This document shows, in pieces, positions 1 to 64,000 of a stretch of 64,000 nt of DNA. How positions within the stretch are numbered: position 1 is the stretch's first letter; every line of letters begins with the position of its first letter. The stretch is from Ruminiclostridium cellulolyticum H10. Lineage in GTDB: Bacteria; Bacillota; Clostridia; Acetivibrionales; DSM-1351. The notes below the pieces were generated by a model. It made no database searches, was not told the origin of the DNA, and saw only the letters and a list, made by a program, of their open reading frames with translations. The position numbers and the translations under genes are program-made. The stretch covers positions 2,100,501-2,164,500 of the forward strand of contig NC_011898.1 of the NCBI RefSeq assembly GCF_000022065.1, given 5' to 3'.

Positions 1-19
1 ATATTTCTATCTGCTTCAT
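1..19 (-). CDS. Start of an unidentified gene (partial)
   Basis: Only the first six codons are in the window (MKQIEI). They follow a strong AGGAGG ribosome binding site at about 25-30, which sits in the short gap after proC on the same strand. The gene is probably co-transcribed with proC. Too little is visible to assign a function. Confidence 0.6.
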
Positions 20-47
20 TCCGCCTCCTGATTATAAGCAAATTCTT

Positions 48-860
48 TTATCCGTAGATCTTACCAAGTTCTTTGGCTTTTTTTGTACACTCGTTCATAG
101 CTTCCATTATTGAGTTTCTGAACCCGTTCTTTTCCAGGGCAGCAACCGCTTCAATTGTAGTACCTGCCGGTGAGCAAACCTGATCTTTTAATTCTCCCGG
201 ATGCTTACCTGTCTCCGCTACCATTTTTGCACTACCTGCCACCGCCTGAGAAGCAAGCCTGTACGCAGTCTGTCTTGGGATACCTGATAAAACAGCCGCA
301 TCTGCCATTGCTTCTATTAACATAAAAATATACGCAGGACTGCTACCAGTAAGTGCTACAACTTCATTCATAAGTTTTTCATCCATACATTCTACTTTTC
401 CAAGAGAGCTTAGCAAATCCATAGCTTCTTTTACTTCGCTATCCTGAACACAAGAATCAAAGCTTATGATAGTCATTCCTTCACCAATTACAGCCGGTGT
501 ATTTGGCATAGCCCTTATTATTTTTTTGTCTTGGCCAAGCGTATTCTTGTAGGTTTTGAGGGGAATACCAGCGGCAATACTTATGAAAAGCTTTTCATTG
601 GAAAATACATCCTTTATATCTTCCAAAACTATCTTTACGACGTTTGGCTTAACCGCAAGAAATACAAAATCGCATTTATTTACAATCTCACGTGAACTTT
701 CTTCAGCATTTACTCTCAAATCATTGCATAATACTTCAAGCTTTGCCTTGTCCAAATCAAAAACATGAATATCTGAAGGGTTGACAATTTTTGCCCCTAT
801 TATTCCTTTTATCATTGCTGTTCCCATCATCCCAGTACCTATAAAACCAATTTTTTTCAT
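48..860 (-). CDS. proC: Pyrroline-5-carboxylate reductase
   Basis: Last step of proline synthesis: NAD(P)H reduction of 1-pyrroline-5-carboxylate to proline in the cytoplasm. The 270-residue protein has the usual ProC length. It opens with a Rossmann motif (GFIGTGMMG, residues 4-12), and carries the family-typical IRAMPNTPA and a C-terminal segment with the CSPAGTTIEAV signature. The start is set at the ATG at 860 because GGAGG lies just upstream; a longer version starting at 878 would contain its own ribosome binding site. The next gene follows within 30 bases. Identification is secure from motifs. Confidence 0.96.
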   Translation of the reverse strand: MKKIGFIGTGMMGTAMIKGIIGAKIVNPSDIHVFDLDKAKLEVLCNDLRVNAEESSREIVNKCDFVFLAVKPNVVKIVLEDIKDVFSNEKLFISIAAGIPLKTYKNTLGQDKKIIRAMPNTPAVIGEGMTIISFDSCVQDSEVKEAMDLLSSLGKVECMDEKLMNEVVALTGSSPAYIFMLIEAMADAAVLSGIPRQTAYRLASQAVAGSAKMVAETGKHPGELKDQVCSPAGTTIEAVAALEKNGFRNSIMEAMNECTKKAKELGKIYG

Positions 861-956
861 AATGTTTCCTCCATTCATATATTTTTCCGTTTTGTCATTA
901 CTATTATTATATCTTATAAACAGAATTTGAAAAGTTAATATGAAATTCCGTTAAAA

Positions 957-985
957 TGGCACAGTACTATTTTAGTACTGTGCCA
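957..985 (-). terminator. Hairpin terminator after the CoA ligase gene
   Basis: A 12-bp perfect stem (958-969 with 973-984, 3-base loop) lies just downstream of the ligase stop. On the minus strand it is followed by a short T-rich run (ATTTTAACG). The stem is strong and the T tract modest. Confidence 0.7.
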
Positions 986-1007
986 ATACAAATCCCAACG
1001 AAATATA

Positions 1008-2306
1008 TTATTTGTTTCTCATGTCAATAACACGCTTTGCTTTTCCCGTTGTTCTTTCAATTGACTTTGGTTCAACAAGCCTTACTTTTGCATCTATCTG
1101 AAGTACAACTTTTAATTCATGCCGTATTTTCTTCTCTAGCTTTTCCAATTCACTGAATTTTTCAAGAAGCTTTCCGTCAATAAGCTCAACAAGTACTTCT
1201 ATTGCATCCATATATCCGTTTTTAGTAACAATTATCTGGTAGTGAGGTCCTATACCTTCCAGACCTATAAGAACACTCTCAATTTGAGAAGGAAATACAT
1301 TAACACCTCTGATTATCAACATATCATCTGTTCTTCCAAGCACCTTGTTCATTCTGACAGTAGTTCTTCCGCACTCACATTTTTCGGGATTCAGAATAGT
1401 AATATCCTTTGTTCTGTAACGAAGCATAGGAATCCCTTCCTTGGTAAGTGTTGTCAGCACAAGTTCTCCTTTGTTTCCATACTCAAAGGCTTCTCCCGTT
1501 TCCGAATTAATTATTTCGGGGTAGAAGTGGTCTTCGTTGATATGCATACCACATTGGCAGTAACATTCACCCGCAACACCGGGTCCCTGTATTTCACTAA
1601 GTCCATAATTTTCTGTAGCCTTTATACCCCATCTTCTCTCTATTTCAGCCCTCATTTCAGGAGTATGGCCTTCCCCACCGAATAGGCCGAGCTTCAATTT
1701 AAGCTTACTTTTGTCCACTCCCAATTCATCAGCAATCTCTGCTAAATAAAGTACGTATGACGGCGTGCCTACAAGAATTGTAGTACCAAAATCCTGCATA
1801 ACCATTAGCTGTCTTTCAGATTGACCGGCAGAAGCAGGAATAACTGTAACACCAACTTTTTCCAGGCCCTGATGCAGTCCAAATCCGCCTGTAAAAAGAC
1901 CATATCCGAAAACAATCTGTGCTATATCATCTTCTCTTCCTCCTGCTGCAATAACAAGCCTTGCTATGTTTTCAGACCAGTTTTCCATGTCATTTTTAGT
2001 ATAGCCTACAACTATCGGTTTTCCTGTTGTACCAGAAGATGCATGAAGTCTAACTATTTTCTTAAGAGGTGCTGCGAAAAGCCCATAAGGATAATTGTCC
2101 CTTAAATCATTTTTAGTTGTAAACGGTATTTTCTCTATATCCTTAAGCGTTTGGATATGCTCAGGCCTAAGGCCTATTTCATCAAACTTTCTTTTATACA
2201 TTGGAACATTTTCATATGCAACTTTCACAGTATTCTTCAAACGTTCCAGTTGAAGTTCTTTCATTGAATTTCTTGACATACACTCAACCTGAGTATTCCA
2301 AATCAT
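1008..2306 (-). CDS. paaK: Phenylacetate-CoA ligase family (adenylate-forming) enzyme
   Basis: Adenylate-forming acyl/aryl-CoA ligase of the PaaK family: activates a carboxylic acid with ATP and transfers it to CoA. The 432-residue length is typical. The AMP-binding P-loop SSGTTGKP is at residues 90-97; YGLSEIQGPG and the C-terminal RTDDMLIIRGVNVFPSQIE hinge also fit. In anaerobes such enzymes often act on aryl acetates from amino-acid fermentation; the true substrate here is unknown. It sits 21 bases after the LctP-type permease stop on the same strand, suggesting uptake and activation of one organic acid. Start at ATG 2306 with GGGGGAA upstream. Confidence 0.85.
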   Translation of the reverse strand: MIWNTQVECMSRNSMKELQLERLKNTVKVAYENVPMYKRKFDEIGLRPEHIQTLKDIEKIPFTTKNDLRDNYPYGLFAAPLKKIVRLHASSGTTGKPIVVGYTKNDMENWSENIARLVIAAGGREDDIAQIVFGYGLFTGGFGLHQGLEKVGVTVIPASAGQSERQLMVMQDFGTTILVGTPSYVLYLAEIADELGVDKSKLKLKLGLFGGEGHTPEMRAEIERRWGIKATENYGLSEIQGPGVAGECYCQCGMHINEDHFYPEIINSETGEAFEYGNKGELVLTTLTKEGIPMLRYRTKDITILNPEKCECGRTTVRMNKVLGRTDDMLIIRGVNVFPSQIESVLIGLEGIGPHYQIIVTKNGYMDAIEVLVELIDGKLLEKFSELEKLEKKIRHELKVVLQIDAKVRLVEPKSIERTTGKAKRVIDMRNK

Positions 2307-2327
2307 TTTTACTTCCCCCTAGTAATT

Positions 2328-3923
2328 TTATATTTTTAATCCTGTTTTAAGTAACACCATTGCATACAATGATGTAATGAATGTCAATAACAATGCGAAC
2401 ACAAACGCTATTCTTATTACTTTGTTTTCTTCACCTAATTTGTCTATTGATGCTGCTGCATTTTGAAGTTTTGCCGGAGAAATTACACTTGCGAGGCCTC
2501 CTCCAAATGCTAGTGCAGCAGTAACGATTATAAGTCCGTCAAGCCCTAAATTAAGCTTATTGGCGGTTTCCATTGTGTAGTTTGCAAACATAGCAATGGT
2601 TGAGGCTTCACTTCCCGTAACAAAACCCCCGAAGAGACCAACGAATCCAGTTATAAATCCATAAGCTCCGCTGAATGCGTCTGCCGACGTATTGGCCAAA
2701 ACTTTTATCATGCTTTCAGTTTTATATGCCATAGTATCAAGACTCCAACCGGAATAATTCATTACATCACCGATTGCAAAAAATATTGCAGCTGAAAACA
2801 CAGGCCTTGGAGCTCTCTTAATCCATATTTTTAAGGAGTCCTTCAACTCTGTTTTTTTAGGCTGTATTACAAGCATTGAGACAACTACGGCAACGGCAAT
2901 CCACGTATAAGCATTCCATAAAGCTCTTGTAGCTATAGGCTTCCCATCCACGGCTATGCCCCTTATGGGCAGTGTCAGATTGTAAAGAAAATCATAAACT
3001 GGCTTAGGAAGATTCAATACAAGTATGAAACCTATGAGTATAATCCAAGGACTCATTGCCTTCCAAAGAGGATATTTCTTCTCATATTCCCTTTCTTCAT
3101 CTGTCAGGATGCTCTTATCAATTACTTTTTTACCTGTAAACTTCAGATAAAGTGCCATTGCCAATATTACTGCAAGACCGCTCAAAACTCCTGTCAATGT
3201 TACTAGATTATCCACCTTGTTTGTGAAATATGAAACAACTGCTATAACACCACCGGTAACTATACATGGAAGAAAACCCTTTTTTATTCCATCCCATTTA
3301 TCAACTATGTAAAGCATACAAAAACCAATCAAGGTAGAAACCAAGGGTAAAAACATGAAAAATACTCTTCCTGCCTGTGAAGGTGTTATCTCATGTCCTT
3401 GTCCCAAAAAGTTGTTTGCAAAATCCAGAAATGCCACAAGAGGAGCTCCAAGAAGCGAGTATGTGCATAGTGAATCATATCCTATGGATGGTAGTGCAAT
3501 TGAAACATATGTAGAATAGCCCATTGCAAGCAGTATGGGAGGAAGTATTGATACCGGCGTAGCACCGACAGCTACCATTAAAGTACCAAATCCTATATTA
3601 ATCATCATAATCTGAACTGCTTTATTATGGCTTGCTATTGTTTTTATGAAAATTATTATCCTTTTTAAGGCACCAGTTTTTTCCATATAAGCCATCATGA
3701 ATAGTGATGTCAGCACTATCATTGAAACCGGAAAAGAACGAATAACTCCTGAAACAGTTGATCGGAAAATAACCGGCAAAGAAGTTTTAAAGAATACTAA
3801 CGCTACAACAGACACACAAAGCCAGCCAATGATACCACTAATGTCAGCTGACTTCTTAAAAATTACAAGCATACATACTATTACCAAAATTGGTAATAGC
3901 GTCAAAATAAGTGACCCTACCAT
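2328..3923 (-). CDS. LctP-type organic acid (lactate permease family) transporter
   Basis: Integral membrane permease of 531 residues with about 12-14 hydrophobic segments, resembling the L-lactate permease family. Diagnostic is the C-terminal GGFVTGSEASTIAMFANYT region, the counterpart of the TGS motif in LctP/LldP/GlcA. The start is placed at the ATG at 3923 because GGAGG is about 8 bases upstream; the longer GTG start at 3938 overlaps that site. It is the first gene of a two-gene unit with the CoA ligase. Lactate is the family substrate; the CoA ligase partner suggests another carboxylate is possible. Confidence 0.75.
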   Translation of the reverse strand: MVGSLILTLLPILVIVCMLVIFKKSADISGIIGWLCVSVVALVFFKTSLPVIFRSTVSGVIRSFPVSMIVLTSLFMMAYMEKTGALKRIIIFIKTIASHNKAVQIMMINIGFGTLMVAVGATPVSILPPILLAMGYSTYVSIALPSIGYDSLCTYSLLGAPLVAFLDFANNFLGQGHEITPSQAGRVFFMFLPLVSTLIGFCMLYIVDKWDGIKKGFLPCIVTGGVIAVVSYFTNKVDNLVTLTGVLSGLAVILAMALYLKFTGKKVIDKSILTDEEREYEKKYPLWKAMSPWIILIGFILVLNLPKPVYDFLYNLTLPIRGIAVDGKPIATRALWNAYTWIAVAVVVSMLVIQPKKTELKDSLKIWIKRAPRPVFSAAIFFAIGDVMNYSGWSLDTMAYKTESMIKVLANTSADAFSGAYGFITGFVGLFGGFVTGSEASTIAMFANYTMETANKLNLGLDGLIIVTAALAFGGGLASVISPAKLQNAAASIDKLGEENKVIRIAFVFALLLTFITSLYAMVLLKTGLKI

Positions 3924-3983
3924 TCTACCGTCCTCCACAAAACTAAATTAATTATTTTTAAAAACCCGTTCTACTAAACTACT

Positions 3984-4007
3984 TGATGTAATAAACCGTG
4001 ATGTAAT
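3984..4007. repeat. Direct repeat upstream of the permease gene
   Basis: Two copies of the 9-mer TGATGTAAT (3984-3992 and 3999-4007) lie 15 bases apart, about 60-85 bases upstream of the permease start. Spacing near one and a half helical turns in the leader or promoter region could mark a regulator site, but no family signature is recognised. Confidence 0.3.
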
Positions 4008-4042
4008 TATATTTTATTACAAACTTCTACAAAAATAAAGGA

Positions 4043-5050
4043 TTATTTGGAGGAAGATGCAGAATCTTCGGAAGTATTAAATTCTGAAAATAACTTATAG
4101 TAGGTATATGTCTCCTCGGCATATTTTTCTTTTGTCTTAATTGGTCCAAAATTTCTAGTAATTTTGGATTGATTGTATTCAGCCAGTATCTTAATTATCT
4201 GTTCCTTTTTAAGGTTTTTAAGATTCACATTTTTGTCCCCGGTAACCTGTATTGCCCTTGCTTTAAGCTGAACAGAACAAAAATATACTGCCAGTTCCGG
4301 GGTTTCCAACATCTCTTTGATTTCCTGATCGGAACAATTTGCAATTAAAGAGCTTTTTCCATGTACAACCTGTTCATTTAAGCGTACATTGTCTATTCCG
4401 ATCTGACAGATGCCTATTGATTTTCCTCCTAATAGAGGAACACCATCGAGAATGTCCTCCTGCCCGAGAAACATCATTTCCCTGAATAGAACAGCAGACA
4501 CTAATTCCTTGGGCATTTTTTGAGCTTTGGCAGTTTTTTCAATAACAGGCTCAAGTTCTTTAATGGCATTAAAAGTATATTCAAAATCATTAATATAATA
4601 AAAATCAAGTTTATTTCTGTATGAGTCTGACTCAACCTGACTTTTCAACTGTTGAGTGATACTTTTAACATTATCATCGTACGTAAAATCGCTGAAATTA
4701 AACTCTCTGCCTGAACTGCTGTTTCCATTCTGTTCCTGAAGATACATATATTCATTGGTGTTTATGTTATTTAAACTATTGAGAGTTCTTCCATCATATG
4801 TACTGTTAAATTGGTCATCGTAAGTTACATTATTCCCGCTGTAATCCTCGGAATTACCGGTGTATCTGTCACCCCGGGATGTTCGTTCGCCATACATATA
4901 CTTCATTTCTTTTTCTTTAATTTTTGTATATTGCGTTCCTATGAAATCTATTATATTAAAATATCCGTTTACGTAATTAAGTGCTGTAAAGCACATCATT
5001 ATCATAATTAAAGAAAAAACAATTTTTTTCTTTAATTCAGCCGTTTTCAT
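4043..5050 (-). CDS. Membrane-anchored putative lysozyme-fold (lytic-transglycosylase-like) protein
   Basis: 335 residues. An N-terminal hydrophobic segment (about residues 7-25) looks like a signal anchor, followed by a long low-complexity Asn/Ser/Tyr-rich linker to about residue 135. The C-terminal half has an arrangement reminiscent of soluble lytic transglycosylases: a glutamate in VLFREMM, then SIGICQIG (compare GxxQI), then an Ala/Tyr-rich helix ending NQSKITRNFG. I infer a peptidoglycan-acting fold outside the membrane, not a proven enzyme. The start at ATG 5050 has GGAGG upstream; the longer version would include it. It is monocistronic by spacing. Confidence 0.5.
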   Translation of the reverse strand: MKTAELKKKIVFSLIMIMMCFTALNYVNGYFNIIDFIGTQYTKIKEKEMKYMYGERTSRGDRYTGNSEDYSGNNVTYDDQFNSTYDGRTLNSLNNINTNEYMYLQEQNGNSSSGREFNFSDFTYDDNVKSITQQLKSQVESDSYRNKLDFYYINDFEYTFNAIKELEPVIEKTAKAQKMPKELVSAVLFREMMFLGQEDILDGVPLLGGKSIGICQIGIDNVRLNEQVVHGKSSLIANCSDQEIKEMLETPELAVYFCSVQLKARAIQVTGDKNVNLKNLKKEQIIKILAEYNQSKITRNFGPIKTKEKYAEETYTYYKLFSEFNTSEDSASSSK

Positions 5051-5385
5051 ATTATTTTCCTCCATGCACCGAATATTTCCGATACAATAATGTAAGTATT
5101 CAGCTTTCAGTCAATATCCCTATTTGTTATACATATTTATAAAACAAATGTCAATTATTCAATTTTACCAAAAACATTAAAATTAAGTAAGCGTTATCCA
5201 TTACAGCCTGATAAATCTTTTTATTTGCTAAAAGGTTTGTTTTCCTAGCAAGTTTGCGAATTTACTCAAAGTACTGATTTTCTTAGGATTTTGGGTACAA
5301 AAATAGACAAAATGTAGAGATAATTTTCATATCCTTTTGTCTATTTTTAATAAACTTTATAATTAAAATTACAATAAAGTAATCT
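5051..5385. other. AT-rich intergenic region
   Basis: Contains the promoter region of the lysozyme-like gene (not resolved) and, at 5299-5348, the terminator of the beta-CASP nuclease gene. No other coding or RNA signal seen. Confidence 0.5.
5299..5348 (-). terminator. Long-loop hairpin terminator after the MBL nuclease gene
   Basis: A 14-bp perfect stem (5299-5312 with 5335-5348) closes a 22-base loop, with A/T tracts at both ends so that it could work on either strand. It lies 38 bases past the stop of the nuclease gene. Confidence 0.7.
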
Positions 5386-7017
5386 TTATTTTAATGCTTC
5401 GATAAATGATTTTTCTACCATTTTCAGTTTTGCTGCAATTTCGTCTATTTCCACGTCTGACTTTTCTTGTTTTAAATCGCTTTTTAGTATTTCCGACAAT
5501 TCATCAAACTCTTCTTTTAAGGTCTCAAGCATTTCAACCACAGCAAGCCGTTTGAACCTCTTTTTGGCTTTGTCACTTGGAACATGTTCATAAATGTTTC
5601 CACCGCTTATGACAAAGCTTTCTCCTCTTGAAGGAACTATGCACTGCAATCCAAGCTCATCAGTAATAGTCTGTGCAAAAGAAGCACCTACCCCCTGTTC
5701 TCCATGAACAACAAATATCTTCTTTGGCTTTCTTCCAATGCTTCCAATCCAAGAAATAAGACCGTCCTTGTCCGCATGACCTGAAAATCCGTCAATAGTC
5801 TCTATTCTGGCATTTACAAATATTTCTTCACCAAAAAGCCTGACCTTTTTAGCTCCGTCTTGTATCTTTCGTCCCAGCGTTCCTTCTGCCTGATAACCCA
5901 CGAAAAGAATCGTTGATTCCTCACGCCATAGGTTATGCTTGAGATGATGCTTTATTCTCCCTGCCTCACACATACCGCTGGCTGATATAATTATCATGCT
6001 TTCTGATTTTTCGTTAAGCTTTCTGGATTCCTCGGGAGACTGAGTAAATTTTAGTGATGGGAAATCCAAGGGATTGTCTCCGTTGGCAATATATTCCTTT
6101 GCCTCCTCGTCAAAGCAATCAAGGTTTTCCCTGAATATCTGCGTTGCTGAGGTTGCAAGGGGACTATCAACATAAACAGGAACATTCAATATTTGATTTA
6201 CTTTGTCATCAAAAACATCCATATACTTATTCAAGTCATATATAAGTTCCTGGGTTCTTCCCACGGCAAAGGATGGAATAACTACATTTCCTCCTTTTGA
6301 TATTGTTTCCGAAATAATATTTATAAATTTTTCGATTTTATCAGTTTCTTTTTTAAGTGTATGTAGTCTGTCTCCATATGTAGATTCAACTATAAGGTAA
6401 TCAGTGTCCCCTATAATACTAGGATCCCTCAGAATAGGCATACCTTTATTTCCAATATCGCCACTGAAAACAATCTTTGTTTCCTGATTATTTTCCCTGA
6501 TCCAAATTTCTACAATGGCTGAACCAAGAATATGCCCTGCATCATTAAATCTGACTCTTACATCCTGTGAAACGGATATTACTTCATCATATGCCACACC
6601 TTTGAAAAGGCTGAGGCAATCGGTAGCCTCTTTGATTGTGTATAATGGCTTAATAGGAGATTGTCCGGCCCTCTGCCTTTTTCGATTGGTCCATTCATTT
6701 TCCATCTCCTGAATATGACCGCTGTCAGGAAGCATTATACCGCAAAGCTGTACGGTAGGTTTGGTTGCATAGATAGTTCCTTTAAATCCGTCCATATATA
6801 GTTTAGGTATTCGTCCGCTATGATCAATATGAGCATGAGTTAAAAGCATAAAGTCCAAATCACCAGGATTAAATGAAAATGGTTCTGTATTCAATAAAAC
6901 TTCATTTGCCTTGCCCTGAAACATTCCGCAATCGACCAAAAATTTTGTATCCTTTGTCTCTACCAAAAAACATGAGCCTGTAACGGTTTTTGCTGCTCCA
7001 AGAAATGAAATATTCAT
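5386..7017 (-). CDS. Metallo-beta-lactamase / beta-CASP ribonuclease (CPSF-like)
   Basis: 543 residues. The metallo-beta-lactamase core has the zinc motif HAHIDHSG at residues 61-68 and a second-ligand segment FNDAGHILGSA. The beta-CASP part includes SASGMCEAGRIKHHL and DGFSGHADKDGL. This is the COG1236 type, related to eukaryotic CPSF73 and distinct from RNase J, which is also present in the window. It probably cleaves RNA in the cytoplasm; target RNAs are unknown. Start at ATG 7017 preceded by GGAGGTC. The last 60 residues are charged and helical, a possible oligomerisation or RNA-contact tail. Confidence 0.85.
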   Translation of the reverse strand: MNISFLGAAKTVTGSCFLVETKDTKFLVDCGMFQGKANEVLLNTEPFSFNPGDLDFMLLTHAHIDHSGRIPKLYMDGFKGTIYATKPTVQLCGIMLPDSGHIQEMENEWTNRKRQRAGQSPIKPLYTIKEATDCLSLFKGVAYDEVISVSQDVRVRFNDAGHILGSAIVEIWIRENNQETKIVFSGDIGNKGMPILRDPSIIGDTDYLIVESTYGDRLHTLKKETDKIEKFINIISETISKGGNVVIPSFAVGRTQELIYDLNKYMDVFDDKVNQILNVPVYVDSPLATSATQIFRENLDCFDEEAKEYIANGDNPLDFPSLKFTQSPEESRKLNEKSESMIIISASGMCEAGRIKHHLKHNLWREESTILFVGYQAEGTLGRKIQDGAKKVRLFGEEIFVNARIETIDGFSGHADKDGLISWIGSIGRKPKKIFVVHGEQGVGASFAQTITDELGLQCIVPSRGESFVISGGNIYEHVPSDKAKKRFKRLAVVEMLETLKEEFDELSEILKSDLKQEKSDVEIDEIAAKLKMVEKSFIEALK

Positions 7018-7109
7018 GACAGACCTCCACTCGACAAATAATATTATATCTTTCTCATTATAAGTACTTATTCTGCGTTTTGTCTGGTAAATCCTTTGTG
7101 AATTTACAT

Positions 7110-8096
7110 TTACTTGTAACGTTTCATAAACAGTCCGGCAAGCTTAACACAATTGTTTAAATCCTGAATACTCACCATTTCACAAGGAGTATGGACATAT
7201 CTGCATGGAATTGATATCCCACCGCATGGAATCCCTGTTCCTGACGTCTGCATTGCACCAGGGTCACTCCCTCCCCTATCAAGCAATTCCAAAGTGTAGG
7301 GAATCCCATTTTCCTGTGCCAAATTCTGTAAAATCCTACGAATCTGTGGATGAGCTATATAAGAAGAATCTTTTACTTTTATTGCAGGGCCCTTGCCAAG
7401 CTTTACTTCCATACTGTTACATTCGGGAGTATCACCTGTACGTGTAACATCAATTGCAATGGCACAATCCGGCATAATTCCGAAAGAAGCGGTTTTTGCA
7501 CCTCTTAGTCCCAATTCTTCCTGTGTCGTAAAGACAAAGTAGATTTCATTATCTGTTTTAGGCATGGTTTTTATAAGCTCAATAAGTACTGCACAGCCGC
7601 TTCTGTCATCCATTGCCTTTGAAACGGCATAATCTCCCTGAACATGAAAATCTCCTGTAAAGCTGGCTGTATCTCCGACCTTGACGTATTTCTCAGCTTC
7701 CTCTTTGCTGGTGCAGCCAATATCAATATACATTTTTCCAAGTCTGAGAGTTTTCATACTTTCAAGTTTTTCTTCCACATTTATGCAACCGATTGTACCG
7801 TTTTGAAACCTTACTCTTTGTGCAAGTGAATTAAACGCCGATACTCCCCCTAAGTTGGAGAACCTTATGAACCCGTTATCATCAATAAAGGTAGCTATAA
7901 CTCCAATTTCATCCATATGGGCCGCAAACAGTATTTTCTTCTTCTTTCCTTTTTTTACAGCAATCAGATTACCCATTGCATCTACTTTTATTTCATCAAC
8001 ATATTTTTTTATTTCAGTTGTAATTATTTCTCTGATCTCTTCTTCATTTCCAGATACACCAAAAGCTTGTGTAACTGTTTTTAATGTTTCCTGCAT
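7110..8096 (-). CDS. M42 family metallo-aminopeptidase (copy 1)
   Basis: 328-residue cytoplasmic dinuclear-metal aminopeptidase of family M42 (PepA/FrvX/CelM, the TET peptidases). Metal and catalytic positions are visible: AAHMDEIG, DDRSGCAVL, TTQEELGLRGA, AIDVTRTGD and the closing CRYVHTPCE histidine. Family members form 12-subunit tetrahedral particles that trim peptides. The start at ATG 8096 has GGAGGG upstream; the longer ORF overlaps that site. It is the last of three adjacent paralogues in the same direction, 31 bases after copy 2. Confidence 0.92.
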   Translation of the reverse strand: MQETLKTVTQAFGVSGNEEEIREIITTEIKKYVDEIKVDAMGNLIAVKKGKKKKILFAAHMDEIGVIATFIDDNGFIRFSNLGGVSAFNSLAQRVRFQNGTIGCINVEEKLESMKTLRLGKMYIDIGCTSKEEAEKYVKVGDTASFTGDFHVQGDYAVSKAMDDRSGCAVLIELIKTMPKTDNEIYFVFTTQEELGLRGAKTASFGIMPDCAIAIDVTRTGDTPECNSMEVKLGKGPAIKVKDSSYIAHPQIRRILQNLAQENGIPYTLELLDRGGSDPGAMQTSGTGIPCGGISIPCRYVHTPCEMVSIQDLNNCVKLAGLFMKRYK

Positions 8097-8127
8097 TTTA
8101 AATCCCTCCATTTTTATTAGTCACCTT

Positions 8128-9174
8128 CTATACTGCTGCGATGTTTTTTATAAAATCCTTATCTTTGTTCATTTCATTTAATGCTGCAAGTGTAAGCCTT
8201 TCTACACATTCAAAATCACTCATGCTCATAACAGATACAGGAGAATGTATATACCTGCAGGGCACCGATATTGAGGCAGTTTTAACTCCCGTACCGGTTC
8301 TTTGTATTTGTCCCGCATCATTTCCACCTGTGGTGGTCTGCTTGTATTGAACCTTAATGCCGTTTTTAACTGCTGTATCATATAAAAACTGTACAAGCTT
8401 TCTGTCGCTGTAACAGGTTCTGTCTACCAATGTAAGTGCTGCACCATTACCGAGTACTGTTGAAAAATCAAAGGGTTTTACCTCTGGAACGTCCGCACAA
8501 GTAGTCCCTTCCAGAACAAGTGCTATATCCGGCATAATTTTAAATGCAGCCACCTGTGCACCTCTAAGCCCAACCTCTTCCTGTACTGTAAAGCAGGCAT
8601 ACAAATCAAACTCGAAATTATACTTTAAAACCTCCATAAGTACCGCACAGCCAATTCTGTCGTCAAGTGCTTTTGCCTTTATACAGTCTTTTCCCAATTC
8701 TACATACTCGCTGTCAAAGGCAATGAACTCACCTAAAGGAGCCATTTTTTCGGCCTCTTCCTTTGTTTCCGCCCCAATATCTATATATAAATCCTTGATT
8801 TTCGCTATCCTTTCCCGTTCTTCAGAACTTTGCTGATGTAGCGGTTTTGCACCTATTACGCCTTTGAGCCTTTTTTTACCTATTACAACCCTTTTACCGG
8901 GTAAAATTCTGCTGTCAATACCCCCGACAGGTTTGAATTTCAAAAATCCTTTTTCCATATATCCTGAAACCATGAATCCAACTTCATCCATATGGGCTGA
9001 AAGCATGACTTTATACTTGCCGCTGCTGCCTTTTTTATACGCAATAATATTTCCTATTGAATCTACTTCTATAGAATCACACAGTCCATTAATTTTACTT
9101 TTAATATATTCTCTTACTTCATTTTCATTTCCTGATACACCGTTTAAATCTGTTAGTTCTTTTATCAACATCAT
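8128..9174 (-). CDS. M42 family metallo-aminopeptidase (copy 2)
   Basis: 348 residues. The M42 ligand set is intact: SAHMDEVG, DDRIGCAVL, TVQEEVGLRGA and CRYIHSPVS. A double ATG at 9174/9171 follows GGAGG with 6- or 9-base spacing; the upstream part of the open frame (to 9243) overlaps the preceding gene's 3' end and is not used. As the middle member of the tandem set it is diverged enough from both neighbours to suggest different peptide preferences or a mixed-subunit particle. Confidence 0.92.
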   Translation of the reverse strand: MMLIKELTDLNGVSGNENEVREYIKSKINGLCDSIEVDSIGNIIAYKKGSSGKYKVMLSAHMDEVGFMVSGYMEKGFLKFKPVGGIDSRILPGKRVVIGKKRLKGVIGAKPLHQQSSEERERIAKIKDLYIDIGAETKEEAEKMAPLGEFIAFDSEYVELGKDCIKAKALDDRIGCAVLMEVLKYNFEFDLYACFTVQEEVGLRGAQVAAFKIMPDIALVLEGTTCADVPEVKPFDFSTVLGNGAALTLVDRTCYSDRKLVQFLYDTAVKNGIKVQYKQTTTGGNDAGQIQRTGTGVKTASISVPCRYIHSPVSVMSMSDFECVERLTLAALNEMNKDKDFIKNIAAV

Positions 9175-9227
9175 ACAAATCCTCCATGAGCCTGACAGCC
9201 ACAAAATATTATTTATGAGTGAGTTAA

Positions 9228-10286
9228 TCAGATATTCTTCCATTCCAGAAGAGTCTCTAATTTCTCACTGCTCAGCCTGGCGAACTCAGTTATTATTCTG
9301 GCCGCAAATTTTATATCGTCCAAATTTACCGTTTCTACAGCCGTATGCATGTACCTGACCGGGATAGAAAGCAGAGCAGTGGGTATTCCGCAGCCACTGA
9401 CTTGAGTTGCCCATGCTTCAGTCCCCGTATCGCCTGACTCAACCATTTTCTGAAATGGAATGCATATGTCTTTAGCAAGCTCAAACATCTTTTCTACCAT
9501 CCCTTTATGAAGGTTAGGGCCTATTGATATCTCCGGCCCTTTGCCGGGTGTTGAGGACATACCCTTTGAAAGCTCAGGGATATCTCCATGGCATACGTCA
9601 ATTACTATTGCAGCATCCGGCATTAATGCAAAAGCTGCTGTAGTAACCCCCACAAGGCTTGTTTCTTCCTGTGTTGAAGCCATAAATATAATATCATTTT
9701 CATGATTAATATCCTTTAGGCCCCGTAATATTTCCATCATACAGACAATACCTGTACGATTGTCAAAAGACTTTCCGCTGGCTTTGTTTTTGTTCATTAA
9801 AGAGAAGCTTGATTTAAGGGACACAACATCTCCTATTGAAACGATTTTTTTAAGTTCCTCCCCCTTTAGTCCTGTATCAACACGTAAATCCTTTATTTTT
9901 ACAGCCTTTCCAGCATCCTCCTGTTTCATCAGGTGCGGCGGCATTGCCCCTATTATGCCGGGGATATCCTCACTGCCATGGATTATTACTTCCTGTGCCA
10001 GCAGTATTTTGCTGTCTATTCCTCCAATTGGGCTTATACCGATAAACCCTTTATCGTCTATTGAGTTGACCAGAAAGCCTATTTCATCAATGTGTGCTGT
10101 AATCAAAATCTTTTTTGCAGACTTATTAAAACCCTTTTTCAGGAAAATTACATTAAAAAACTTATCTATTCGGACTTCATCGCAGTAATCCCTAAAGGTT
10201 TCTGCGATTTTTGCCGCAGCACTTGCTTCAAAGCCTGCTACTGCCACAAGTCCTGACAAATACTCTAAACAATTTGAAATTTCCAT
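9228..10286 (-). CDS. M42 family metallo-aminopeptidase (copy 3)
   Basis: 352 residues. Ligand motifs TAHIDEIGF, DNRTGIVC, STQEETSLVG, VIDVCHGD and VRYMHTAVE are present. The EE-containing motif differs from copies 1 and 2 (EETSLVG instead of EE-GLRGA), so it is the most divergent copy. Start at ATG 10286 after AGGGGA. It is the first gene of the three-gene run and lies divergent from the tRNA promoter at 10412. Confidence 0.9.
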   Translation of the reverse strand: MEISNCLEYLSGLVAVAGFEASAAAKIAETFRDYCDEVRIDKFFNVIFLKKGFNKSAKKILITAHIDEIGFLVNSIDDKGFIGISPIGGIDSKILLAQEVIIHGSEDIPGIIGAMPPHLMKQEDAGKAVKIKDLRVDTGLKGEELKKIVSIGDVVSLKSSFSLMNKNKASGKSFDNRTGIVCMMEILRGLKDINHENDIIFMASTQEETSLVGVTTAAFALMPDAAIVIDVCHGDIPELSKGMSSTPGKGPEISIGPNLHKGMVEKMFELAKDICIPFQKMVESGDTGTEAWATQVSGCGIPTALLSIPVRYMHTAVETVNLDDIKFAARIITEFARLSSEKLETLLEWKNI

Positions 10287-10411
10287 CGTTCTGATTCCCC
10301 TATTTTTTATTCTTTTATATAATACTAGCAAAAAATCATAGATTTTCCTAGAGAATTATAGTTCTTAAAGTCTCCAAAAAAATAATTAATAAAAAATTAT
10401 AGATATTACTA

Positions 10412-10440
10412 TTGACTTAATTTGAATTTTTTATTATACT
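10412..10440 (+). promoter_or_regulatory. Promoter of the tRNA-Met/tRNA-Phe unit
   Basis: TTGACT (10412-10417), 17-base spacer, TATACT (10435-10440), ending 18 bases before the first tRNA. Near-consensus vegetative promoter. Confidence 0.8.
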
Positions 10441-10458
10441 AAAAGTCGTCCTTTTCAA

Positions 10459-10535
10459 GGGCCTTTAGCTCAGTTGGTTAGAGCAACCGGCTCATAACCG
10501 GTTGGTCCGGGGTTCGAGTCCCTGAAGGCCCACCA
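10459..10535 (+). tRNA. tRNA with CAT anticodon (probably elongator tRNA-Met)
   Basis: 77-nt cloverleaf: 7-bp acceptor (10459-10465 with 10525-10531), D arm AGCTCAGTTGGTTAGAGC, anticodon stem CCGGC/ACCGG enclosing a loop with CAT, T arm GGTTCGAGTC, encoded CCA. CAT can mean elongator Met or lysidine-modified Ile2; the D-loop favours Met but this cannot be settled by eye. Confidence 0.93.
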
Positions 10536-10541
10536 ATTTGT

Positions 10542-10569
10542 TTGTTAGTGTTTTCAAAAACACTAACAA
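10542..10569 (+). other. Perfect hairpin between two tRNA genes
   Basis: 12-bp stem (10542-10553 with 10558-10569) with a 4-base loop, 6 bases after one tRNA and 3 before the next. No T tract follows, so it is more likely a processing or spacer structure in the tRNA precursor than a terminator. Confidence 0.5.
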
Positions 10570-10572
10570 CTT

Positions 10573-10648
10573 GCCCAGATAGCTCAGTCGGTAGAGCAGG
10601 GGACTGAAAATCCCCGTGTCGCTGGTTCGATTCCGGCTCTGGGCACCA
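10573..10648 (+). tRNA. tRNA-Phe (GAA)
   Basis: 76-nt cloverleaf with acceptor GCCCAGA/TCTGGGC, anticodon stem GGGGA/TCCCC enclosing CTGAAAA (anticodon GAA), T arm GGTTCGATTC and encoded CCA. Second gene of the tRNA unit. Confidence 0.96.
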
Positions 10649-10690
10649 AAAAAGAATTTTTCGTCTAAGATACGAAAAATTCTTTTTTAT
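10648..10690. terminator. Bidirectional terminator between the tRNAs and the opp operon
   Basis: Stem AAAAAAGAATTTTTCGT with its complement ending at about 10688, 7-base loop, A/T tract on each side. It follows tRNA-Phe on the plus strand and the 46-residue membrane peptide gene on the minus strand, so it can serve both converging units. Confidence 0.85.
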
Positions 10691-10699
10691 TTCAATATT

Positions 10700-10840
10700 T
10701 CAAAGCCATATCTTTGTCAAAAACAACGTCAGGAGCAAATACACTCCGATACTTATTAAAATAAAAGGCCAGACAACCTGAATAACAGCTATAAAAATTG
10801 CTAAAATGTCTTTGAAAGTTTCTTTTTTAATTAATTTCAT
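10700..10840 (-). CDS. Small hydrophobic peptide at the end of the opp operon
   Basis: 46 codons, too short for usual ORF cut-offs. Sequence starts MKLIKKETFKDI and continues as one or two membrane-spanning stretches ending LTKIWL. A strong GGGGGAG ribosome binding site precedes the ATG at 10840. It lies 28 bases past the oppF stop and ends at the operon terminator, so it is co-transcribed with the oligopeptide importer. It may be a small accessory subunit; no family is recognised. Confidence 0.6.
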   Translation of the reverse strand: MKLIKKETFKDILAIFIAVIQVVWPFILISIGVYLLLTLFLTKIWL

Positions 10841-10868
10841 GTTTTTTACTCCCCCGCTAAGGTAATTG

Positions 10869-11834
10869 TCAAGCATAATGACAAGCGACCTTATGGTTTT
10901 GTCCTACATCTTTCAGTTCCGGTACCTCTCGTTTGCAAATATCCCTGCACACAGGGCATCTTGTGTGAAAGCGGCAGCCAGATGGAGGATTTGCAGGACT
11001 GGGTAAATCCCCGGATAAAACTATTTTTTCTCTTTTAAGTCTCGGGTCAGGCAGTGGGACTGCCGATAAAAGAGCCTTTGTGTACGGATGAAACGGATTG
11101 TCGTAAAGCTGTACTTTGTCAGCAATCTCAACAAGGCAGCCAAGATACATTACAGCTACCCGGTGCGAAATGTGTTTTACAACGCTTAAATCATGAGATA
11201 TAAACAAGTAAGAAAATCCATATTCCTTTTGAAGATCAGATAAAAGGTTTATTATCTGTGATTGAATTGATACATCCAAAGCAGAAACAGGCTCATCGCA
11301 TACGATAAATTCCGGGTTCAGTGCCAAAGCCCTCGCTATACCGATTCTTTGCCTCTGCCCTCCTGAAAATTCATGGGGATATCTGTCAATATGGAAGGTC
11401 AGCAGCCCGCATTGATCCATAACCTTTAATACACGTTGTTTTAAATTCTTTTTTTCGCAAAAACCGTGTTCAAGAAGTGCTTCACCTATAATTTCACCAA
11501 CTGTAAGTCTGGGGTTCAAGGAGCTGTACGGGTCCTGAAAAACAATCTGAATTCTGGGTCTCAGCTTTTGCATTTCCTGTTTCCTAAGTTCAAATATTTC
11601 TGTTCCCTTAAATAAAACCTCTCCCCCAGTTTTTTCATGCAACCTCAAAATTGTACGGCCTACAGTGCTTTTTCCGCATCCCGATTCGCCTACCAACCCC
11701 AGTGTTTCACCCTTATTTATCTCAAATGATATATCTTCTACTGCCTTAACGTGTCCTACTGTCCTCTGGAATACTCCTCCTTTTATGGGAAAGTATTTTT
11801 TCAGATTTTTCACTTCCACTAAAGCTTCACTCAT
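10869..11834 (-). CDS. oppF: Oligopeptide ABC importer ATP-binding subunit OppF
   Basis: 321-residue cytoplasmic ATPase. Walker A GESGCGKST, signature FSGGQRQRIGIARAL, Walker B IVCDEPVSALD, and the C-terminal oligopeptide-transporter extension with a Cys cluster (CRFHTRCPVCRDICKREVPE) typical of OppD/OppF and suggestive of the iron-sulphur site seen in these ATPases. It overlaps oppD by four bases (ATGA), and its GAGGAGGTGA ribosome site lies inside oppD, so translation is coupled. Confidence 0.95.
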   Translation of the reverse strand: MSEALVEVKNLKKYFPIKGGVFQRTVGHVKAVEDISFEINKGETLGLVGESGCGKSTVGRTILRLHEKTGGEVLFKGTEIFELRKQEMQKLRPRIQIVFQDPYSSLNPRLTVGEIIGEALLEHGFCEKKNLKQRVLKVMDQCGLLTFHIDRYPHEFSGGQRQRIGIARALALNPEFIVCDEPVSALDVSIQSQIINLLSDLQKEYGFSYLFISHDLSVVKHISHRVAVMYLGCLVEIADKVQLYDNPFHPYTKALLSAVPLPDPRLKREKIVLSGDLPSPANPPSGCRFHTRCPVCRDICKREVPELKDVGQNHKVACHYA

Positions 11835-12808
11835 TTTGTCACCTCCTCAAACAATGTACATGCAACGAGATGGTCATTTCCCATATCAATCAATTTTGGA
11901 AAACCTTGTTTACAGACATCCTTGCACATTTTACACCTATCTGAAAAGTAACAGATTTCAGGTAAATCAATAAGGTTTGGTACCTGCCCGGGTATTGTAT
12001 AAAGCCTGTCGCTTACAGAAGTTATACTTGGTTTTGATTTCAGAAGCCCTATCGTATACGGATGCATGGGATTAAGATAAATGTCGTTTACATTTCCCTG
12101 TTCTATTATTCTACCTGCATACATCACTATTACATAATCCGCCATTTCAGCTACAACCCCAAGATCGTGGGTAATTAACATTATGGACGTTCCGAACTTC
12201 CTCTTTATTTCTTTAAGCAAATCAAGAATTTGTGCCTGTATTGTAACATCCAAAGCGGTTGTAGGTTCATCTGCAATTAAAAGTTCAGGATTACAGGAAA
12301 GTGCCATGGCTATCATTATTCTCTGTCTCATACCTCCCGATAATTCATGAGGATACGAGTCATATATGCCTTCTGCACGGGGAATTCCAACTGTTGCTAT
12401 CATCTCAATCGCTTTTTCCCTCGCCTGTTTTTTTGTAAGATTTTCATGCAGGATAAGTGCTTCTGCTATCTGGTTGCCAACTGTAAAAACAGGATTCAAC
12501 GAAGTCATTGGCTCCTGAAATATCATTGAAATCCTATCTCCGTTTATTTTCCTCATTTCACTCTGAGATAGTTTTACAAGATCCTGACCACTGAAAATCA
12601 CCTGTCCCTCAACTATTTTTCCCGGGTCCTGTATCAGACGCATAATGGAAAGAGACATGACACTCTTCCCGCAGCCGGATTCACCTACTATGCCTATCGT
12701 TTGTCCCTTATTTACCTGAAAGGAAACGCCGTTAACCGCTTTAACAACACCTGCATCCGTATAAAAAAACGTATGTAAATCTTTGATTTCCAAAAGCTTT
12801 TCAGACAT
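11831..12808 (-). CDS. oppD: Oligopeptide ABC importer ATP-binding subunit OppD
   Basis: 325 residues. Walker A GESGCGKSV, signature LSGGMRQRIMIAMAL, Walker B LLIADEPTTALD, and a C-terminal Cys-containing segment (CYFSDRCKMCKDVC). It pairs with OppF as the heterodimeric motor under OppB/OppC. Start at ATG 12808 with GGGAG upstream; 15 bases separate it from oppC. Confidence 0.95.
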   Translation of the reverse strand: MSEKLLEIKDLHTFFYTDAGVVKAVNGVSFQVNKGQTIGIVGESGCGKSVMSLSIMRLIQDPGKIVEGQVIFSGQDLVKLSQSEMRKINGDRISMIFQEPMTSLNPVFTVGNQIAEALILHENLTKKQAREKAIEMIATVGIPRAEGIYDSYPHELSGGMRQRIMIAMALSCNPELLIADEPTTALDVTIQAQILDLLKEIKRKFGTSIMLITHDLGVVAEMADYVIVMYAGRIIEQGNVNDIYLNPMHPYTIGLLKSKPSITSVSDRLYTIPGQVPNLIDLPEICYFSDRCKMCKDVCKQGFPKLIDMGNDHLVACTLFEEVTK

Positions 12809-12823
12809 AAATGCTTCTCCCTT

Positions 12824-14230
12824 CTACTTTTTCATTTTAGGGTCAAAGGCATCCCGCAGGCCGTCACCCACAAAATTAATTGCCAGAACTATTGTGAAGA
12901 TACATATACCCGGAGGTATCCAAAGCCATGAGCGGAGAATGAAATCATTGGTATCTCTTACTGCCTGAACCATATTTCCCCACGACGGGAACGGCATAGA
13001 CACACCAAGACCAAGAAAAGACAAAGCCGATTCCAATAATATGGCTTCACCTATCCCAAGAGTTGCAGATACAATTATGCTGGGGATAACATTAGGAATA
13101 AGGTGTCTTACTATTTTTCGCCTGTCTTTGAGTCCAAGTGCTTCTGCTGCAATCATATACTCCTGTTCCCGCAAGGTGAGAATCTGTCCGCGGACCAACC
13201 TTGCCATTACAGGCCAGCTAAGAACTCCTATTATAAACATTACAAAGTAAATCCTGCGTTGTGGAGGTATATTGAGATCGGACATTATTGCACCTATTAT
13301 TATTACAACAGGCAAAAATGGAATGCTAAGGAATATATCAACAAGCCTCATAAGCATATTATCAATTTTGCCACTGTAATAGCCTGCCATACCTCCTATA
13401 GTTGTACCCAAGAGTATTTCAAGGAGTACGGCAACAAAGCCTACAGTAATTGATATTCTGCCTCCGTACATCAAGCGTGTTAAAATGTCACGTCCGCTGC
13501 TGTCAGTGCCCAGTAAATGCTCATGACTAGGTTTGAGCTTTGCCATAAGAATATCTGTTTTAAGCAGAGAATATTTTGAAAATACAGGCCCGTAAAAACA
13601 TATTATAATAAGGAAAAAAATAAGAAATATACCAACTATTGCTAATTTGTTTCGTTTAAATTGCTTAATTGCCATAGCCCAAGGGGTCTGAATGTTGTCT
13701 CCTCTGTTACGTTCCCTAGTGTCCAGTATTTTGAGAACTGATACCAGAATCAATGAAACAAATGCAGCTATAACCAGAAGCCTTGCACCAGACCCAGTCT
13801 GACATGTAATTTCACTGGTTTTAAATATTGTTTTCCCATCACCGGTTTTTAATTCAAGGAGTATGGTACCAAAAAAATCGGTTATTGAAGTCTGACTGTT
13901 GGAAAGCTGAACTCCATAAGATAGTACAGCACATATTACTGCCCCCAAAGCACCTGAAAGTGCTTTACTGCTTTTACGGAACTGATAGTACGCCACAAAA
14001 ACAATAGCGGTAATAAACAATATAAATGTTACAAGGAGCGGAACAGAAGTGCTGGTGAATACATAAGTCTGTATATTTTCAGAAAGCTTGTGAAGCTCTT
14101 TTCTTCTGAACAGAGACGTTATAAGATTGAACCCGCTTATTGTACTATAATCCTTAAATGTGAGAAATGGGAGTATATAACATAAAACTGCTGCAAACAA
14201 CGATATCGTCGTAAATATTTTTATCTTCAT
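12824..14230 (-). CDS. oppC: Oligopeptide ABC importer permease OppC with extra N-terminal membrane domain
   Basis: 468 residues, against about 300 for usual OppC. The canonical permease starts near residue 182 (TPWAMAIKQFKRNKLAIVG) and includes the EAA-type loop AAEALGLKDRRKIVRHLIPN. Before it is an added domain of about 180 residues with four predicted membrane helices (near 7-25, 62-83, 90-108, 149-168) and a hydrophilic loop of about 40 residues. The frame is continuous, so this looks like a real fusion. Start at ATG 14230 preceded by GAGGTGG; the longer GTG start overlaps that site. Confidence 0.9.
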   Translation of the reverse strand: MKIKIFTTISLFAAVLCYILPFLTFKDYSTISGFNLITSLFRRKELHKLSENIQTYVFTSTSVPLLVTFILFITAIVFVAYYQFRKSSKALSGALGAVICAVLSYGVQLSNSQTSITDFFGTILLELKTGDGKTIFKTSEITCQTGSGARLLVIAAFVSLILVSVLKILDTRERNRGDNIQTPWAMAIKQFKRNKLAIVGIFLIFFLIIICFYGPVFSKYSLLKTDILMAKLKPSHEHLLGTDSSGRDILTRLMYGGRISITVGFVAVLLEILLGTTIGGMAGYYSGKIDNMLMRLVDIFLSIPFLPVVIIIGAIMSDLNIPPQRRIYFVMFIIGVLSWPVMARLVRGQILTLREQEYMIAAEALGLKDRRKIVRHLIPNVIPSIIVSATLGIGEAILLESALSFLGLGVSMPFPSWGNMVQAVRDTNDFILRSWLWIPPGICIFTIVLAINFVGDGLRDAFDPKMKK

Positions 14231-14243
14231 TCTTCTTTCCACC

Positions 14244-15209
14244 TCACTTTAGCTTAACTCTGGGATCGACAATCGCGTAGAATATATCAGAAAGCAGATT
14301 TCCCAGAAGGGTAAGTACGGCAACGAACAGTGAAAATCCCATTAAAAGAGGATAGTCTCTTTTTGTTACTGCTTCTAGTGCAATTTTCCCTATACCCGGA
14401 ATACCAAAAATACTCTCTGTTATTATTGCACCTGAAAATAATCCGGGAAGTGAAAGACCAATCAGAGTTACAATGGGAATCAGCGCATTTCTTAGTGCAT
14501 GTTTGTATATTACAACCTTTTCACTCAGGCCCTTTGCTCTGGCAGTCCTTATATAATCCTGTTTTACGATTTCAAGGACAGCAGTTCTTGTGTATCTCAT
14601 CATAGACCCAGCACTTATCAATGCAAGTACTAAAACTGGCAATATCATATGTTTCAGTCGGTCAATTATAAACTCAAACCCTATATAGCTGGACCCTGGA
14701 GTATTTAAACCTGCCAATGGCAAAATATGGAGATTTACGGCAAATACTTTTATTAATATATAACCAAGGAAAAAGGATGGAAAGGAAATTCCGATTAATG
14801 CCAAAAAAGTAAAAATCATATCTGTTTTTGAGTATTGTCTTGTTGCAGAAATAATACCTATAGGAATCGCAATTATCAGCTCCAGTATAAAAGCTGCAAG
14901 AGCAATACTAAAGGAATTCCACACATATGTATTGATTACGGTAGAAACAGGCTTCTGGTATGTAAATGAATCACCAAAGTCAAAATGAATGGCACCTATA
15001 ACCCATTTAAAATACTTGAGATAAATAGGATCATTTATCCCGTAAATATCTTTAAGATGTTGAATCTGCTGGGGTGTCATATGTGTAGATGAAACTTTTG
15101 AATCAATAAAATTTCCGGGAACCAGATTGATTATCAGGAATAATATTATGGAAACTCCAATTATAATAGGAATCATCTGAAGGATTCTTCTGGCTAAGTA
15201 ATTCCACAT
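14244..15209 (-). CDS. oppB: Oligopeptide ABC importer permease OppB
   Basis: 321-residue inner-membrane permease with the usual start (MWNYLARRILQMIPIIIG), six membrane segments and the coupling-loop motif TARAKGLSEKVVIYKHALRN. Thirteen bases separate it from oppC. AGGAGA precedes the ATG at 15209. It forms the translocation channel with OppC. Confidence 0.95.
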   Translation of the reverse strand: MWNYLARRILQMIPIIIGVSIILFLIINLVPGNFIDSKVSSTHMTPQQIQHLKDIYGINDPIYLKYFKWVIGAIHFDFGDSFTYQKPVSTVINTYVWNSFSIALAAFILELIIAIPIGIISATRQYSKTDMIFTFLALIGISFPSFFLGYILIKVFAVNLHILPLAGLNTPGSSYIGFEFIIDRLKHMILPVLVLALISAGSMMRYTRTAVLEIVKQDYIRTARAKGLSEKVVIYKHALRNALIPIVTLIGLSLPGLFSGAIITESIFGIPGIGKIALEAVTKRDYPLLMGFSLFVAVLTLLGNLLSDIFYAIVDPRVKLK

Positions 15210-15246
15210 GTCACAACTCTCCTGTCGTTTGTTAATTTGGGTTAAA

Positions 15247-15281
15247 GAGAATGCCCGTTCATTTTAATGACGGACATTCTC
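15247..15281 (-). terminator. Intercistronic hairpin between oppA and oppB
   Basis: Imperfect stem of about 11 bp (15247-15258 with 15270-15281) followed on the minus strand by TTTAA. Placed between the binding-protein gene and the permease genes it is probably a partial terminator or RNA-stability element that keeps OppA in excess, as is common in binding-protein operons. Confidence 0.6.
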
Positions 15282-15302
15282 AAAAAACATATGTGAAAAT
15301 TC

Positions 15303-17042
15303 TTACTTTCCAATTTCGGCTTTATATAAGTTATAGAAAAAATCTCTGAAAGAAGAAAGTTCGTAGTTTTTTATTCTGGAGTTAGCTACCCACATGTCAC
15401 TTCTCTGATATACAAAAAGTACAGGTAAGTCGTTATTCAAGATTTTGTATAGTTCCTTGTAAATGGGCTTTCTCTTTTCTGTGCTTATTTCTTTGAGACC
15501 TTCTTCACAAAGCTTATCAACTTCGTTATTTTTGTAATTATAATAATTTTGAGATGCATCTGATTTGTATGCATTTGCTAATGAATTGTCAGGATCCGGA
15601 GTAAGTCCATTTGCCATAAAATAAGCATCCAGCTGCTTTTTAGTTGCCTTTTGATAAAGAGTCGGCCAATCAAGATTCTCAACAGTAACATCTATTCCCA
15701 GCTTTGCATAATCGTCTTTCATAACAGGAACCATAATGTCCGTTACAGGATGAGGGCTCATGCAGGAGAACTTGATTTTAAATTCTTTGCCGTCCTTTTC
15801 ACGTTTTCCGTTGCTGTTTAGCTTCCAACCCGCTTCATCCAGCAGCTGTCCTGCTTTATCAAGATTGTATTCATATGTATTGCACCCTTCATCGTCGTAT
15901 GCCCATGATACATTTGATTCAGGTATGTTCACGACTCTTGCATATTCACCGTATACCTTTTCTACAACAGCAGCTCTGTTAAGAGCATACATAAGAGCCT
16001 GCCGTACTTTCACATCACTGAATTTAGGATCAGCATCGTTTAATCCCACAAATCCGTAACCGTTTGTAGCAAATCTGTATATGTCTATAAACCCTGCATC
16101 CTTTGCTGCTTTCATATTATCAGGTGAAACATCAGCCATATCAATATCTGTCTCTCCTGCCATAACCCTTTGAAGCTCCTGCCCTGTCGGTGTCACTGAA
16201 AATATCAGATTTTTAATTTTAGGAGCTCCCTTGAAATAATTCTCGTTGGCTACAAGTTTCAGCTCCTGACCCGCTTTATACTCAACAAATTTGTATTGAC
16301 CTGTGCCCATGGGTGCTCCGTTTTTTTCTTTTACCTTTGCAGTATCACCCTTTTTGAAATCAGCACCGTAATACTTCTTTTCAAGTAACGGAACCTGCAA
16401 CGCATATATTGCAGGGCCGCTGGCTTTATCAACGGTTATCTGCAATGTTTTATCATCAAGCACCTTTATTCCTTCGATTTTGTCAGCATTTCCATTTTTA
16501 TATGGATCAAGACCTTTTATGAATGTTTTTGATATATCCGAAGGTCCATCATATTTGGGATCAGCTTCCAGATAGTATGCAAACTCCAAATCAGAGGCTG
16601 TAGCAGGGTTTCCATCCCAGAACTTAACTCCGTCTTTTATTTTAAAAGTATATGTCAGCCCATCCTCCGAAATTGTATAGTCAGTGGCACCGGGTATCGC
16701 CTTACCATCGAAATCAACGTCTATATTAAAATCAAACATGGTATAGATCGCAAACCAATCATAAGCATTATCGCCGTACAAATAATTAAATATTCCTGTT
16801 GTATCCGGCAATCCAACAACTAATGTGTCCTTTCTGTCTGTTGCAACCTTGGGACTTTTTGCGGTGTCAGTAGAAGCAGTATATTCAACTCCGTACTTCT
16901 TGTAATCAAATCCTGTCTGACTGACCTTTGTTCCTGTTGATGAGCCGCCGGAAGTATCTCCAGAATCAGATTTACTTGAGCATGCAGGTACCGTCAGTAT
17001 AATTGACAATACAATTAACAATATTGCTAATTTTTTCTTCAT
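15303..17042 (-). CDS. oppA: Oligopeptide-binding lipoprotein OppA
   Basis: 579-residue extracellular solute-binding protein family 5. The signal peptide MKKKLAILLIVLSI ends in a lipobox TVPAC, so Cys21 is the likely lipidated residue; a Ser/Gly/Thr linker follows. The body contains SBP_bac_5 landmarks such as YTFKIKDGVKFWDGNPATA and KVRQALMYALNR. It delivers peptides to OppBC. First gene of the opp operon, with a leader of about 150 bases. Confidence 0.95.
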   Translation of the reverse strand: MKKKLAILLIVLSIILTVPACSSKSDSGDTSGGSSTGTKVSQTGFDYKKYGVEYTASTDTAKSPKVATDRKDTLVVGLPDTTGIFNYLYGDNAYDWFAIYTMFDFNIDVDFDGKAIPGATDYTISEDGLTYTFKIKDGVKFWDGNPATASDLEFAYYLEADPKYDGPSDISKTFIKGLDPYKNGNADKIEGIKVLDDKTLQITVDKASGPAIYALQVPLLEKKYYGADFKKGDTAKVKEKNGAPMGTGQYKFVEYKAGQELKLVANENYFKGAPKIKNLIFSVTPTGQELQRVMAGETDIDMADVSPDNMKAAKDAGFIDIYRFATNGYGFVGLNDADPKFSDVKVRQALMYALNRAAVVEKVYGEYARVVNIPESNVSWAYDDEGCNTYEYNLDKAGQLLDEAGWKLNSNGKREKDGKEFKIKFSCMSPHPVTDIMVPVMKDDYAKLGIDVTVENLDWPTLYQKATKKQLDAYFMANGLTPDPDNSLANAYKSDASQNYYNYKNNEVDKLCEEGLKEISTEKRKPIYKELYKILNNDLPVLFVYQRSDMWVANSRIKNYELSSFRDFFYNLYKAEIGK

Positions 17043-17194
17043 TGCAATCCCCCTTAATTAATGATAATAGCAATTTGGTTATAAAAAAACACAGATACTT
17101 CTAGAACATGGAGCGTCCTTGCTTCCATTTAGAATTGATCCATGTTAATTTCAACACATATTTTTTGAATCCAGGCATTTTATAATTATATAAC

Positions 17195-17223
17195 ATTTTA
17201 CCATATATTTGTACGTCTGGCAA
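17195..17223 (-). promoter_or_regulatory. Candidate promoter of the opp operon
   Basis: On the minus strand TTGCCA (17218-17223), 17-base spacer, TAAAAT (17195-17200). This would give a leader of about 145 bases before oppA. Confidence 0.5.
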
Positions 17224-17289
17224 TTTATAACTTAAATTTATGGATTTGAGTAACTATTTAATAAAAATAAATAAAATTATCAAAAGTTG

Positions 17290-17318
17290 TTGACAAGATG
17301 TAGTATTTAGTGCATAAT
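17290..17318 (+). promoter_or_regulatory. Promoter of tRNA-Tyr
   Basis: Consensus TTGACA (17290-17295), 17-base spacer, CATAAT (17313-17318), about 33 bases before the tRNA. Confidence 0.8.
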
Positions 17319-17351
17319 CTTATTTGTTGCTGAAAACAATATATTGATTTT

Positions 17352-17436
17352 GGAGGGGTTCCCGAGTGGCCAAAGGGGGCAGACTGTAAATCTGTTGTCT
17401 CTGACTTCGATGGTTCGAATCCATCTCCCTCCACCA
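17352..17436 (+). tRNA. tRNA-Tyr (GTA)
   Basis: 85-nt class II tRNA: acceptor GGAGGGG/TCCCTCC, anticodon stem CAGA/TCTG region with CTGTAAA (anticodon GTA), long variable arm GTCTCTGACTTCGA, T arm GGTTCGAATC and encoded CCA. Confidence 0.95.
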
Positions 17437-17439
17437 ACA

Positions 17440-17484
17440 AAGCTCTGTACATTCGCGTTAACGCTGTGTGCGGAGTTTTTTCTT
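17440..17484 (+). terminator. Terminator of tRNA-Tyr
   Basis: Imperfect stem with CTC/GAG and GCG/CGC paired segments, followed by TTTTTTCTTT, directly after the tRNA. Confidence 0.7.
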
Positions 17485-17547
17485 TAACTTCATTTTGTAG
17501 GGAACATAATACTTTTACTTTTTTATTTTACAAATTTATTACAACTA

Positions 17548-17577
17548 TTGACAGGACTTACTATACTGTAATAACAT
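17548..17577 (+). promoter_or_regulatory. Candidate promoter of the ABC exporter leader
   Basis: Consensus TTGACA (17548-17553), 18-base spacer, TAACAT (17572-17577). The 10-bp palindrome AACATATGTT (17573-17582) overlaps the -10 region and TAATATATTA lies at 17595-17604; either could be an operator. The -10 is weak, so the assignment is tentative. Confidence 0.4.
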
Positions 17578-17634
17578 ATGTTGGTAATGTATTCTAATAT
17601 ATTACAAATTCGGTGAAAGGAGTGTTTAAAAAAT

Positions 17635-17670
17635 ATGATTAACAAAATTAGCGAGGTATTTCATCTATAA
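17635..17670 (+). CDS. 11-residue leader peptide upstream of the ABC exporter
   Basis: Short ORF MINKISEVFHL with a good ribosome site (AAAGGAG at 17616-17622). Two hairpins follow before the exporter gene. The layout (promoter, tiny translated ORF, terminators, drug-exporter genes) parallels the bmrB leader of Bacillus subtilis bmrCD, where ribosome stalling relieves attenuation. The function here is inferred from layout only. Confidence 0.55.
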   Translation: MINKISEVFHL

Positions 17671-17680
17671 TTAAATATCG

Positions 17681-17727
17681 GACCTTTATGTAAAGCAAAT
17701 ATTGTTTTATTTTGCTTTTTTAAGGTC
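17681..17727 (+). promoter_or_regulatory. First leader hairpin, possible attenuator
   Basis: Outer pairing GACCTT (17681-17686) with AAGGTC (17722-17727) and inner pairing AAAGCAAA (from 17692) with TTTTGCTTT (from 17710), starting 10 bases after the leader ORF stop. The inner stem is followed by TTTTT, so it could terminate or act as the alternative fold. Confidence 0.5.
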
Positions 17728-17778
17728 AGCTCTTAAGTAACCGTCATTTGAAGTTAAATATGTTAAATAATATATTAG

Positions 17779-17807
17779 ACACGATGCTTGCGTTATCGTG
17801 TTTTTTT
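17779..17807 (+). terminator. Attenuator-type terminator before the ABC exporter
   Basis: Stem ACACGAT/ATCGTGT (17779-17785 with 17795-17801), 9-base loop, then seven T. It lies downstream of the leader ORF and about 95 bases before the exporter start, so transcripts must read through it to express the pump. Confidence 0.8.
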
Positions 17808-17900
17808 ATTTCTTATTTTTCAAAAATTCACCATATGATACATTCTTTTCTATGTGACTGTTGCTAAAAAAATCATTACATTTATTTAAGGAGAATTTAT

Positions 17901-19745
17901 ATGCAATCTAAAAACAAAGGTCGATTTAAGATGCTCTATTCATTCATGGAAGGATATAAATGGCTATTTGCCCTTGCGGTATTGTTTACAATGCTAGCAA
18001 TCGTATTCAATTACCTGATGCCGCAAATAACCAAGGTTATCGTTGATTCAGTTATAGGCACTGAGAAATTGGAACTGCCTGATTTTATTCTGAATTATAT
18101 ACATAGCCACGGCGGCAGGAATATGCTGAGAAATAATCTGCTTGCCTGCTCCCTGTTGGTACTGGTACTTGCTGCTTTGTCAGGTTTTTTCACATTACTT
18201 TTCAGGATATGTATTGCGAAGGCTTCAGAGGGTACAATCCGTAAAATGAGAAACCACCTGTTTAACCATATACAGAGGCTGCCTTATAGCTGGCATGTCA
18301 AAAATCAGACCGGCGACATAATACAAAGATGCACCTCTGATGTTGAGGTTATAAGAAATTTTATTTCCCAACAGCTTATAGAAATGGTAAGAACGGTATT
18401 TTTAGTGGGTTTCTCTATTACTGTCATGTTTACAATGAATGTCAGGCTGTCTCTGATAGCACTTGCCTTCCTCCCAATCGTTGTGGCATACTCGTCAGTT
18501 TTCTATAATAAAATTGCTGCCAAATTCAAGTTTGCTGATGAAGCAGAAGGTGCCTTGTCTGCCATGGTACAGGAAAACCTTACAGGAGTACGTGTAGTGC
18601 GTGCTTTTGGACGGCAGAATTATGAAATTGAAAACTTTGACACTAAAAATGATCATTTTGCTAATTATTGGATAAAACTGGGATTTTTACTAAGTAAGTA
18701 TTGGGGAATCGGAGATTTTGTTTCCGGTCTTCAGGTTATGCTTATAGTAGTCATGGGCTCAATTGACGCAGCTCATGGAGTTATTACTCTTGGGGAATTT
18801 CTTGTATTTGTTTTCTATAATTCCATGTTGATTTGGCCGGTTAGGAACTTCGGCCGTATTCTCTCTGAACTTAGTAAAACCAGTGTTTCTCTGAATCGTA
18901 TACTGGAAATAGTTGGAGAGGAAGAAGAAAAAGATTGTGAAGATGCTGTGACACCTGACATGACAGGCGATATTGAGTTTAAGAATGTCAATTTTGATTA
19001 TGAAGGTGTTAAGCCAGTACTAAAGGATATTTCATTTAAAATTAAGGCAGGAACCACTTTTGGCATACTGGGAGGTACAGGTTCAGGTAAGTCCACAATA
19101 ACATACCTTCTGGACAGATTATATAACCTGCCCGAAGGCCAAGGAACAATTGAAATAGGCGGAATAGATATCAGAAAGATACAGCTTGAGCATCTCCGCA
19201 GGAATATTGGATTTGTTCTTCAGGAACCGTTTTTGTTTTCTAAAACTATTAAAGAAAATATTGATATTTTTGAGAATACCGGGGATATGGATCGAATCCG
19301 CTATTGTGCAGATGTTGCTGCTGTGGATGATGCCGTTATGAGCTTTTCCAAGGCCTATGACACTATTGTAGGAGAGCGTGGAGTGACTCTCTCAGGAGGA
19401 CAGAAGCAAAGAGTTGCTATCGCAAGAATGCTTATGCAGAAGCCCCCTATTATGATATTTGATGACTCCCTTTCTGCAGTTGACTCTGAAACCGATGCAA
19501 AAATCCGCAGTGCTTTAAAGAATAGTACCGGGCAAAGTACAGTACTCTTGATTTCCCACAGAATTACAACATTAATGCAGGCAGATGTAATCTTGGTTCT
19601 GGATGACGGTAAAATCTCGGAAATCGGCTCACATACTGAATTACTCTCCAATGACAAAGGTATTTATAAAAAAATATATGATATACAAAGCAGTCTTGAA
19701 ACTGAGCTTTCAGATTCAACTGTCCAAACAGGAGGTGGTAATTAA
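17901..19745 (+). CDS. Heterodimeric multidrug-type ABC exporter, first subunit (BmrC/LmrC-like)
   Basis: 614-residue half-transporter: six membrane helices (about residues 1-330) followed by an ATPase domain. Walker A GGTGSGKST near 391-399, signature LSGGQKQRVAIARM, Walker B IMIFDD at 517-522. The residue after the Walker B Asp is Asp522 instead of the catalytic Glu, the hallmark of the degenerate-site subunit in heterodimeric exporters such as BmrCD, LmrCD and TM287/288. AAGGAG precedes ATG 17901. The stop overlaps the next start by one base (TAATG). Substrate unknown; drugs or peptides are likely. Confidence 0.9.
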   Translation: MQSKNKGRFKMLYSFMEGYKWLFALAVLFTMLAIVFNYLMPQITKVIVDSVIGTEKLELPDFILNYIHSHGGRNMLRNNLLACSLLVLVLAALSGFFTLLFRICIAKASEGTIRKMRNHLFNHIQRLPYSWHVKNQTGDIIQRCTSDVEVIRNFISQQLIEMVRTVFLVGFSITVMFTMNVRLSLIALAFLPIVVAYSSVFYNKIAAKFKFADEAEGALSAMVQENLTGVRVVRAFGRQNYEIENFDTKNDHFANYWIKLGFLLSKYWGIGDFVSGLQVMLIVVMGSIDAAHGVITLGEFLVFVFYNSMLIWPVRNFGRILSELSKTSVSLNRILEIVGEEEEKDCEDAVTPDMTGDIEFKNVNFDYEGVKPVLKDISFKIKAGTTFGILGGTGSGKSTITYLLDRLYNLPEGQGTIEIGGIDIRKIQLEHLRRNIGFVLQEPFLFSKTIKENIDIFENTGDMDRIRYCADVAAVDDAVMSFSKAYDTIVGERGVTLSGGQKQRVAIARMLMQKPPIMIFDDSLSAVDSETDAKIRSALKNSTGQSTVLLISHRITTLMQADVILVLDDGKISEIGSHTELLSNDKGIYKKIYDIQSSLETELSDSTVQTGGGN

Positions 19746-21577
19746 TGGCATATTATGAGGAAGAAGACTACAAAAAACCCTTTTCCCTAAAGGTCTGGGC
19801 AAATGTTATTCCCTTTGTAAAGCTTTATAAAAAAGCCTTTGCAATGGCTATGTCATTTTTAATACTTGTTTCTTTAATTGACATTATATATCCGTTTTTC
19901 CAACGGTATGCAATAAACAATTTTATTACACCAAAGACAACTGACGGAATAGGAAAATTTGCTTTGGTAAACGGTTGTGTACTAGTTATTCAAGCCGTAG
20001 CGGTAATTATTTTCATACGCAACGCAATGACTGTTGAGCTTAATGTGTCAAAGTCCATTAGGAAGTCTCTTTTTGTACACCTGCAGAAGCTTTCCTTCAC
20101 TTATTACAATAAGACTCCCGTTGGCTACATGATGGCCAGGGTTATGAGTGATACCGGGAGGATAGGTCAGATGGTTTCCTGGGGTCTGATTGATTTGTTA
20201 TGGGCTGTTATTTATGTAATCGGCGTTTTCATAGCAATGCTGTTCCTTAATGTTAAGCTGGCCTTGTTGGTAATGACTATTATTCCATTTATTTCGGTTA
20301 TAACTATGTACTTTCAGAAAAAGATACTAAATGTGAACAGAAAAATCAGAAAAATCAACTCAACCATGACAGGTGCTTTCAACGAGGGAATAACTGGGGC
20401 GAGAACCTCTAAAACTCTGGTAATTGAGGACAATAACCTGAAGGATTTTTCACAGGTTACAGATAAGTTCTACTCCTCTACTATGCGTGCAACTATACTA
20501 AATGCAGTTTTCATACCAATCATTCTATGTTTTAGTGCCACGTCCCTCACTATTGTATTGACCTATGGCGGCTACATAGTAATGAAAAACCCCAGTGAAT
20601 TAGGTACTCTTTCAGTCTTTATTACCTACGCTGTCAGCATTTTTGAGCCAATACAGCAGATAGCCCGTGTATTTGCAGACTTTGTATCCACCCAAGCAAA
20701 TATAGAACGTGTTACGGGTCTCCTGGAAACTGAGCCTGATATAACGGATACTCCTGAGGTTATTGAAAAATACGGAGATAATTTTAATCCTAAAAAGGAA
20801 AACTGGGAACCACTTGTTGGTGATATTGAGTTTAAAAATGTTACCTTCAAATATCCTGACGGTGATGAATACATATTAACGGATTTCAATCTTAAAATTC
20901 CGGCGGGGACAACAGTTGCAATTGTAGGTGAAACGGGAGCGGGCAAAAGCACTCTGGTTAATCTTGCTTGCAGATTTTTTGAACCAACGGCTGGTCAGAT
21001 ACTTATAGACGGAAGAGATTACAGGGAGCGTTCACAATTGTGGCTGCACAATAACATAGGCTACGTGCTTCAAAGTCCTCACCTGTTTTCGGGATCTATC
21101 CGGGAAAATATTCGTTACGGTAAGTTTGACGCCACTGATGAGGAGATTGAAGCCGCCATAAAAATAGTGGCTGCAAATAGTGTAATAAATAGTCTGGAAA
21201 ACGGTCTTGACACCAATATAGGTGAAGGCGGCGACCGACTGTCCACTGGGGAAAAACAGCTGATTTCATTTGCACGTGCAGTTATTTCCGACCCAAGGAT
21301 TTTCGTACTTGACGAAGCAACCTCCTCAATTGACACACAGACAGAGCAAATGATTCAGGAGGCAATAATGCATATTCTGAAAAACAGGACATCGTTTTTA
21401 ATTGCTCACAGGCTTTCTACCATTAAGAAAGCAGATATTATACTGGTTGTAAAAAACGGTAAAATCATTGAACGTGGAAATCACAGCGAACTTCTTAAAC
21501 AAAAAGGGTACTATTATTCCCTGTACAAGAAGCAGTTTGAGGAGGAAACGGGTGCGGCAGTTCTAAATAAAGTATAA
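19745..21577 (+). CDS. Heterodimeric multidrug-type ABC exporter, second subunit (BmrD/LmrD-like)
   Basis: 610-residue half-transporter with membrane domain and ATPase. Walker A GETGAGKST near 395-403, Walker B FVLDEATS with canonical catalytic Glu524, but a variant signature LSTGEKQ instead of LSGGQ. Thus one composite ATP site (this Walker B with the partner's LSGGQ) is canonical and the other is degenerate, as in the BmrCD class. Translation is coupled to the first subunit through TAATG. Both subunits are probably required for export. Confidence 0.9.
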   Translation: MAYYEEEDYKKPFSLKVWANVIPFVKLYKKAFAMAMSFLILVSLIDIIYPFFQRYAINNFITPKTTDGIGKFALVNGCVLVIQAVAVIIFIRNAMTVELNVSKSIRKSLFVHLQKLSFTYYNKTPVGYMMARVMSDTGRIGQMVSWGLIDLLWAVIYVIGVFIAMLFLNVKLALLVMTIIPFISVITMYFQKKILNVNRKIRKINSTMTGAFNEGITGARTSKTLVIEDNNLKDFSQVTDKFYSSTMRATILNAVFIPIILCFSATSLTIVLTYGGYIVMKNPSELGTLSVFITYAVSIFEPIQQIARVFADFVSTQANIERVTGLLETEPDITDTPEVIEKYGDNFNPKKENWEPLVGDIEFKNVTFKYPDGDEYILTDFNLKIPAGTTVAIVGETGAGKSTLVNLACRFFEPTAGQILIDGRDYRERSQLWLHNNIGYVLQSPHLFSGSIRENIRYGKFDATDEEIEAAIKIVAANSVINSLENGLDTNIGEGGDRLSTGEKQLISFARAVISDPRIFVLDEATSSIDTQTEQMIQEAIMHILKNRTSFLIAHRLSTIKKADIILVVKNGKIIERGNHSELLKQKGYYYSLYKKQFEEETGAAVLNKV

Positions 21578-21593
21578 AAGAAACTCAAAAAGA

Positions 21594-21701
21594 AACTCAC
21601 AGCAATCCTTTTCTCCGTAAAGTGGCAGCATGTCACTTGTGTGACACACCTAGCACACTATGTGCAAGTCGTTGCAACGGTAAAAAGGTGAGCTGTGAGT
21701 T
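21594..21701 (+). ncRNA. Candidate structured RNA element downstream of the ABC exporter
   Basis: A nested, branched fold can be drawn: P1 AACTCACAGC (21594-21603) with GCTGTGAGTT (21692-21701), continued by CCTTTT/AAAAGG and CCGT/ACGG, then GCAGC (21625-21629) with GTTGC (21671-21675), enclosing two hairpins TGTCAC/GTGACA (21631-21646) and GCACA/TGTGC (21653-21665). TTTTT follows at 21706-21710 on the plus strand. The tmcAL promoter lies downstream of it, so it is not simply that gene's leader. Strand is assumed; no known family recognised. It could be a 3' UTR structure, a small RNA or a repeat-type element. Confidence 0.5.
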
Positions 21702-21731
21702 AAACTTTTTCAAGCAATGGCTTATCAACCA

Positions 21732-21761
21732 TTGATAAATTTTATTAATAATTGATATAAT
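21732..21761 (+). promoter_or_regulatory. Promoter of tmcAL
   Basis: TTGATA (21732-21737), 18-base spacer, TATAAT (21756-21761), about 30 bases before the start codon. Confidence 0.7.
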
Positions 21762-21790
21762 ACCCATATCAACTAACATGGAGTTAACAA

Positions 21791-23041
21791 ATGAAGGTAC
21801 TTGGAATAGTCGCTGAATACAACCCTTTTCATAACGGACATATGTATCATATAGAAGAATCAAAAAAACTTACCGGCTGTGATGCAGTGGTTTGCGTAAT
21901 GAGCGGTAACTTTATACAAAGAGGAGAACCTGCTATAATAAATAAATTTGCACGAACCGAAATTGCACTTGGCAACGGTGTGGATTTAATAATTGAGCTA
22001 CCTGTTCCCTTTGCAGTATCAAGTGCGGAGTTTTTTTCTTATGGTGCTGTCAGCATCTTGAACAATATAGGTATAGTTGATTGTATCTCTTTCGGAAGTG
22101 AGTCAGGAGACATTATTTCCCTTCAAAAAATAGCCGAAATCCTTGTTTCTGAGCCACAAAGCTATAAAGCTGAATTGAAAAAGCAGTTGTCCGCAGGGCT
22201 GTCCTTCCCTGTTTGCAGGCAACGAGCTTTGGATAAATATCTTAAAATACAGAATGACTCCAATGAGTCTCTCTCCTCTTTACTTGAAACCTCCAATAAC
22301 ATACTCGCTTTGGAATATTTGAAGGCTCTTTCAAGGCTTAATAGTCCTATACAGCCGTATACAGTTAAAAGGATTTCCAACTGCTATAACACTCCACAGC
22401 TTACAGGTAGTATTTCAAGTGCAACTGCTATCAGAAACAGTATTTATAAGAGTGAAATTGATGTCAGCAGGCAAGCCCTTCCAACACTGGCACAACAGAT
22501 TATGGACAGGGAATTTTCCTTAGGCAGAGGGCCGAACAGCTTGTATTCTTTTGAAGATATAATTCTTGCCTTTCTGCGTCACGCTACACCACAGGAACTG
22601 GAGAAAATACAGGACGTTTCAGAGGGCTTGGAGTACAGAATTAAAAATGCCGCAGATAATTCAGGCTCCTTTGACGACCTGCTTGCCAATATATGTACAA
22701 AGCGTTATCCGAAAACACGTATACAAAGAATACTTATTTCACTCCTTGCCGGAATGAAAAGGTTTGATATGGAACAATTTATGGCATGTGGCGGACCACA
22801 ATACGCCAGAATATTAGGGTTTAACGAAATTGGACGTCAGCTTCTGTCACTTATGAAAAAGAAATCGTCAATCCCGGTTATCACCAAGGCATCCCATTAC
22901 AAAACATCTGATGACAGTCCGATTTTAAGAATGTTGGAAATCGAAGCAAGAGCAACGGACACATATGTTTTGGCATATAAAAACCCGGCTTTTAAAAAAG
23001 CCGGGCAGGAGTTTACTCAAAATATTATCATTTGCAGGTAA
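21791..23041 (+). CDS. tmcAL: tRNA(Met) cytidine acetate ligase TmcAL (YlbM family)
   Basis: 416 residues. The N-terminus MKVLGIVAEYNPFHNGH has the HxGH nucleotidyltransferase motif, and GNFIQRGEPAI and VDLIIELP are typical of the YlbM/TmcAL family. The enzyme uses ATP and acetate to acetylate the wobble cytidine of elongator tRNA-Met; a CAT-anticodon tRNA lies 11 kb away. GGAG precedes ATG 21791. The 3' coding region contains the terminator of the converging RNase J gene. Only six bases separate the two stops. Confidence 0.9.
   Translation: MKVLGIVAEYNPFHNGHMYHIEESKKLTGCDAVVCVMSGNFIQRGEPAIINKFARTEIALGNGVDLIIELPVPFAVSSAEFFSYGAVSILNNIGIVDCISFGSESGDIISLQKIAEILVSEPQSYKAELKKQLSAGLSFPVCRQRALDKYLKIQNDSNESLSSLLETSNNILALEYLKALSRLNSPIQPYTVKRISNCYNTPQLTGSISSATAIRNSIYKSEIDVSRQALPTLAQQIMDREFSLGRGPNSLYSFEDIILAFLRHATPQELEKIQDVSEGLEYRIKNAADNSGSFDDLLANICTKRYPKTRIQRILISLLAGMKRFDMEQFMACGGPQYARILGFNEIGRQLLSLMKKKSSIPVITKASHYKTSDDSPILRMLEIEARATDTYVLAYKNPAFKKAGQEFTQNIIICR
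22979..23005 (-). terminator. Terminator of the RNase J gene, embedded in tmcAL coding sequence
   Basis: 10-bp stem CCCGGCTTTT (22984-22993) with AAAAGCCGGG (22996-23005). On the minus strand it is followed by five T (22979-22983) and lies 43 bases past the RNase J stop. It is translated as part of TmcAL (KNPAFKKAGQ) on the other strand. Confidence 0.8.
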
Positions 23042-23047
23042 ATGGAC

Positions 23048-24715
23048 TTATATTTCCATTATAATAGGTAATATCATTGGCTTACGCTTTGTACGTTCGT
23101 AAATGCAGTCCCTTAAAGCCTCTCTGATTGCTGACTTTCTGATGGACCAGTCTCCCTGATTTTTGGACGAACTTTTGAATATTGCCTGTTTTGCTATTTC
23201 TTTAAGCTGTTCCATGAGATCCTCTGATTCACGGACATATACAAACCCTCTGGATATTATGTCTGGACCTGCTACTACATTTCCGGTATCACCTTCTATT
23301 GTAATTACAACAACTATCAAGCCATCCTGTGAAAGGTGCCTTCTGTCCCTTAGAACGACATTTCCTACATCACCCACACCCAAACCGTCTACAAGCACCT
23401 TTCCGGCTGTAACGGCTCCGTTGATTTTTGCAGAGTTATTAGTTAGTTCCAAAACTTTTCCTATTTCCATAATGAATATGTTTTCTTTTGGCATACCCAT
23501 TTTAAAAGCTAACTCTGCATGCTGACGCAAATGCCTGTGTTCTCCGTGGACGGGCATGAAGAACTTTGGCTTCACAATATTATGAATAAGCTTAATCTCT
23601 TCCTGGCAGGCATGTCCTGATACGTGAACATCAGCAAGTGCTTCATATATTACCTTTGCACCTTTTTTGAACAGCTCATTTATTACCTTTGAAATTAATT
23701 TTTCATTTCCTGGTATCGGCGATGCGGATATGATAACCAAGTCATCAGGTACTATCTCAACCTTTTTATGCTCGTTAAATGTAATCCTAGTAAGGGCTGA
23801 CATAGGCTCGCCCTGGCTTCCAGTAGATATTATTACAAGCTTGTCTCTTGGTACCTTGTCCATGTTGTCAAGATCAATCAGAACCCCCTCAGGTACGTTA
23901 AGATAGCCCAACTCCATTGCTACATTAACAACATTTATCATACTTCTTCCAAGAACTGTTACCTTACGTTCGAATTTAACCGCAGCATTGAATATTTGCT
24001 GAACCCTATGGACATTTGAAGCAAAAGTTGAAACCAGAATTCTGCTTTTGCAATTCATAAATATTTGGTCAAAGGTTTCCCCTACGGTACGTTCTGAAAG
24101 AGTGTAACCTTCATTTTCTACATTTGTGCTATCACACATAAGCAGAAGAACACCTTTTTTACCTATTTCAGCAAGCCTTGCCAAATCCATCGGCTGACCT
24201 TCAATCGGGGTATAGTCTATTTTAAAGTCTCCAGTATGAATTACAGTACCTACAGGTGTAAAAATTGCTAAAGCAACGGCATCAGCAATACTGTGAGTAG
24301 ATCTTATAAACTCTACTTTAAAAGCACCTAATTGAACTGTTTGTCCCTGATGAACAGTTTCCATTTGAACAGTATCTAAAAGGCCATGTTCCTCAAGCTT
24401 ACATTTTATCAAGCCAAGTGTAAGCTTTGTTCCATATATAGGAACGTTTATCTCTCTTAATACATATGGCAATGCACCTATATGATCCTCATGTCCATGA
24501 GTAAGCACTATTCCTCTTACTTTTTCTTTATTTTTAATCAAGTACGTAATATCCGGTATCACCAAGTCTATCCCCAGCATCTCATCCTCCGGGAATGATA
24601 GACCACAATCAACAACCAGAATGTCATCTCCATATTCAAAAGCAGTAATATTTTTGCCTATTTCCTGTAATCCCCCGAGTGGAATTACTTTTAATTTTTT
24701 TTTGCTTTTTGACAC
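23048..24715 (-). CDS. rnjA: Ribonuclease J
   Basis: 555-residue beta-CASP metallo-beta-lactamase with 5'-3' exonuclease and endonuclease activity in mRNA turnover and rRNA maturation. Zinc motif HGHEDH at about 73-78; GDFKIDY and SGHACQEE segments and the C-terminal RNase J domain are present. The start is GTG at 24715 with GGAGG seven bases upstream. It follows the GT4 gene by 33 bases on the same strand and may be co-transcribed with it. Confidence 0.95.
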   Translation of the reverse strand: MSKSKKKLKVIPLGGLQEIGKNITAFEYGDDILVVDCGLSFPEDEMLGIDLVIPDITYLIKNKEKVRGIVLTHGHEDHIGALPYVLREINVPIYGTKLTLGLIKCKLEEHGLLDTVQMETVHQGQTVQLGAFKVEFIRSTHSIADAVALAIFTPVGTVIHTGDFKIDYTPIEGQPMDLARLAEIGKKGVLLLMCDSTNVENEGYTLSERTVGETFDQIFMNCKSRILVSTFASNVHRVQQIFNAAVKFERKVTVLGRSMINVVNVAMELGYLNVPEGVLIDLDNMDKVPRDKLVIISTGSQGEPMSALTRITFNEHKKVEIVPDDLVIISASPIPGNEKLISKVINELFKKGAKVIYEALADVHVSGHACQEEIKLIHNIVKPKFFMPVHGEHRHLRQHAELAFKMGMPKENIFIMEIGKVLELTNNSAKINGAVTAGKVLVDGLGVGDVGNVVLRDRRHLSQDGLIVVVITIEGDTGNVVAGPDIISRGFVYVRESEDLMEQLKEIAKQAIFKSSSKNQGDWSIRKSAIREALRDCIYERTKRKPMILPIIMEI

Positions 24716-24748
24716 AATTAAACCTCCAATTTAACTAAATAATAAAAT

Positions 24749-25936
24749 TCAATTCTTGTTTGAGCTATTATATTGAGAAATAACATAGTTATATTCCTGT
24801 AAAATCTGTTCCGTTATTATATTCCAATTATACAGCCTATGTACATTTTCCAATGCATTAATACTAATCTGTTTTGCTAAAGTTTCATTACTAAGCAGTT
24901 CAAGGATGCAATCCGCCAGGGAATTGGAATTTCCGCTGTAAAATTTCATTCCATTGACTCTGTGATCCACTATTTCCCTTAACCCTCCGGTATCCGATAC
25001 CACTACAGGAATGCCTGCAACCATCCCTTCAAGTGCTACAATTCCAAATGGTTCATAGGTACTTGGAAAAACTGCAATATCAGAACATCTGTATAGCTTC
25101 AGTAAGACCTCCTCACCTACAAAACCTGTAAAATAAACTCTGTTCTGAATATTAAGATTACGGCTTTGTTCAATTAAATTATTTAAACACGGTCCTTTGC
25201 CCGCAATTACAAACTTGACATCATTATAGCTTCTAATTATTTCAGGTATTGCATTTAACAACACCTGCACTCCCTTTTCACTTACAAGTCTTCCCACAAA
25301 GAATACTATTTTTTCACTTGGAGCAGCATAATTATTTCTGAATTCTTTATCAAATTCTATTTTATTGAATTTATTCAGTTCTATTCCATTACTAATTACA
25401 CTTATTTTATCCCCAGTGACTTTAAATATAGATTTAATTTCTTCTTTCATATATTTACTATTTACTATTAATTTTTCCGATTCATCCGAAAGCATTGCTT
25501 CAACACTGTTGATTGCTTTCTGCATATCAGAGTAAATTCCGTTGTTTCTACCGAATTCTGTTGCATGGATGGTTGAAATCAACGGAATTGAAAAAGAGTT
25601 TTTTAAAACTTTTGCGGCATATGCAACAAGCCAGTCATGTGCATGTATAATATCAAATTTGTTTTCCTGTAAAAGCCTGACTGCTGATTCAAGCATCGCA
25701 AAGTTCAACTGTAAAACCCATTCTATAAAGTTTGTTGTAGAAACATCACTTAAACGTACTCTATGTACTGTTACATTTTTTTCATTTTCAAAATCCGGGG
25801 TTCCTTCTTCCCAGCATGTCAAAACATGAACCTGATTACCATAACGGCCTAAGTTATTTGCCAAATCGTACACAACTCTTGAAATACCTCCTATTATCCT
25901 AGGAGGGTATTCCCATGAAAGCATTAATATTTTCAT
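24749..25936 (-). CDS. GT4-family glycosyltransferase (glycogen-synthase-like)
   Basis: 395 residues with the GT-B fold: N-terminal MKILMLSWEYPPRIIGGISR, HAHDWL, then the C-terminal nucleotide-sugar domain with FVGRLVSEKGVQVLL and the E-x7-E motif in EPFGIVALEGM. The start resembles archaeal-type glycogen synthases and related GT4 enzymes; donor and acceptor cannot be deduced. AGGAA precedes ATG 25936. No exopolysaccharide genes surround it. Confidence 0.85.
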   Translation of the reverse strand: MKILMLSWEYPPRIIGGISRVVYDLANNLGRYGNQVHVLTCWEEGTPDFENEKNVTVHRVRLSDVSTTNFIEWVLQLNFAMLESAVRLLQENKFDIIHAHDWLVAYAAKVLKNSFSIPLISTIHATEFGRNNGIYSDMQKAINSVEAMLSDESEKLIVNSKYMKEEIKSIFKVTGDKISVISNGIELNKFNKIEFDKEFRNNYAAPSEKIVFFVGRLVSEKGVQVLLNAIPEIIRSYNDVKFVIAGKGPCLNNLIEQSRNLNIQNRVYFTGFVGEEVLLKLYRCSDIAVFPSTYEPFGIVALEGMVAGIPVVVSDTGGLREIVDHRVNGMKFYSGNSNSLADCILELLSNETLAKQISINALENVHRLYNWNIITEQILQEYNYVISQYNSSNKN

Positions 25937-26073
25937 AAATATTCCTCATTTTCAATGAAGATATATAATGTATATACATAAAATTACAGATAACCTATAC
26001 CATTTTATCATAATATATATCTTTTTAAAATAAAACATTTAATGCTACTTTTTAAAATTATTTCTAAAAGTAA

Positions 26074-26102
26074 TTGACACTATATTAGAATAAAACTATA
26101 AT
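26074..26102 (+). promoter_or_regulatory. Perfect consensus promoter of a candidate small RNA
   Basis: TTGACA (26074-26079), 17-base spacer, TATAAT (26097-26102). This is the only fully consensus promoter I found in the window, and no protein gene follows it. Confidence 0.8.
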
Positions 26103-26108
26103 ATTATT

Positions 26109-26198
26109 ACTAATACACAGTCTCTTTTGTTTTCCTCGGACAGATAACAAAGAAGATTACTTAAAAAACAGAAGTTTAATAGCTTCTGTTTTTTCTTT
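26109..26198 (+). ncRNA. Candidate small RNA of about 90 nt
   Basis: Transcript expected from the consensus promoter to the terminator at 26163-26198. It has an internal stem (about 26123-26131 with 26146-26153, one bulge) whose loop carries TTTCCTC, complementary to GAGGAAA-type ribosome binding sites, followed by the terminator hairpin. There is no ATG in the body. Start and function are inferred; no family recognised. Confidence 0.55.
26163..26198. terminator. Terminator of the candidate small RNA
   Basis: Stem AAAAAACAGAAG (26163-26174) with CTTCTGTTTTTT (26183-26194), 8-base loop, T-rich tail. The A tract opposite also makes it usable on the minus strand. Confidence 0.85.
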
Positions 26199-26243
26199 AT
26201 ATAATAATATAAAGATTTGTTCCAAAATTCCTTACAACACGAA

Positions 26244-26285
26244 AAAAGTATTTCGGTTTGATTAAGACCAAACTGAAATACTTTT
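26244..26285 (-). terminator. Terminator of tRNA-Gln
   Basis: Long stem pairing 26244-26260 with 26269-26285 (AAAAGTATTTC / GAAATACTTTT core), followed by TTTTTTC on the minus strand, immediately after the tRNA 3' end. Confidence 0.85.
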
Positions 26286-26358
26286 GGCTGCGGGTCAAGG
26301 ATTCGAACCCTGACAAACTGATCCAGAATCAGTCGTGCTACCTTTACACAAACCCGCA
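26285..26358 (-). tRNA. tRNA-Gln (CTG)
   Basis: 74-nt cloverleaf: acceptor TGCGGGT/ACCCGCA, anticodon stem ACTGA/TCAGT enclosing TTCTGGA (anticodon CTG), T arm GGGTTCGAATCC, encoded CCA. Confidence 0.94.
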
Positions 26359-26377
26359 TCGCTTATCGACAAGAGGT

Positions 26378-26407
26378 ATTGTAGCACAGGCTGAATATTT
26401 ATGTCAA
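26378..26407 (-). promoter_or_regulatory. Promoter of tRNA-Gln
   Basis: On the minus strand TTGACA (26402-26407), 18-base spacer, TACAAT (26378-26383), about 20 bases before the tRNA. Confidence 0.8.
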
Positions 26408-26597
26408 TACATTTTTCAGTATTTTTTATTTTTTAATTGATTTAATTTAGTGTGATTATTATCATTTATAATATTTTGTATGTTTTACCAAAATTTAACA
26501 TAAATATAATCATGTTTTAAACTTCTATCCATATAATTATATTAAGCATTTGTAAATTTCCTATTTTAAGGCTTAAAAAATAAGCCCTTTTTTTTTG

Positions 26598-29500
26598 CTA
26601 CATTTCAACTATCTCACCTGTTGAAAACAAATAAATATATCTTTCCTTAACCCTCTTCAGAGTCAGCATTTCTAAAGCTCTTGAATAATAGGAAATCTGC
26701 AGTCTATACTTTTCCTTTACGGATTGCTTATCGCCGTAAGGGATATAATCCGTTTTATAATCAATAAGTACGATATGGTCTTCCTCTTCAAAATAGCAGT
26801 CAACAACACCCTGAAGCAGTATTTTGTCCTCATAATCGCTCACATCAGGCAATTGAGGATATATTTCCTTATACGGCAATTCAATATTAAAGGGAACCTC
26901 CCTATATACCTTAACTGATTTTAGCATTCTTTTCCCTATGACTGAATTTATAAAGGCAGATATTTTCATGATATCTATACTTTTTGCCTGAATTTCAGTT
27001 AAAAGTTCTTTTTTAACCATTATTTTAACCTGTCCTGCTATATCCTCATTGTGAAAGTCCAGATGCTGCATTACAAAATGCATGGCAGTTCCCTTTTCCG
27101 CAGGACTCAGCCCTTTCTTTCCTTCCAGAAATGCAGGTTTTTTTATGGTAGCGGTTTTGTATTGCAGTTGACTATTATCTTCATCGTTATTAAGGTGAAA
27201 ATATCTTTTTAGCTCTGTTACAGATATTTTAGAGGGAATCTGTGCAAAATCCCTGTAAGTATATTTCCAGTCCAAACGTCGATGAATCTCGTGGCTGTCC
27301 CCGCTATCGGCACTTCCTTTTTCCTGAAGCCACTTTGTGATGTCTTCTCTGTCTTGTGTATCCGTTTCAAACCTTTTAGCCACAGCTATATCAGATTGAT
27401 CAGCAAGAATTATTGTCCAAGACGAATCATCCGAAATAGTGGGTCCACTGTAATCAACACCAAGTCCTGCTGCATTCCTTAGAATTACAGAATCCTTATG
27501 TCTCATAACAGAAGGACATATCCAATCAAGGTAGTTCTGTGCCTTGAGCATATTATGTGGGGGAAACTTATTATCGTTGCTTTGAGCTGTACCCAACCAT
27601 TTCAATGCCGATTTTTCAATATTATTTACCGAGCCGGTAATTATCAGCTTTTCTCTGGCTCTTGTCATTGCTACATAAAGTATCCTCATTTCTTCTGATA
27701 GCGTTTCAATTCTTATTTTCTGTGCAATTGCCTGCTTCGGAATCGAAGGATACTTTATTCTTTTTTTATAATCAACAAAATCAGGTCCGAAACCCAGTTC
27801 CTGATGCAGTAAAATACTTTTATACATATCCTGCATATTGAACTTTTTTCCGCAGCCGCACAAAAACACAACGGGGAATTCCAATCCCTTGCTTTTGTGA
27901 ATACTCATTAACCTGACAACGTTATCGTTTTCTCCAAGAACCTTTGCACTTCCCATATCGCCCTTGTTAGTCTTCAGCTTATCTATAAAACTTATAAAAT
28001 TGAATAGTCCACTGTAGCTTGTGTTTTCATACTGTAAAGCACGTTCAAATAGAATTTTCAGGTTAGCCTGTTTTCTTTCACCGTCCTGCATTGCTCCTAC
28101 AATACTGAAATAGCCTGTCTCATTATAAAGTTGCCATATCAGCTCGTGTGTTGACATGTAGAGTGACATGTCCCTCCATTTTTCAAGCTTTTGCAGAAAA
28201 TCAGAGGCCTTCTTTGATACCTGTGTATCATGCACTGCTGTTTCTTTGAGTGCTTCAAATATGGAAGCATTACGATTCATAAGGCGAACATCCGTCAAAT
28301 CAGCAGTGCTGAAGTTTACTATCGGTGATCTCAATACGGCCAATAACGGAATATCCTGATAAGGATTATCAATTATTTGAAGTAGTGACAGAACTACCTG
28401 CACTTCAGGTGTCTTAAAAAATCCGCTTCCTGTATCTGCGAAAACCGGAATGTCTGCGTTTGCAAGTTCTGCTGAAAACACCTCTGTCCAATTTCTGGTG
28501 GTTCTCAGCAGGATAACTATATCACTAAACCTTACATTCCTGTATTCTCCAAGTTTTTTATCGTATACGGCATATTTTTTGCCGTCTTTATCAGCCTGAA
28601 AAAGCTCAATAATTCTATTTGCAACCATTCTGGCTTCCTTTTGTATATTATCAAGTATTTCGTCTTCTTCCGGGAAATCTTGTTCGTCCATTGGTTCACT
28701 GCCCTCTGATAGCACGGTATTATCCCCAACAGAGGTTTCTATTAAATGCAGCTCGATAGCCCCTCCTACTACTGTTTCTTCATTTTGGCATGGAGAAAAG
28801 CCTGCTCCGGGATTCAGTTCTTCTATTTCATTGTAATCAAGCTCTCCCACCTTTTGAGACATTATCTGCTTGAATATATAGTTGATTCCATCAACGACAT
28901 CCTTCCTGCTTCGGAAATTCTTAAACAACAGTATTTTTCTATAGCTGCTGTCCTCGTCAATTGAATAATTATTGTATTTTTCAAGGAAAAGTTCAGGTTT
29001 AGCCTGTCTGAACCTGTATATGCTTTGTTTAACATCTCCGACCATAAAAACATTTGGGCTGCCTATATCCTTTTTTGATATCATATTAATTATGATTTCC
29101 TGAACAAGATTGCTGTCCTGATATTCATCCACCAATATTTCAGTAAATTTATCCTTGTAATTCTGTGCAATTTTTGTAGGACGTATGTTCCCGTCTTTAT
29201 CAGTTTCAGCCAGTATATTAAGACAAAAATGTTCAAGGTCATTGAAATCAACGGAAGCTCTCTGACTCTTTTTATGTGCATAACGTCTTCCAAAATCCAT
29301 AACCAACCTTGAAACACATTTCAGTATAGGATACATGGTTTTAAGATCAGAAGCTATTTCATCAGACTCCATGAAAAAAACCTCATCTCTCAGACCATTT
29401 ATTACTGATTTTAGTTCATCCCTTATTTTCTTAACACTTTCCTGAACGGATTTTTCAGCATCCTTTCCGCACCTGGGCAGATTTCGAAACTCAAAACTAT

Positions 29501-30344
29501 TAACATAATTGTACAGCTGATCCCAATTCATTCCTGTTTTACATATTCCTATAAGCTTTTCAAGGTTGTCATTATCCTCAATGAATACAGACAGATATTT
29601 TTCCAATCCCTGTGCATTTTTGATTTTGGCACATGCTTCATTCATTATATCCCGAAGGCCTTCTAAACGCATGAGACTTGTTTCTAAAAGAATTCTCCCC
29701 CAGGTTGTTTCTCCGAAGTCGTTACCCACCTCAAAATTATAGCTTTCAATCTGTTGTTCAAGCCATTTTTCCGGCCACGGATAACTCTGCACAAAGCTAT
29801 AAATGCTCATAACCATATCCTGTATTTTTAAATCATCCCTATTACCTCCGTAGGATTCCAACAGTTCAAAGAAATCTTCGTTCTCTTCCGCATCTTCATA
29901 GATTTCCTCAAACAAGTCACTCAAGGTTTCTGATTTTAAGAGTGTAGCTTCCGTCTCGTCAAGTATCTTAAAGCCAGGGTCTATTTCAATACTCTGAAAG
30001 TTGCTTCTTATAACCTCCAGACAGAATGAGTGAATTGTCGTAATTGAAGCCTTATTTAGAAGTATAAGTTGCCTGGATATATTTTTTGATCCTTGATTTT
30101 TTTCTATAGTATCGGATATGGCCGCACCTATTCTTTCCCTCATTTCAGTAGCAGCAGCATTTGTAAAGGTTACTACCAGCAATGAATCTATATCAACAGG
30201 GTTTTCTTTATCAGTTATTTTTCTTATTATTCTTTCAACCAGTACGGCGGTCTTGCCCGCACCAGCTGCCGCAGCAACAAGCAGATTGCAGTCCTTTTGG
30301 GTTATAGCGGCATATTGTTCTTTTGTCCACTTGGTTTCAGACAT
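26598..30344 (-). CDS. addA: ATP-dependent helicase/nuclease subunit A
   Basis: 1248-residue UvrD-type helicase with C-terminal nuclease of the AddAB complex that processes double-strand breaks for RecA loading. Walker A AAAAGAGKTAVL near the N-terminus, helicase motifs such as VDEYQDSN, GDVKQSIYRFR and YVAMTRAREKL, and nuclease motif GVVDCYF...IDYKTD near the end. The start at ATG 30344 has GGGGAG upstream; the longer start at 30371 overlaps that site. Second gene of the addBA pair. Confidence 0.96.
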   Translation of the reverse strand: MSETKWTKEQYAAITQKDCNLLVAAAAGAGKTAVLVERIIRKITDKENPVDIDSLLVVTFTNAAATEMRERIGAAISDTIEKNQGSKNISRQLILLNKASITTIHSFCLEVIRSNFQSIEIDPGFKILDETEATLLKSETLSDLFEEIYEDAEENEDFFELLESYGGNRDDLKIQDMVMSIYSFVQSYPWPEKWLEQQIESYNFEVGNDFGETTWGRILLETSLMRLEGLRDIMNEACAKIKNAQGLEKYLSVFIEDNDNLEKLIGICKTGMNWDQLYNYVNSFEFRNLPRCGKDAEKSVQESVKKIRDELKSVINGLRDEVFFMESDEIASDLKTMYPILKCVSRLVMDFGRRYAHKKSQRASVDFNDLEHFCLNILAETDKDGNIRPTKIAQNYKDKFTEILVDEYQDSNLVQEIIINMISKKDIGSPNVFMVGDVKQSIYRFRQAKPELFLEKYNNYSIDEDSSYRKILLFKNFRSRKDVVDGINYIFKQIMSQKVGELDYNEIEELNPGAGFSPCQNEETVVGGAIELHLIETSVGDNTVLSEGSEPMDEQDFPEEDEILDNIQKEARMVANRIIELFQADKDGKKYAVYDKKLGEYRNVRFSDIVILLRTTRNWTEVFSAELANADIPVFADTGSGFFKTPEVQVVLSLLQIIDNPYQDIPLLAVLRSPIVNFSTADLTDVRLMNRNASIFEALKETAVHDTQVSKKASDFLQKLEKWRDMSLYMSTHELIWQLYNETGYFSIVGAMQDGERKQANLKILFERALQYENTSYSGLFNFISFIDKLKTNKGDMGSAKVLGENDNVVRLMSIHKSKGLEFPVVFLCGCGKKFNMQDMYKSILLHQELGFGPDFVDYKKRIKYPSIPKQAIAQKIRIETLSEEMRILYVAMTRAREKLIITGSVNNIEKSALKWLGTAQSNDNKFPPHNMLKAQNYLDWICPSVMRHKDSVILRNAAGLGVDYSGPTISDDSSWTIILADQSDIAVAKRFETDTQDREDITKWLQEKGSADSGDSHEIHRRLDWKYTYRDFAQIPSKISVTELKRYFHLNNDEDNSQLQYKTATIKKPAFLEGKKGLSPAEKGTAMHFVMQHLDFHNEDIAGQVKIMVKKELLTEIQAKSIDIMKISAFINSVIGKRMLKSVKVYREVPFNIELPYKEIYPQLPDVSDYEDKILLQGVVDCYFEEEDHIVLIDYKTDYIPYGDKQSVKEKYRLQISYYSRALEMLTLKRVKERYIYLFSTGEIVEM

Positions 30345-30370
30345 TTTTTGCTCCCCTTTTCGTGCGTTCA

Positions 30371-33300
30371 TTAATTATCTTTTACGTCAATTTCATTCAT
30401 AAGTTTCCATATGTCATTGTCTTCTCTGTCGTGCAGCATCCTGAAACTGTTTTCCTTTTGGGACTGATCAAACTGACATACTGATGAATAATTGCAGTAG
30501 CTGCAGGAAGTTAACTTTTTCTTTTTGTATGGACTTATTGGAACATTCCCCTTCATAAGTTCGCTGCACATGTCTTTCAAAAGCTGCTTTACGTAGCTTC
30601 TTAAAACTGTAAACTGTTCAATGGTTGCAGCAGAGGATTTCCCCAAAACATCTCCCTTATTTATCCTTGCAGGAATAATGATGGAGTTCCCTTCAATTGT
30701 ATTGTCCATATATTTAATAAGCTGAACATCCGCAAGGAGAAGTCCTTTCATTTTAAGCTTTTTCATTATGGCAGTTTCTATTTCTTCCGGGGTACTGTTG
30801 TCAGTACATCTTATCATTGGGTCATCAATCCTAAAATACAAAATTCCTCCCGGTATAATCTTTTCACCATTACTTTTGTCCGAGTATTCCCATAGTGCAT
30901 CCAGATAGGTAATAAGCTGCATTTGAAGACCATAATAGACATCGCTTAGTTTAAAATCCTTTTCTCCGGATTTATAATCTACTATCCTTAGATATGTTCC
31001 ATTTTCTGCTCTCAAAGCATCAATTCTGTCAATTCTGCCCACAAGCCTTATCTTTTCACCTGAATCTAATTCAATGACCATGGGAGGATATGCTCCGCCA
31101 TCTCCGAAGTCCACCTCATACCCCACCGGTTCAAAGCTGCTCCGCCTTATATGCTCTGTGATAAGCCATACAGCTCTTGTAACAACTCTTTTTAGTCTTA
31201 CGGCTAGAGCCTTGAATCTTTTTGAGCCTCCAAGTATGGTGTTTTTCATGCTGTCCAAAAGCTCATCCACGATTTTTGAAACCTGTTCACTGCACCATTG
31301 CCTGTCAAATTCCCTCCACGAATAATTGTTTTCATCTACCATTTTTGAAAATCTTTCTATTACTGCATGCATAAAGGTTCCAACATCCGGCGGACTCATA
31401 CGATATATCTTTCTTTCCCTAGCTCCCAGGCCGTATTGCACATAAAATGCAAAGGGACATGATGTATACTTTTCCAGCCTTGAAACTGTAAAATACGGAC
31501 TTTTCCCATACAACTCACGTATCTTTGATTTATCCACCGGGGCAGCTATATTTCTGTATTTCAATGCATTAATCATTGCATCGCACTTTTGCTTCCATTC
31601 GTCCTGACCTGAAAACCATGCAAATATTTCCCTCCATATTTCACCCTGCTCTATCCCTTCATTTTTCTGTCTTAATGCACAAACCAACTGGTTAAAGGCA
31701 GGTATAGGCGATGCTATTAAATCGATATGCTGCTTATCAGCAGACGGTTTTACGATATTGCTTTTTTCTGTAACTTTTGGAAATATCTTTCTCATCCTCG
31801 AAATAATTGTGGAAGGACGCATAGTTCTTCCTTCATGGTCAGCAATAGGCCAACTCAGTCTTAAATAGTTTTTTGGCGTGGTCAATGTTCTATATATCAG
31901 ATACTGCTCGTCAAATGCTCTGGTTTTTGTATCACTGGCCAGTTCAATACCTCTTTTGTCAAGTACTTCTCTATCTGCATCCGACAAAACCCCTTCGCTC
32001 ATCCCAGCGGAAGGAAATACTCCATCATTGGTTCCTAGAATGTACAGTGCTTTTATTTCGTGGCTTCTTATATGCTCAATACTTCCCACCAAAACCTGGT
32101 CAAGGGATGCCGGAATAGACGAAATCTTGTATTCAGCCAGTCCAATCTTAAATACATTGGCAAATTTTTCAAGCCCAAAGGTTTCGTCAGCCATTACTTC
32201 TACCGCCTGATCAAAAACATCCATTAGTATGTTCCAGACCTGCTGGTATTCACCTGCCAGCCTTAACTGTCCGCTTTGAGTAAATTTTTCTATATAATTC
32301 CGTATTCTCTGTTCGACACCGATTTCAACCAGATATTCGTAAATTCCTGCACAAAAATCTCCTGCGGTTCTTCTTCCCTTTGTCCTGTTTCTGAAACGAA
32401 TAAGAGGTTCCCGAATTTCATTTCTGGTCTTATTTATATTAAGAAGCATTTCATCATTTTCCGGCTTTTGTCCATCGTCCGGCCTGAATTCAATACTTGT
32501 ATTCCAGTCAGCCTCCTGAGTCCAGCGGCTCCCTCTGATACCGCATGCAAGAACGTAGTTTTCCAGTATGTCTATTTTAGTATTATCAATTCCCGTCAGA
32601 CCTGACTTGAGATATCTGAATACCGACTCATAGGACCAGTTTTCAGTAAATATCTCCAGCATTGAAAGAACCATTCTAACCAGCGGATGATTGGTTATTT
32701 CGGTTTTGGAATCTATAAAACATGGTATATTGTATTGTTCAAAAATAACACCTATTAGATTTTCATATCCCGTAAGATTTCTTGTGGCAACAGTTATGTC
32801 CTTGAACTGCATACCATTGTCACGGCATTGCTTGATAATATCTCTTGCACATTCCTCGATTTCAGTATAAATATTTACTGATTCAAAAAGCTCTATATCC
32901 TGTGTAGGCAGCTGATAGGCCCTGTAGGAATAAGAACAATAATTAGTTTCAAGGCTCTGAAGTTCCCTGCTGTCTTTGAACCTTGGCAGGTTTGGGGTGT
33001 TTAAACAGACAGGCGGAAGTATTTTTACACCGTAAGATTCCGCAATACTTACAAATTTTTTGCAGGATTTTTTTACTGCTGCAAAAACATCTGTTAAGTC
33101 TGCCTGTACATCATCAAAAAGAATATCAGTACACATAGTTATGTGAACATTTTCAGCCTGTTGGATGAGCTTTGATATTACCTCAACCTCCTGGGGCGTA
33201 AATCCTGCAAAACCGTCAATCCATATTTCGGATTTAGCATATATTTCAGTACCTTCTAATTTTGAAGATAATAATGTCAATTCATCGTCCGTATCCCTGT

Positions 33301-33820
33301 ACCGATCTACCAGCATACTGTCAAATTCACTATATATAAGTTTTATTTCTTTAAGCTTGTGTGATAGGTAATTGTCGTCGGCAAGTCCTTGTAAAACTTC
33401 GTCGAAACTTTCGGCTCTTACATTATACCTTTTAAGCTCGGTTATAAGTGTTGAAAGTGTATTTACAAAGCCCTTGCAATTGGCAGACTTATGAAATATA
33501 GTAAATTGATCCTTTAGTCTTTCCAAAATGCGGTATATAATCATGTTCTTTCCAGACGGATGTATATGAGGGTAAGTAATTCCTCCAACCTCATTTAAAA
33601 CCCTGTATGCCATTCTTCTAAAGCTCAGGACCTCAGTTTTTAAAATCCCCCCGGTTCCAAGAACCTTTATCAAGTCACGTTCCGCCTGCAATGTATACTG
33701 CTCCGGTACAATTAGTACAAGTTTTTTATTACTATCTTTATTTTGTTTAGTTTTTATTGAATTCAAACAATGGAAGGATTTTCCAGAACCTGCCCTTCCA
33801 TAAATAAATTGAAGACCCAT
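30371..33820 (-). CDS. addB: ATP-dependent nuclease subunit B
   Basis: 1149 residues. P-loop GRAGSGKS at residues 8-15 (AddB proteins retain a Walker A), an inactivated helicase-like core, and a RecB-type nuclease domain with RIDALRA...IVDYKSGEK. Four cysteines (one in YTSCPFAFY and three in CSYCNYSSVC) match the iron-sulphur staple of AddB. AAGGAAG precedes ATG 33820. Together with AddA it replaces RecBCD in Firmicutes. Confidence 0.95.
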   Translation of the reverse strand: MGLQFIYGRAGSGKSFHCLNSIKTKQNKDSNKKLVLIVPEQYTLQAERDLIKVLGTGGILKTEVLSFRRMAYRVLNEVGGITYPHIHPSGKNMIIYRILERLKDQFTIFHKSANCKGFVNTLSTLITELKRYNVRAESFDEVLQGLADDNYLSHKLKEIKLIYSEFDSMLVDRYRDTDDELTLLSSKLEGTEIYAKSEIWIDGFAGFTPQEVEVISKLIQQAENVHITMCTDILFDDVQADLTDVFAAVKKSCKKFVSIAESYGVKILPPVCLNTPNLPRFKDSRELQSLETNYCSYSYRAYQLPTQDIELFESVNIYTEIEECARDIIKQCRDNGMQFKDITVATRNLTGYENLIGVIFEQYNIPCFIDSKTEITNHPLVRMVLSMLEIFTENWSYESVFRYLKSGLTGIDNTKIDILENYVLACGIRGSRWTQEADWNTSIEFRPDDGQKPENDEMLLNINKTRNEIREPLIRFRNRTKGRRTAGDFCAGIYEYLVEIGVEQRIRNYIEKFTQSGQLRLAGEYQQVWNILMDVFDQAVEVMADETFGLEKFANVFKIGLAEYKISSIPASLDQVLVGSIEHIRSHEIKALYILGTNDGVFPSAGMSEGVLSDADREVLDKRGIELASDTKTRAFDEQYLIYRTLTTPKNYLRLSWPIADHEGRTMRPSTIISRMRKIFPKVTEKSNIVKPSADKQHIDLIASPIPAFNQLVCALRQKNEGIEQGEIWREIFAWFSGQDEWKQKCDAMINALKYRNIAAPVDKSKIRELYGKSPYFTVSRLEKYTSCPFAFYVQYGLGARERKIYRMSPPDVGTFMHAVIERFSKMVDENNYSWREFDRQWCSEQVSKIVDELLDSMKNTILGGSKRFKALAVRLKRVVTRAVWLITEHIRRSSFEPVGYEVDFGDGGAYPPMVIELDSGEKIRLVGRIDRIDALRAENGTYLRIVDYKSGEKDFKLSDVYYGLQMQLITYLDALWEYSDKSNGEKIIPGGILYFRIDDPMIRCTDNSTPEEIETAIMKKLKMKGLLLADVQLIKYMDNTIEGNSIIIPARINKGDVLGKSSAATIEQFTVLRSYVKQLLKDMCSELMKGNVPISPYKKKKLTSCSYCNYSSVCQFDQSQKENSFRMLHDREDNDIWKLMNEIDVKDN

Positions 33821-33859
33821 AGCTTCTTCCTTTTCTTATGTATTTTTAACAAGTGATTT

Positions 33860-34804
33860 TTATATCTTCTCCGATTTTATCGGCTCTTTTATAATAAGTC
33901 CAGTAATAAAGTAAAATAAAATACCTGTAATTATTACTGAAATGAGACTTCCTACAGCGTTAAAATTAGTAGTATAAAATACGGTATTTGTCGAAAGTAC
34001 ATTATCAGGATAGCTTATAATTAAAAAACATATTAGATTATTTACTGCATGTGCCCCTATAGCAGCCTCCAGCGAGTTTGTTTTTATTGTAACCATGGCA
34101 AAAATCATTCCAATGGCAAAATAATTTAATATCATGCATATGGTGCTTATAACACCTACTTTGTTTGAGGCAGTAACTTCAGGGTTCATCAAGTGCGGAA
34201 GTGTAAACATAAAACCTGATATAGCAGAAAGCAGAATACCATTTTTTATTTTAAGGCCAAAGCTTTGAATTACGTACCCCCTGAAAACCAATTCATCTGT
34301 AGCCGCCTGTAAAGGCGTCATAATAAGAATAAAGGGCAAAGCAATCCAGAATTTGGAAGCATCAAAGCTTACTGTATAAGTTTCAGGCGATAAAAAGTAA
34401 TCTATTAAGGACCCGGCAGAAACAAGTCCTCCGTACACTAAAAAGCCTACCCAGAATCTACTCCACTCTATTTTTCTTTTTGTTGTAATAAGTGAAGTAA
34501 ATGTCCTGTAGTGAATAAACTTTACTGCAATGACTAATCCCGCCAGCATCAGGTATATTGTAAAATTAGTAAATATGTAATTGGCAAAAGGATTTACGTA
34601 TCTGTCCATAAATCCAAAAATGTCATTCGAAAATGTTAAATCATAAAAAGCATCCCTATTTTTTATTAAAGCATATACTATCGGTATTGAGCCTATGAAA
34701 CTGCCGATAAAGAAATAAAAGTACAGTATAACTGAAACCGATGCTACAAATCTTGATGGTTTAGTATTACCTGTTCCACCCATATCCTGATATTTAATTG
34801 ACAT
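33860..34804 (-). CDS. CPBP (CAAX/Abi) family intramembrane metalloprotease
   Basis: 314 residues with about eight hydrophobic segments. The three CPBP motifs are visible: TDELVFRGYV (here DExxxR rather than the usual EExxxR), FTLPHLMNP and GAHAVNNL. Family members cleave or process membrane or bacteriocin-type substrates; the role here is unknown. GGAGGTC precedes ATG 34804. It lies 39 bases upstream of addB on the same strand, so it may be part of that transcript. Confidence 0.8.
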   Translation of the reverse strand: MSIKYQDMGGTGNTKPSRFVASVSVILYFYFFIGSFIGSIPIVYALIKNRDAFYDLTFSNDIFGFMDRYVNPFANYIFTNFTIYLMLAGLVIAVKFIHYRTFTSLITTKRKIEWSRFWVGFLVYGGLVSAGSLIDYFLSPETYTVSFDASKFWIALPFILIMTPLQAATDELVFRGYVIQSFGLKIKNGILLSAISGFMFTLPHLMNPEVTASNKVGVISTICMILNYFAIGMIFAMVTIKTNSLEAAIGAHAVNNLICFLIISYPDNVLSTNTVFYTTNFNAVGSLISVIITGILFYFITGLIIKEPIKSEKI

Positions 34805-34895
34805 TTATGACCTCCAACATTTTATAGTTAAAGCTGTTATAGTTTTAATTATACTATTTTTTTATTTTCATTAAAATGCTTTAATCCGATATGTA

Positions 34896-34931
34896 AAAAA
34901 GCAACAGTCAAAATGGGCTGCTGCTTTTTTA
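34896..34931 (-). terminator. Terminator after the CoA-binding protein gene
   Basis: Stem AAAAAAGCA...TGCTTTTTT with one mismatch (about 34896-34909 with 34918-34931), T tract on the minus strand, just past the stop at 34940. Confidence 0.75.
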
Positions 34932-34939
34932 TGATACAC

Positions 34940-35314
34940 CTACCTCAAAGCTACAAGTACACAAGCCATAACTGCATCAAGTTCAAGCTCATTAATTCTT
35001 TTTAACAATTTATCGTCATATGTTCCGGGCTGAAGCCAAATATTTTTTATGCCCAATTTTGCTGCTTCCTCTATTATTATCCTTCCTCTTTTTGGAGAAA
35101 CAACCATGTCTATTACATAAGGTTTTTGAGGAAGTGAGGACAAATCACCGTAGCATTTGTCACCTTCTACAGTTTCGTATCCCGGGTTAACAGGATAAAC
35201 CTCATATCCACTGTTTTTTAACTTTTTATATATTTTATTACCATACTTTTCGGGGTCCTGATTTGCACCTACTACAGCCCATACCTTCTTTTCAAGCATT
35301 TGTTCTTCATTCAT
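34940..35314 (-). CDS. CoA-binding domain protein (YccU-like)
   Basis: 124-residue small Rossmann protein of the CoA_binding_2 family: WAVVGANQDPEKYG (nucleotide loop), YPVNPGYETVEGDKCYGDL, IKNIWLQPGTYDD. Stand-alone members bind CoA-type ligands, but their physiological role is not established. AAGGGA precedes ATG 35314. Monocistronic, between an amine oxidase gene and the CPBP gene. Confidence 0.85.
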   Translation of the reverse strand: MNEEQMLEKKVWAVVGANQDPEKYGNKIYKKLKNSGYEVYPVNPGYETVEGDKCYGDLSSLPQKPYVIDMVVSPKRGRIIIEEAAKLGIKNIWLQPGTYDDKLLKRINELELDAVMACVLVALR

Positions 35315-35399
35315 AGGATTTATCCCTTTCTGCTTATATTCTTTAGAAAAATCTATTTATGCTTTTAGTATACCACCTGTTTCAATTATGAAACGATTT

Positions 35400-37118
35400 T
35401 TATGTTAAAAGTGTATTCGGGTTTGTACATGCGATTGCATTTGCCGCTTCCATCCCGCTTTTAAGAGCTCCTTGCTGCCATCTATGTATAGCCGATACAT
35501 GTTCGCCTGCAAAAAATACTCTGTCTCCATATTCCGGCAAAGTCATTGTCCATGAAAATAATTTTTTCTGCTGGGGTGTAAAATAGCAAAAAGCACCTCT
35601 GAATAACGGATCATTATCCCAGACCTGTGTTTTAAAGTCTGTAACAATGTTATCCAGATATCCTTTTGCAAGTCCATGGACTTCTTCAATATTTCTTTTT
35701 ATTTTGTCAAATCGACCTTCGTCCGTCATATTACCCAGCCTTACTGCATCAAGATTGAAATTATAGGAACCCACAATTACGCCGGGCTCTGCTTCTCTAT
35801 TTCTTTGATTAAGTCTCTGGGGAACTTGCCCCCTGCTGGAAGTGTACCATATGGCAGTTACGGGCAAATCAGTATATGAACCGCCTCCAAATATCCCCTG
35901 TTCCTCCCAGAATCTCCTGTTACAGTTAAGGATAGTCTTTTGTGAATTACCGTAGGTTACTTCCTTTATAGCCTGCATTTTTATGTTGCTGAACATGGGT
36001 ATAATCTCAAAAGTTCTTAAAATGGAAAAAGGAACTGCACATACAATATAATCAAAATTTTCGTACCCTTTTTCCATGAGCCTTTTATTATCATATGCAA
36101 GAGTTATTTTACCGTTTTCAAGGCATTTGTATATGCCTTTTACCTTTATTCCCTGCTTCCATGTAACTTTACCCAGAAGTTCAGTCGGTACTTCCGGATA
36201 GTACTCCCAAGGTGCATTACTTATAAATGATCTGTGGAATGCAAGAGGTAAATTTACCATTCCTCCTGCTATTTCATACAGAAACCAGAAGTTGACAGGA
36301 AAGTACTCCTGTACAAGATCTACATAATTGTGATACAGGAACTCTCCTCCTATTGGAAAGAGGTTTGAAAGAAGGTTTATCGCACCCTGACTAAGTTTTT
36401 TATATTCAAACATTTGACGAGTGTTCAGGCTATCCCAGAAAAGCAGCTGCCTGCTATATCGTGGTTTTACCTGAATAACTTCAATTCTGTCAGCAGGAGA
36501 AGCTTCAAGTACTGGTGCTTCTATACCGTAATATCCCAACTCCTGCCACGATGTTTTTGCTTCCCATGAGGCAAGGTCGTAGGTTGGATAAATATAATTC
36601 ATAACATTTTTACCGTAAGGATCATTTCTTGCTCTTCTTTGGTCAAGATATATAAATGTTTCTGGGTCACTCTGTATAAACGGCCTTGTTTTTAGCTTAA
36701 ATAAATTAATATAATGCCATACTGTCTCATGGTTAACGGGTATTCTCATAGGCCCTAATTCGCCGTAAAGTTTCTTTTCCCTATCGAAATAATATGTATA
36801 AACCCTGCCGCCTATTCGGTCCTCTGATGCCTCTAGTATTGTTATATCAAAACCCAGTTTACGTAGTTCGAAGGCAGCAGCCATTCCTGCCAAGCCTCCT
36901 CCTATAATTCCCACACTTTTTCCTTTAAACTGACCGGGCCTGGCTATTGCCGTAATATTTTCTGATGGTGAAAATGCATTCAAAATATTGCAATAATCCT
37001 CCGGATGGCAGGTTCTGAATAATGCATATTTTGCCATCGCCTGACGCTCCTCAAATGACGGATTATCTGGCTGCGGGGGGCTTGGTTCTTTTGAATAGAG
37101 TATGCTTGGACAAATCAT
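35400..37118 (-). CDS. Flavin-containing amine oxidase (L-amino-acid-oxidase-like)
   Basis: 572-residue FAD enzyme. Dinucleotide motif VGIIGGGLAGMAAAFEL starts near residue 69, followed by EASEDRIGGRVYTY (GG-doublet motif), and the C-terminal FAD-contact segment FFAGEHVSAIHRWQQGAL. An N-terminal arm of about 65 residues contains EERQAMAKYALFRTCHPEDY. Such enzymes oxidise amino acids or amines to imines using O2; the partner here is unclear in a presumed strict anaerobe. Divergent from trxB. Confidence 0.85.
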   Translation of the reverse strand: MICPSILYSKEPSPPQPDNPSFEERQAMAKYALFRTCHPEDYCNILNAFSPSENITAIARPGQFKGKSVGIIGGGLAGMAAAFELRKLGFDITILEASEDRIGGRVYTYYFDREKKLYGELGPMRIPVNHETVWHYINLFKLKTRPFIQSDPETFIYLDQRRARNDPYGKNVMNYIYPTYDLASWEAKTSWQELGYYGIEAPVLEASPADRIEVIQVKPRYSRQLLFWDSLNTRQMFEYKKLSQGAINLLSNLFPIGGEFLYHNYVDLVQEYFPVNFWFLYEIAGGMVNLPLAFHRSFISNAPWEYYPEVPTELLGKVTWKQGIKVKGIYKCLENGKITLAYDNKRLMEKGYENFDYIVCAVPFSILRTFEIIPMFSNIKMQAIKEVTYGNSQKTILNCNRRFWEEQGIFGGGSYTDLPVTAIWYTSSRGQVPQRLNQRNREAEPGVIVGSYNFNLDAVRLGNMTDEGRFDKIKRNIEEVHGLAKGYLDNIVTDFKTQVWDNDPLFRGAFCYFTPQQKKLFSWTMTLPEYGDRVFFAGEHVSAIHRWQQGALKSGMEAANAIACTNPNTLLT

Positions 37119-37240
37119 GTTCTATCACTCTGTCTACAGTTGTTCTAATCAATTATATGAAAAGTGGCTATTTTTTGTGTTTTATTTTACTTTAATTTGG
37201 GAATTCATATATTATTACTTTTATTTTGGAGGCTTTAGTT

Positions 37241-38167
37241 ATGAATGACGTTATTATAATAGGTGGCGGTCCTGCGGGGTATACTGCTGCTCTTTACAGT
37301 TCAAGAGCACAGCTTGACACCCTGGTAATTGAAAAAATGTTTTCGGGCGGACAAATGGCCACAACGGACGTAATGGAGAATTACCCCGGATTTGAGGAGC
37401 CTATCGGAGGCCCCGACCTTGCACTAAGGATGGAAAAGCAGGCAAGAAAATTCGGTACGGTAGTATTAAATGACGAAGTACTTGAACTTGAACTGGATTC
37501 GCCTATTAAAAAGGTTAAAACCAAAAATAATACTTTTGAAAGTAAAACTATTATTCTTAGCATGGGAGCATCGCCTAAAATGTTGGGCTTGCCAAAAGAA
37601 GAAAAATTCAGAGGTTCTGGTGTATCTTACTGTGCAGTTTGTGACGGTGCCTTTTTTCGCGGAAAAACCGTTGCTGTTGTTGGTGGCGGTGATACAGCTG
37701 CCGAGGATGCACTTTACCTTGCAAGATTTTGTCCCAAAGTTTATATAATTCACAGAAGAGATACAATGAGAGCCACAAAGATCCTTCAAAACGAGCTTTG
37801 CTGCAACAATAGAATTGAGTTTTTCTGGGACTCGGTGGTAGAAGAAATTGAAGGACAATTTGGTGTTGAAGGCTTGAAAATTAAAAACATTAAAACAGGA
37901 GAAAAAAGTTCAATCGATGTAGATGGCTTATTTGTAGCAATTGGTCTAAACCCCAATAATTCCCTTGTGAAAGATAAATTAGAACTTACCAAGGAAGGAT
38001 ATGTTATAACCGATGATAGAATGAGGACTAATATTCCCGGTGTATTTGCAGCCGGAGATTTACGCGAAAAATACCTGCGACAAGTTATTACAGCTGCTGC
38101 TGACGGAGCTTCCGCAGCCTATAATGCAGAGAAATATATTATTGAAAATATGAAAAACATAACATAA
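37241..38167 (+). CDS. trxB: Thioredoxin reductase
   Basis: 308-residue flavoprotein. FAD motif GGGPAGYTAALYSSRA at the N-terminus, redox pair CAVC at Cys131/Cys134, NADPH motif VGGGDTAAEDA, C-terminal GVFAAGDLREKYLRQV. Reduces thioredoxin with NADPH or another donor in the cytoplasm. The start is ATG 37241 after GGAGG; a longer start at 37226 would contain the ribosome site. Confidence 0.94.
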   Translation: MNDVIIIGGGPAGYTAALYSSRAQLDTLVIEKMFSGGQMATTDVMENYPGFEEPIGGPDLALRMEKQARKFGTVVLNDEVLELELDSPIKKVKTKNNTFESKTIILSMGASPKMLGLPKEEKFRGSGVSYCAVCDGAFFRGKTVAVVGGGDTAAEDALYLARFCPKVYIIHRRDTMRATKILQNELCCNNRIEFFWDSVVEEIEGQFGVEGLKIKNIKTGEKSSIDVDGLFVAIGLNPNNSLVKDKLELTKEGYVITDDRMRTNIPGVFAAGDLREKYLRQVITAAADGASAAYNAEKYIIENMKNIT

Positions 38168-38240
38168 AATTTTTCCACGACTTTAATCATTTCTTTTGGG
38201 AACAATAATTCTGAATTCTATTAAGAGAGGATGACTAAAC

Positions 38241-38666
38241 ATGAAAGTAAAAGATATAATGACTACAAATGTAACCTATGTTGAGCCAAATGCTTCTATT
38301 CTCGATACTGCAAAGTTAATGCAGCAGCACAATGTAGGATCAATTCCTGTTTGTGACAAGGGAAGCGTTGTGGGTATGGTAACAGACAGAGACATCGTTG
38401 TCAGGAACATTGCGATAGGTAAAAATCCTCAGCAAACACCGGTAAGCGATATTATGACAACTGGTGTAACTTCTGTCAGCCCTGACATGGAAATGTCACA
38501 AGTTACTAAAATGATGGCTGACAGCCAAATAAGAAGGGTACCTGTAGTTGACCAGAACAATCTTGTAGGTATTGTTGCGCTGGGCGATGTGGCTACCGAT
38601 GCAAAATTTGACACTGAGGTTGCCGACACTCTTACTGAAATATCAAGACCTTCAAAGCCACAGTAA
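38241..38666 (+). CDS. Tandem CBS-domain protein
   Basis: 141 residues made of two CBS motifs (about 7-60 and 72-125), each with the MVTDRDI / VALGDVA type end. Such stand-alone modules bind adenine nucleotides and act as energy or redox sensors; B. subtilis YhcV/YkuL are of this type. It follows trxB by 73 bases and shares its terminator with the converging MerR gene. Confidence 0.88.
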   Translation: MKVKDIMTTNVTYVEPNASILDTAKLMQQHNVGSIPVCDKGSVVGMVTDRDIVVRNIAIGKNPQQTPVSDIMTTGVTSVSPDMEMSQVTKMMADSQIRRVPVVDQNNLVGIVALGDVATDAKFDTEVADTLTEISRPSKPQ

Positions 38667-38674
38667 AAAAGTTT

Positions 38675-38706
38675 AAACAAGGGCTGATAAAGCCCTTGTT
38701 TTTAAT
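38675..38706. terminator. Bidirectional terminator between the CBS and MerR genes
   Basis: Stem AAACAAGGGCT (38675-38685) with AGCCCTTGTTT (38691-38701), T tracts on both strands. It overlaps the stop codon of the MerR gene at 38702. Confidence 0.88.
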
Positions 38707-39466
38707 CTTTCTTCCCGGTGTAAATAAGAATTGCATCTCTCAGGAATTCTGCCGTACCCGGTTGTTCCTTATCGTAATATGCTCTGAATCTTTCATCGTC
38801 TACATACATTTGTGCAACCCCTGCATGAGCCTCGCTGTTATAATTCGGCCACGAATAGCTCAGCCATTGACGATGGAGGTCAGCTGCCTTCTGTGCAAGC
38901 ACTCCAGCCGGATCCCCGGTTTTAAAAGCTTGTTTTAATGTTTCCTGAACAAGGGCTGTAAGCTCTTCGAGTTCCTTACACTGTTCCTGTGACATACCCT
39001 TTAATTTATTATACGATTGATTCACAGTCTCTTCTCCGTACTTTTCACGGATTTCCTCTCCATATTTCCTATCATTTTCATCAATTATCTTTTGTTTAAA
39101 ACCCTCAAACTTTTCTTTATCAGTCATTTCAATTCTCCCTTCACTGGCAGCTATTGTTTTATCAATAGTCCTTATTAACTGCTCCAACTGGTTTTTCTTC
39201 TCCAGAAGCTTTCTCCGATGGTCTTTTAAAGCTGAAATACAGTCGTAAGCCGGATTATTCACAAATTCACCTATTTTATCGAGTTCAACACCCAGTTCAC
39301 GATAAAATAAAATGTGCTGGAGCCTGTCAGTTTCCTTTTGACCATAAATCCGGTATCCTGATGAGTTTATTCTCGCTGGTTTGAGAATACCTATTTCATC
39401 ATAATATCTGAGTGTCCTTGTACTTACACCGGCTATTTGAGCCAGCTTTTTTATCGTATATTCCAT
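38702..39466 (-). CDS. MerR-family regulator with TipAS drug-binding domain
   Basis: 254 residues. N-terminal winged helix YTIKKLAQIAGVSTRTLRYY, coiled-coil dimer helix to about 110, and a C-terminal TipAS-type domain (YGEE..., LHRQWLSYSW, YYDKEQPGTAEFL) that in TipAL and Mta senses antibiotics or other ligands. The upstream promoter has a 19-base spacer, the MerR hallmark, so self-activation is likely. Other targets are unknown; the ABC exporter at 17.9 kb is a possible but unproven one. Confidence 0.9.
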   Translation of the reverse strand: MEYTIKKLAQIAGVSTRTLRYYDEIGILKPARINSSGYRIYGQKETDRLQHILFYRELGVELDKIGEFVNNPAYDCISALKDHRRKLLEKKNQLEQLIRTIDKTIAASEGRIEMTDKEKFEGFKQKIIDENDRKYGEEIREKYGEETVNQSYNKLKGMSQEQCKELEELTALVQETLKQAFKTGDPAGVLAQKAADLHRQWLSYSWPNYNSEAHAGVAQMYVDDERFRAYYDKEQPGTAEFLRDAILIYTGKKD

Positions 39467-39491
39467 AACTTTTAAACCTCCTGACAGGATT

Positions 39492-39522
39492 AATATACAC
39501 TTTTACGTAACGTGAATGTCAA
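39492..39522 (-). promoter_or_regulatory. MerR-type promoter with 19-base spacer
   Basis: On the minus strand TTGACA (39517-39522), 19-base spacer, TATATT (39492-39497). The spacer centres on the palindrome TTACGTAA (39503-39510). Overlong spacers realigned by the regulator are typical for MerR-controlled promoters. Confidence 0.75.
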
Positions 39523-39610
39523 TGATTTTTTTAAAAATAATTCACAATATATTAAATAAAAACATACAATATAAACAGTATTCCCTTTTTACATATTTAT
39601 GGAGGTATTA

Positions 39611-40165
39611 ATGAGTTATACATATCCATCAAGCCATCCTCAAGGTACTGCACGTAAAGTTACAAACAGACTGAGAGAAATCATGATTGCGGAATTAATT
39701 GCAATTAACGGGTACCAAAGCCACCTTGCTAACTCCAACATGATAAATGTAAACGAGGTCTGGCATCATATAATGCTAGATGAAATAAGGCACTATGAAA
39801 CCGTTCTCAACCTTCTGAGAAAATATGACCCTGTCCAGTATAAAGCCTCTTTAGAACAACACGAGGATTCCCTCAAACCCAAATCACCCATGCAACTGTA
39901 TAATCCGTCTTATGACAAGCAGATAATACTTAATAATATAAGAGAAGCTATTAAAGGAGAATTAGAAGCTGTAATACTATATGAGGAAGAAATTGAGGCA
40001 TATTCTTCGTACAAGGATATAAAAATTGCAATTCAAGCCATAATTAATGACGAAAAGGAACACGCCGAACACTTAACACAGGTTATGAAAAAGTATGAAA
40101 GCGAGCAATTTATCTATATAAAGGAAAAAGGAAAAAGTGAGTATCAAAGACGTGGGAAACCTTAA
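39611..40165 (+). CDS. Ferritin-like di-iron domain protein
   Basis: 184 residues forming two helical halves. Each half shows a glutamate helix followed by an E-x2-H type pair: AELIAINGYQ with LDEIRHYE, and GELEAVILYEEE with INDEKEHAEHL. This fits the ferritin/rubrerythrin-like superfamily without a rubredoxin tail, so a role in peroxide or iron handling is inferred. The start is ATG 39611 after GGAGGT. Confidence 0.75.
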   Translation: MSYTYPSSHPQGTARKVTNRLREIMIAELIAINGYQSHLANSNMINVNEVWHHIMLDEIRHYETVLNLLRKYDPVQYKASLEQHEDSLKPKSPMQLYNPSYDKQIILNNIREAIKGELEAVILYEEEIEAYSSYKDIKIAIQAIINDEKEHAEHLTQVMKKYESEQFIYIKEKGKSEYQRRGKP

Positions 40166-40189
40166 AAATTCCCACGTTTTTGTGTTTTA
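40151..40189 (+). terminator. Terminator of the ferritin-like gene
   Basis: Stem CGTGGGAA (40151-40158) with TTCCCACG (40169-40176), followed by a T-rich tail. The stop codon (40163-40165) lies in the loop. Confidence 0.85.
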
Positions 40190-40421
40190 TTCCTCTACAG
40201 ATATTGGCTGGATACGTAGGTATACAACAAGTTATCTGTCCAATATTATCAGGTAAACAGTTGGTTCCTCAAAATTCTCTCTAGAAATCAACAACTTTTC
40301 ATATTTTTATTTAATGTGCATTTGTAGGCTTAATGAATATATAGTGATTTTTTTATATAAATTAAGACAAACATTCTTACATTGGCAGATCTCGCATATA
40401 TATTTCTTAGGGGGGTATTGC

Positions 40422-41132
40422 ATGTTTATCTTGATAAATAGGAACAAATTATACTGGATCTTTAGCGTTTTTTTATTATTAATTGCTCTTTTTTTTGCAG
40501 TTAATACTTTTGTTATCAAAGGCAACTTTACAAGACATGCAACTAATAATCAACAGCAATTTCTGATATTTGTACATATAGATGAAAAAACACTTTATTT
40601 ATTTGAAAATGAAAAATGTATAAAGAAATACCCTATTGCATCGGGAAAACCCGGATGGCCCTCCCCTATAGGAGAATGGAAAATAGTTGAGAAAAGCCAA
40701 TGGGGAAAAGGCTTTGGCGGAAGGTGGCTGGGGTTGAATGTCAGATGGGGTAATTACGGGATTCATGGTACTCAAGATGAATCCTCAATTGGAAGGTCGG
40801 CAAGCCATGGCTGCATACGTATGTATAACAGGGACATAAAAGAACTTTACGATATAGCTCCTTTGGGAACAGCAGTTGTTATTCGTAACGGGCCATTCGG
40901 ACCCTTTGGAACCGGTTTCAGAAATCTGAAGCCGGGAGACAGGGGGTCAGATGTTCTAGCCGTTCAGGAAAGGCTTAAGCAGCTTGGATATTTTAACGGC
41001 TATGAATCCGGTATATATGAGGATGACTTGAAAGAAGCTATTTTTCAATTCCAGAAAGACCATAATCTCAAAGTTAAAATTACCATTACTACAGTCGATT
41101 ATAATGCAATGGGCTATACAGAATTTGAATAG
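40422..41132 (+). CDS. L,D-transpeptidase (YkuD) with peptidoglycan-binding domain
   Basis: 236 residues. N-terminal membrane segment (about 9-29), then a YkuD catalytic domain with IHGTQDESSIGRSASHGC and IRMYNRDI, the catalytic Cys being in HGCIRM. After it comes a PG_binding_1 domain (GDRGSDVLAVQERLKQLGYF). Makes 3-3 cross-links or anchors proteins in the wall, outside the membrane. The start is ATG 40422 after AGGGGGG; the long open frame upstream has no ribosome site. Confidence 0.88.
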   Translation: MFILINRNKLYWIFSVFLLLIALFFAVNTFVIKGNFTRHATNNQQQFLIFVHIDEKTLYLFENEKCIKKYPIASGKPGWPSPIGEWKIVEKSQWGKGFGGRWLGLNVRWGNYGIHGTQDESSIGRSASHGCIRMYNRDIKELYDIAPLGTAVVIRNGPFGPFGTGFRNLKPGDRGSDVLAVQERLKQLGYFNGYESGIYEDDLKEAIFQFQKDHNLKVKITITTVDYNAMGYTEFE

Positions 41133-41145
41133 ATATAACCAGAGT

Positions 41146-41532
41146 TTACTCTACAATCTGACCATGTTTTTCATAATTGGTTTTACGTGTAATACGATTA
41201 TTATCGTCAACAAATACTACATTGGGTTTATGCTTCTGGGCTTCTTCCTTGGTCATCTGTGCATATGCCATGATAATAACTTTATCGCTTACCTGTGCAT
41301 ACCTGGCAGCTGCACCATTTAGACAAATAATCCCCGAACCCTTTTCACCTGCAATTGTATATGTTTCCAGTCTTATACCATTGTTAATATTTACCACACA
41401 AACCTTTTCATACTCCATAATCCCCGCTGCTTCTAATAAATCTTGATCTATAGTAATACTTCCCACATAGTTCAATTCTGCTTGAGTCACTGTAGCTCTA
41501 TGGATTTTTCCACTTAATAATGTAATATTCAT
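41146..41532 (-). CDS. panD: Aspartate 1-decarboxylase
   Basis: 128-residue pyruvoyl enzyme that makes beta-alanine for pantothenate. The self-cleavage site Gly24-Ser25 lies in YVGSITID, and Arg/Tyr residues and NGAAAR follow the family pattern. ATG 41532 is preceded by GAGGTTAGGT; the longer start overlaps it. Last gene of the pantothenate operon. Confidence 0.96.
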
Positions 41533-41570
41533 ACCTAACCTCATAAAATAATAAAAATAAATCAGATTGT

Positions 41571-42416
41571 TTAATCGGGTATAAAGGAAAAATTGTCAAT
41601 AAGTCTGACATTTCCTATATAAACCGCCATTGCTATCAGAACAGGTCTGTCTATAGTATCAACCTGCTGCATTGTCATTGTATCTACAGCTTTTAAATAA
41701 TCTATCCTTGCTAACGGCTCCTGATCTATGATAGCTTTCATTTTTTTTAAAAGAACATCTGTTTCCCTACACCCTTTTTTTACCATATCTTTACCTGTAA
41801 AAATTGATTTGCTTAGTACTAATGCTGCTCTTCTTTCTTCACTGTTCAGGTAGGTATTCCTGGAGCTTTTGGCAAGACCGTCTTTTTCACGGATAATTGG
41901 ACAACCAACTATTTCAATATCCATGTTTAGGTCCCTTACCATTCTTTTTACAATGACCAGCTGCTGTGCATCCTTCTCACCGAAATAAGCCCTGTCAGGA
42001 TTTACAATATTCAGTAGCTTATTAACAATCGTACATACTCCCTTGAAATGCGACGGGCGGCTAAGTCCGCATAACTCCTCGGTAAGAACAGACATATCTA
42101 CAGAAGTACAGAAGCCCTCCGGGTACATCTCCCCCGGTTCAGGACTGAATATTAAATCCGCACCTAATTCTTCACAATACTTTAGATCCTTTTCCAAGTC
42201 CCTGGGGTACTTTTCCAAATCCTCTGTAGGTCCAAACTGCATTGGATTTACAAAAATACTAACCACTACCTTTGAATTTTCTCGAGCTTTTAAAATAAGA
42301 CTTCCGTGTCCTTCATGTAAATAACCCATTGTGGGGACAAGACCAACCGATAATCCTTGTTTTTTCCAGTCTTTTACTATGTTTTTTACTTCATGTATAG
42401 TATTAACTGATTTCAT
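41571..42416 (-). CDS. panC: Pantothenate synthetase
   Basis: 281 residues. Joins pantoate and beta-alanine using [13 protein letters not shown] includes the nucleotide-binding Hx[20 protein letters not shown] and YFGEKDAQQ are diagnostic. It overlaps panB by four bases, with GGAGG inside the panB end. Confidence 0.97.
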
Positions 42417-43276
42417 AGCTTTTCCTCCGAAATCAACTTGTCAATAACAGCTTCATCTATCTTATATGAATGTTCAAGACCCGGAAAAGTCGAATCCTTG
42501 ATTTCACAAATGTATTTTTTAAATGCCGATTTCATTTCTGAACCTAAATCAGCATATTTTTGGACAAATTTAGGAGTAAAATCAGAATAAATACCCAGCA
42601 TATCCTGATATACTAGTACCTGTCCATCACAGTATTTTCCTGCACCTATACCAATTGTAGGTATCGATAGTTTTTTTGTTATAATTTTTGAAAGCTCTGC
42701 CGGAACACATTCCAGTACAACAGCAGTTGCACCCGCAGCCTCAACCGCTTTGGCATCATCAATTAATTTGATGGCAGCCGCTTCATCTTTTCCCTGTACT
42801 TTAAACCCTCCGAAAGAATTTATGGACTGGGGTGTCATACCCAAATGCGATATCAAAGGTATTTTTGCATCTACAATAGCTTTTATCTGGGGGCACACTT
42901 CCTTGCCACCTTCAAGCTTCACTGCATGTGCATTTCCTTCTTTTACCAGCCTCCCTGCATTTACTACTGCATCATAAACAGAAGTCTGGTAAGACATAAA
43001 GGGCAAATCTGCAACAACAAATGCATACTTGCACCCCCTTGCAACTGCAGCCGTATGGTGTATCATATCCTCCATTGTAACAGATAAAGTATTTTCATAA
43101 CCAAGCATAACCATTCCCAGTGAGTCCCCCACCAGGATACAATTCACTCCTGCTTCATCCATCAATTTTGCTGTAGAATAATCGTATGCTGTCAGCATAC
43201 TGATTTTATCGCCGTTTCTTTTCTGGTTTTGAATAGACGCAGCTGTATTTTTAGATCTATTTTCTTCTACTGTCAT
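42413..43276 (-). CDS. panB: Ketopantoate hydroxymethyltransferase
   Basis: 287 residues. Transfers a hydroxymethyl group from methylene-tetrahydrofolate to ketoisovalerate. Typical segments: [70 protein letters not shown] precedes the start. Coupled to panC by overlap. Confidence 0.97.
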
Positions 43277-43309
43277 TTAACTAACACCTCTATTTGCTTT
43301 TTTGTAAGT

Positions 43310-44155
43310 CTAATTATGCTCTAAAAGATTTTCCAATTCAACGTAATTATTTTCTGGATTTTTTTCTTTTGCTATATCAATCAATTTTTTAGATAACGAA
43401 ATATATATTTCTTTCTCTTCCTCTGATAGAATCTGAAGATGCTTTCGTACTGTCATTACATCATTTCGTTCAACAGGCCCTGTCAGTGCCTCTACCAACC
43501 CCTGTTTTTCAATATTTTCAATGGCATGTCCCATTAGAAAAAGAACTGATTTTATGGCTTCATTCCGGCTAAAGCCGCATTGCTCAAGAATGTCAGTTCC
43601 CTGTCCGGCAAGTGCAATGACCTGATTACTGGCAAATACAGCTGCTGCATGATATTTTATCTTTTGAGTTGAATCAATTATTCTGGTATCGTTTCCAAGC
43701 CCTCTGAACAATTCCTCAACTTCCTGCAAATGCTCCCGGCTTCCCTCAATTGTAATCAATGCATTATAAAGTTCTTTATATGAAGCTGTTTTACTGCTAC
43801 AAGAAAAAAGAGGATGGATTGAATAGCCAAATCCCCCTTTTTTGTCAATTCCCGTAAATATGTCTGATGACAATGCACCTGAACAATGACAAATTATTTT
43901 ACCTTTTATAGATAGTTGTTTTACAATATTCCATACTTTCTCTATTGAATTATCAGTTGTTGTAATAAATATCATATCACTGCTTTTAACAAGCTCGCTT
44001 ACTGATGTAAATAACCCTGACCGAGTAAAATCTGCAGCCTCCTGTGCCGCATTTATATCAGTATCAAAGTATCCTGTCAATTCAATATTGTTTTGTTCAA
44101 AGTACTTCCCAAAAGTATTACCTACTTTTCCTGCTCCAATGAATCCTACATTCAT
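43310..44155 (-). CDS. panG: Rossmann/DUF2520 reductase, probable ketopantoate reductase (PanG-like)
   Basis: 281 residues. N-terminal NADP-type motif GFIGAGKVGNTFGKYF, then SGALSSDIF and HPLFSCSS, and a helical C-terminal DUF2520 domain. It leads the pantothenate operon, in which no classical panE is seen. A DUF2520-type enzyme named PanG has been described as an alternative ketopantoate reductase in other bacteria; the operon position supports the same role here. The symbol is given on that basis. Confidence 0.75.
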   Translation of the reverse strand: MNVGFIGAGKVGNTFGKYFEQNNIELTGYFDTDINAAQEAADFTRSGLFTSVSELVKSSDMIFITTTDNSIEKVWNIVKQLSIKGKIICHCSGALSSDIFTGIDKKGGFGYSIHPLFSCSSKTASYKELYNALITIEGSREHLQEVEELFRGLGNDTRIIDSTQKIKYHAAAVFASNQVIALAGQGTDILEQCGFSRNEAIKSVLFLMGHAIENIEKQGLVEALTGPVERNDVMTVRKHLQILSEEEKEIYISLSKKLIDIAKEKNPENNYVELENLLEHN

Positions 44156-44208
44156 TACCTAAAACCTCAACCTACATATTATTGAATAGTTAACTGTATT
44201 ATATGTAT

Positions 44209-44237
44209 AATATACTTTTTGGAGGTGTTCTTGTCAA
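44209..44237 (-). promoter_or_regulatory. Promoter of the pantothenate operon
   Basis: On the minus strand consensus TTGACA (44232-44237), 17-base spacer, TATATT (44209-44214), about 55 bases before the first gene. Confidence 0.8.
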
Positions 44238-44323
44238 CCTTTTACAAATATCATAAAAATGCAGGTTTTATGGGGATTTTATTGTGAGGTTACCTTGAAA
44301 GTCCAAATTTTACTAATTTAGGG

Positions 44324-44376
44324 ATAAAAAGGGGGACGTTACAAAACTTATCTTGTTTTGTAACAGTCCCTTTTGT
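44324..44376 (-). terminator. Terminator of the yicC-glyS operon
   Basis: Long stem pairing AAAAAGGGGGAC and TTACAAAAC with GTTTTGTAA and GTCCCTTTT, followed by TTTTTATCC on the minus strand. It lies just past the glyS stop. Confidence 0.85.
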
Positions 44377-44385
44377 ATATCCTTA

Positions 44386-45774
44386 TTAAAATTCAAATTT
44401 ATTTTCAAAATATGCTGCAAGATCTTCAATTTTAATTCTTACCTGCTGCATGGTATCTCTGTCTCTGATAGTAACACTCTTGTCTTCAAGTGAATCAAAA
44501 TCAAAGGTAATGCAATATGGTGTTCCTATCTCATCCTGTCTTCTGTATCTCTTACCTATGCTTCCTGTTTCATCATACTCGCAGTAATAGCTCTTAGCCA
44601 GCATCTGATAAACCTTGTCAGCATCCTCACCCAGTTTCTTTGATAAAGGAAGAACAGCTATCTTTACAGGTGCCAGTGCAGGATGGAATCTTAAAACAGT
44701 TCTTACATCGCCTTCTGCAACCTCTTCTTCGTCATATGCTTCACAAAGGAACGCAAGGGTAACTCTATCAGCACCCAAGGATGGTTCTATACAATATGGA
44801 ACATACTTCTCATTTGTAGTAGGATCAAAGTATGACAAGTCGTCTTTTGAATGAGTCATATGCTGTTTCAGGTCAAAATCTGTTCTGTCTGCAATTCCCC
44901 AAAGTTCTCCCCAACCAAAAGGAAACAAGAACTCAATATCAGTAGTTGCATTACTGTAATGTGAAAGTTCTTCTTTTTCGTGGTCACGAAGTTTCAAGTT
45001 TTCCTTTTTCATATTCAGGCTCAGGAGCCAGTTATAACAAAAATCTTTCCAATATTTAAACCACTCAAGGTCTTTTCCGGGTTCACAGAAGAATTCAAGC
45101 TCCATCTGTTCAAATTCACGGGTTCTGAATGTAAAATTACCCGGTGTTATTTCATTTCTAAAGGACTTACCTATCTGACCGATACCAAAGGGTATTTTTC
45201 TTCTAGTTGTACGCTGAACGTTCTTAAAATTAACAAAAATACCTTGTGCTGTTTCAGGTCTCAAATATATTTCAGACTTGGAGTCTTCGGTAACTCCCTG
45301 AAAAGTCTTGAACATAAGGTTGAACTTTCTGATATCAGTGAAGTTTGCAGATCCGCAACTAGGGCATCTGACACCCTTATCCTTTATGTATTGCATCAAT
45401 TCTTCATTTTTCAGACCATCTACTCTGAATTCAATATTGTTTTCGTTATTCCAGTCTTCAATAAGCTTATCTGCTCTATGACGGGTTTTACAATCCTTAC
45501 AGTCTATCAAAGGATCACTAAAACCGCCTACATGGCCTGACGCCACCCAAACCTGCGGATTCATAAGTATTGCACAATCAACTCCCACATTGTATGGACT
45601 TTCCTGTATAAACTTAAGCCACCATGCTTTTTTTACATTATTCTTTAGTTCCACGCCAAGAGGACCGTAGTCCCATGCATTTGCCAGTCCTCCGTATATA
45701 TCGGAACCAGGGTAAACAAAACCTCTGTTTTTAGCTAATGCAACTATTTTTTCCATTGTCTTTTCAGCTGCCAC
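44386..45774 (-). CDS. glyQS: Glycyl-tRNA synthetase (single-chain dimer type)
   Basis: 462-residue class II synthetase of the homodimeric type. Motifs: [20 protein letters not shown] at the N-terminus, a [11 protein letters not shown] / CPSCGSANF zinc-like insertion, [12 protein letters not shown], and a C-terminal anticodon-binding domain. The start is GTG at 45774 with GGAGGG ten bases upstream. No T-box lies immediately upstream, since rpoZ ends 14 bases before it. Confidence 0.96.
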
Positions 45775-45788
45775 TTTACAACGCCCTC

Positions 45789-45995
45789 CTATTTTATCCC
45801 GCTCTTTGTTCTAACATATGTTATTTTATCCTCTGCTATCTCATTTATAGCAATCGTAACTTCCTTATCGGAATCACACTTTGCCATTTTGGTTGCGCCG
45901 TCAACTAATTGTCTTGCCCTTTTTGCAGCCTCCACTGCTAATGTGTACCTGCTGTCTACTTTTTTCATCAATTCATTGATTGAAGGATAAATCAT
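45789..45995 (-). CDS. rpoZ: RNA polymerase omega subunit
   Basis: 68 residues with the omega pattern: [46 protein letters not shown]. Assists polymerase assembly. Standard position after gmk; GGGAGG precedes ATG 45995. Confidence 0.95.
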
Positions 45996-46012
45996 TATAT
46001 ATACCTCCCGTA

Positions 46013-46618
46013 TTACTTAAATAAGCTTTCTATTATTTCAACATTTCTAGATGGTTTTAGACGCTCACTGTCTAAAACTTTTTCTATATTCATAACAGCT
46101 TCATCAACACTGTCATTTAATATTAAATAGTCATATTTTGAAACATATTTAATCTCACTGGCAGCCTTTTGCAGTCTTTTTTCTATAACGTCAGTACACT
46201 CTGTAGCCCTACATTCTATTCGTCTTCTTAATTCTTCAAAGGATGGAGGAAGAATAAATATAAGTACGGAATCCGGGTACTTTTGCTTAATTTCAAGGGC
46301 CCCTTCAACGGTTATTTCCAATATTATATCCATACCACTTTCCATAGAGGAATCAACATATGACTTTGGTGTACCATAGTAATTGTCACAGTACTTATCC
46401 CACTCAATAAGGGCATCGTTCTTTATCATATCCAAAAATTTGCTTTCTGAAACAAAGAAATAACTCTGACCTTCTATTTCGCCTTCACGTGGTTTCCTTG
46501 TAGTAGCTGAGACAGAATACCTTACGTTATCCCTTTGAGACAACAACTTTTTACATACCGTACCCTTTCCTGTTCCTGAAGGACCGGACACTACAACTAA
46601 CAAGCCTTTTTGCTGCAT
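46013..46618 (-). CDS. gmk: Guanylate kinase
   Basis: 201 residues. P-loop GPSGTGKGTV, then SVSATTRKPREGE and GQSYFFV. Phosphorylates GMP to GDP. AGGAGG precedes ATG 46618; nine bases after remA. Confidence 0.96.
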   Translation of the reverse strand: MQQKGLLVVVSGPSGTGKGTVCKKLLSQRDNVRYSVSATTRKPREGEIEGQSYFFVSESKFLDMIKNDALIEWDKYCDNYYGTPKSYVDSSMESGMDIILEITVEGALEIKQKYPDSVLIFILPPSFEELRRRIECRATECTDVIEKRLQKAASEIKYVSKYDYLILNDSVDEAVMNIEKVLDSERLKPSRNVEIIESLFK

Positions 46619-46627
46619 GATTCCCTC

Positions 46628-46906
46628 CTACTGGGTAACTGAATCTTCATCGGTTTCATTACCGTCTTGCTCCTTGGTATTTAATCTGTGGGCTACTGTT
46701 TCAGGCTGTACCGCTGATAAAATTATATGGTCGCTGTCGGTAATTATTACTGCTCTTGTCCTTCTTCCGTATGTTGCATCAATCAACATACCCCTGTCTC
46801 TTGCTTCCTGAATAATTCTTTTTATTGGTGCCGACTCTGGACTTACAATTGCCACGAGTCTGTTTGCGGAAACAATATTTCCAAAACCAATATTTATAAG
46901 CTTCAT
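46628..46906 (-). CDS. remA: RemA family DNA-binding regulator (DUF370)
   Basis: 92 residues: [47 protein letters not shown]. In B. subtilis RemA activates matrix and osmoprotection genes by forming DNA-wrapping oligomers. The first 75 residues match well; the C-terminal 17 are acidic and variable. AGGAGG precedes ATG 46906. Confidence 0.93.
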
Positions 46907-46920
46907 ACAATCCTCCTGAT

Positions 46921-47802
46921 CTATTCCATATTCTGAATTTGTTCTCTTATTTTTTCTGCTTCACTTTTTAATTCAAGAACATTCTTTGTAATAATTATGT
47001 CGTTTGATTTTGAACCGATTGTGTTTATTTCCCTGTTTATTTCCTGAACCAAAAAGTCAAGTTTTCTTCCAATAGGCTGTTTCTTTATATTTAATATATC
47101 TCTTAACTGTGTTAAGTGACTTCCCAGTCTTACCAATTCTTCATCTATGCCGCATCTGTCGGCAAATATTGCCACTTCCATAGCAATCCTGTTTTCATCT
47201 ACTGTTTGCTGATTCAATAATTCCTTTATTCTATACTCCAGTTTTTGCTTGTATTCTGTAACAACCTGAGGACTTCTTTGAGAAATGTCTGATATAATCG
47301 TTTCCATAAGATCAGATTTTTGAAGCAAACTGTTTCTCAATTCATTTCCCTCTTTTTCCCTCATTTGCAGAAGGGAAGCTATAGCCGAATCAAGAGCTAT
47401 TTTAAGTACAGACCATAAATGTTCTTCATCATCTTCATTTTTCTCTATTCTCAAAACATCGGGAAAACGGGAAATAAGTGATACGCTCAAGTCATCCTTC
47501 AAGCTATATTTTTCCTTGAGCTTTTCAACTGCCTGTATGTAAGCACTTGCCAGTGGCTCATCAAGTGTCACACTTCTGGAATTATCAGAACGGTCTTCAA
47601 ATGATATAAATATATCTACTTTACCACGAAATAGGCTTTGAGAAGCTACTTCTCTGACTCTTTCCTCAAGATAACCAATCTGTCTCGGTAATTTTATATA
47701 AAAATCTATATAACGATGGTTTACAGTTTTTATTTCTACAGTGAATTCCTTGCCATTATCACTAAAGGTTCCTCTTCCGAAACCTGTCATACTTCTAACC
47801 AT
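46921..47802 (-). CDS. yicC: YicC family endoribonuclease
   Basis: 293 residues. N-terminal [11 protein letters not shown] and C-terminal [15 protein letters not shown] are family hallmarks. E. coli YicC and relatives cleave RNA and join sRNA turnover. First gene of the yicC-remA-gmk-rpoZ-glyS unit, a conserved Firmicute arrangement. GGAGG precedes ATG 47802. Confidence 0.93.
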
Positions 47803-47950
47803 ATATGCCTCCGGTGAATGGGATAAAAATTTAACCCAATATATAACTATTAATCCCGTTTAGTATTATATCACAAATTTGCAGAATTTAAAGGATAAAT
47901 TACTATTTTTCATATACTTATATCAATTTACTTCAATTTGCTAATGTTTT

Positions 47951-47969
47951 TAATAATCATGAATTATTA
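47951..47969. repeat. Inverted repeat upstream of yicC
   Basis: Perfect 7-bp arms TAATAAT and ATTATTA around CATGA, about 150 bases upstream of yicC. Possible operator; the surrounding 47803-48053 is otherwise AT-rich without genes. Confidence 0.3.
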
Positions 47970-48003
47970 CCATATTTTTATACATGTTTTCATTTTCAAT
48001 AGT

Positions 48004-48037
48004 ATAAAAATAAAATGGAGGACATTTTCCCCCATTT
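48004..48037 (-). terminator. Terminator of the heat-shock operon after cheY
   Basis: Stem around AAATGG/CCATTT (48013-48037), T-rich tail TATTTTTA on the minus strand, 17 bases past the cheY stop. Confidence 0.75.
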
Positions 48038-48053
48038 ATATAATAGACAATTA

Positions 48054-48425
48054 TCAGAGATTTATAACATTTTCGATTGCCTGCTGAACTCTGGTTTTAT
48101 CAAAAGGTTTAACAATAAAATCTTTTGCACCCATTTTTATTGCATCTATTACCATAGCCTGCTGACCCATTGCCGAAACCATTATTATCTTGGTAGCAGG
48201 ACTTACCTCCAATATCTCCTTTATTGCCACAATTCCATCCATCTCCGGCATTGTGATATCAAGAGTCATTATATCTGGTTGAGTACGTTTTGCCTGTTCA
48301 ATAGCTTCATGGCCATTAGACCCTTCACCTACAACATGGTAATTTGTATTTTCTTCAATCATCCTTTTAATTAAGGTTCTCATAAATACCGCATCATCAA
48401 CCACAACAAATTTAAGTTCTCCCAT
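48054..48425 (-). CDS. Stand-alone CheY-type response regulator
   Basis: 123-residue receiver domain without output domain. Acidic pair Asp10-Asp11, phospho-acceptor Asp56 (TLDITMPEMDG), Ser in VSAMGQ and Lys in VKPFDK complete the active site. Could be the flagellar switch regulator. It is the last gene of the hrcA-dnaK operon and overlaps rsmE by 14 bases. The start at ATG 48425 has GGGAGATG upstream. Confidence 0.9.
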   Translation of the reverse strand: MGELKFVVVDDAVFMRTLIKRMIEENTNYHVVGEGSNGHEAIEQAKRTQPDIMTLDITMPEMDGIVAIKEILEVSPATKIIMVSAMGQQAMVIDAIKMGAKDFIVKPFDKTRVQQAIENVINL

Positions 48426-49164
48426 TAGACACATCTCCCAATTCATACATCATTAGTGATAAAGATACCATTCCGGCAGTTTCTGTGCGTAGGATTCTAG
48501 GCCCTAAAGATATTTTCTTAACTCCTCTATCCTCAGCCATTTTAACTTCCTTTTCTTCAAACCCACCTTCAGGACCAATAATAATACTTCCACTGGTAAT
48601 TCCTTGGTACCGGGCTACAACATTTTTTAATCCAACCGCACTTTCCTTTTCATAAGGAATTACTGACAGTTCAGCTTGAGATGCCATTTCAACAGCTTCT
48701 TTAAAAGTTATGGGATAGTGAATATTGGGAATTATTCCCCTGTTGCATTGCTTTGCAGCTTCTCTTGCTATTTTTTGCCATCTTGCAAGCTTATTTTGAG
48801 CATCCTTATCCGTATTAATCCTTGAAACACAGCGTTCTGTCATTACAGGAACTATTTCCCATACCCCAAGTTCAACACATTTCTGTATAATTAACTCCAT
48901 CTTGTCTGACTTGGGTAAGCCCTGAAACAAGGTAACTTTTAATGATGATTCAGTATAGTTTTTATTTATATCTGTTATTACACATACAATAGAGCTATTT
49001 TTTATTTCTTCTATTTCAACTGTGTAGTCAAACCCACCACAGCAAACGGTTAATTCGTCTTTTATCTGAGCACGGAGAACTTTTTTTAAGTGCTGAAAAT
49101 CTTCTTCGATTATATTAACTCTGCCGTCCCCAATTTGAGATTCTTTCACAAAGTATCTGGACAT
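48412..49164 (-). CDS. rsmE: 16S rRNA m3U1498 methyltransferase
   Basis: 250 residues of the RsmE/SPOUT family: N-terminal RNA-binding domain, then TERCVSR, AKQCNRG, IIGPEGGFEEKEV and a C-terminal LGPRILRTETA knot. Methylates U1498 in the decoding region. It overlaps prmA by 19 bases and lacks a strong ribosome site of its own, so translation is probably coupled. Confidence 0.94.
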   Translation of the reverse strand: MSRYFVKESQIGDGRVNIIEEDFQHLKKVLRAQIKDELTVCCGGFDYTVEIEEIKNSSIVCVITDINKNYTESSLKVTLFQGLPKSDKMELIIQKCVELGVWEIVPVMTERCVSRINTDKDAQNKLARWQKIAREAAKQCNRGIIPNIHYPITFKEAVEMASQAELSVIPYEKESAVGLKNVVARYQGITSGSIIIGPEGGFEEKEVKMAEDRGVKKISLGPRILRTETAGMVSLSLMMYELGDVSNGRT

Positions 49165-50096
49165 TTAAACACCATTGCCACCCATTCTCCCATTTCTAGG
49201 GTTTCTATCCGTGACATCCCATTTTTTTCACAAGCATCTATTACTTCCTGTTTTCTTTCTTTTATAATGCCTGAGGTAATAAACAAGGATTCCTTTTTTA
49301 AATAATAAGGTATCTGGGAGGACAAGTCAATAATTACGTTCGCTATTATATTAGCTACGATTATATCGTACTTATGTTCTTCCGCCTTTAAATCAGATAA
49401 TACAGCCTTACGTGCTGATACCTTTGTTATTTCCTGGTTCAGCTCGATATTTTCCCTGGCAACTTTGACTGCAACTTCATCTATATCAATGGCTTCAACC
49501 TGTTTTGCACCGAGTTTTGCAGCAATTATTGAAAGTATACCTGTACCACAGCCAATATCCAAGACCTCTGTATCATCTTTCATGTACTTATCAAGCAATA
49601 TGGAACACATCTGCGTTGTTTCATGGGTTCCTGTCCCAAAGGCCATTCCGGGGTCCATTTGTATAACTATTTCGTCGGCATTTGGACTATAATCTTCCCA
49701 GGTTGGTTTTATCACTATTCTGTCTGTCAGTTGCAGAGGCTTATAGTACTTTTTCCAAGCTGTAGACCAGTCCTCATCGTCAACCTCGTTATATCCCTCT
49801 AGCCCTTTCCCAATGTTTAAAAATTGGGAAATATTTACTAAACCTTCGTTTATTTGCTTTAATAACTTGTCTATATCGTTACCGCTCTGGAAATATGCCT
49901 GTATAACAACATCCTCACCTAACGACTCGAGAAATTCATCATCTGCATAATCCAGAGAATTTGGCTTTAATATTTCTTTTTTTATATCAAAAGGGTCCTT
50001 GATAGCGACGCCTCCGGCCCCCATTGTTGTAAGCATCTCTGAAACAGCATCACTGGCTTCATCTGTAGTACTTACCCGTACTTCATACCATTTCAT
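49146..50096 (-). CDS. prmA: Ribosomal protein L11 methyltransferase
   Basis: 316 residues. N-terminal substrate-recognition domain, then SAM motif VLDIGCGTGILSIIAAKLGA and IVANIIANVI. Trimethylates ribosomal protein L11. Standard position after dnaJ. GGAGG lies 13 bases before ATG 50096. Confidence 0.95.
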   Translation of the reverse strand: MKWYEVRVSTTDEASDAVSEMLTTMGAGGVAIKDPFDIKKEILKPNSLDYADDEFLESLGEDVVIQAYFQSGNDIDKLLKQINEGLVNISQFLNIGKGLEGYNEVDDEDWSTAWKKYYKPLQLTDRIVIKPTWEDYSPNADEIVIQMDPGMAFGTGTHETTQMCSILLDKYMKDDTEVLDIGCGTGILSIIAAKLGAKQVEAIDIDEVAVKVARENIELNQEITKVSARKAVLSDLKAEEHKYDIIVANIIANVIIDLSSQIPYYLKKESLFITSGIIKERKQEVIDACEKNGMSRIETLEMGEWVAMVFKCPDTL

Positions 50097-50134
50097 ATTT
50101 ATTCTTTTGCCTCCATGAGCAGTAAATTTTAAAA

Positions 50135-51274
50135 TTATTTAAATGCGTCCTTCATTTTGTCGAAAAAGCCTTTTCTCTGCTCATGGGAGTCATCGCCGCT
50201 GATTTCGGCAAACTCCCTCAGCAATGCTTTTTGTTTGTCATTGAGTTTTTTGGGAACCTCTATATTTACTTTTACGTACTGATCTCCGCGGCCGTTCCCT
50301 CTCAGGTATGGTATTCCTTTTCCCTTTAACCTGAATACGGAGCCTGTTTGGGTTCCCTCCGGTACAGTATATTTTACTTTACCGTCAAGAGTCGGAACTT
50401 CTAATTCAGCACCTAATGCAGCCTGTGTAAATGTAATCGGTACCTCGCAGACAACATTATTTCCCTGCCTTGTAAAGAGCGGATGGGGTTTTACACGTAT
50501 GTTAACATACAAATCTCCGTTTGGACCGCCCTTGACTCCGGGGTCTCCGCCCCCTCTTAATGAAATGGTCTGACCATCATCAATTCCCGCAGGGATATCT
50601 ATTTTGATTTTCTTCGTACTTCGCAATCTTCCTTTTCCGTTACAAGCAGGGCAAGGTTCTGTAATAATTTTCCCTTCACCTTTACATGCGTCACAGGTTT
50701 TTGTGTTAATAAACTGACCAAATGGTGTATTCTGCTTTATCTGGACCTGACCTGTTCCGTTACAATGGTTACAAGTTGTGACATTACTTCCGGGTTTAGC
50801 CCCCGAGCCTGTACATTTTGAACATACTTCCATTTTGCTTACATTTATTTCCCGTTCAACTCCAAAAGCAGCTTCTTCAAAGCTGATCTCCGTTGAATAC
50901 TTAATATCAGCACCCTTTTGTGGACCTCTTCTAGTTTTGCTTCTTCCTCCGAAGCCTGAACCACCGAAGAAGGTCTCAAAAATGTCTCCTATTCCCCCAA
51001 AGTCAAAATCAGTAGAGAATCCTCCTGCACCGCCGAATCCATTAGGATCTGTTCCGGCGTGACCAAATTGGTCATACCTGCTCCTTTTCTGAGAATCACT
51101 AAGTATCTCGTAAGCTTCATTTACCTCTTTGAACTTTGCTTCTGCAGTTGTATCCCCTGGATTGACGTCCGGGTGATACTTTTTTGCAAGATTTCTATAT
51201 GCTTTTTTTAGTTCAGCATCAGAAGCGTTTTTGTCAACGCCCAATACTTCGTAATAATCTCTTTTATCTGCCAT
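50135..51274 (-). CDS. dnaJ: Chaperone DnaJ
   Basis: 379 residues. J domain with KKYHPDVN, a Gly/Phe-rich linker (about 75-110), four CxxCxGxG zinc repeats ([32 protein letters not shown]) and the C-terminal substrate domain. Type I Hsp40 co-chaperone of DnaK. GGGAG precedes ATG 51274. Confidence 0.97.
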
Positions 51275-51323
51275 TCAATTCAACTCCCGTCTTATAACCC
51301 AGCAAACAGGCAACCTAAAATAA

Positions 51324-51404
51324 GCCAGAGCTGATATTGTATAAGCTTTGGCATTATATAAACCTTATGCTGTTAATGCTATAGGGGCTATTGAAGCCCC
51401 TATA
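51324..51404 (-). other. Two hairpins between dnaK and dnaJ
   Basis: Hairpin A pairs TATAGGGGCT with AGCCCCTATA (51380-51404, 10 bp); hairpin B pairs GCCAGAGCT with AGCTTTGGC (51324-51352, one mismatch) and is followed on the minus strand by TTATTTTAGG. Hairpin A has no T tract. They may limit read-through or stabilise dnaK mRNA, lowering DnaJ relative to DnaK. Confidence 0.6.
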
Positions 51405-51417
51405 CATTATTATATAT

Positions 51418-53268
51418 TTATTTATCATCGTCAACTACTTTATAGTCGGCATCAACAACATTTTCATCCTGCCCCGCTCCCGGTGCTTCCTGTTGTCCGC
51501 CAAACCCAGCTGCTCCCGGATCTGACTGAGCACCTTGAGTCTGTTGATATATTTTTGATGATATATCATAGAAGGACTGCTGCAATTCCTCTGTAGCCTT
51601 CTTTATTACTTCAATGTCGGTACCTTTAAGGGCATCCTTTACTTTGTTTACTCCGCTTTCTATCTTTGACTTGTCATCAGCAGACACTTTATCACCAAGG
51701 TCTTTTAATGACTTTTCGGATTGATAAATTAGGGAATCTGCATTATTTCTTACATCTATTTCTTCTTTACGCTGTTTGTCTTCTGCAGCAAATTTTTCTG
51801 CTTCTTTTACAGCCTTGTCTATATCGGAATCAGACAGATTAGTTGAAGCAGTTATTGTTATCTTCTGTTCGTTTCCTGTTCCAAGGTCTTTTGCAGATAC
51901 ATGAACGATGCCATTTGCATCTATATCAAAAGTAACTTCTATCTGAGGTACACCTCTAGGTGCTGATGGAATACCTGTGAGTTGGAATCTTCCAAGAGAC
52001 TTATTGTATTGAGCCATTTCTCTTTCACCCTGTAATACGTGAATCTCAACACTTGTCTGTCCGTCTGCTGCAGTAGAGAATACCTGACTCTTCTTTGTAG
52101 GAATAGTTGTATTTCTTTCTATAAGCTTTGTGAATACTCCTCCAAGTGTCTCCAGTCCCAGTGACAATGGAGTAACATCCAGAAGGAGAAGTCCAGTTAC
52201 ATCACCTGTTAATACACCTGCCTGAATAGCAGCACCAACAGCAACACATTCATCAGGATTTATTCCCTTGAACGGGTCTTTTCCAAGATATTTCTTTACT
52301 GCTTCCTGAACAGCAGGAATTCTTGTGGAACCACCAACCAAAAGAATTTTGTCTATCTTGTCAGGTGTAAGTCCCGCATCCTGCATAGCCTGTCTGGTAG
52401 GAACCATTGTATTTTCAACGAGATCAGCTGTGATTTCGTCAAATTTCGCTCTTGTAAGTGTTACATCAAGGTGCTTTGGTCCTGATGCATCAGCAGTTAT
52501 AAATGGCAGATTTATATTTGATGAAGTTACGCCGGAAAGCTCTACTTTTGCCTTTTCAGCTGCTTCCTTCAATCTTTGCATTGCCATCTTGTCATTTTTC
52601 AGATCTATACCACTTTCTTTTTTAAATGTATCAACAAGGAAATCTATTATTCTCTGGTCAAAGTCATCTCCGCCTAGTTTGTTATTACCGTTTGTTGCAA
52701 GAACTTCAAATACACCATCTCCAATTTCAAGTATGGATACGTCGAATGTTCCTCCACCTAAGTCATAAACCATTATCTTCTGGTCATGTTCTTTGTCAAG
52801 ACCATATGCAAGAGCTGCTGCTGTAGGCTCGTTTATTATTCTGAGAACTTCCAACCCGGCAATTTTTCCGGAATCCTTTGTTGCCTGTCTTTGTGCGTCA
52901 CTAAAGTATGCTGGAACAGTAATAACCGCCTGAGTTACAGTCTCCCCAAGATATGCCTCTGCATCAGATTTTAGCTTTTGAAGAATCATTGATGATATTT
53001 CCTGAGGTGAGAATTTCTTTCCATCTATATCAACCTTATGATCGGTTCCCATATCTCTCTTTATAGAAATAATTGTTCTTTCAGGGTTTGTGATAGCTTG
53101 CCTTTTTGCGACTTGTCCGGTCATACGTTCACCGGTTTTTGAGAATGCAACAACCGAAGGAGTAGTTCTATTTCCTTCCGGGTTTGCAATAACAATTGGT
53201 TCACCGCCTTCCATAACTGCCACACATGAATTTGTGGTACCTAAATCTATACCAATAACTTTTGCCAT
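51418..53268 (-). CDS. dnaK: Chaperone DnaK
   Basis: 616-residue Hsp70. [26 protein letters not shown] type segment ([18 protein letters not shown]), [10 protein letters not shown], substrate domain and a Gly/Gln-rich C-terminal tail ending in [13 protein letters not shown]. The nucleotide-binding domain has the short Gram-positive form. AAGGAGG precedes ATG 53268. Confidence 0.98.
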
Positions 53269-53340
53269 AAATAATACCCTCCTTAAATAACTTGTTAATC
53301 TTTTTTATTATTAAACTACTATGTTAGTTTACTGTCTTTA

Positions 53341-53934
53341 TTAATTTACTACCTTTACCATACTATATCTGATTACTTTGCCTTTCATGGTGTAACCCTT
53401 CTGGAATTCTTCAACCACAATGTTTTCACCGATTTCATCATCAGTTACATGCATGACAGCATTATGAAGCTCAGGATCAAAAGGATTATTGACAGCCTCT
53501 ATTGCTTCAACGCCTAGCTGTCCCAGACAATCCTTCAACTGCCTCATAACCATTTCTACGCCTTCCTTCAAAGGGTTATCTTCCATACCCTCTGCTGCTT
53601 TTACTGCTCTTTCGAGGTTATCTACTACCGGAAGTAAGGTATTTACAGTGTCTATTGCAGCATCAAGGCTAAGGGCTTCCTTTTCCTTAACTGTTCTTTT
53701 TTTATAGTTGTCAAACTCGGCCGCTGTACGCTGAACCATGTTTTTAAAATCTTCACATTGCTTCGTCTTTTCTTCCAGCTTTGCTTTCAGTTCCTCAATC
53801 TCTGTATTTACGGTTTCGTCACCTTGTGAATCAACAATCTCCGGTGTGTCACTTTCCATCTCTTTGTTATTTTCTTCAAAATTCATTTCATTGGTTTTTT
53901 TGTTTTCCTCATTAGGAAATTTTTCTTTTTTCAT
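53341..53934 (-). CDS. grpE: Nucleotide exchange factor GrpE
   Basis: 197 residues. An acidic, Glu/Lys-rich N-terminus and long coiled coil (to about 90) precede the beta domain with NPFDPELHNAVMHV and EEFQKGYTMKGKVIRYSMVKV. AGGAGG lies 13 bases before ATG 53934. Second gene of the operon. Confidence 0.96.
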   Translation of the reverse strand: MKKEKFPNEENKKTNEMNFEENNKEMESDTPEIVDSQGDETVNTEIEELKAKLEEKTKQCEDFKNMVQRTAAEFDNYKKRTVKEKEALSLDAAIDTVNTLLPVVDNLERAVKAAEGMEDNPLKEGVEMVMRQLKDCLGQLGVEAIEAVNNPFDPELHNAVMHVTDDEIGENIVVEEFQKGYTMKGKVIRYSMVKVVN

Positions 53935-53961
53935 TACGTGAATACTACCTCCTTGTTTATA

Positions 53962-55008
53962 CTATCCATTATCCAGAAGTTTAAGAATCTCCTGATTGAT
54001 TTTATTCCTTATATAGTTCATAGATGACACAACCCTAGAATACTCCATTCTGGTTGGGCCAATAATACCTATTGTTCCTATTACATGATTACCGACACTG
54101 TACGAAGCAGTAACCAAGCTACAATCTTTTATACCTTCCATAGCATTCTCATTTCCTATGTGAATAATTATTTCGTTATTATCATTTACACTATTCGTTA
54201 GAAGGTCAGATACAAGTTTCTTTTCGTCTAATATATTCAAAAACTCCTTAGCCTTATCAACCTCTTTAAACTCAGGAAAATTAAGAATATTTGTAGCACC
54301 TTCAAGATATACTTCTGGGTTATCAATAGTTATAATCAATTCCTCTATTCCATCGAGAATGGGTTTTATTAACCTAAAAGGTAATGCTGTTAGTTTTTCA
54401 AACTTTTCATTTAAAATGTCTGATTTCAGCATTTCCAGAGTAAACCCTTTAAGCTGTTCGTTAAGCATATTTGAAATCTGAATCAAGAAAGCGGGAGTAA
54501 CACTTTCAGGAATTCTGATCAAGTTATTTCTTACAATATTTGCATCTGTAACAATAATTACCAATGCCTTTCCCGACTCTATCGGCACTACCTGAACAGA
54601 TTTAAGTACACTCTTTTTCATATGAGGTGATACCGCCATAGAAGTATATTTGGTAATTTTCGCCATAACCGCCGAAGCACTCCTAATTAGCTGACTAAGT
54701 TCATTTATTCTTATGTTCATATCACTTCGGATTTTTTCAATTTCACATTCGTTCAATTCATCTATCTTCATCAGCTGGTCAACGTAAAGCCTGTACCCTC
54801 TATCAGAAGGAATCCTGCCTGCTGATGTATATGGCTGTTCCAAAAGCCCCATTTCCTCAAGATCAGCCATTTCATTTCTTATGGTAGCCGAACTTAAACC
54901 AAGTTCATGCTTCTTGGCAATAGTTCTGGACCCAACAGGTTCAGCCGAGTATATATAATCATCTATTATTGCTTGCAATATTTTCAATTTTCTATCGTCA
55001 AGTAGCAT
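53962..55008 (-). CDS. hrcA: Heat-inducible transcription repressor HrcA
   Basis: 348 residues. N-terminal winged helix with EPVGSRTIAKKH and SSATIRNEMADLEEMGLLEQ, then the GAF-like dimer domain. Binds CIRCE to repress dnaK and groE operons, with GroEL feedback known in the family. The start is ATG 55008 after GGGGTGA. A CIRCE element lies directly upstream, so it is autoregulated. Confidence 0.96.
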   Translation of the reverse strand: MLLDDRKLKILQAIIDDYIYSAEPVGSRTIAKKHELGLSSATIRNEMADLEEMGLLEQPYTSAGRIPSDRGYRLYVDQLMKIDELNECEIEKIRSDMNIRINELSQLIRSASAVMAKITKYTSMAVSPHMKKSVLKSVQVVPIESGKALVIIVTDANIVRNNLIRIPESVTPAFLIQISNMLNEQLKGFTLEMLKSDILNEKFEKLTALPFRLIKPILDGIEELIITIDNPEVYLEGATNILNFPEFKEVDKAKEFLNILDEKKLVSDLLTNSVNDNNEIIIHIGNENAMEGIKDCSLVTASYSVGNHVIGTIGIIGPTRMEYSRVVSSMNYIRNKINQEILKLLDNG

Positions 55009-55025
55009 TATAATCACCCCTCTTG

Positions 55026-55052
55026 TTAGCACTCTATAATGTTGAGTGCTAA
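55026..55052 (-). promoter_or_regulatory. CIRCE operator of the hrcA operon
   Basis: Exact TTAGCACTC-N9-GAGTGCTAA (arms 55026-55034 and 55044-55052), 18 bases before hrcA. A TTGACA at 55086-55091 (minus strand) with a TATTTT 17 bases downstream, or the TATAAT nearer the operator, could be the promoter. Confidence 0.97.
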
Positions 55053-55130
55053 TTATATACTAAAAATAACACTAGCATATTTGTTTGTCAAGTATTTTTC
55101 TTGTAATATTCGGTAATAAATTATTAAATA

Positions 55131-55180
55131 CAAAAGACCGTGTACAGAAAATATATTTTTTCTGGTACAAGGCCTTTTGT
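55131..55180 (-). terminator. Terminator of the membrane protein gene upstream of hrcA
   Basis: Long imperfect stem pairing AAAAGACCGTGTACAGAAA with TTCTGGTACAAGGCCTTTT, T tract at the outer minus-strand end, between the two genes. Confidence 0.75.
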
Positions 55181-55202
55181 AAAACTTACAAATTGTTTAT
55201 TT

Positions 55203-56072
55203 TCAAATTCCGCCGTTCATCTGACGATAGTATTCCGCACAAGCGTACTTGCCTGATTTTTCACGGTATATTTCAAAGAAAAATACTATTGTTATAAACT
55301 GGGCAAGATACGATACTATAGACGATACAGCTCCTCCAATTATAGGAATCCATCCTACCACTACGCCTATTATTGCTCCGCCTATTGAACCAAATATAGC
55401 TATAAGCATACTTATACCTAATATTTTCCCAAAACTGCCTGATACATATCGGAATGAGTTCTTTAATCCTGTTAATATATCTGAATCCTCTACGCAAACT
55501 GCTGTAAACCATAGTGAAGTGTATACACCCAGTGCAATACAAGCGGCTATAAAAGCCAGAGTAAACAAGACCAGTAGTATAGCACCTGCAACTTTGGAAA
55601 CCGCCGTTACTACAACTATTCCAATTGTAACAAGAATCAGATATGCAATTACCAGTCCTATCCAAATAGCAATTTTTAACAAACCATAGAGTACATACCT
55701 TCCGATATACTTTGTCATAGAAGATGTCATATCACTAAGAGTTGAAATACCCGTTTCATACTTTTTATTTATCATTCCGTATGTAGCGGGGTAAACCAAA
55801 ATAGACAAAATCAGACCCAAAACCGCGGAAATTATCATACTTATAATCATAGCAGGTCCATACAAGTCAATGAACATACGGTATGTGGGAATAAATGTTC
55901 CGCTGCTGTCAAGCATCTGCTCAAATATCTGTTCAAAATTCTTCATATTAAACAAAAACCCTAAGGACCCCACACCCATAATCATGCTCGGTATTGCCAT
56001 AGCAATAAGCAACGGAAGTGTTATTATAAAGTTCTTAAAAGTAAACTTAAATGCATTTTCAAGGTATCTCAT
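55203..56072 (-). CDS. Polytopic membrane protein of unknown function
   Basis: 289 residues with about six hydrophobic segments, beginning MRYLENAFKFTFKNF. The pattern (amphipathic start, alternating Ile/Val/Gly-rich helices, EDSDILTGLKNSFRYVSG loop) resembles the membrane-domain family fused to glycerophosphodiester phosphodiesterases, but no catalytic motif is present. GGGAGG precedes ATG 56072. It follows the aminotransferase gene by 36 bases. Confidence 0.7.
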   Translation of the reverse strand: MRYLENAFKFTFKNFIITLPLLIAMAIPSMIMGVGSLGFLFNMKNFEQIFEQMLDSSGTFIPTYRMFIDLYGPAMIISMIISAVLGLILSILVYPATYGMINKKYETGISTLSDMTSSMTKYIGRYVLYGLLKIAIWIGLVIAYLILVTIGIVVVTAVSKVAGAILLVLFTLAFIAACIALGVYTSLWFTAVCVEDSDILTGLKNSFRYVSGSFGKILGISMLIAIFGSIGGAIIGVVVGWIPIIGGAVSSIVSYLAQFITIVFFFEIYREKSGKYACAEYYRQMNGGI

Positions 56073-56108
56073 ACCTAACCTCCCAGTTTTACCATAATAA
56101 TATAATTT

Positions 56109-56948
56109 TTAATTCTTATTTCGATTACTCTCAATATATGCCGATACAAGGCTGTTATAGCCTTTCATCACATTTTGGGTTACAGCATTTTCAGCAGAAT
56201 TCAATAAGCAGCTGTCTATTATTTTTAATGGCATTGCATTAATGGATGTACCTGTTATAAAAGCTGCATCAAAATTACTTAGCTGTTCGACACTAATCAA
56301 TGTTTCTATGACTTCGTAACCCAGTTTTACGCAAACATCGATTATATATTGTCTAGTAATACCTTTGAGTATATATTCTTCGGGAGATGTGTAAATTTTG
56401 TCACCTTTCACAAAAAAAACATTGGATTTTCCGCCTTCTGTTATCCTATTGCTATCGTTTACCAAAAGTACTTCAAAAGCACCATTTGCTTCTGCAACAC
56501 GTTTTACTTCTGCTTTATATGAAGTATTCACCATTTTTATACTTGGATTATTCCTGCTGAGCTTAACGGTACAGCTTTTTACGCCACTATCATATTCCTC
56601 TTGTGAAGGGTAGTAGAATTTGTTTATGTGCAACAATGTAATCTGCTCTTTTTCGTAGAGAAGTACCAATACTTTTACATTGCAGTCTGTAAATTTATTA
56701 AGTTCACATATCTTATGAATTTGAGCCTTCAAATCCCTTTTTGTGATTTCCAGTTCATTTTGAGTCTTTTGTACAGAACTTTTAAGACGTGAAAAGTGGT
56801 CATCATAAAACAGCGGAGTACCTTTAATTATGCGTATAACCTCATAACAAGCTGAATATTTTTCATCTGAATATTGATTAAGTGCATCAGACGGTAAAGT
56901 CTCCCCGTTAATAATACAGTTTGTACCTATGTTTTCTTCAAATGTCAT
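56109..56948 (-). CDS. Class IV PLP-dependent aminotransferase (PabC/Dat/IlvE fold)
   Basis: 279 residues. Fold-type IV motifs: YEVIRIIKGTPLFYDDHFSRL, the PLP lysine in NTSYKAEVKR, and ITEGGKSNVFFVKGDKIYTS. Members act as branched-chain or D-alanine aminotransferases or aminodeoxychorismate lyase; the motifs do not decide which. GGGG lies upstream of ATG 56948. Confidence 0.8.
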   Translation of the reverse strand: MTFEENIGTNCIINGETLPSDALNQYSDEKYSACYEVIRIIKGTPLFYDDHFSRLKSSVQKTQNELEITKRDLKAQIHKICELNKFTDCNVKVLVLLYEKEQITLLHINKFYYPSQEEYDSGVKSCTVKLSRNNPSIKMVNTSYKAEVKRVAEANGAFEVLLVNDSNRITEGGKSNVFFVKGDKIYTSPEEYILKGITRQYIIDVCVKLGYEVIETLISVEQLSNFDAAFITGTSINAMPLKIIDSCLLNSAENAVTQNVMKGYNSLVSAYIESNRNKN

Positions 56949-57034
56949 TTTTTTGCCCCTTTTGATATGAATTAAAGAATGTAATGCTTAAAGTTTTTAC
57001 AATTTAATTTTAATTATATAACATTCTTTATAAA

Positions 57035-57625
57035 TTAATCAATCTCATCCAGAGACAAATTGAAGCTTGGGATGAATTTCTCCATAAAATATCTGACCTC
57101 AGGCAGGTTAATCTCCATTATCGTTTGAAGAATGGTTTCCTGAGCTTTTTTGAATTCGTTGTTTCCGGCCTTGACTTCTTCAATACATTTAATATAAGCT
57201 GAAATCCTGTCAGCCGCTTTGACAAGTCTCCAACAACTGGTATCATCCGGATTTTTAAAGAACAAGGAGTAATATTCATCTGCCATTTCCTCTGGAAGCA
57301 TTGATATTATTTTCTCCTTTGATATGTCTTCTATATCCTTGTAAATTTTACTTATCTGTGGGTTATAGTATTTTATGGGAGTTGGCATATCCCCTGTTAT
57401 TATTTCATTGCAGTCATGAAACATTGCAAGTATTGCCACTCTCTCAGGGTTTACTTCTCCGTTGAAATATGTATTTCTGATGACCGCCAACCCATGTGCT
57501 ATTATAGCAACCTGAAGACTGTGTTCCTGAATATTTTCGGTATACGTGTTACGCATTAGGCCCCATCTGTTTATATACTTCATCCTTGAGAGAAATGCAA
57601 AAAAATGAAAGCTGTTATCACTCAT
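57035..57625 (-). CDS. HD-domain 5'-deoxynucleotidase (YfbR-like)
   Basis: 196 residues. HD motif set: ENIQEHSLQVAI, LAMFHDCNEIITGDMPTPIKYY, and VKAADRISAYIKC. Matches YfbR, which dephosphorylates deoxyribonucleoside 5'-monophosphates. The gene starts eight bases after the dGTPase stop, so the two form an operon in dNTP pool control. Confidence 0.88.
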   Translation of the reverse strand: MSDNSFHFFAFLSRMKYINRWGLMRNTYTENIQEHSLQVAIIAHGLAVIRNTYFNGEVNPERVAILAMFHDCNEIITGDMPTPIKYYNPQISKIYKDIEDISKEKIISMLPEEMADEYYSLFFKNPDDTSCWRLVKAADRISAYIKCIEEVKAGNNEFKKAQETILQTIMEINLPEVRYFMEKFIPSFNLSLDEID

Positions 57626-57633
57626 ATTTTCAC

Positions 57634-58779
57634 CTACATCCAGTATATTTCTTCAAAGCAGCTTTGTGCAAACTGGTCTGTCATCCCGGCTATAAAATCA
57701 ATTACTTTTTGAGCATCACTTTCAGACTCGTCGTATGCCTTGTCTGCTATAAAGTTATAAAACATTCTGTAAACCTTATTTTCATTTGTCTGAAGCTTTT
57801 CAAAATCAGATAGGCTGTCGAGCAGGCTGTCAAACAAACCTTCAAGAGTGTTTTCGGCAATTTTTTCATATCGGGTTATTTTATCAGCCTTATAAATTAA
57901 CCTTATATTTTCATTTATGAGTTTTTCAAGTGCCTGGCCTTTATCCGGGCTAAGCCGGATACAATCCCTGCCGTAGCTGTTCTCAACCATATCACAAACC
58001 AGAGTATTTATTATTTCCCCATTTGTGTTACCCAACTCATTTCTTATATCCTTGGGTATATCATGGACGTTCATCAGGTTGACACGTACAGCGTCCTCAA
58101 TATCCCTTCCGGCGTATGCTATTTTATCTACCAGTCTCACAATGCAGCCTTCAAGGGTAAACGGAAGACCTCCTCTGTCTTTTACATTACACAGTGACTG
58201 TGGTGTTTTCCCTAAATCTCTTTTTAAAGAATATTCGTTATAGTTTTCACCACAGTGTGATACTATCCCGTCCCTTACTTCAAAAGTTAGATTGAGTCCG
58301 CATTTTTCATGTATTTTTTCTTTAGAGATACGTGTTGCAAGCTTTTCTACAACCCTAAGGCTGTGGAGCTCATGTTGAAAACCGAACTCTAAATTTACTT
58401 TCTTCATGCATTTATCTAATACACGTTCACCGCTGTGGCCGAATGGAGCATGCCCAAGATCATGCCCTAAAGCTATTGCATATGTAAGGTCCTGATTCAA
58501 ATTCAGCGTTCTGGCTATAGTGACGGCTATTGAGCCTACATTTAATACATGCTCCATTCGTGTACATATGTGGTCGTTCTTTGCATTAAAAAACACCTGT
58601 GTTTTGTGTCTTAATCGTCTGAATTCCATGGAGTATAAAATCCTGTTCCCATCACGTTCGTAATCTGTTCTGATAGGACATTTTTCTTCATTGATTATCC
58701 TGCCAAAAGAATTAACACTTCTTGCTGCATAGGGACTCAGTAAATTTTCCTGCTGTTCTCTTAGCTGTCTCCATATCAT
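57634..58779 (-). CDS. dgt: Deoxyguanosinetriphosphate triphosphohydrolase-like protein
   Basis: 381 residues. HD-domain residues in RRLRHKTQVF, CTRMEHVLNV, GHDLGHAPFGHSGE and DKIAYAGRDIEDA. Hydrolyses dNTPs to deoxynucleoside and triphosphate. GGAGGTG precedes ATG 58779. Paired with a YfbR-like nucleotidase. Confidence 0.9.
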   Translation of the reverse strand: MIWRQLREQQENLLSPYAARSVNSFGRIINEEKCPIRTDYERDGNRILYSMEFRRLRHKTQVFFNAKNDHICTRMEHVLNVGSIAVTIARTLNLNQDLTYAIALGHDLGHAPFGHSGERVLDKCMKKVNLEFGFQHELHSLRVVEKLATRISKEKIHEKCGLNLTFEVRDGIVSHCGENYNEYSLKRDLGKTPQSLCNVKDRGGLPFTLEGCIVRLVDKIAYAGRDIEDAVRVNLMNVHDIPKDIRNELGNTNGEIINTLVCDMVENSYGRDCIRLSPDKGQALEKLINENIRLIYKADKITRYEKIAENTLEGLFDSLLDSLSDFEKLQTNENKVYRMFYNFIADKAYDESESDAQKVIDFIAGMTDQFAQSCFEEIYWM

Positions 58780-58856
58780 AAAAACACACCTCCAGCCTTT
58801 AATTCTAATATTATCATATTATTGCCGGAAAGTATGCATTACAATTAATCAGCATA

Positions 58857-59372
58857 TTACCACTGGCCTCTCGTTTTCCTTCCACTGGCAAATATGGCAA
58901 TTCCTGCCGCTATGAGTGCCACTGGAATAAAAAAGCTTGGTTTAATAAATGTCAATATTGTGTTCATGAACATACAAGCAAAGAAGAAGGCGGAAATACC
59001 TGCAATTATCATACTTGCTATTAGCAAACCCTTTTCTCTTCCTGAAAAAAGATACATCTGAAATAATCCAATAGCTACAGATAATATATAAACAGGCCAT
59101 GTATACTCGGCAAAATACCAATTTGTCGTAACCTCGAACATAAACAGTAATCCAATAGTTGTGAAGATTCCTCCGGGTATGAGTAATCCTGAATTTTTAC
59201 CTGTTATAAAAAAACTAAACTCAAAAGTCAACCCAATCAAAAGCACTATAAATACCCAAAAATCCCTAGTTGTCAGATTCAGAAAATCTAAACCAAACAA
59301 CATTTTTAAAACGAGCAGCACGGCACCGGCGACTATGAGTAATACACCTACAAATGAATAATTTTTTTTCAT
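58857..59372 (-). CDS. LiaF/LiaI-like small membrane protein
   Basis: 171 residues with about five membrane segments; start MKKNYSFVGVLLIVAGAVLL and FWVFIVLLIGL resemble the membrane part of LiaF/LiaI-type cell-envelope stress proteins, but the soluble domain is absent. GAGAGGG precedes ATG 59372. Divergent from the permuted NlpC/P60 gene. Confidence 0.6.
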   Translation of the reverse strand: MKKNYSFVGVLLIVAGAVLLVLKMLFGLDFLNLTTRDFWVFIVLLIGLTFEFSFFITGKNSGLLIPGGIFTTIGLLFMFEVTTNWYFAEYTWPVYILSVAIGLFQMYLFSGREKGLLIASMIIAGISAFFFACMFMNTILTFIKPSFFIPVALIAAGIAIFASGRKTRGQW

Positions 59373-59516
59373 AAGAACCCTCTCTTTTTTATTTGTTATA
59401 TATTAATTTCATTCTATATTGATTATACATAATTTTGTTATTTTTTGTCTGATTCATTTATATATGAATTATATTTTTTTATCTGGTAATAATATGCCTA
59501 TTATTTAAAAACAGGA

Positions 59517-60353
59517 GTGAGTACCATTAAGAAGAGATGCAGGTTATTTTTACTTATATTTAGCATTCTTATTAGTTTGTATTGCATTTTTATTTGGGAT
59601 AATATGTACAAAGCAAACTACACTCCTGAAGGCCCTCAAGTAGACATTTCAAGTATTTTGAAGAAGGAAAGCCTAAGCAGTACGGATTATTCTCTTTTAT
59701 TTAAACAAACAGGTCTTTCCGGAACAGCTATCGACGAGTTTCGTTTATCTTCTGACGGCAATGCAAAAATACTTTCTATTCAGAATAACTACTTTAAAAG
59801 GAACAAGATATTCAGAGAACAGCTAAACCCTTTTACAGTTCAAGAGTCGATACTTGTCAACGGCTCGATAAGCAGGTTTATTCAAATGGCACCGATTAAA
59901 AACGGTGATATACTTTTGACTAAATCCTGCTATACTCTTTACTGGAGGCATGGTCACTGCGGCATTGTAATTGATGCTCAAAAGGGAATTACATTGGAAT
60001 CACTTACACCAGGCAGCCACAGCATCACACAGGATATAACTAAGTGGCAGTATTTTCCTACTTTTAAAATTTTAAGGCTTAAAAATGGAGATCAGAAAAA
60101 GCTTGATGAAATCGCATCATTCGCTGCTAAAAATCTTGCAGGTATAAAATATGGTATTTGTTCTCCTAAACGATATGATGATTCCAAGCCAAAGGTTGAG
60201 AACTGCTCACAAATGATATGGCAGGCATATTACCACTATGGATATGATATAGACGGGAACAAAGGCTTGTTGGTCACACCTTCTGATTTAGCTAAGAGTG
60301 ATCTTTTTGAAGTTGTCCAAACATTTGGGTTCCCCCCGGAGAAGCCATGGTAA
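59517..60353 (+). CDS. Membrane-anchored permuted NlpC/P60 (YiiX-like) protein
   Basis: About 275-278 residues. N-terminal membrane segment, then a papain-like domain with His in RHGHCGIVI and later Cys in ENCSQMIWQAYYHYG. This His-before-Cys order is that of circularly permuted NlpC/P60 families such as YiiX. Probably an extracytoplasmic amidase or peptidase; substrate unknown. Start uncertain: GTG 59517 overlaps the only ribosome site (AGGAGTGA), and an ATT at 59526 is ideally spaced. Stop is eight bases from the converging LtaS-like gene. Confidence 0.7.
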   Translation: MSTIKKRCRLFLLIFSILISLYCIFIWDNMYKANYTPEGPQVDISSILKKESLSSTDYSLLFKQTGLSGTAIDEFRLSSDGNAKILSIQNNYFKRNKIFREQLNPFTVQESILVNGSISRFIQMAPIKNGDILLTKSCYTLYWRHGHCGIVIDAQKGITLESLTPGSHSITQDITKWQYFPTFKILRLKNGDQKKLDEIASFAAKNLAGIKYGICSPKRYDDSKPKVENCSQMIWQAYYHYGYDIDGNKGLLVTPSDLAKSDLFEVVQTFGFPPEKPW

Positions 60354-60361
60354 TAAGAGTT

Positions 60362-62374
60362 CTATCTGATAACTTTTTTATAATAATTATTCTCCAATAT
60401 CTTTTCCGAATAGGTAAACATGTCATTTACACGTTTGGAAATCTCAGTCCTGTATTGTTTATTGACAGATTCATTTGTTTCTCCTTCTGCAAGAAGAAAT
60501 TTACCGTTCTTTGAATTGTATCGTGCTTTGTCAGTTAGCCAGCTCCAGTTTGAGAATACGACCAGCGGCGGAGCGTCAGAAAAAATATCTCTCCCCATTA
60601 GTAATCTGGAGTCATATTCAACACCCATCAGGTTTGATATTGTAGGCAGTATATCCATGCTTGCACATGGTTTACTTATCTCTTCGGATTTAATTCCTTT
60701 TGACCATAGTATAAATATTCCCTTGTAAAGTTCAAAGTTTGTCTCTATCTGGTGTCCTGCAAGTTCGCTTATTTCTTTATTTGTAAGTCCGTAAGGGTAG
60801 TGATCAGGGCTTATTGCAATCAGTGTATCATCTGCAATACCTGATTGTTCGAGAAGGGCGATTAACTCTCCCATAGCTCTGTCAAATTCTATATTGCATG
60901 CAAGGTAAGCTTTTACTCCAGATGAATATGGTAAGTTTTTTACTAGCTCTCTGTTTTTTGCCGACATCGCATTTCCGTTAAAAGTATACATCAAGTGTCC
61001 GCTCACAGTCATATAGTATGTATGAAACGGTGTTTTTCCCATATATTCATCAGCAGTTTTTTGAATCATTTCAAGGTCTGATTCCGGCCAAGATTTCTTT
61101 ATATTAAGACCGTTACCAACTGCCTTAAAATCGTACCCCATGTTCGGGTGGGATACATCCCTGTGATAATACGTATAAGAGTGGTCATGGTATGCACGTG
61201 TACCATATCCAAGCTTTTTAAGCTGGTTTCCCATACAGAACGGCATATAGTTTTTTCCCGAAATATAAAAGCTCCAAATTCCAGATTTTGGTATTAACGA
61301 ATTACACGCAACGTATTCACCATCAGATGTACTCACACCCCACATAGGCGTATAAAAGTTGGTAAATCTGAAGCCTTCCTGATACATTTTATACAATGTA
61401 GGTGTTAAATCCTTGTTTACTGCATACGGTGAAAAGCCCTCAGCTGTTATCATTATAAGGTTTTTATCCTTGAACATTCCTGTATAGTTGTTCTTTTTCG
61501 TTGGTTTGACAGATTTAAAATACCTATGCATTGAAACAATATTCGGGTCACTTTCACTTGCTATAAGTTTGTCAAAATCGATGTTCATTATATTGTCATC
61601 ATTATTTATCTCGGGCTTTTGCAAATCTTGCGTTTCTACTGTCTTTTCCGGCTGTGGTTTGTTTAAAATTTCCGTATTGTCAGCAATAGCGGTTATTTCT
61701 TCTTTCTCCTCAGTACGAGGGCTGTTAACCCTAAAAACAAGATGCTTGACATCCAACCGTGAAGTTGTAAGCATACCGAATCTGTTCATAGATAAGTCAG
61801 GTATTACAGCCTTTGAATAAATGAAGCCGGTACTAAGCTCACCTGTGCCTGAAGCAAATACTAAAATTGTGGCTGTTATTTGTATACACACCATTGTAAA
61901 TGCAAGCCATGCTTTGGTTTTAATAGAGACCTTTTTGACAAATAAAACTCTTTTACCGGATATAATCAGTAATAAAGGTACCAACAGTAATAAGATAACT
62001 GCTGCTTTACTTTTGACTGCTGAAAGCACTTCCTGCCAAAACTGAAGAACCTGGCCGGTTCCATTTATTGAATATATAGCAAGAAATGTTTTAAATATAT
62101 GGAAATAAACAATTTGTACTATGAATATAAATGTCAGAAAAACAGTAAGAACTATGGATATAGTTCTGTTTACCCTACTGCTGAACAAATTGCTTACTAA
62201 ATATAATAATATCCCAGCCGGAATCGAAAATAATATCATATATACTATACCGATGTTGAATAGTTCTTTAAATACCACTATTTTAAATATCGATTCAAGA
62301 TATATTATAGTTATAGGAAAAAACAGTATAGAACCATACCTTTGAAAAAGGCCTATTTTTTTATCCATGTACAT
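60362..62374 (-). CDS. LtaS-like phosphoglycerol transferase / sulfatase-fold membrane enzyme
   Basis: 670 residues. Five N-terminal membrane helices (to about residue 190), an acidic linker of about 80 residues, then an extracellular alkaline-phosphatase-fold domain: ITAEGFSPY (metal Glu), MWGVSTSDGEY with the nucleophile Thr, YHDHSYTYYHRD and SPDHYPYG (metal Asp/His). Family members polymerise glycerolphosphate or modify wall glycans; the product here is unknown. Start ATG 62374 after AGGAG. Confidence 0.88.
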   Translation of the reverse strand: MYMDKKIGLFQRYGSILFFPITIIYLESIFKIVVFKELFNIGIVYMILFSIPAGILLYLVSNLFSSRVNRTISIVLTVFLTFIFIVQIVYFHIFKTFLAIYSINGTGQVLQFWQEVLSAVKSKAAVILLLLVPLLLIISGKRVLFVKKVSIKTKAWLAFTMVCIQITATILVFASGTGELSTGFIYSKAVIPDLSMNRFGMLTTSRLDVKHLVFRVNSPRTEEKEEITAIADNTEILNKPQPEKTVETQDLQKPEINNDDNIMNIDFDKLIASESDPNIVSMHRYFKSVKPTKKNNYTGMFKDKNLIMITAEGFSPYAVNKDLTPTLYKMYQEGFRFTNFYTPMWGVSTSDGEYVACNSLIPKSGIWSFYISGKNYMPFCMGNQLKKLGYGTRAYHDHSYTYYHRDVSHPNMGYDFKAVGNGLNIKKSWPESDLEMIQKTADEYMGKTPFHTYYMTVSGHLMYTFNGNAMSAKNRELVKNLPYSSGVKAYLACNIEFDRAMGELIALLEQSGIADDTLIAISPDHYPYGLTNKEISELAGHQIETNFELYKGIFILWSKGIKSEEISKPCASMDILPTISNLMGVEYDSRLLMGRDIFSDAPPLVVFSNWSWLTDKARYNSKNGKFLLAEGETNESVNKQYRTEISKRVNDMFTYSEKILENNYYKKVIR

Positions 62375-62500
62375 TCCTGCTCCTCTGATTAATTTTTAAT
62401 AACGTTTGTACATATATTATTAAATAAATCGTGCTAATAGTATAATAAGTGATAAATACTTTTTTTGGAACAACAGGGTGTTATTGACTTTTTATGGCCT

Positions 62501-63082
62501 TTATTTTCCTTCAATAAAATATGTAGCTTCCATGTCTGCAGTACACAATGCGAATGCCAACGGAAATTGCTCGAATGCATCTCCTATGCATCTTTTATCT
62601 TCGCAGCCTGAAAAGCCCATGTGGTATCGTATTGCAAACGCTTCTTCCCTTGTCAGTTTCATAAATCCTGTTATTATGTATACTGATTTTTCGCCGTGTC
62701 CATAAGGCATCTTATCATCATACTCATATGTTGGAACGGTTTTCCAAACGCCACGCTCATCCTTTACATTGCGTGTTCCCGGTCTGTAGCAGTTGATTTT
62801 ACATAAATCATGTAAAAGTGCAACAATTGCTATAGTTTCTGAATCGTAGTTCAAATCATAAATATCCTTTACTCTTCCTCTGGACAGGTAGTCAACCAAA
62901 CATTCATATACATTTATACTATGTTCAACCAAACCACCTTCATAAGAACCATGAAACCTTGTGCTTGCCGGAGCTGTAAAGAAATCACTTGATTTGGACA
63001 GCATATATTCCAAAAGTTTGTCGGCTCCGTCACGTTTTATGTATGTATTATATAATTCAATATACTTATCTCTTAAATTCAT
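62501..63082 (-). CDS. HD-domain hydrolase
   Basis: 193 residues. Conserved His in GGLVEHSINVYE and the HD pair in VALLHDLCKIN; also CEDKRCIG and LCTADMEA. Resembles small predicted phosphohydrolases often encoded by phages and clostridia; substrate unknown. AAGGGG precedes ATG 63082. Confidence 0.8.
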   Translation of the reverse strand: MNLRDKYIELYNTYIKRDGADKLLEYMLSKSSDFFTAPASTRFHGSYEGGLVEHSINVYECLVDYLSRGRVKDIYDLNYDSETIAIVALLHDLCKINCYRPGTRNVKDERGVWKTVPTYEYDDKMPYGHGEKSVYIITGFMKLTREEAFAIRYHMGFSGCEDKRCIGDAFEQFPLAFALCTADMEATYFIEGK

Positions 63083-63188
63083 AATGTTACCCCTTAAAAT
63101 GAATAGTTTTTTATATTAATATTAGTTAACGGCTATTTTATTATAATATTTTTATAGGAATCAAAACAAGAGTAACTTTTGTTTACAT

Positions 63189-63236
63189 GAAAAGCTGTAC
63201 AGTCCCTGAACTTCAATAAAGACTGTACAGCTTTTT
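63189..63236. terminator. Bidirectional terminator after the dockerin gene
   Basis: 15-bp stem AAAAGCTGTACAGTC with GACTGTACAGCTTTT, loop about 17 bases, T/A tracts at both ends. About 55 bases past the dockerin gene stop. Confidence 0.85.
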
Positions 63237-63291
63237 CGATTTTTATTTAAGTTTAATATTTTTGCGAGAATCTATAAAATATTGTACTTCA

Positions 63292-64000
63292 TTAAATTAC
63301 ATTTATTTCACATTGGACCTTGCCGGAATATAATGAGCTCCCTTCAAATATAAGCTTATAGTTTCCGGGTTTCACTGCAATGAATGTCCATTCTGTTAAA
63401 TTTAGGGAGTCTGGTATCCCCGGTTTTTCATCAATGATTTCTTTATTGAGTAAACAAATTGCTGTTTCATCAGTATTGGAGTACTTCCAGGTACCCCCAA
63501 AGATTCCTCCGCCCATAAGTGCTATTTTAAACGAATCATCTTGATTTATGTTTATTGTACCACTAACAGAACTTACATATATATCGTATTTAAGGGTTTT
63601 CAGCGGTTGGACATCCGTTTCCCAAGGCCGCCTATATGTGAACTGAATTGTATACTTGCCCGGTTTTAGTGCCTTAAAAGTCCATACCTTTTGAACTGGC
63701 GTACCAATAAGATTGGGAGTAAAGCAATAACTATCTACTGAGAGCAAATTAGCTGCTGCATTATCCGATATGGTATATTCCCACTGATAGCCCGTTGATC
63801 CGTTTTCCTCTAATGATACTTTAAAAGTATTATTAGAATCGTCAAGAAAAAGATACGTACTGCTGTTATCAACTGTACTTGGATATTTCGTTTTAACTGG
63901 GAACGTTATTATCTCTCCCATGATTAATTTTTTCATTAATGCCAAATCTAATGAATTAACATCTCCATCACCATTTAAATCTGCCGCTTTTATATTGACT
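63292..64000 (-). CDS. Dockerin protein with chagasin-like protease-inhibitor domains (partial)
   Basis: The frame is open to the window edge, so the N-terminus is missing. The first visible residues form a dockerin half with calcium loop DLNGDGDVNSLDLALMKKL (coding about 63927-63981). Then comes a chagasin/I42-type domain with ENGSTGYQW (the NPTTGYxW loop) and TYRRPWE, and a second, degenerate copy with GGGIFGGTWKYS and WTFIAVKPGNYKLIF. Dockerins anchor proteins to cellulosomal cohesins; I42 domains inhibit papain-type cysteine proteases. Likely secreted and cellulosomal. Confidence 0.85.
   Translation of the reverse strand, partial: VNIKAADLNGDGDVNSLDLALMKKLIMGEIITFPVKTKYPSTVDNSSTYLFLDDSNNTFKVSLEENGSTGYQWEYTISDNAAANLLSVDSYCFTPNLIGTPVQKVWTFKALKPGKYTIQFTYRRPWETDVQPLKTLKYDIYVSSVSGTININQDDSFKIALMGGGIFGGTWKYSNTDETAICLLNKEIIDEKPGIPDSLNLTEWTFIAVKPGNYKLIFEGSSLYSGKVQCEINVI

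Follow-up and report, generated by a model that had tools for sequence, protein, structure and literature searches.

A small RNA of Ruminiclostridium cellulolyticum and a second RNA that appear to form a dedicated, co-varying pair

The segment at positions 26074–26198 (plus strand) of the window, that is, the whole stretch of 64,000 nucleotides analysed here, is strongly supported by its conservation as a real small-RNA gene with its own promoter and terminator. From sequence comparison, its product (RNA A) and a second RNA encoded elsewhere in the same genome (RNA B) appear to be a dedicated, co-varying RNA–RNA pair, the two partners changing in step between species, and this putative pair is the new content of the analysis. 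Both genes, their conservation, their complementarity, and their co-variation are supported by sequence, and regulation of B by A is the most likely role of the pair; this direction of action, the opening of a hairpin of B, and the consequence for B are what we infer. The pair is traceable with matched changes over ten families, in an order that includes cellulose degraders, and provides natural compensatory variants ready for testing the RNA–RNA contact. The predicted contact is placed on an intrinsic terminator, where natural control by a trans-acting RNA would be new to us. The analysis has also brought to light RNA B, with its tandem repeats, as an unexplained RNA found across the order.

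Structure, setting, and conservation of RNA A

The sigma-A type promoter of A (TTGACA-N17-TATAAT; 26074–26102, plus strand) has a perfect consensus and counterparts in relatives, and is the sole exact instance of TTGACA-N16..18-TATAAT on both strands of the window, for which 0.17 instances are expected from the shuffled window (at least one in 16 of 100 shuffles). The predicted transcript of ~90 nt (26109–26198, plus strand), the ends of which are deduced from the –10 box and the terminator, has a minimum free energy of –23.6 kcal/mol when folded from 26109 (z = –4.57; none of 200 shuffles was as good). It contains a hairpin (26119–26158, plus strand, from folding and alignment) with the predicted loop CUCGGACA at 26135–26142 and a lineage-specific 3′ arm, and an intrinsic terminator (26163–26194, plus strand) composed of a 14-bp stem followed by CTTTAT, which is predicted by folding and has a counterpart downstream of A in relatives. 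A preliminary description of this DNA had reported such a promoter, a hairpin, and a terminator, and all three are present at that place; of the stem with a TTTCCTC loop that it described, the stem stands, and TTTCCTC is divided half and half between stem and loop in the predicted fold. Its statement that the segment carries no ORF agrees with our finding that no plus-strand ORF of at least 50 aa overlaps the predicted transcript. An 87-aa ORF on the minus strand (26096–26359), which runs through tRNA-Gln and is antisense to A, was considered spurious, and a small ORF within A or B was also rejected, the longest frames differing between families and none being common to the order (38 B and 23 A sequences).

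The gap is flanked by a glycosyltransferase gene (minus strand, 24749–25936), the start of which faces the A segment, and by tRNA-Gln (minus strand, 26285–26358), which comes toward it. Just behind tRNA-Gln lies a strong, near-symmetric hairpin (26244–26283), which by eye recurs in the genus with different bases in its stem; it is probably the tRNA-Gln terminator and perhaps terminates in both directions.

A was found in 34 of 58 searched genomes of the order. In the genus, it is present in 10 of the 11 genomes, and these copies (located by DNA search) always lie between the glycosyltransferase gene and tRNA-Gln; the sole exception is G002, in which the syntenic gap is empty. Searching the 58 genomes with an exact pattern gave 13 genomes with one match each and none with the reversed control, and the total of 34 was reached by adding a sequence model (R1, 23 copies) and a looser pattern combined with a promoter filter (13 genomes), through which six of 69 loci passed, two being accepted as A and four being deemed chance matches by eye. 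A promoter scoring at least 9/12 is located 17–41 nt before the motif in 33 of the 34 copies (26 perfect), two of the 34 (G015 and G049) having been selected with the promoter filter, and a terminator follows in 31 of the 34; control offsets of the A loci yielded an equally good promoter in 1 of 129 cases and terminators in 7 of 127. The copy in G024 is weak, with a promoter of 8/12 and no terminator called. Hence the small RNA of ~90 nt proposed in the preliminary description is strongly supported, as a prediction, by conservation. As to the conservation that it expected in relatives, promoter and transcript recur at the same place in the genus, whereas the 3′ arm of the hairpin is variable. 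In the alignment of 23 copies, the 5′ arm and CCCGGA are invariant, and the 3′ arm is altered or lost across much of the order with CUCUUUU and CCCGGA retained, the conserved part reading CUCUUUU..UU..CCCGGA. The conserved pairing segment of the window, CTCTTTTGTTTTCCTCGGAC (26122–26141, plus strand; consensus CUCUUUUGUUU-N0..2-CCCGGA), is based on the alignments and on the duplex and shuffle tests described below. The setting is partly kept beyond the genus: A adjoins rnjA, as in the genus, in five genomes of f5 (G014, G028, G041, G044, and G046), four of which also have tRNA-Gln beside A, and neither neighbour was found beside A in the five genomes of f4. The genomes of f13 and G012, in which A was not detected, may hold missed divergent copies, the locus being shown empty only in G002.

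In a sample of 291 genomes of the class, R1 at E ≤ 0.001 matched seven of the 13 order genomes and one off-order genome (G305), whose match sits in an open coding frame and was rejected as A. A search of genome contigs returned 46 matching stretches, of which eight have a promoter by eye (five from Ruminiclostridium or kin, including one MAG titled Eubacterium sp., one from Pseudobacteroides, and two from Hungateiclostridiaceae MAGs); the remaining 38 resemble chance matches and were dismissed as A outside the order. In a draft genome of the Oscillospiraceae (L088), CTCTTTTGTTTTTCCCGGA occurs twice at an interval of 173 bp (3364–3382 and 3537–3555), with no A-like promoter by eye; this is probably a repeat unrelated to A. 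At the gathering cut-off of Rfam 15, neither A (the full window, a scan of the local region, and 13 additional A loci) nor B (part of L113 and five further B loci) gave a match, only tRNAs passing, and a viral-contig search with the glycosyltransferase gave no lead.

The preliminary description had also suggested that the loop blocks ribosome binding sites of the GAGGAAA type, such as that of proC, by means of CCTC, a reading that we find barely credible. CCTC does lie partly in the predicted loop; against this, it is private to the species of the window among the 23 aligned copies, the relatives having CCCC, ACCC, TCCC, or GCCC at the counterpart position and the window being the sole copy with CCUCGGA. 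The site in the start region of the suggested target (GAGGAAA at 865, minus strand), in a gene that we take to be proC from its first residues, has a predicted duplex energy with A of –10.7 kcal/mol; the window contains 15 GAGGAAA sites, including the antisense of A itself, and all others pair more strongly. Among these 15 sites and the 23 aligned copies, the test gave no sign of a C-rich loop that is both conserved and able to pair with ribosome binding sites, the conserved form being CCCGGA. With a site in RNA B, A is predicted to form a duplex of –34.2 kcal/mol, and it is to this second RNA, rather than a ribosome binding site, that the conserved pairing segment of A appears to point.

RNA B and its matched changes with RNA A

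The conserved segment of A has one near-perfect complement elsewhere in its own genome (4,068,724 bases, one contig), with 21 of 22 bases matching (BLAST E-value, 0.0065), at ~3885068–3885090 on the minus strand and 1.76 Mb from A. It belongs to RNA B (about 3885047–3885255 of the window's own genome, minus strand, L113), and by duplex computation the segment 26122–26141 is complementary to the 3′ domain of B. B sits in a gap that follows ytxC (TIGR02834) and precedes a gene whose product has an Asp23 domain at the C-terminus and matches a P-loop weakly; this gap was read as a second promoter–terminator unit in all 11 genus genomes. The promoter-to-terminator span of B is ~150–360 nt, and an RNA of ~180 nt is predicted in R. 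cellulolyticum. Across the order, B was read in 41 genomes, with ytxC at the same locus in all 41, the promoter (TTGACA-N16/17-TACAAT or TAAAAT, at least 10/12) in 38, and a terminator recognised by pattern in 38 and by eye in the remaining three. No B was visible next to the P-loop gene of G017, G025, G030, and G031, the flanks being short in G017 and G031; the place before the P-loop gene in which B is expected in G031 (L169, 1–202) resembles by eye the terminal part of an inserted element, perhaps a group II intron. A model of the B 3′ region (R2) matched all 13 order genomes of the class sample at E ≤ 3e-6, and 81 off-order genomes gave weaker raw matches (best, 4.6e-6, in G072 and G100). 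R2 is based on sequence only, because RNAalifold found no pair in the B 3′ alignment.

Within B, repeats of C.AA.GA (as in ACAAAAGAUAAA), a motif chosen post hoc, were counted in 25 of the 41 genomes and amount to 70 versus 4.75 expected. Each of the 25 genomes has at least two repeats, and 36 of 45 spacings are 22–25 nt, giving one repeat about every 23 nt. The repeats are kept where A was not found and where UCCGGG of B has decayed. They were also considered as extra sites for A and rejected, as they are unchanged by eye in G026 and G015 though UCUUUUGU of A is gone there. A 5′ hairpin of B, judged by eye on 18 sequences, is weakly supported, with 89.9% of the cells paired and two pairs changed on both sides.

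The protein encoded next to B (L032, 559–1383, minus strand) is uncharacterised, with a weak P-loop match at its N-terminus and the Asp23 domain at its C-terminus; its gene was found in 24 of the 28 order genomes queried and in all 11 of the genus. At 33 of the 36 loci where both were read, this P-loop/Asp23 gene is at most 300 nt downstream of B on the same strand. The gap is 671–923 nt in three genomes, and in G037 the gene is 3.4 kb off, behind opposite-strand genes, with A and B both kept. A TG-extended –10 box, again a motif chosen post hoc, is present in 24 of the 33 short gaps that separate B from the gene, versus 3.0 expected from shuffles, suggesting that the gene has its own promoter. 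On these grounds, and in view of G037, B as an attenuator leader of the P-loop gene was discarded as the sole reading.

A B-like general pattern was found in 25 of the 58 order genomes, and in 17 of the 25 at exactly two places, namely in B and on the antisense side of A. Predicted duplexes between cognate A and B, computed in all combinations for 29 of the 34 A genomes (B being unread in G023, G031, G032, G041, and G056), sum to –848.6 kcal/mol versus –759.0 kcal/mol (sd, 11.1) for shuffled partners, with none of 50,000 shuffles reaching the cognate sum; when one genome per family (ten families) was drawn at random 200 times, the nominal p value reached 0.0015 at most, the p values of the duplex test ignoring residual kinship. 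The sequences themselves exhibit changes that match on both sides. Where the window genome has CCUCGGAC in A and GUCCGAGG in B, four close relatives have CCCCGGAC and GUCCGGGG, respectively. UUUAAUU in A of G026 is matched by AAUUAAA in B, A of G016 has one U fewer and its B one A fewer, and in G015 the same middle is missing on both sides, the two RNAs also having CCCGGAUG and CAUCCGGG. The usual G.G mismatch is replaced by U-A in G021, and the flanks of the A:B duplex match as GAUC, UU/AA, UAA/UUA, or CAA/UUG. The fit varies among genomes: the cognate partner is better than every partner from another family on both sides in only seven of 27 genomes (27-pair run), G033 and G024 pair below the average of the combinations, G014 and G037 are about average, and G003 has a bulge. 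The B site of G049 is weak (–11.4), yet its A retains ACCCGGAUAA, an indication of additional partners of A. A of this genome (L295) has a promoter, a terminator, and a changed middle, CUCUUUCUCAAGACCCGGA, and its predicted duplex uses CUCAA:UUGGG instead.

The predicted contact on the terminator of B and its possible roles

In 28 of the 29 pairs, the site on B extends from UCCGGG (UCCGAG in B of the window genome) to within the 5′ arm of the terminator hairpin, with UUGGG in G049, and the predicted duplex enters this arm in all 29, forming 5–8 pairs in its last 8 nt. CUCUUUU of A is identical to part of the 3′ arm of the same hairpin, which in the window genome leaves a 4-nt bulge that can be filled by bases of A, suggesting that A is able to compete for the hairpin 5′ arm. 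When A and B are folded jointly, binding is favoured for each of the 29 pairs (mean, –10.7 kcal/mol), with at least 15 inter-strand pairs in 17 and fewer in 12; in the fold of the window pair, a 13-bp toehold duplex is formed and the terminator of B stays closed. Given this closed terminator and the 12 short joint folds, we only infer that the terminator is opened.

We consider it fairly probable that B is the main partner of A, and that A pairs at the 3′ end of B, blocks or opens this end, and antagonises or destabilises B. CCCGGA of A would first pair with UCCGGG just upstream of the terminator hairpin, after which CUCUUUU-GUUU, a copy of the terminator 3′ arm together with the bulge-filling bases, would pair with the hairpin 5′ arm. 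The 3′ end of B would thereby be blocked or opened, and B may be antagonised or destabilised as the outcome. As to direction, B is retained in G002, which has an empty A gap (we had expected a matching A in this genome, and it is absent), and in the f13 genomes (G022, G042, G045, G047, and G051) and G012, where A was not detected and UCCGGG has decayed. This retention suggests that B is not there just to soak up A and has work of its own, which may lie in the tandem repeats C.AA.GA; the repeats being unchanged by eye where A changes favours A as the regulator of B.

A possible, though rather unlikely, alternative is that A is an ordinary mRNA-regulating small RNA with ACCCGGAUAA as its seed, and that B is a sponge which titrates or processes A, in the manner of RosA/RoxS. 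A G-rich stretch of B indeed meets a C-rich stretch of A, both RNAs look stand-alone, CCCGGA of A is predicted to be more than half unpaired in 20 of the 23 copies computed, and CCCGGAUAA is kept in G033 and G049 though the B site is shorter or weak there. However, a sponge would fit poorly with the persistence of B without A in G002 and with the repeats kept where UCCGGG has decayed, and many mRNA targets would hinder the A segment from changing along with B as it does in G026, G015, and the window. The same complementarity could also arise if the shared stretch were a protein-binding DNA site occurring once per locus in opposite orientation, the RNAs being incidental, since two RNAs that are complementary and a DNA site shared in inverted orientation would look alike in sequence; we hold this to be highly improbable, because the stretch has a fixed place inside two promoter–terminator units, its flank and bulge bases co-vary by genome, and its lengths shrink together.

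The position of the duplex, which covers the terminator 5′ arm in all 29 pairs together with an upstream toehold, raises the question of activation. STARs exert their effect at a terminator that precedes the gene they control (PMC5435934, excerpt), and the P-loop/Asp23 gene is close behind B on the same strand at most loci, as described above. If A were a natural terminator-opening activator of this sort, it would pair with nascent B, prevent the hairpin from forming, and permit read-through into the P-loop/Asp23 gene. This is quite unlikely in view of the gene's own probable promoter, the wide gaps in three genomes, the distant gene of G037 with A and B kept, and the closed terminator in the joint fold of the window pair. 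The wider proposal that A is a natural STAR counterpart, in which a decoy of the terminator 3′ arm and toehold invasion by CCCGGA switch B, perhaps with the P-loop/Asp23 gene, between terminated and extended forms under order-wide co-evolution, we regard as unlikely.

Comparison with known RNA regulators

A literature search returned no account of A, B, or their pair. Small RNAs of the genus Clostridium were reportedly surveyed in 2011, and the A gap may be listed there as a prediction, so that no priority is claimed for A as a predicted small RNA.

The small RNAs of Firmicutes with C-rich motifs, such as RsaE/RoxS and LhrC, are short and terminator-ended and expose a C-rich motif. A, regarded as a regulator of B, shares all of these traits; unlike them, it has the motif ACCCGGA and not UCCC directed against the Shine–Dalgarno sequence, and its only co-varying partner found is an RNA. 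Complementarity to the 5′ half of a terminator and to an upstream stretch, which we take to be the design of STARs, is shared by A, and was found for the terminator 5′ arm and upstream toehold in all 29 pairs, the toehold being weak in G049. Both cases concern a trans-acting RNA on an intrinsic terminator, but STARs are engineered, whereas activation by A is only a proposal and B looks autonomous in several genomes (for STARs, PMC5435934, excerpt). SgrS/setA resembles B in that a small RNA with a terminator lies just upstream of a gene, and differs in that the terminator efficiency varies with stress, with no second RNA described in the excerpt of PMC6582626. That excerpt, from a review on termination and small RNAs, treats the regulation of small-RNA terminators and the influence of small RNAs on Rho-dependent termination, and describes no natural trans-acting RNA that opens an intrinsic terminator; attenuators are treated in PMC4878617 (excerpt).

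The nearest known kind is the RosA-type sponge. RosA of Bacillus subtilis, a sponge of RoxS and FsrA, is called the first confirmed sponge in a Gram-positive bacterium in a paper that also treats RoxS/RsaE and calls small RNA–small RNA pairings rare (PMC8216469, excerpt). In both systems, two stand-alone Gram-positive small RNAs pair through a C-rich and a G-rich stretch, and for A and B the promoters, the terminators, and the cognate duplexes indicate in silico a stand-alone RNA that pairs with the seed of the other. The sequences and taxa are different, and G-rich regions as well as two or more partners are described for RosA (PMC8216469, excerpt). In contrast to RosA, for A and B, whose roles are proposed, the site lies on the terminator stem of the partner, B persists without A, and the co-variation extends across the order.
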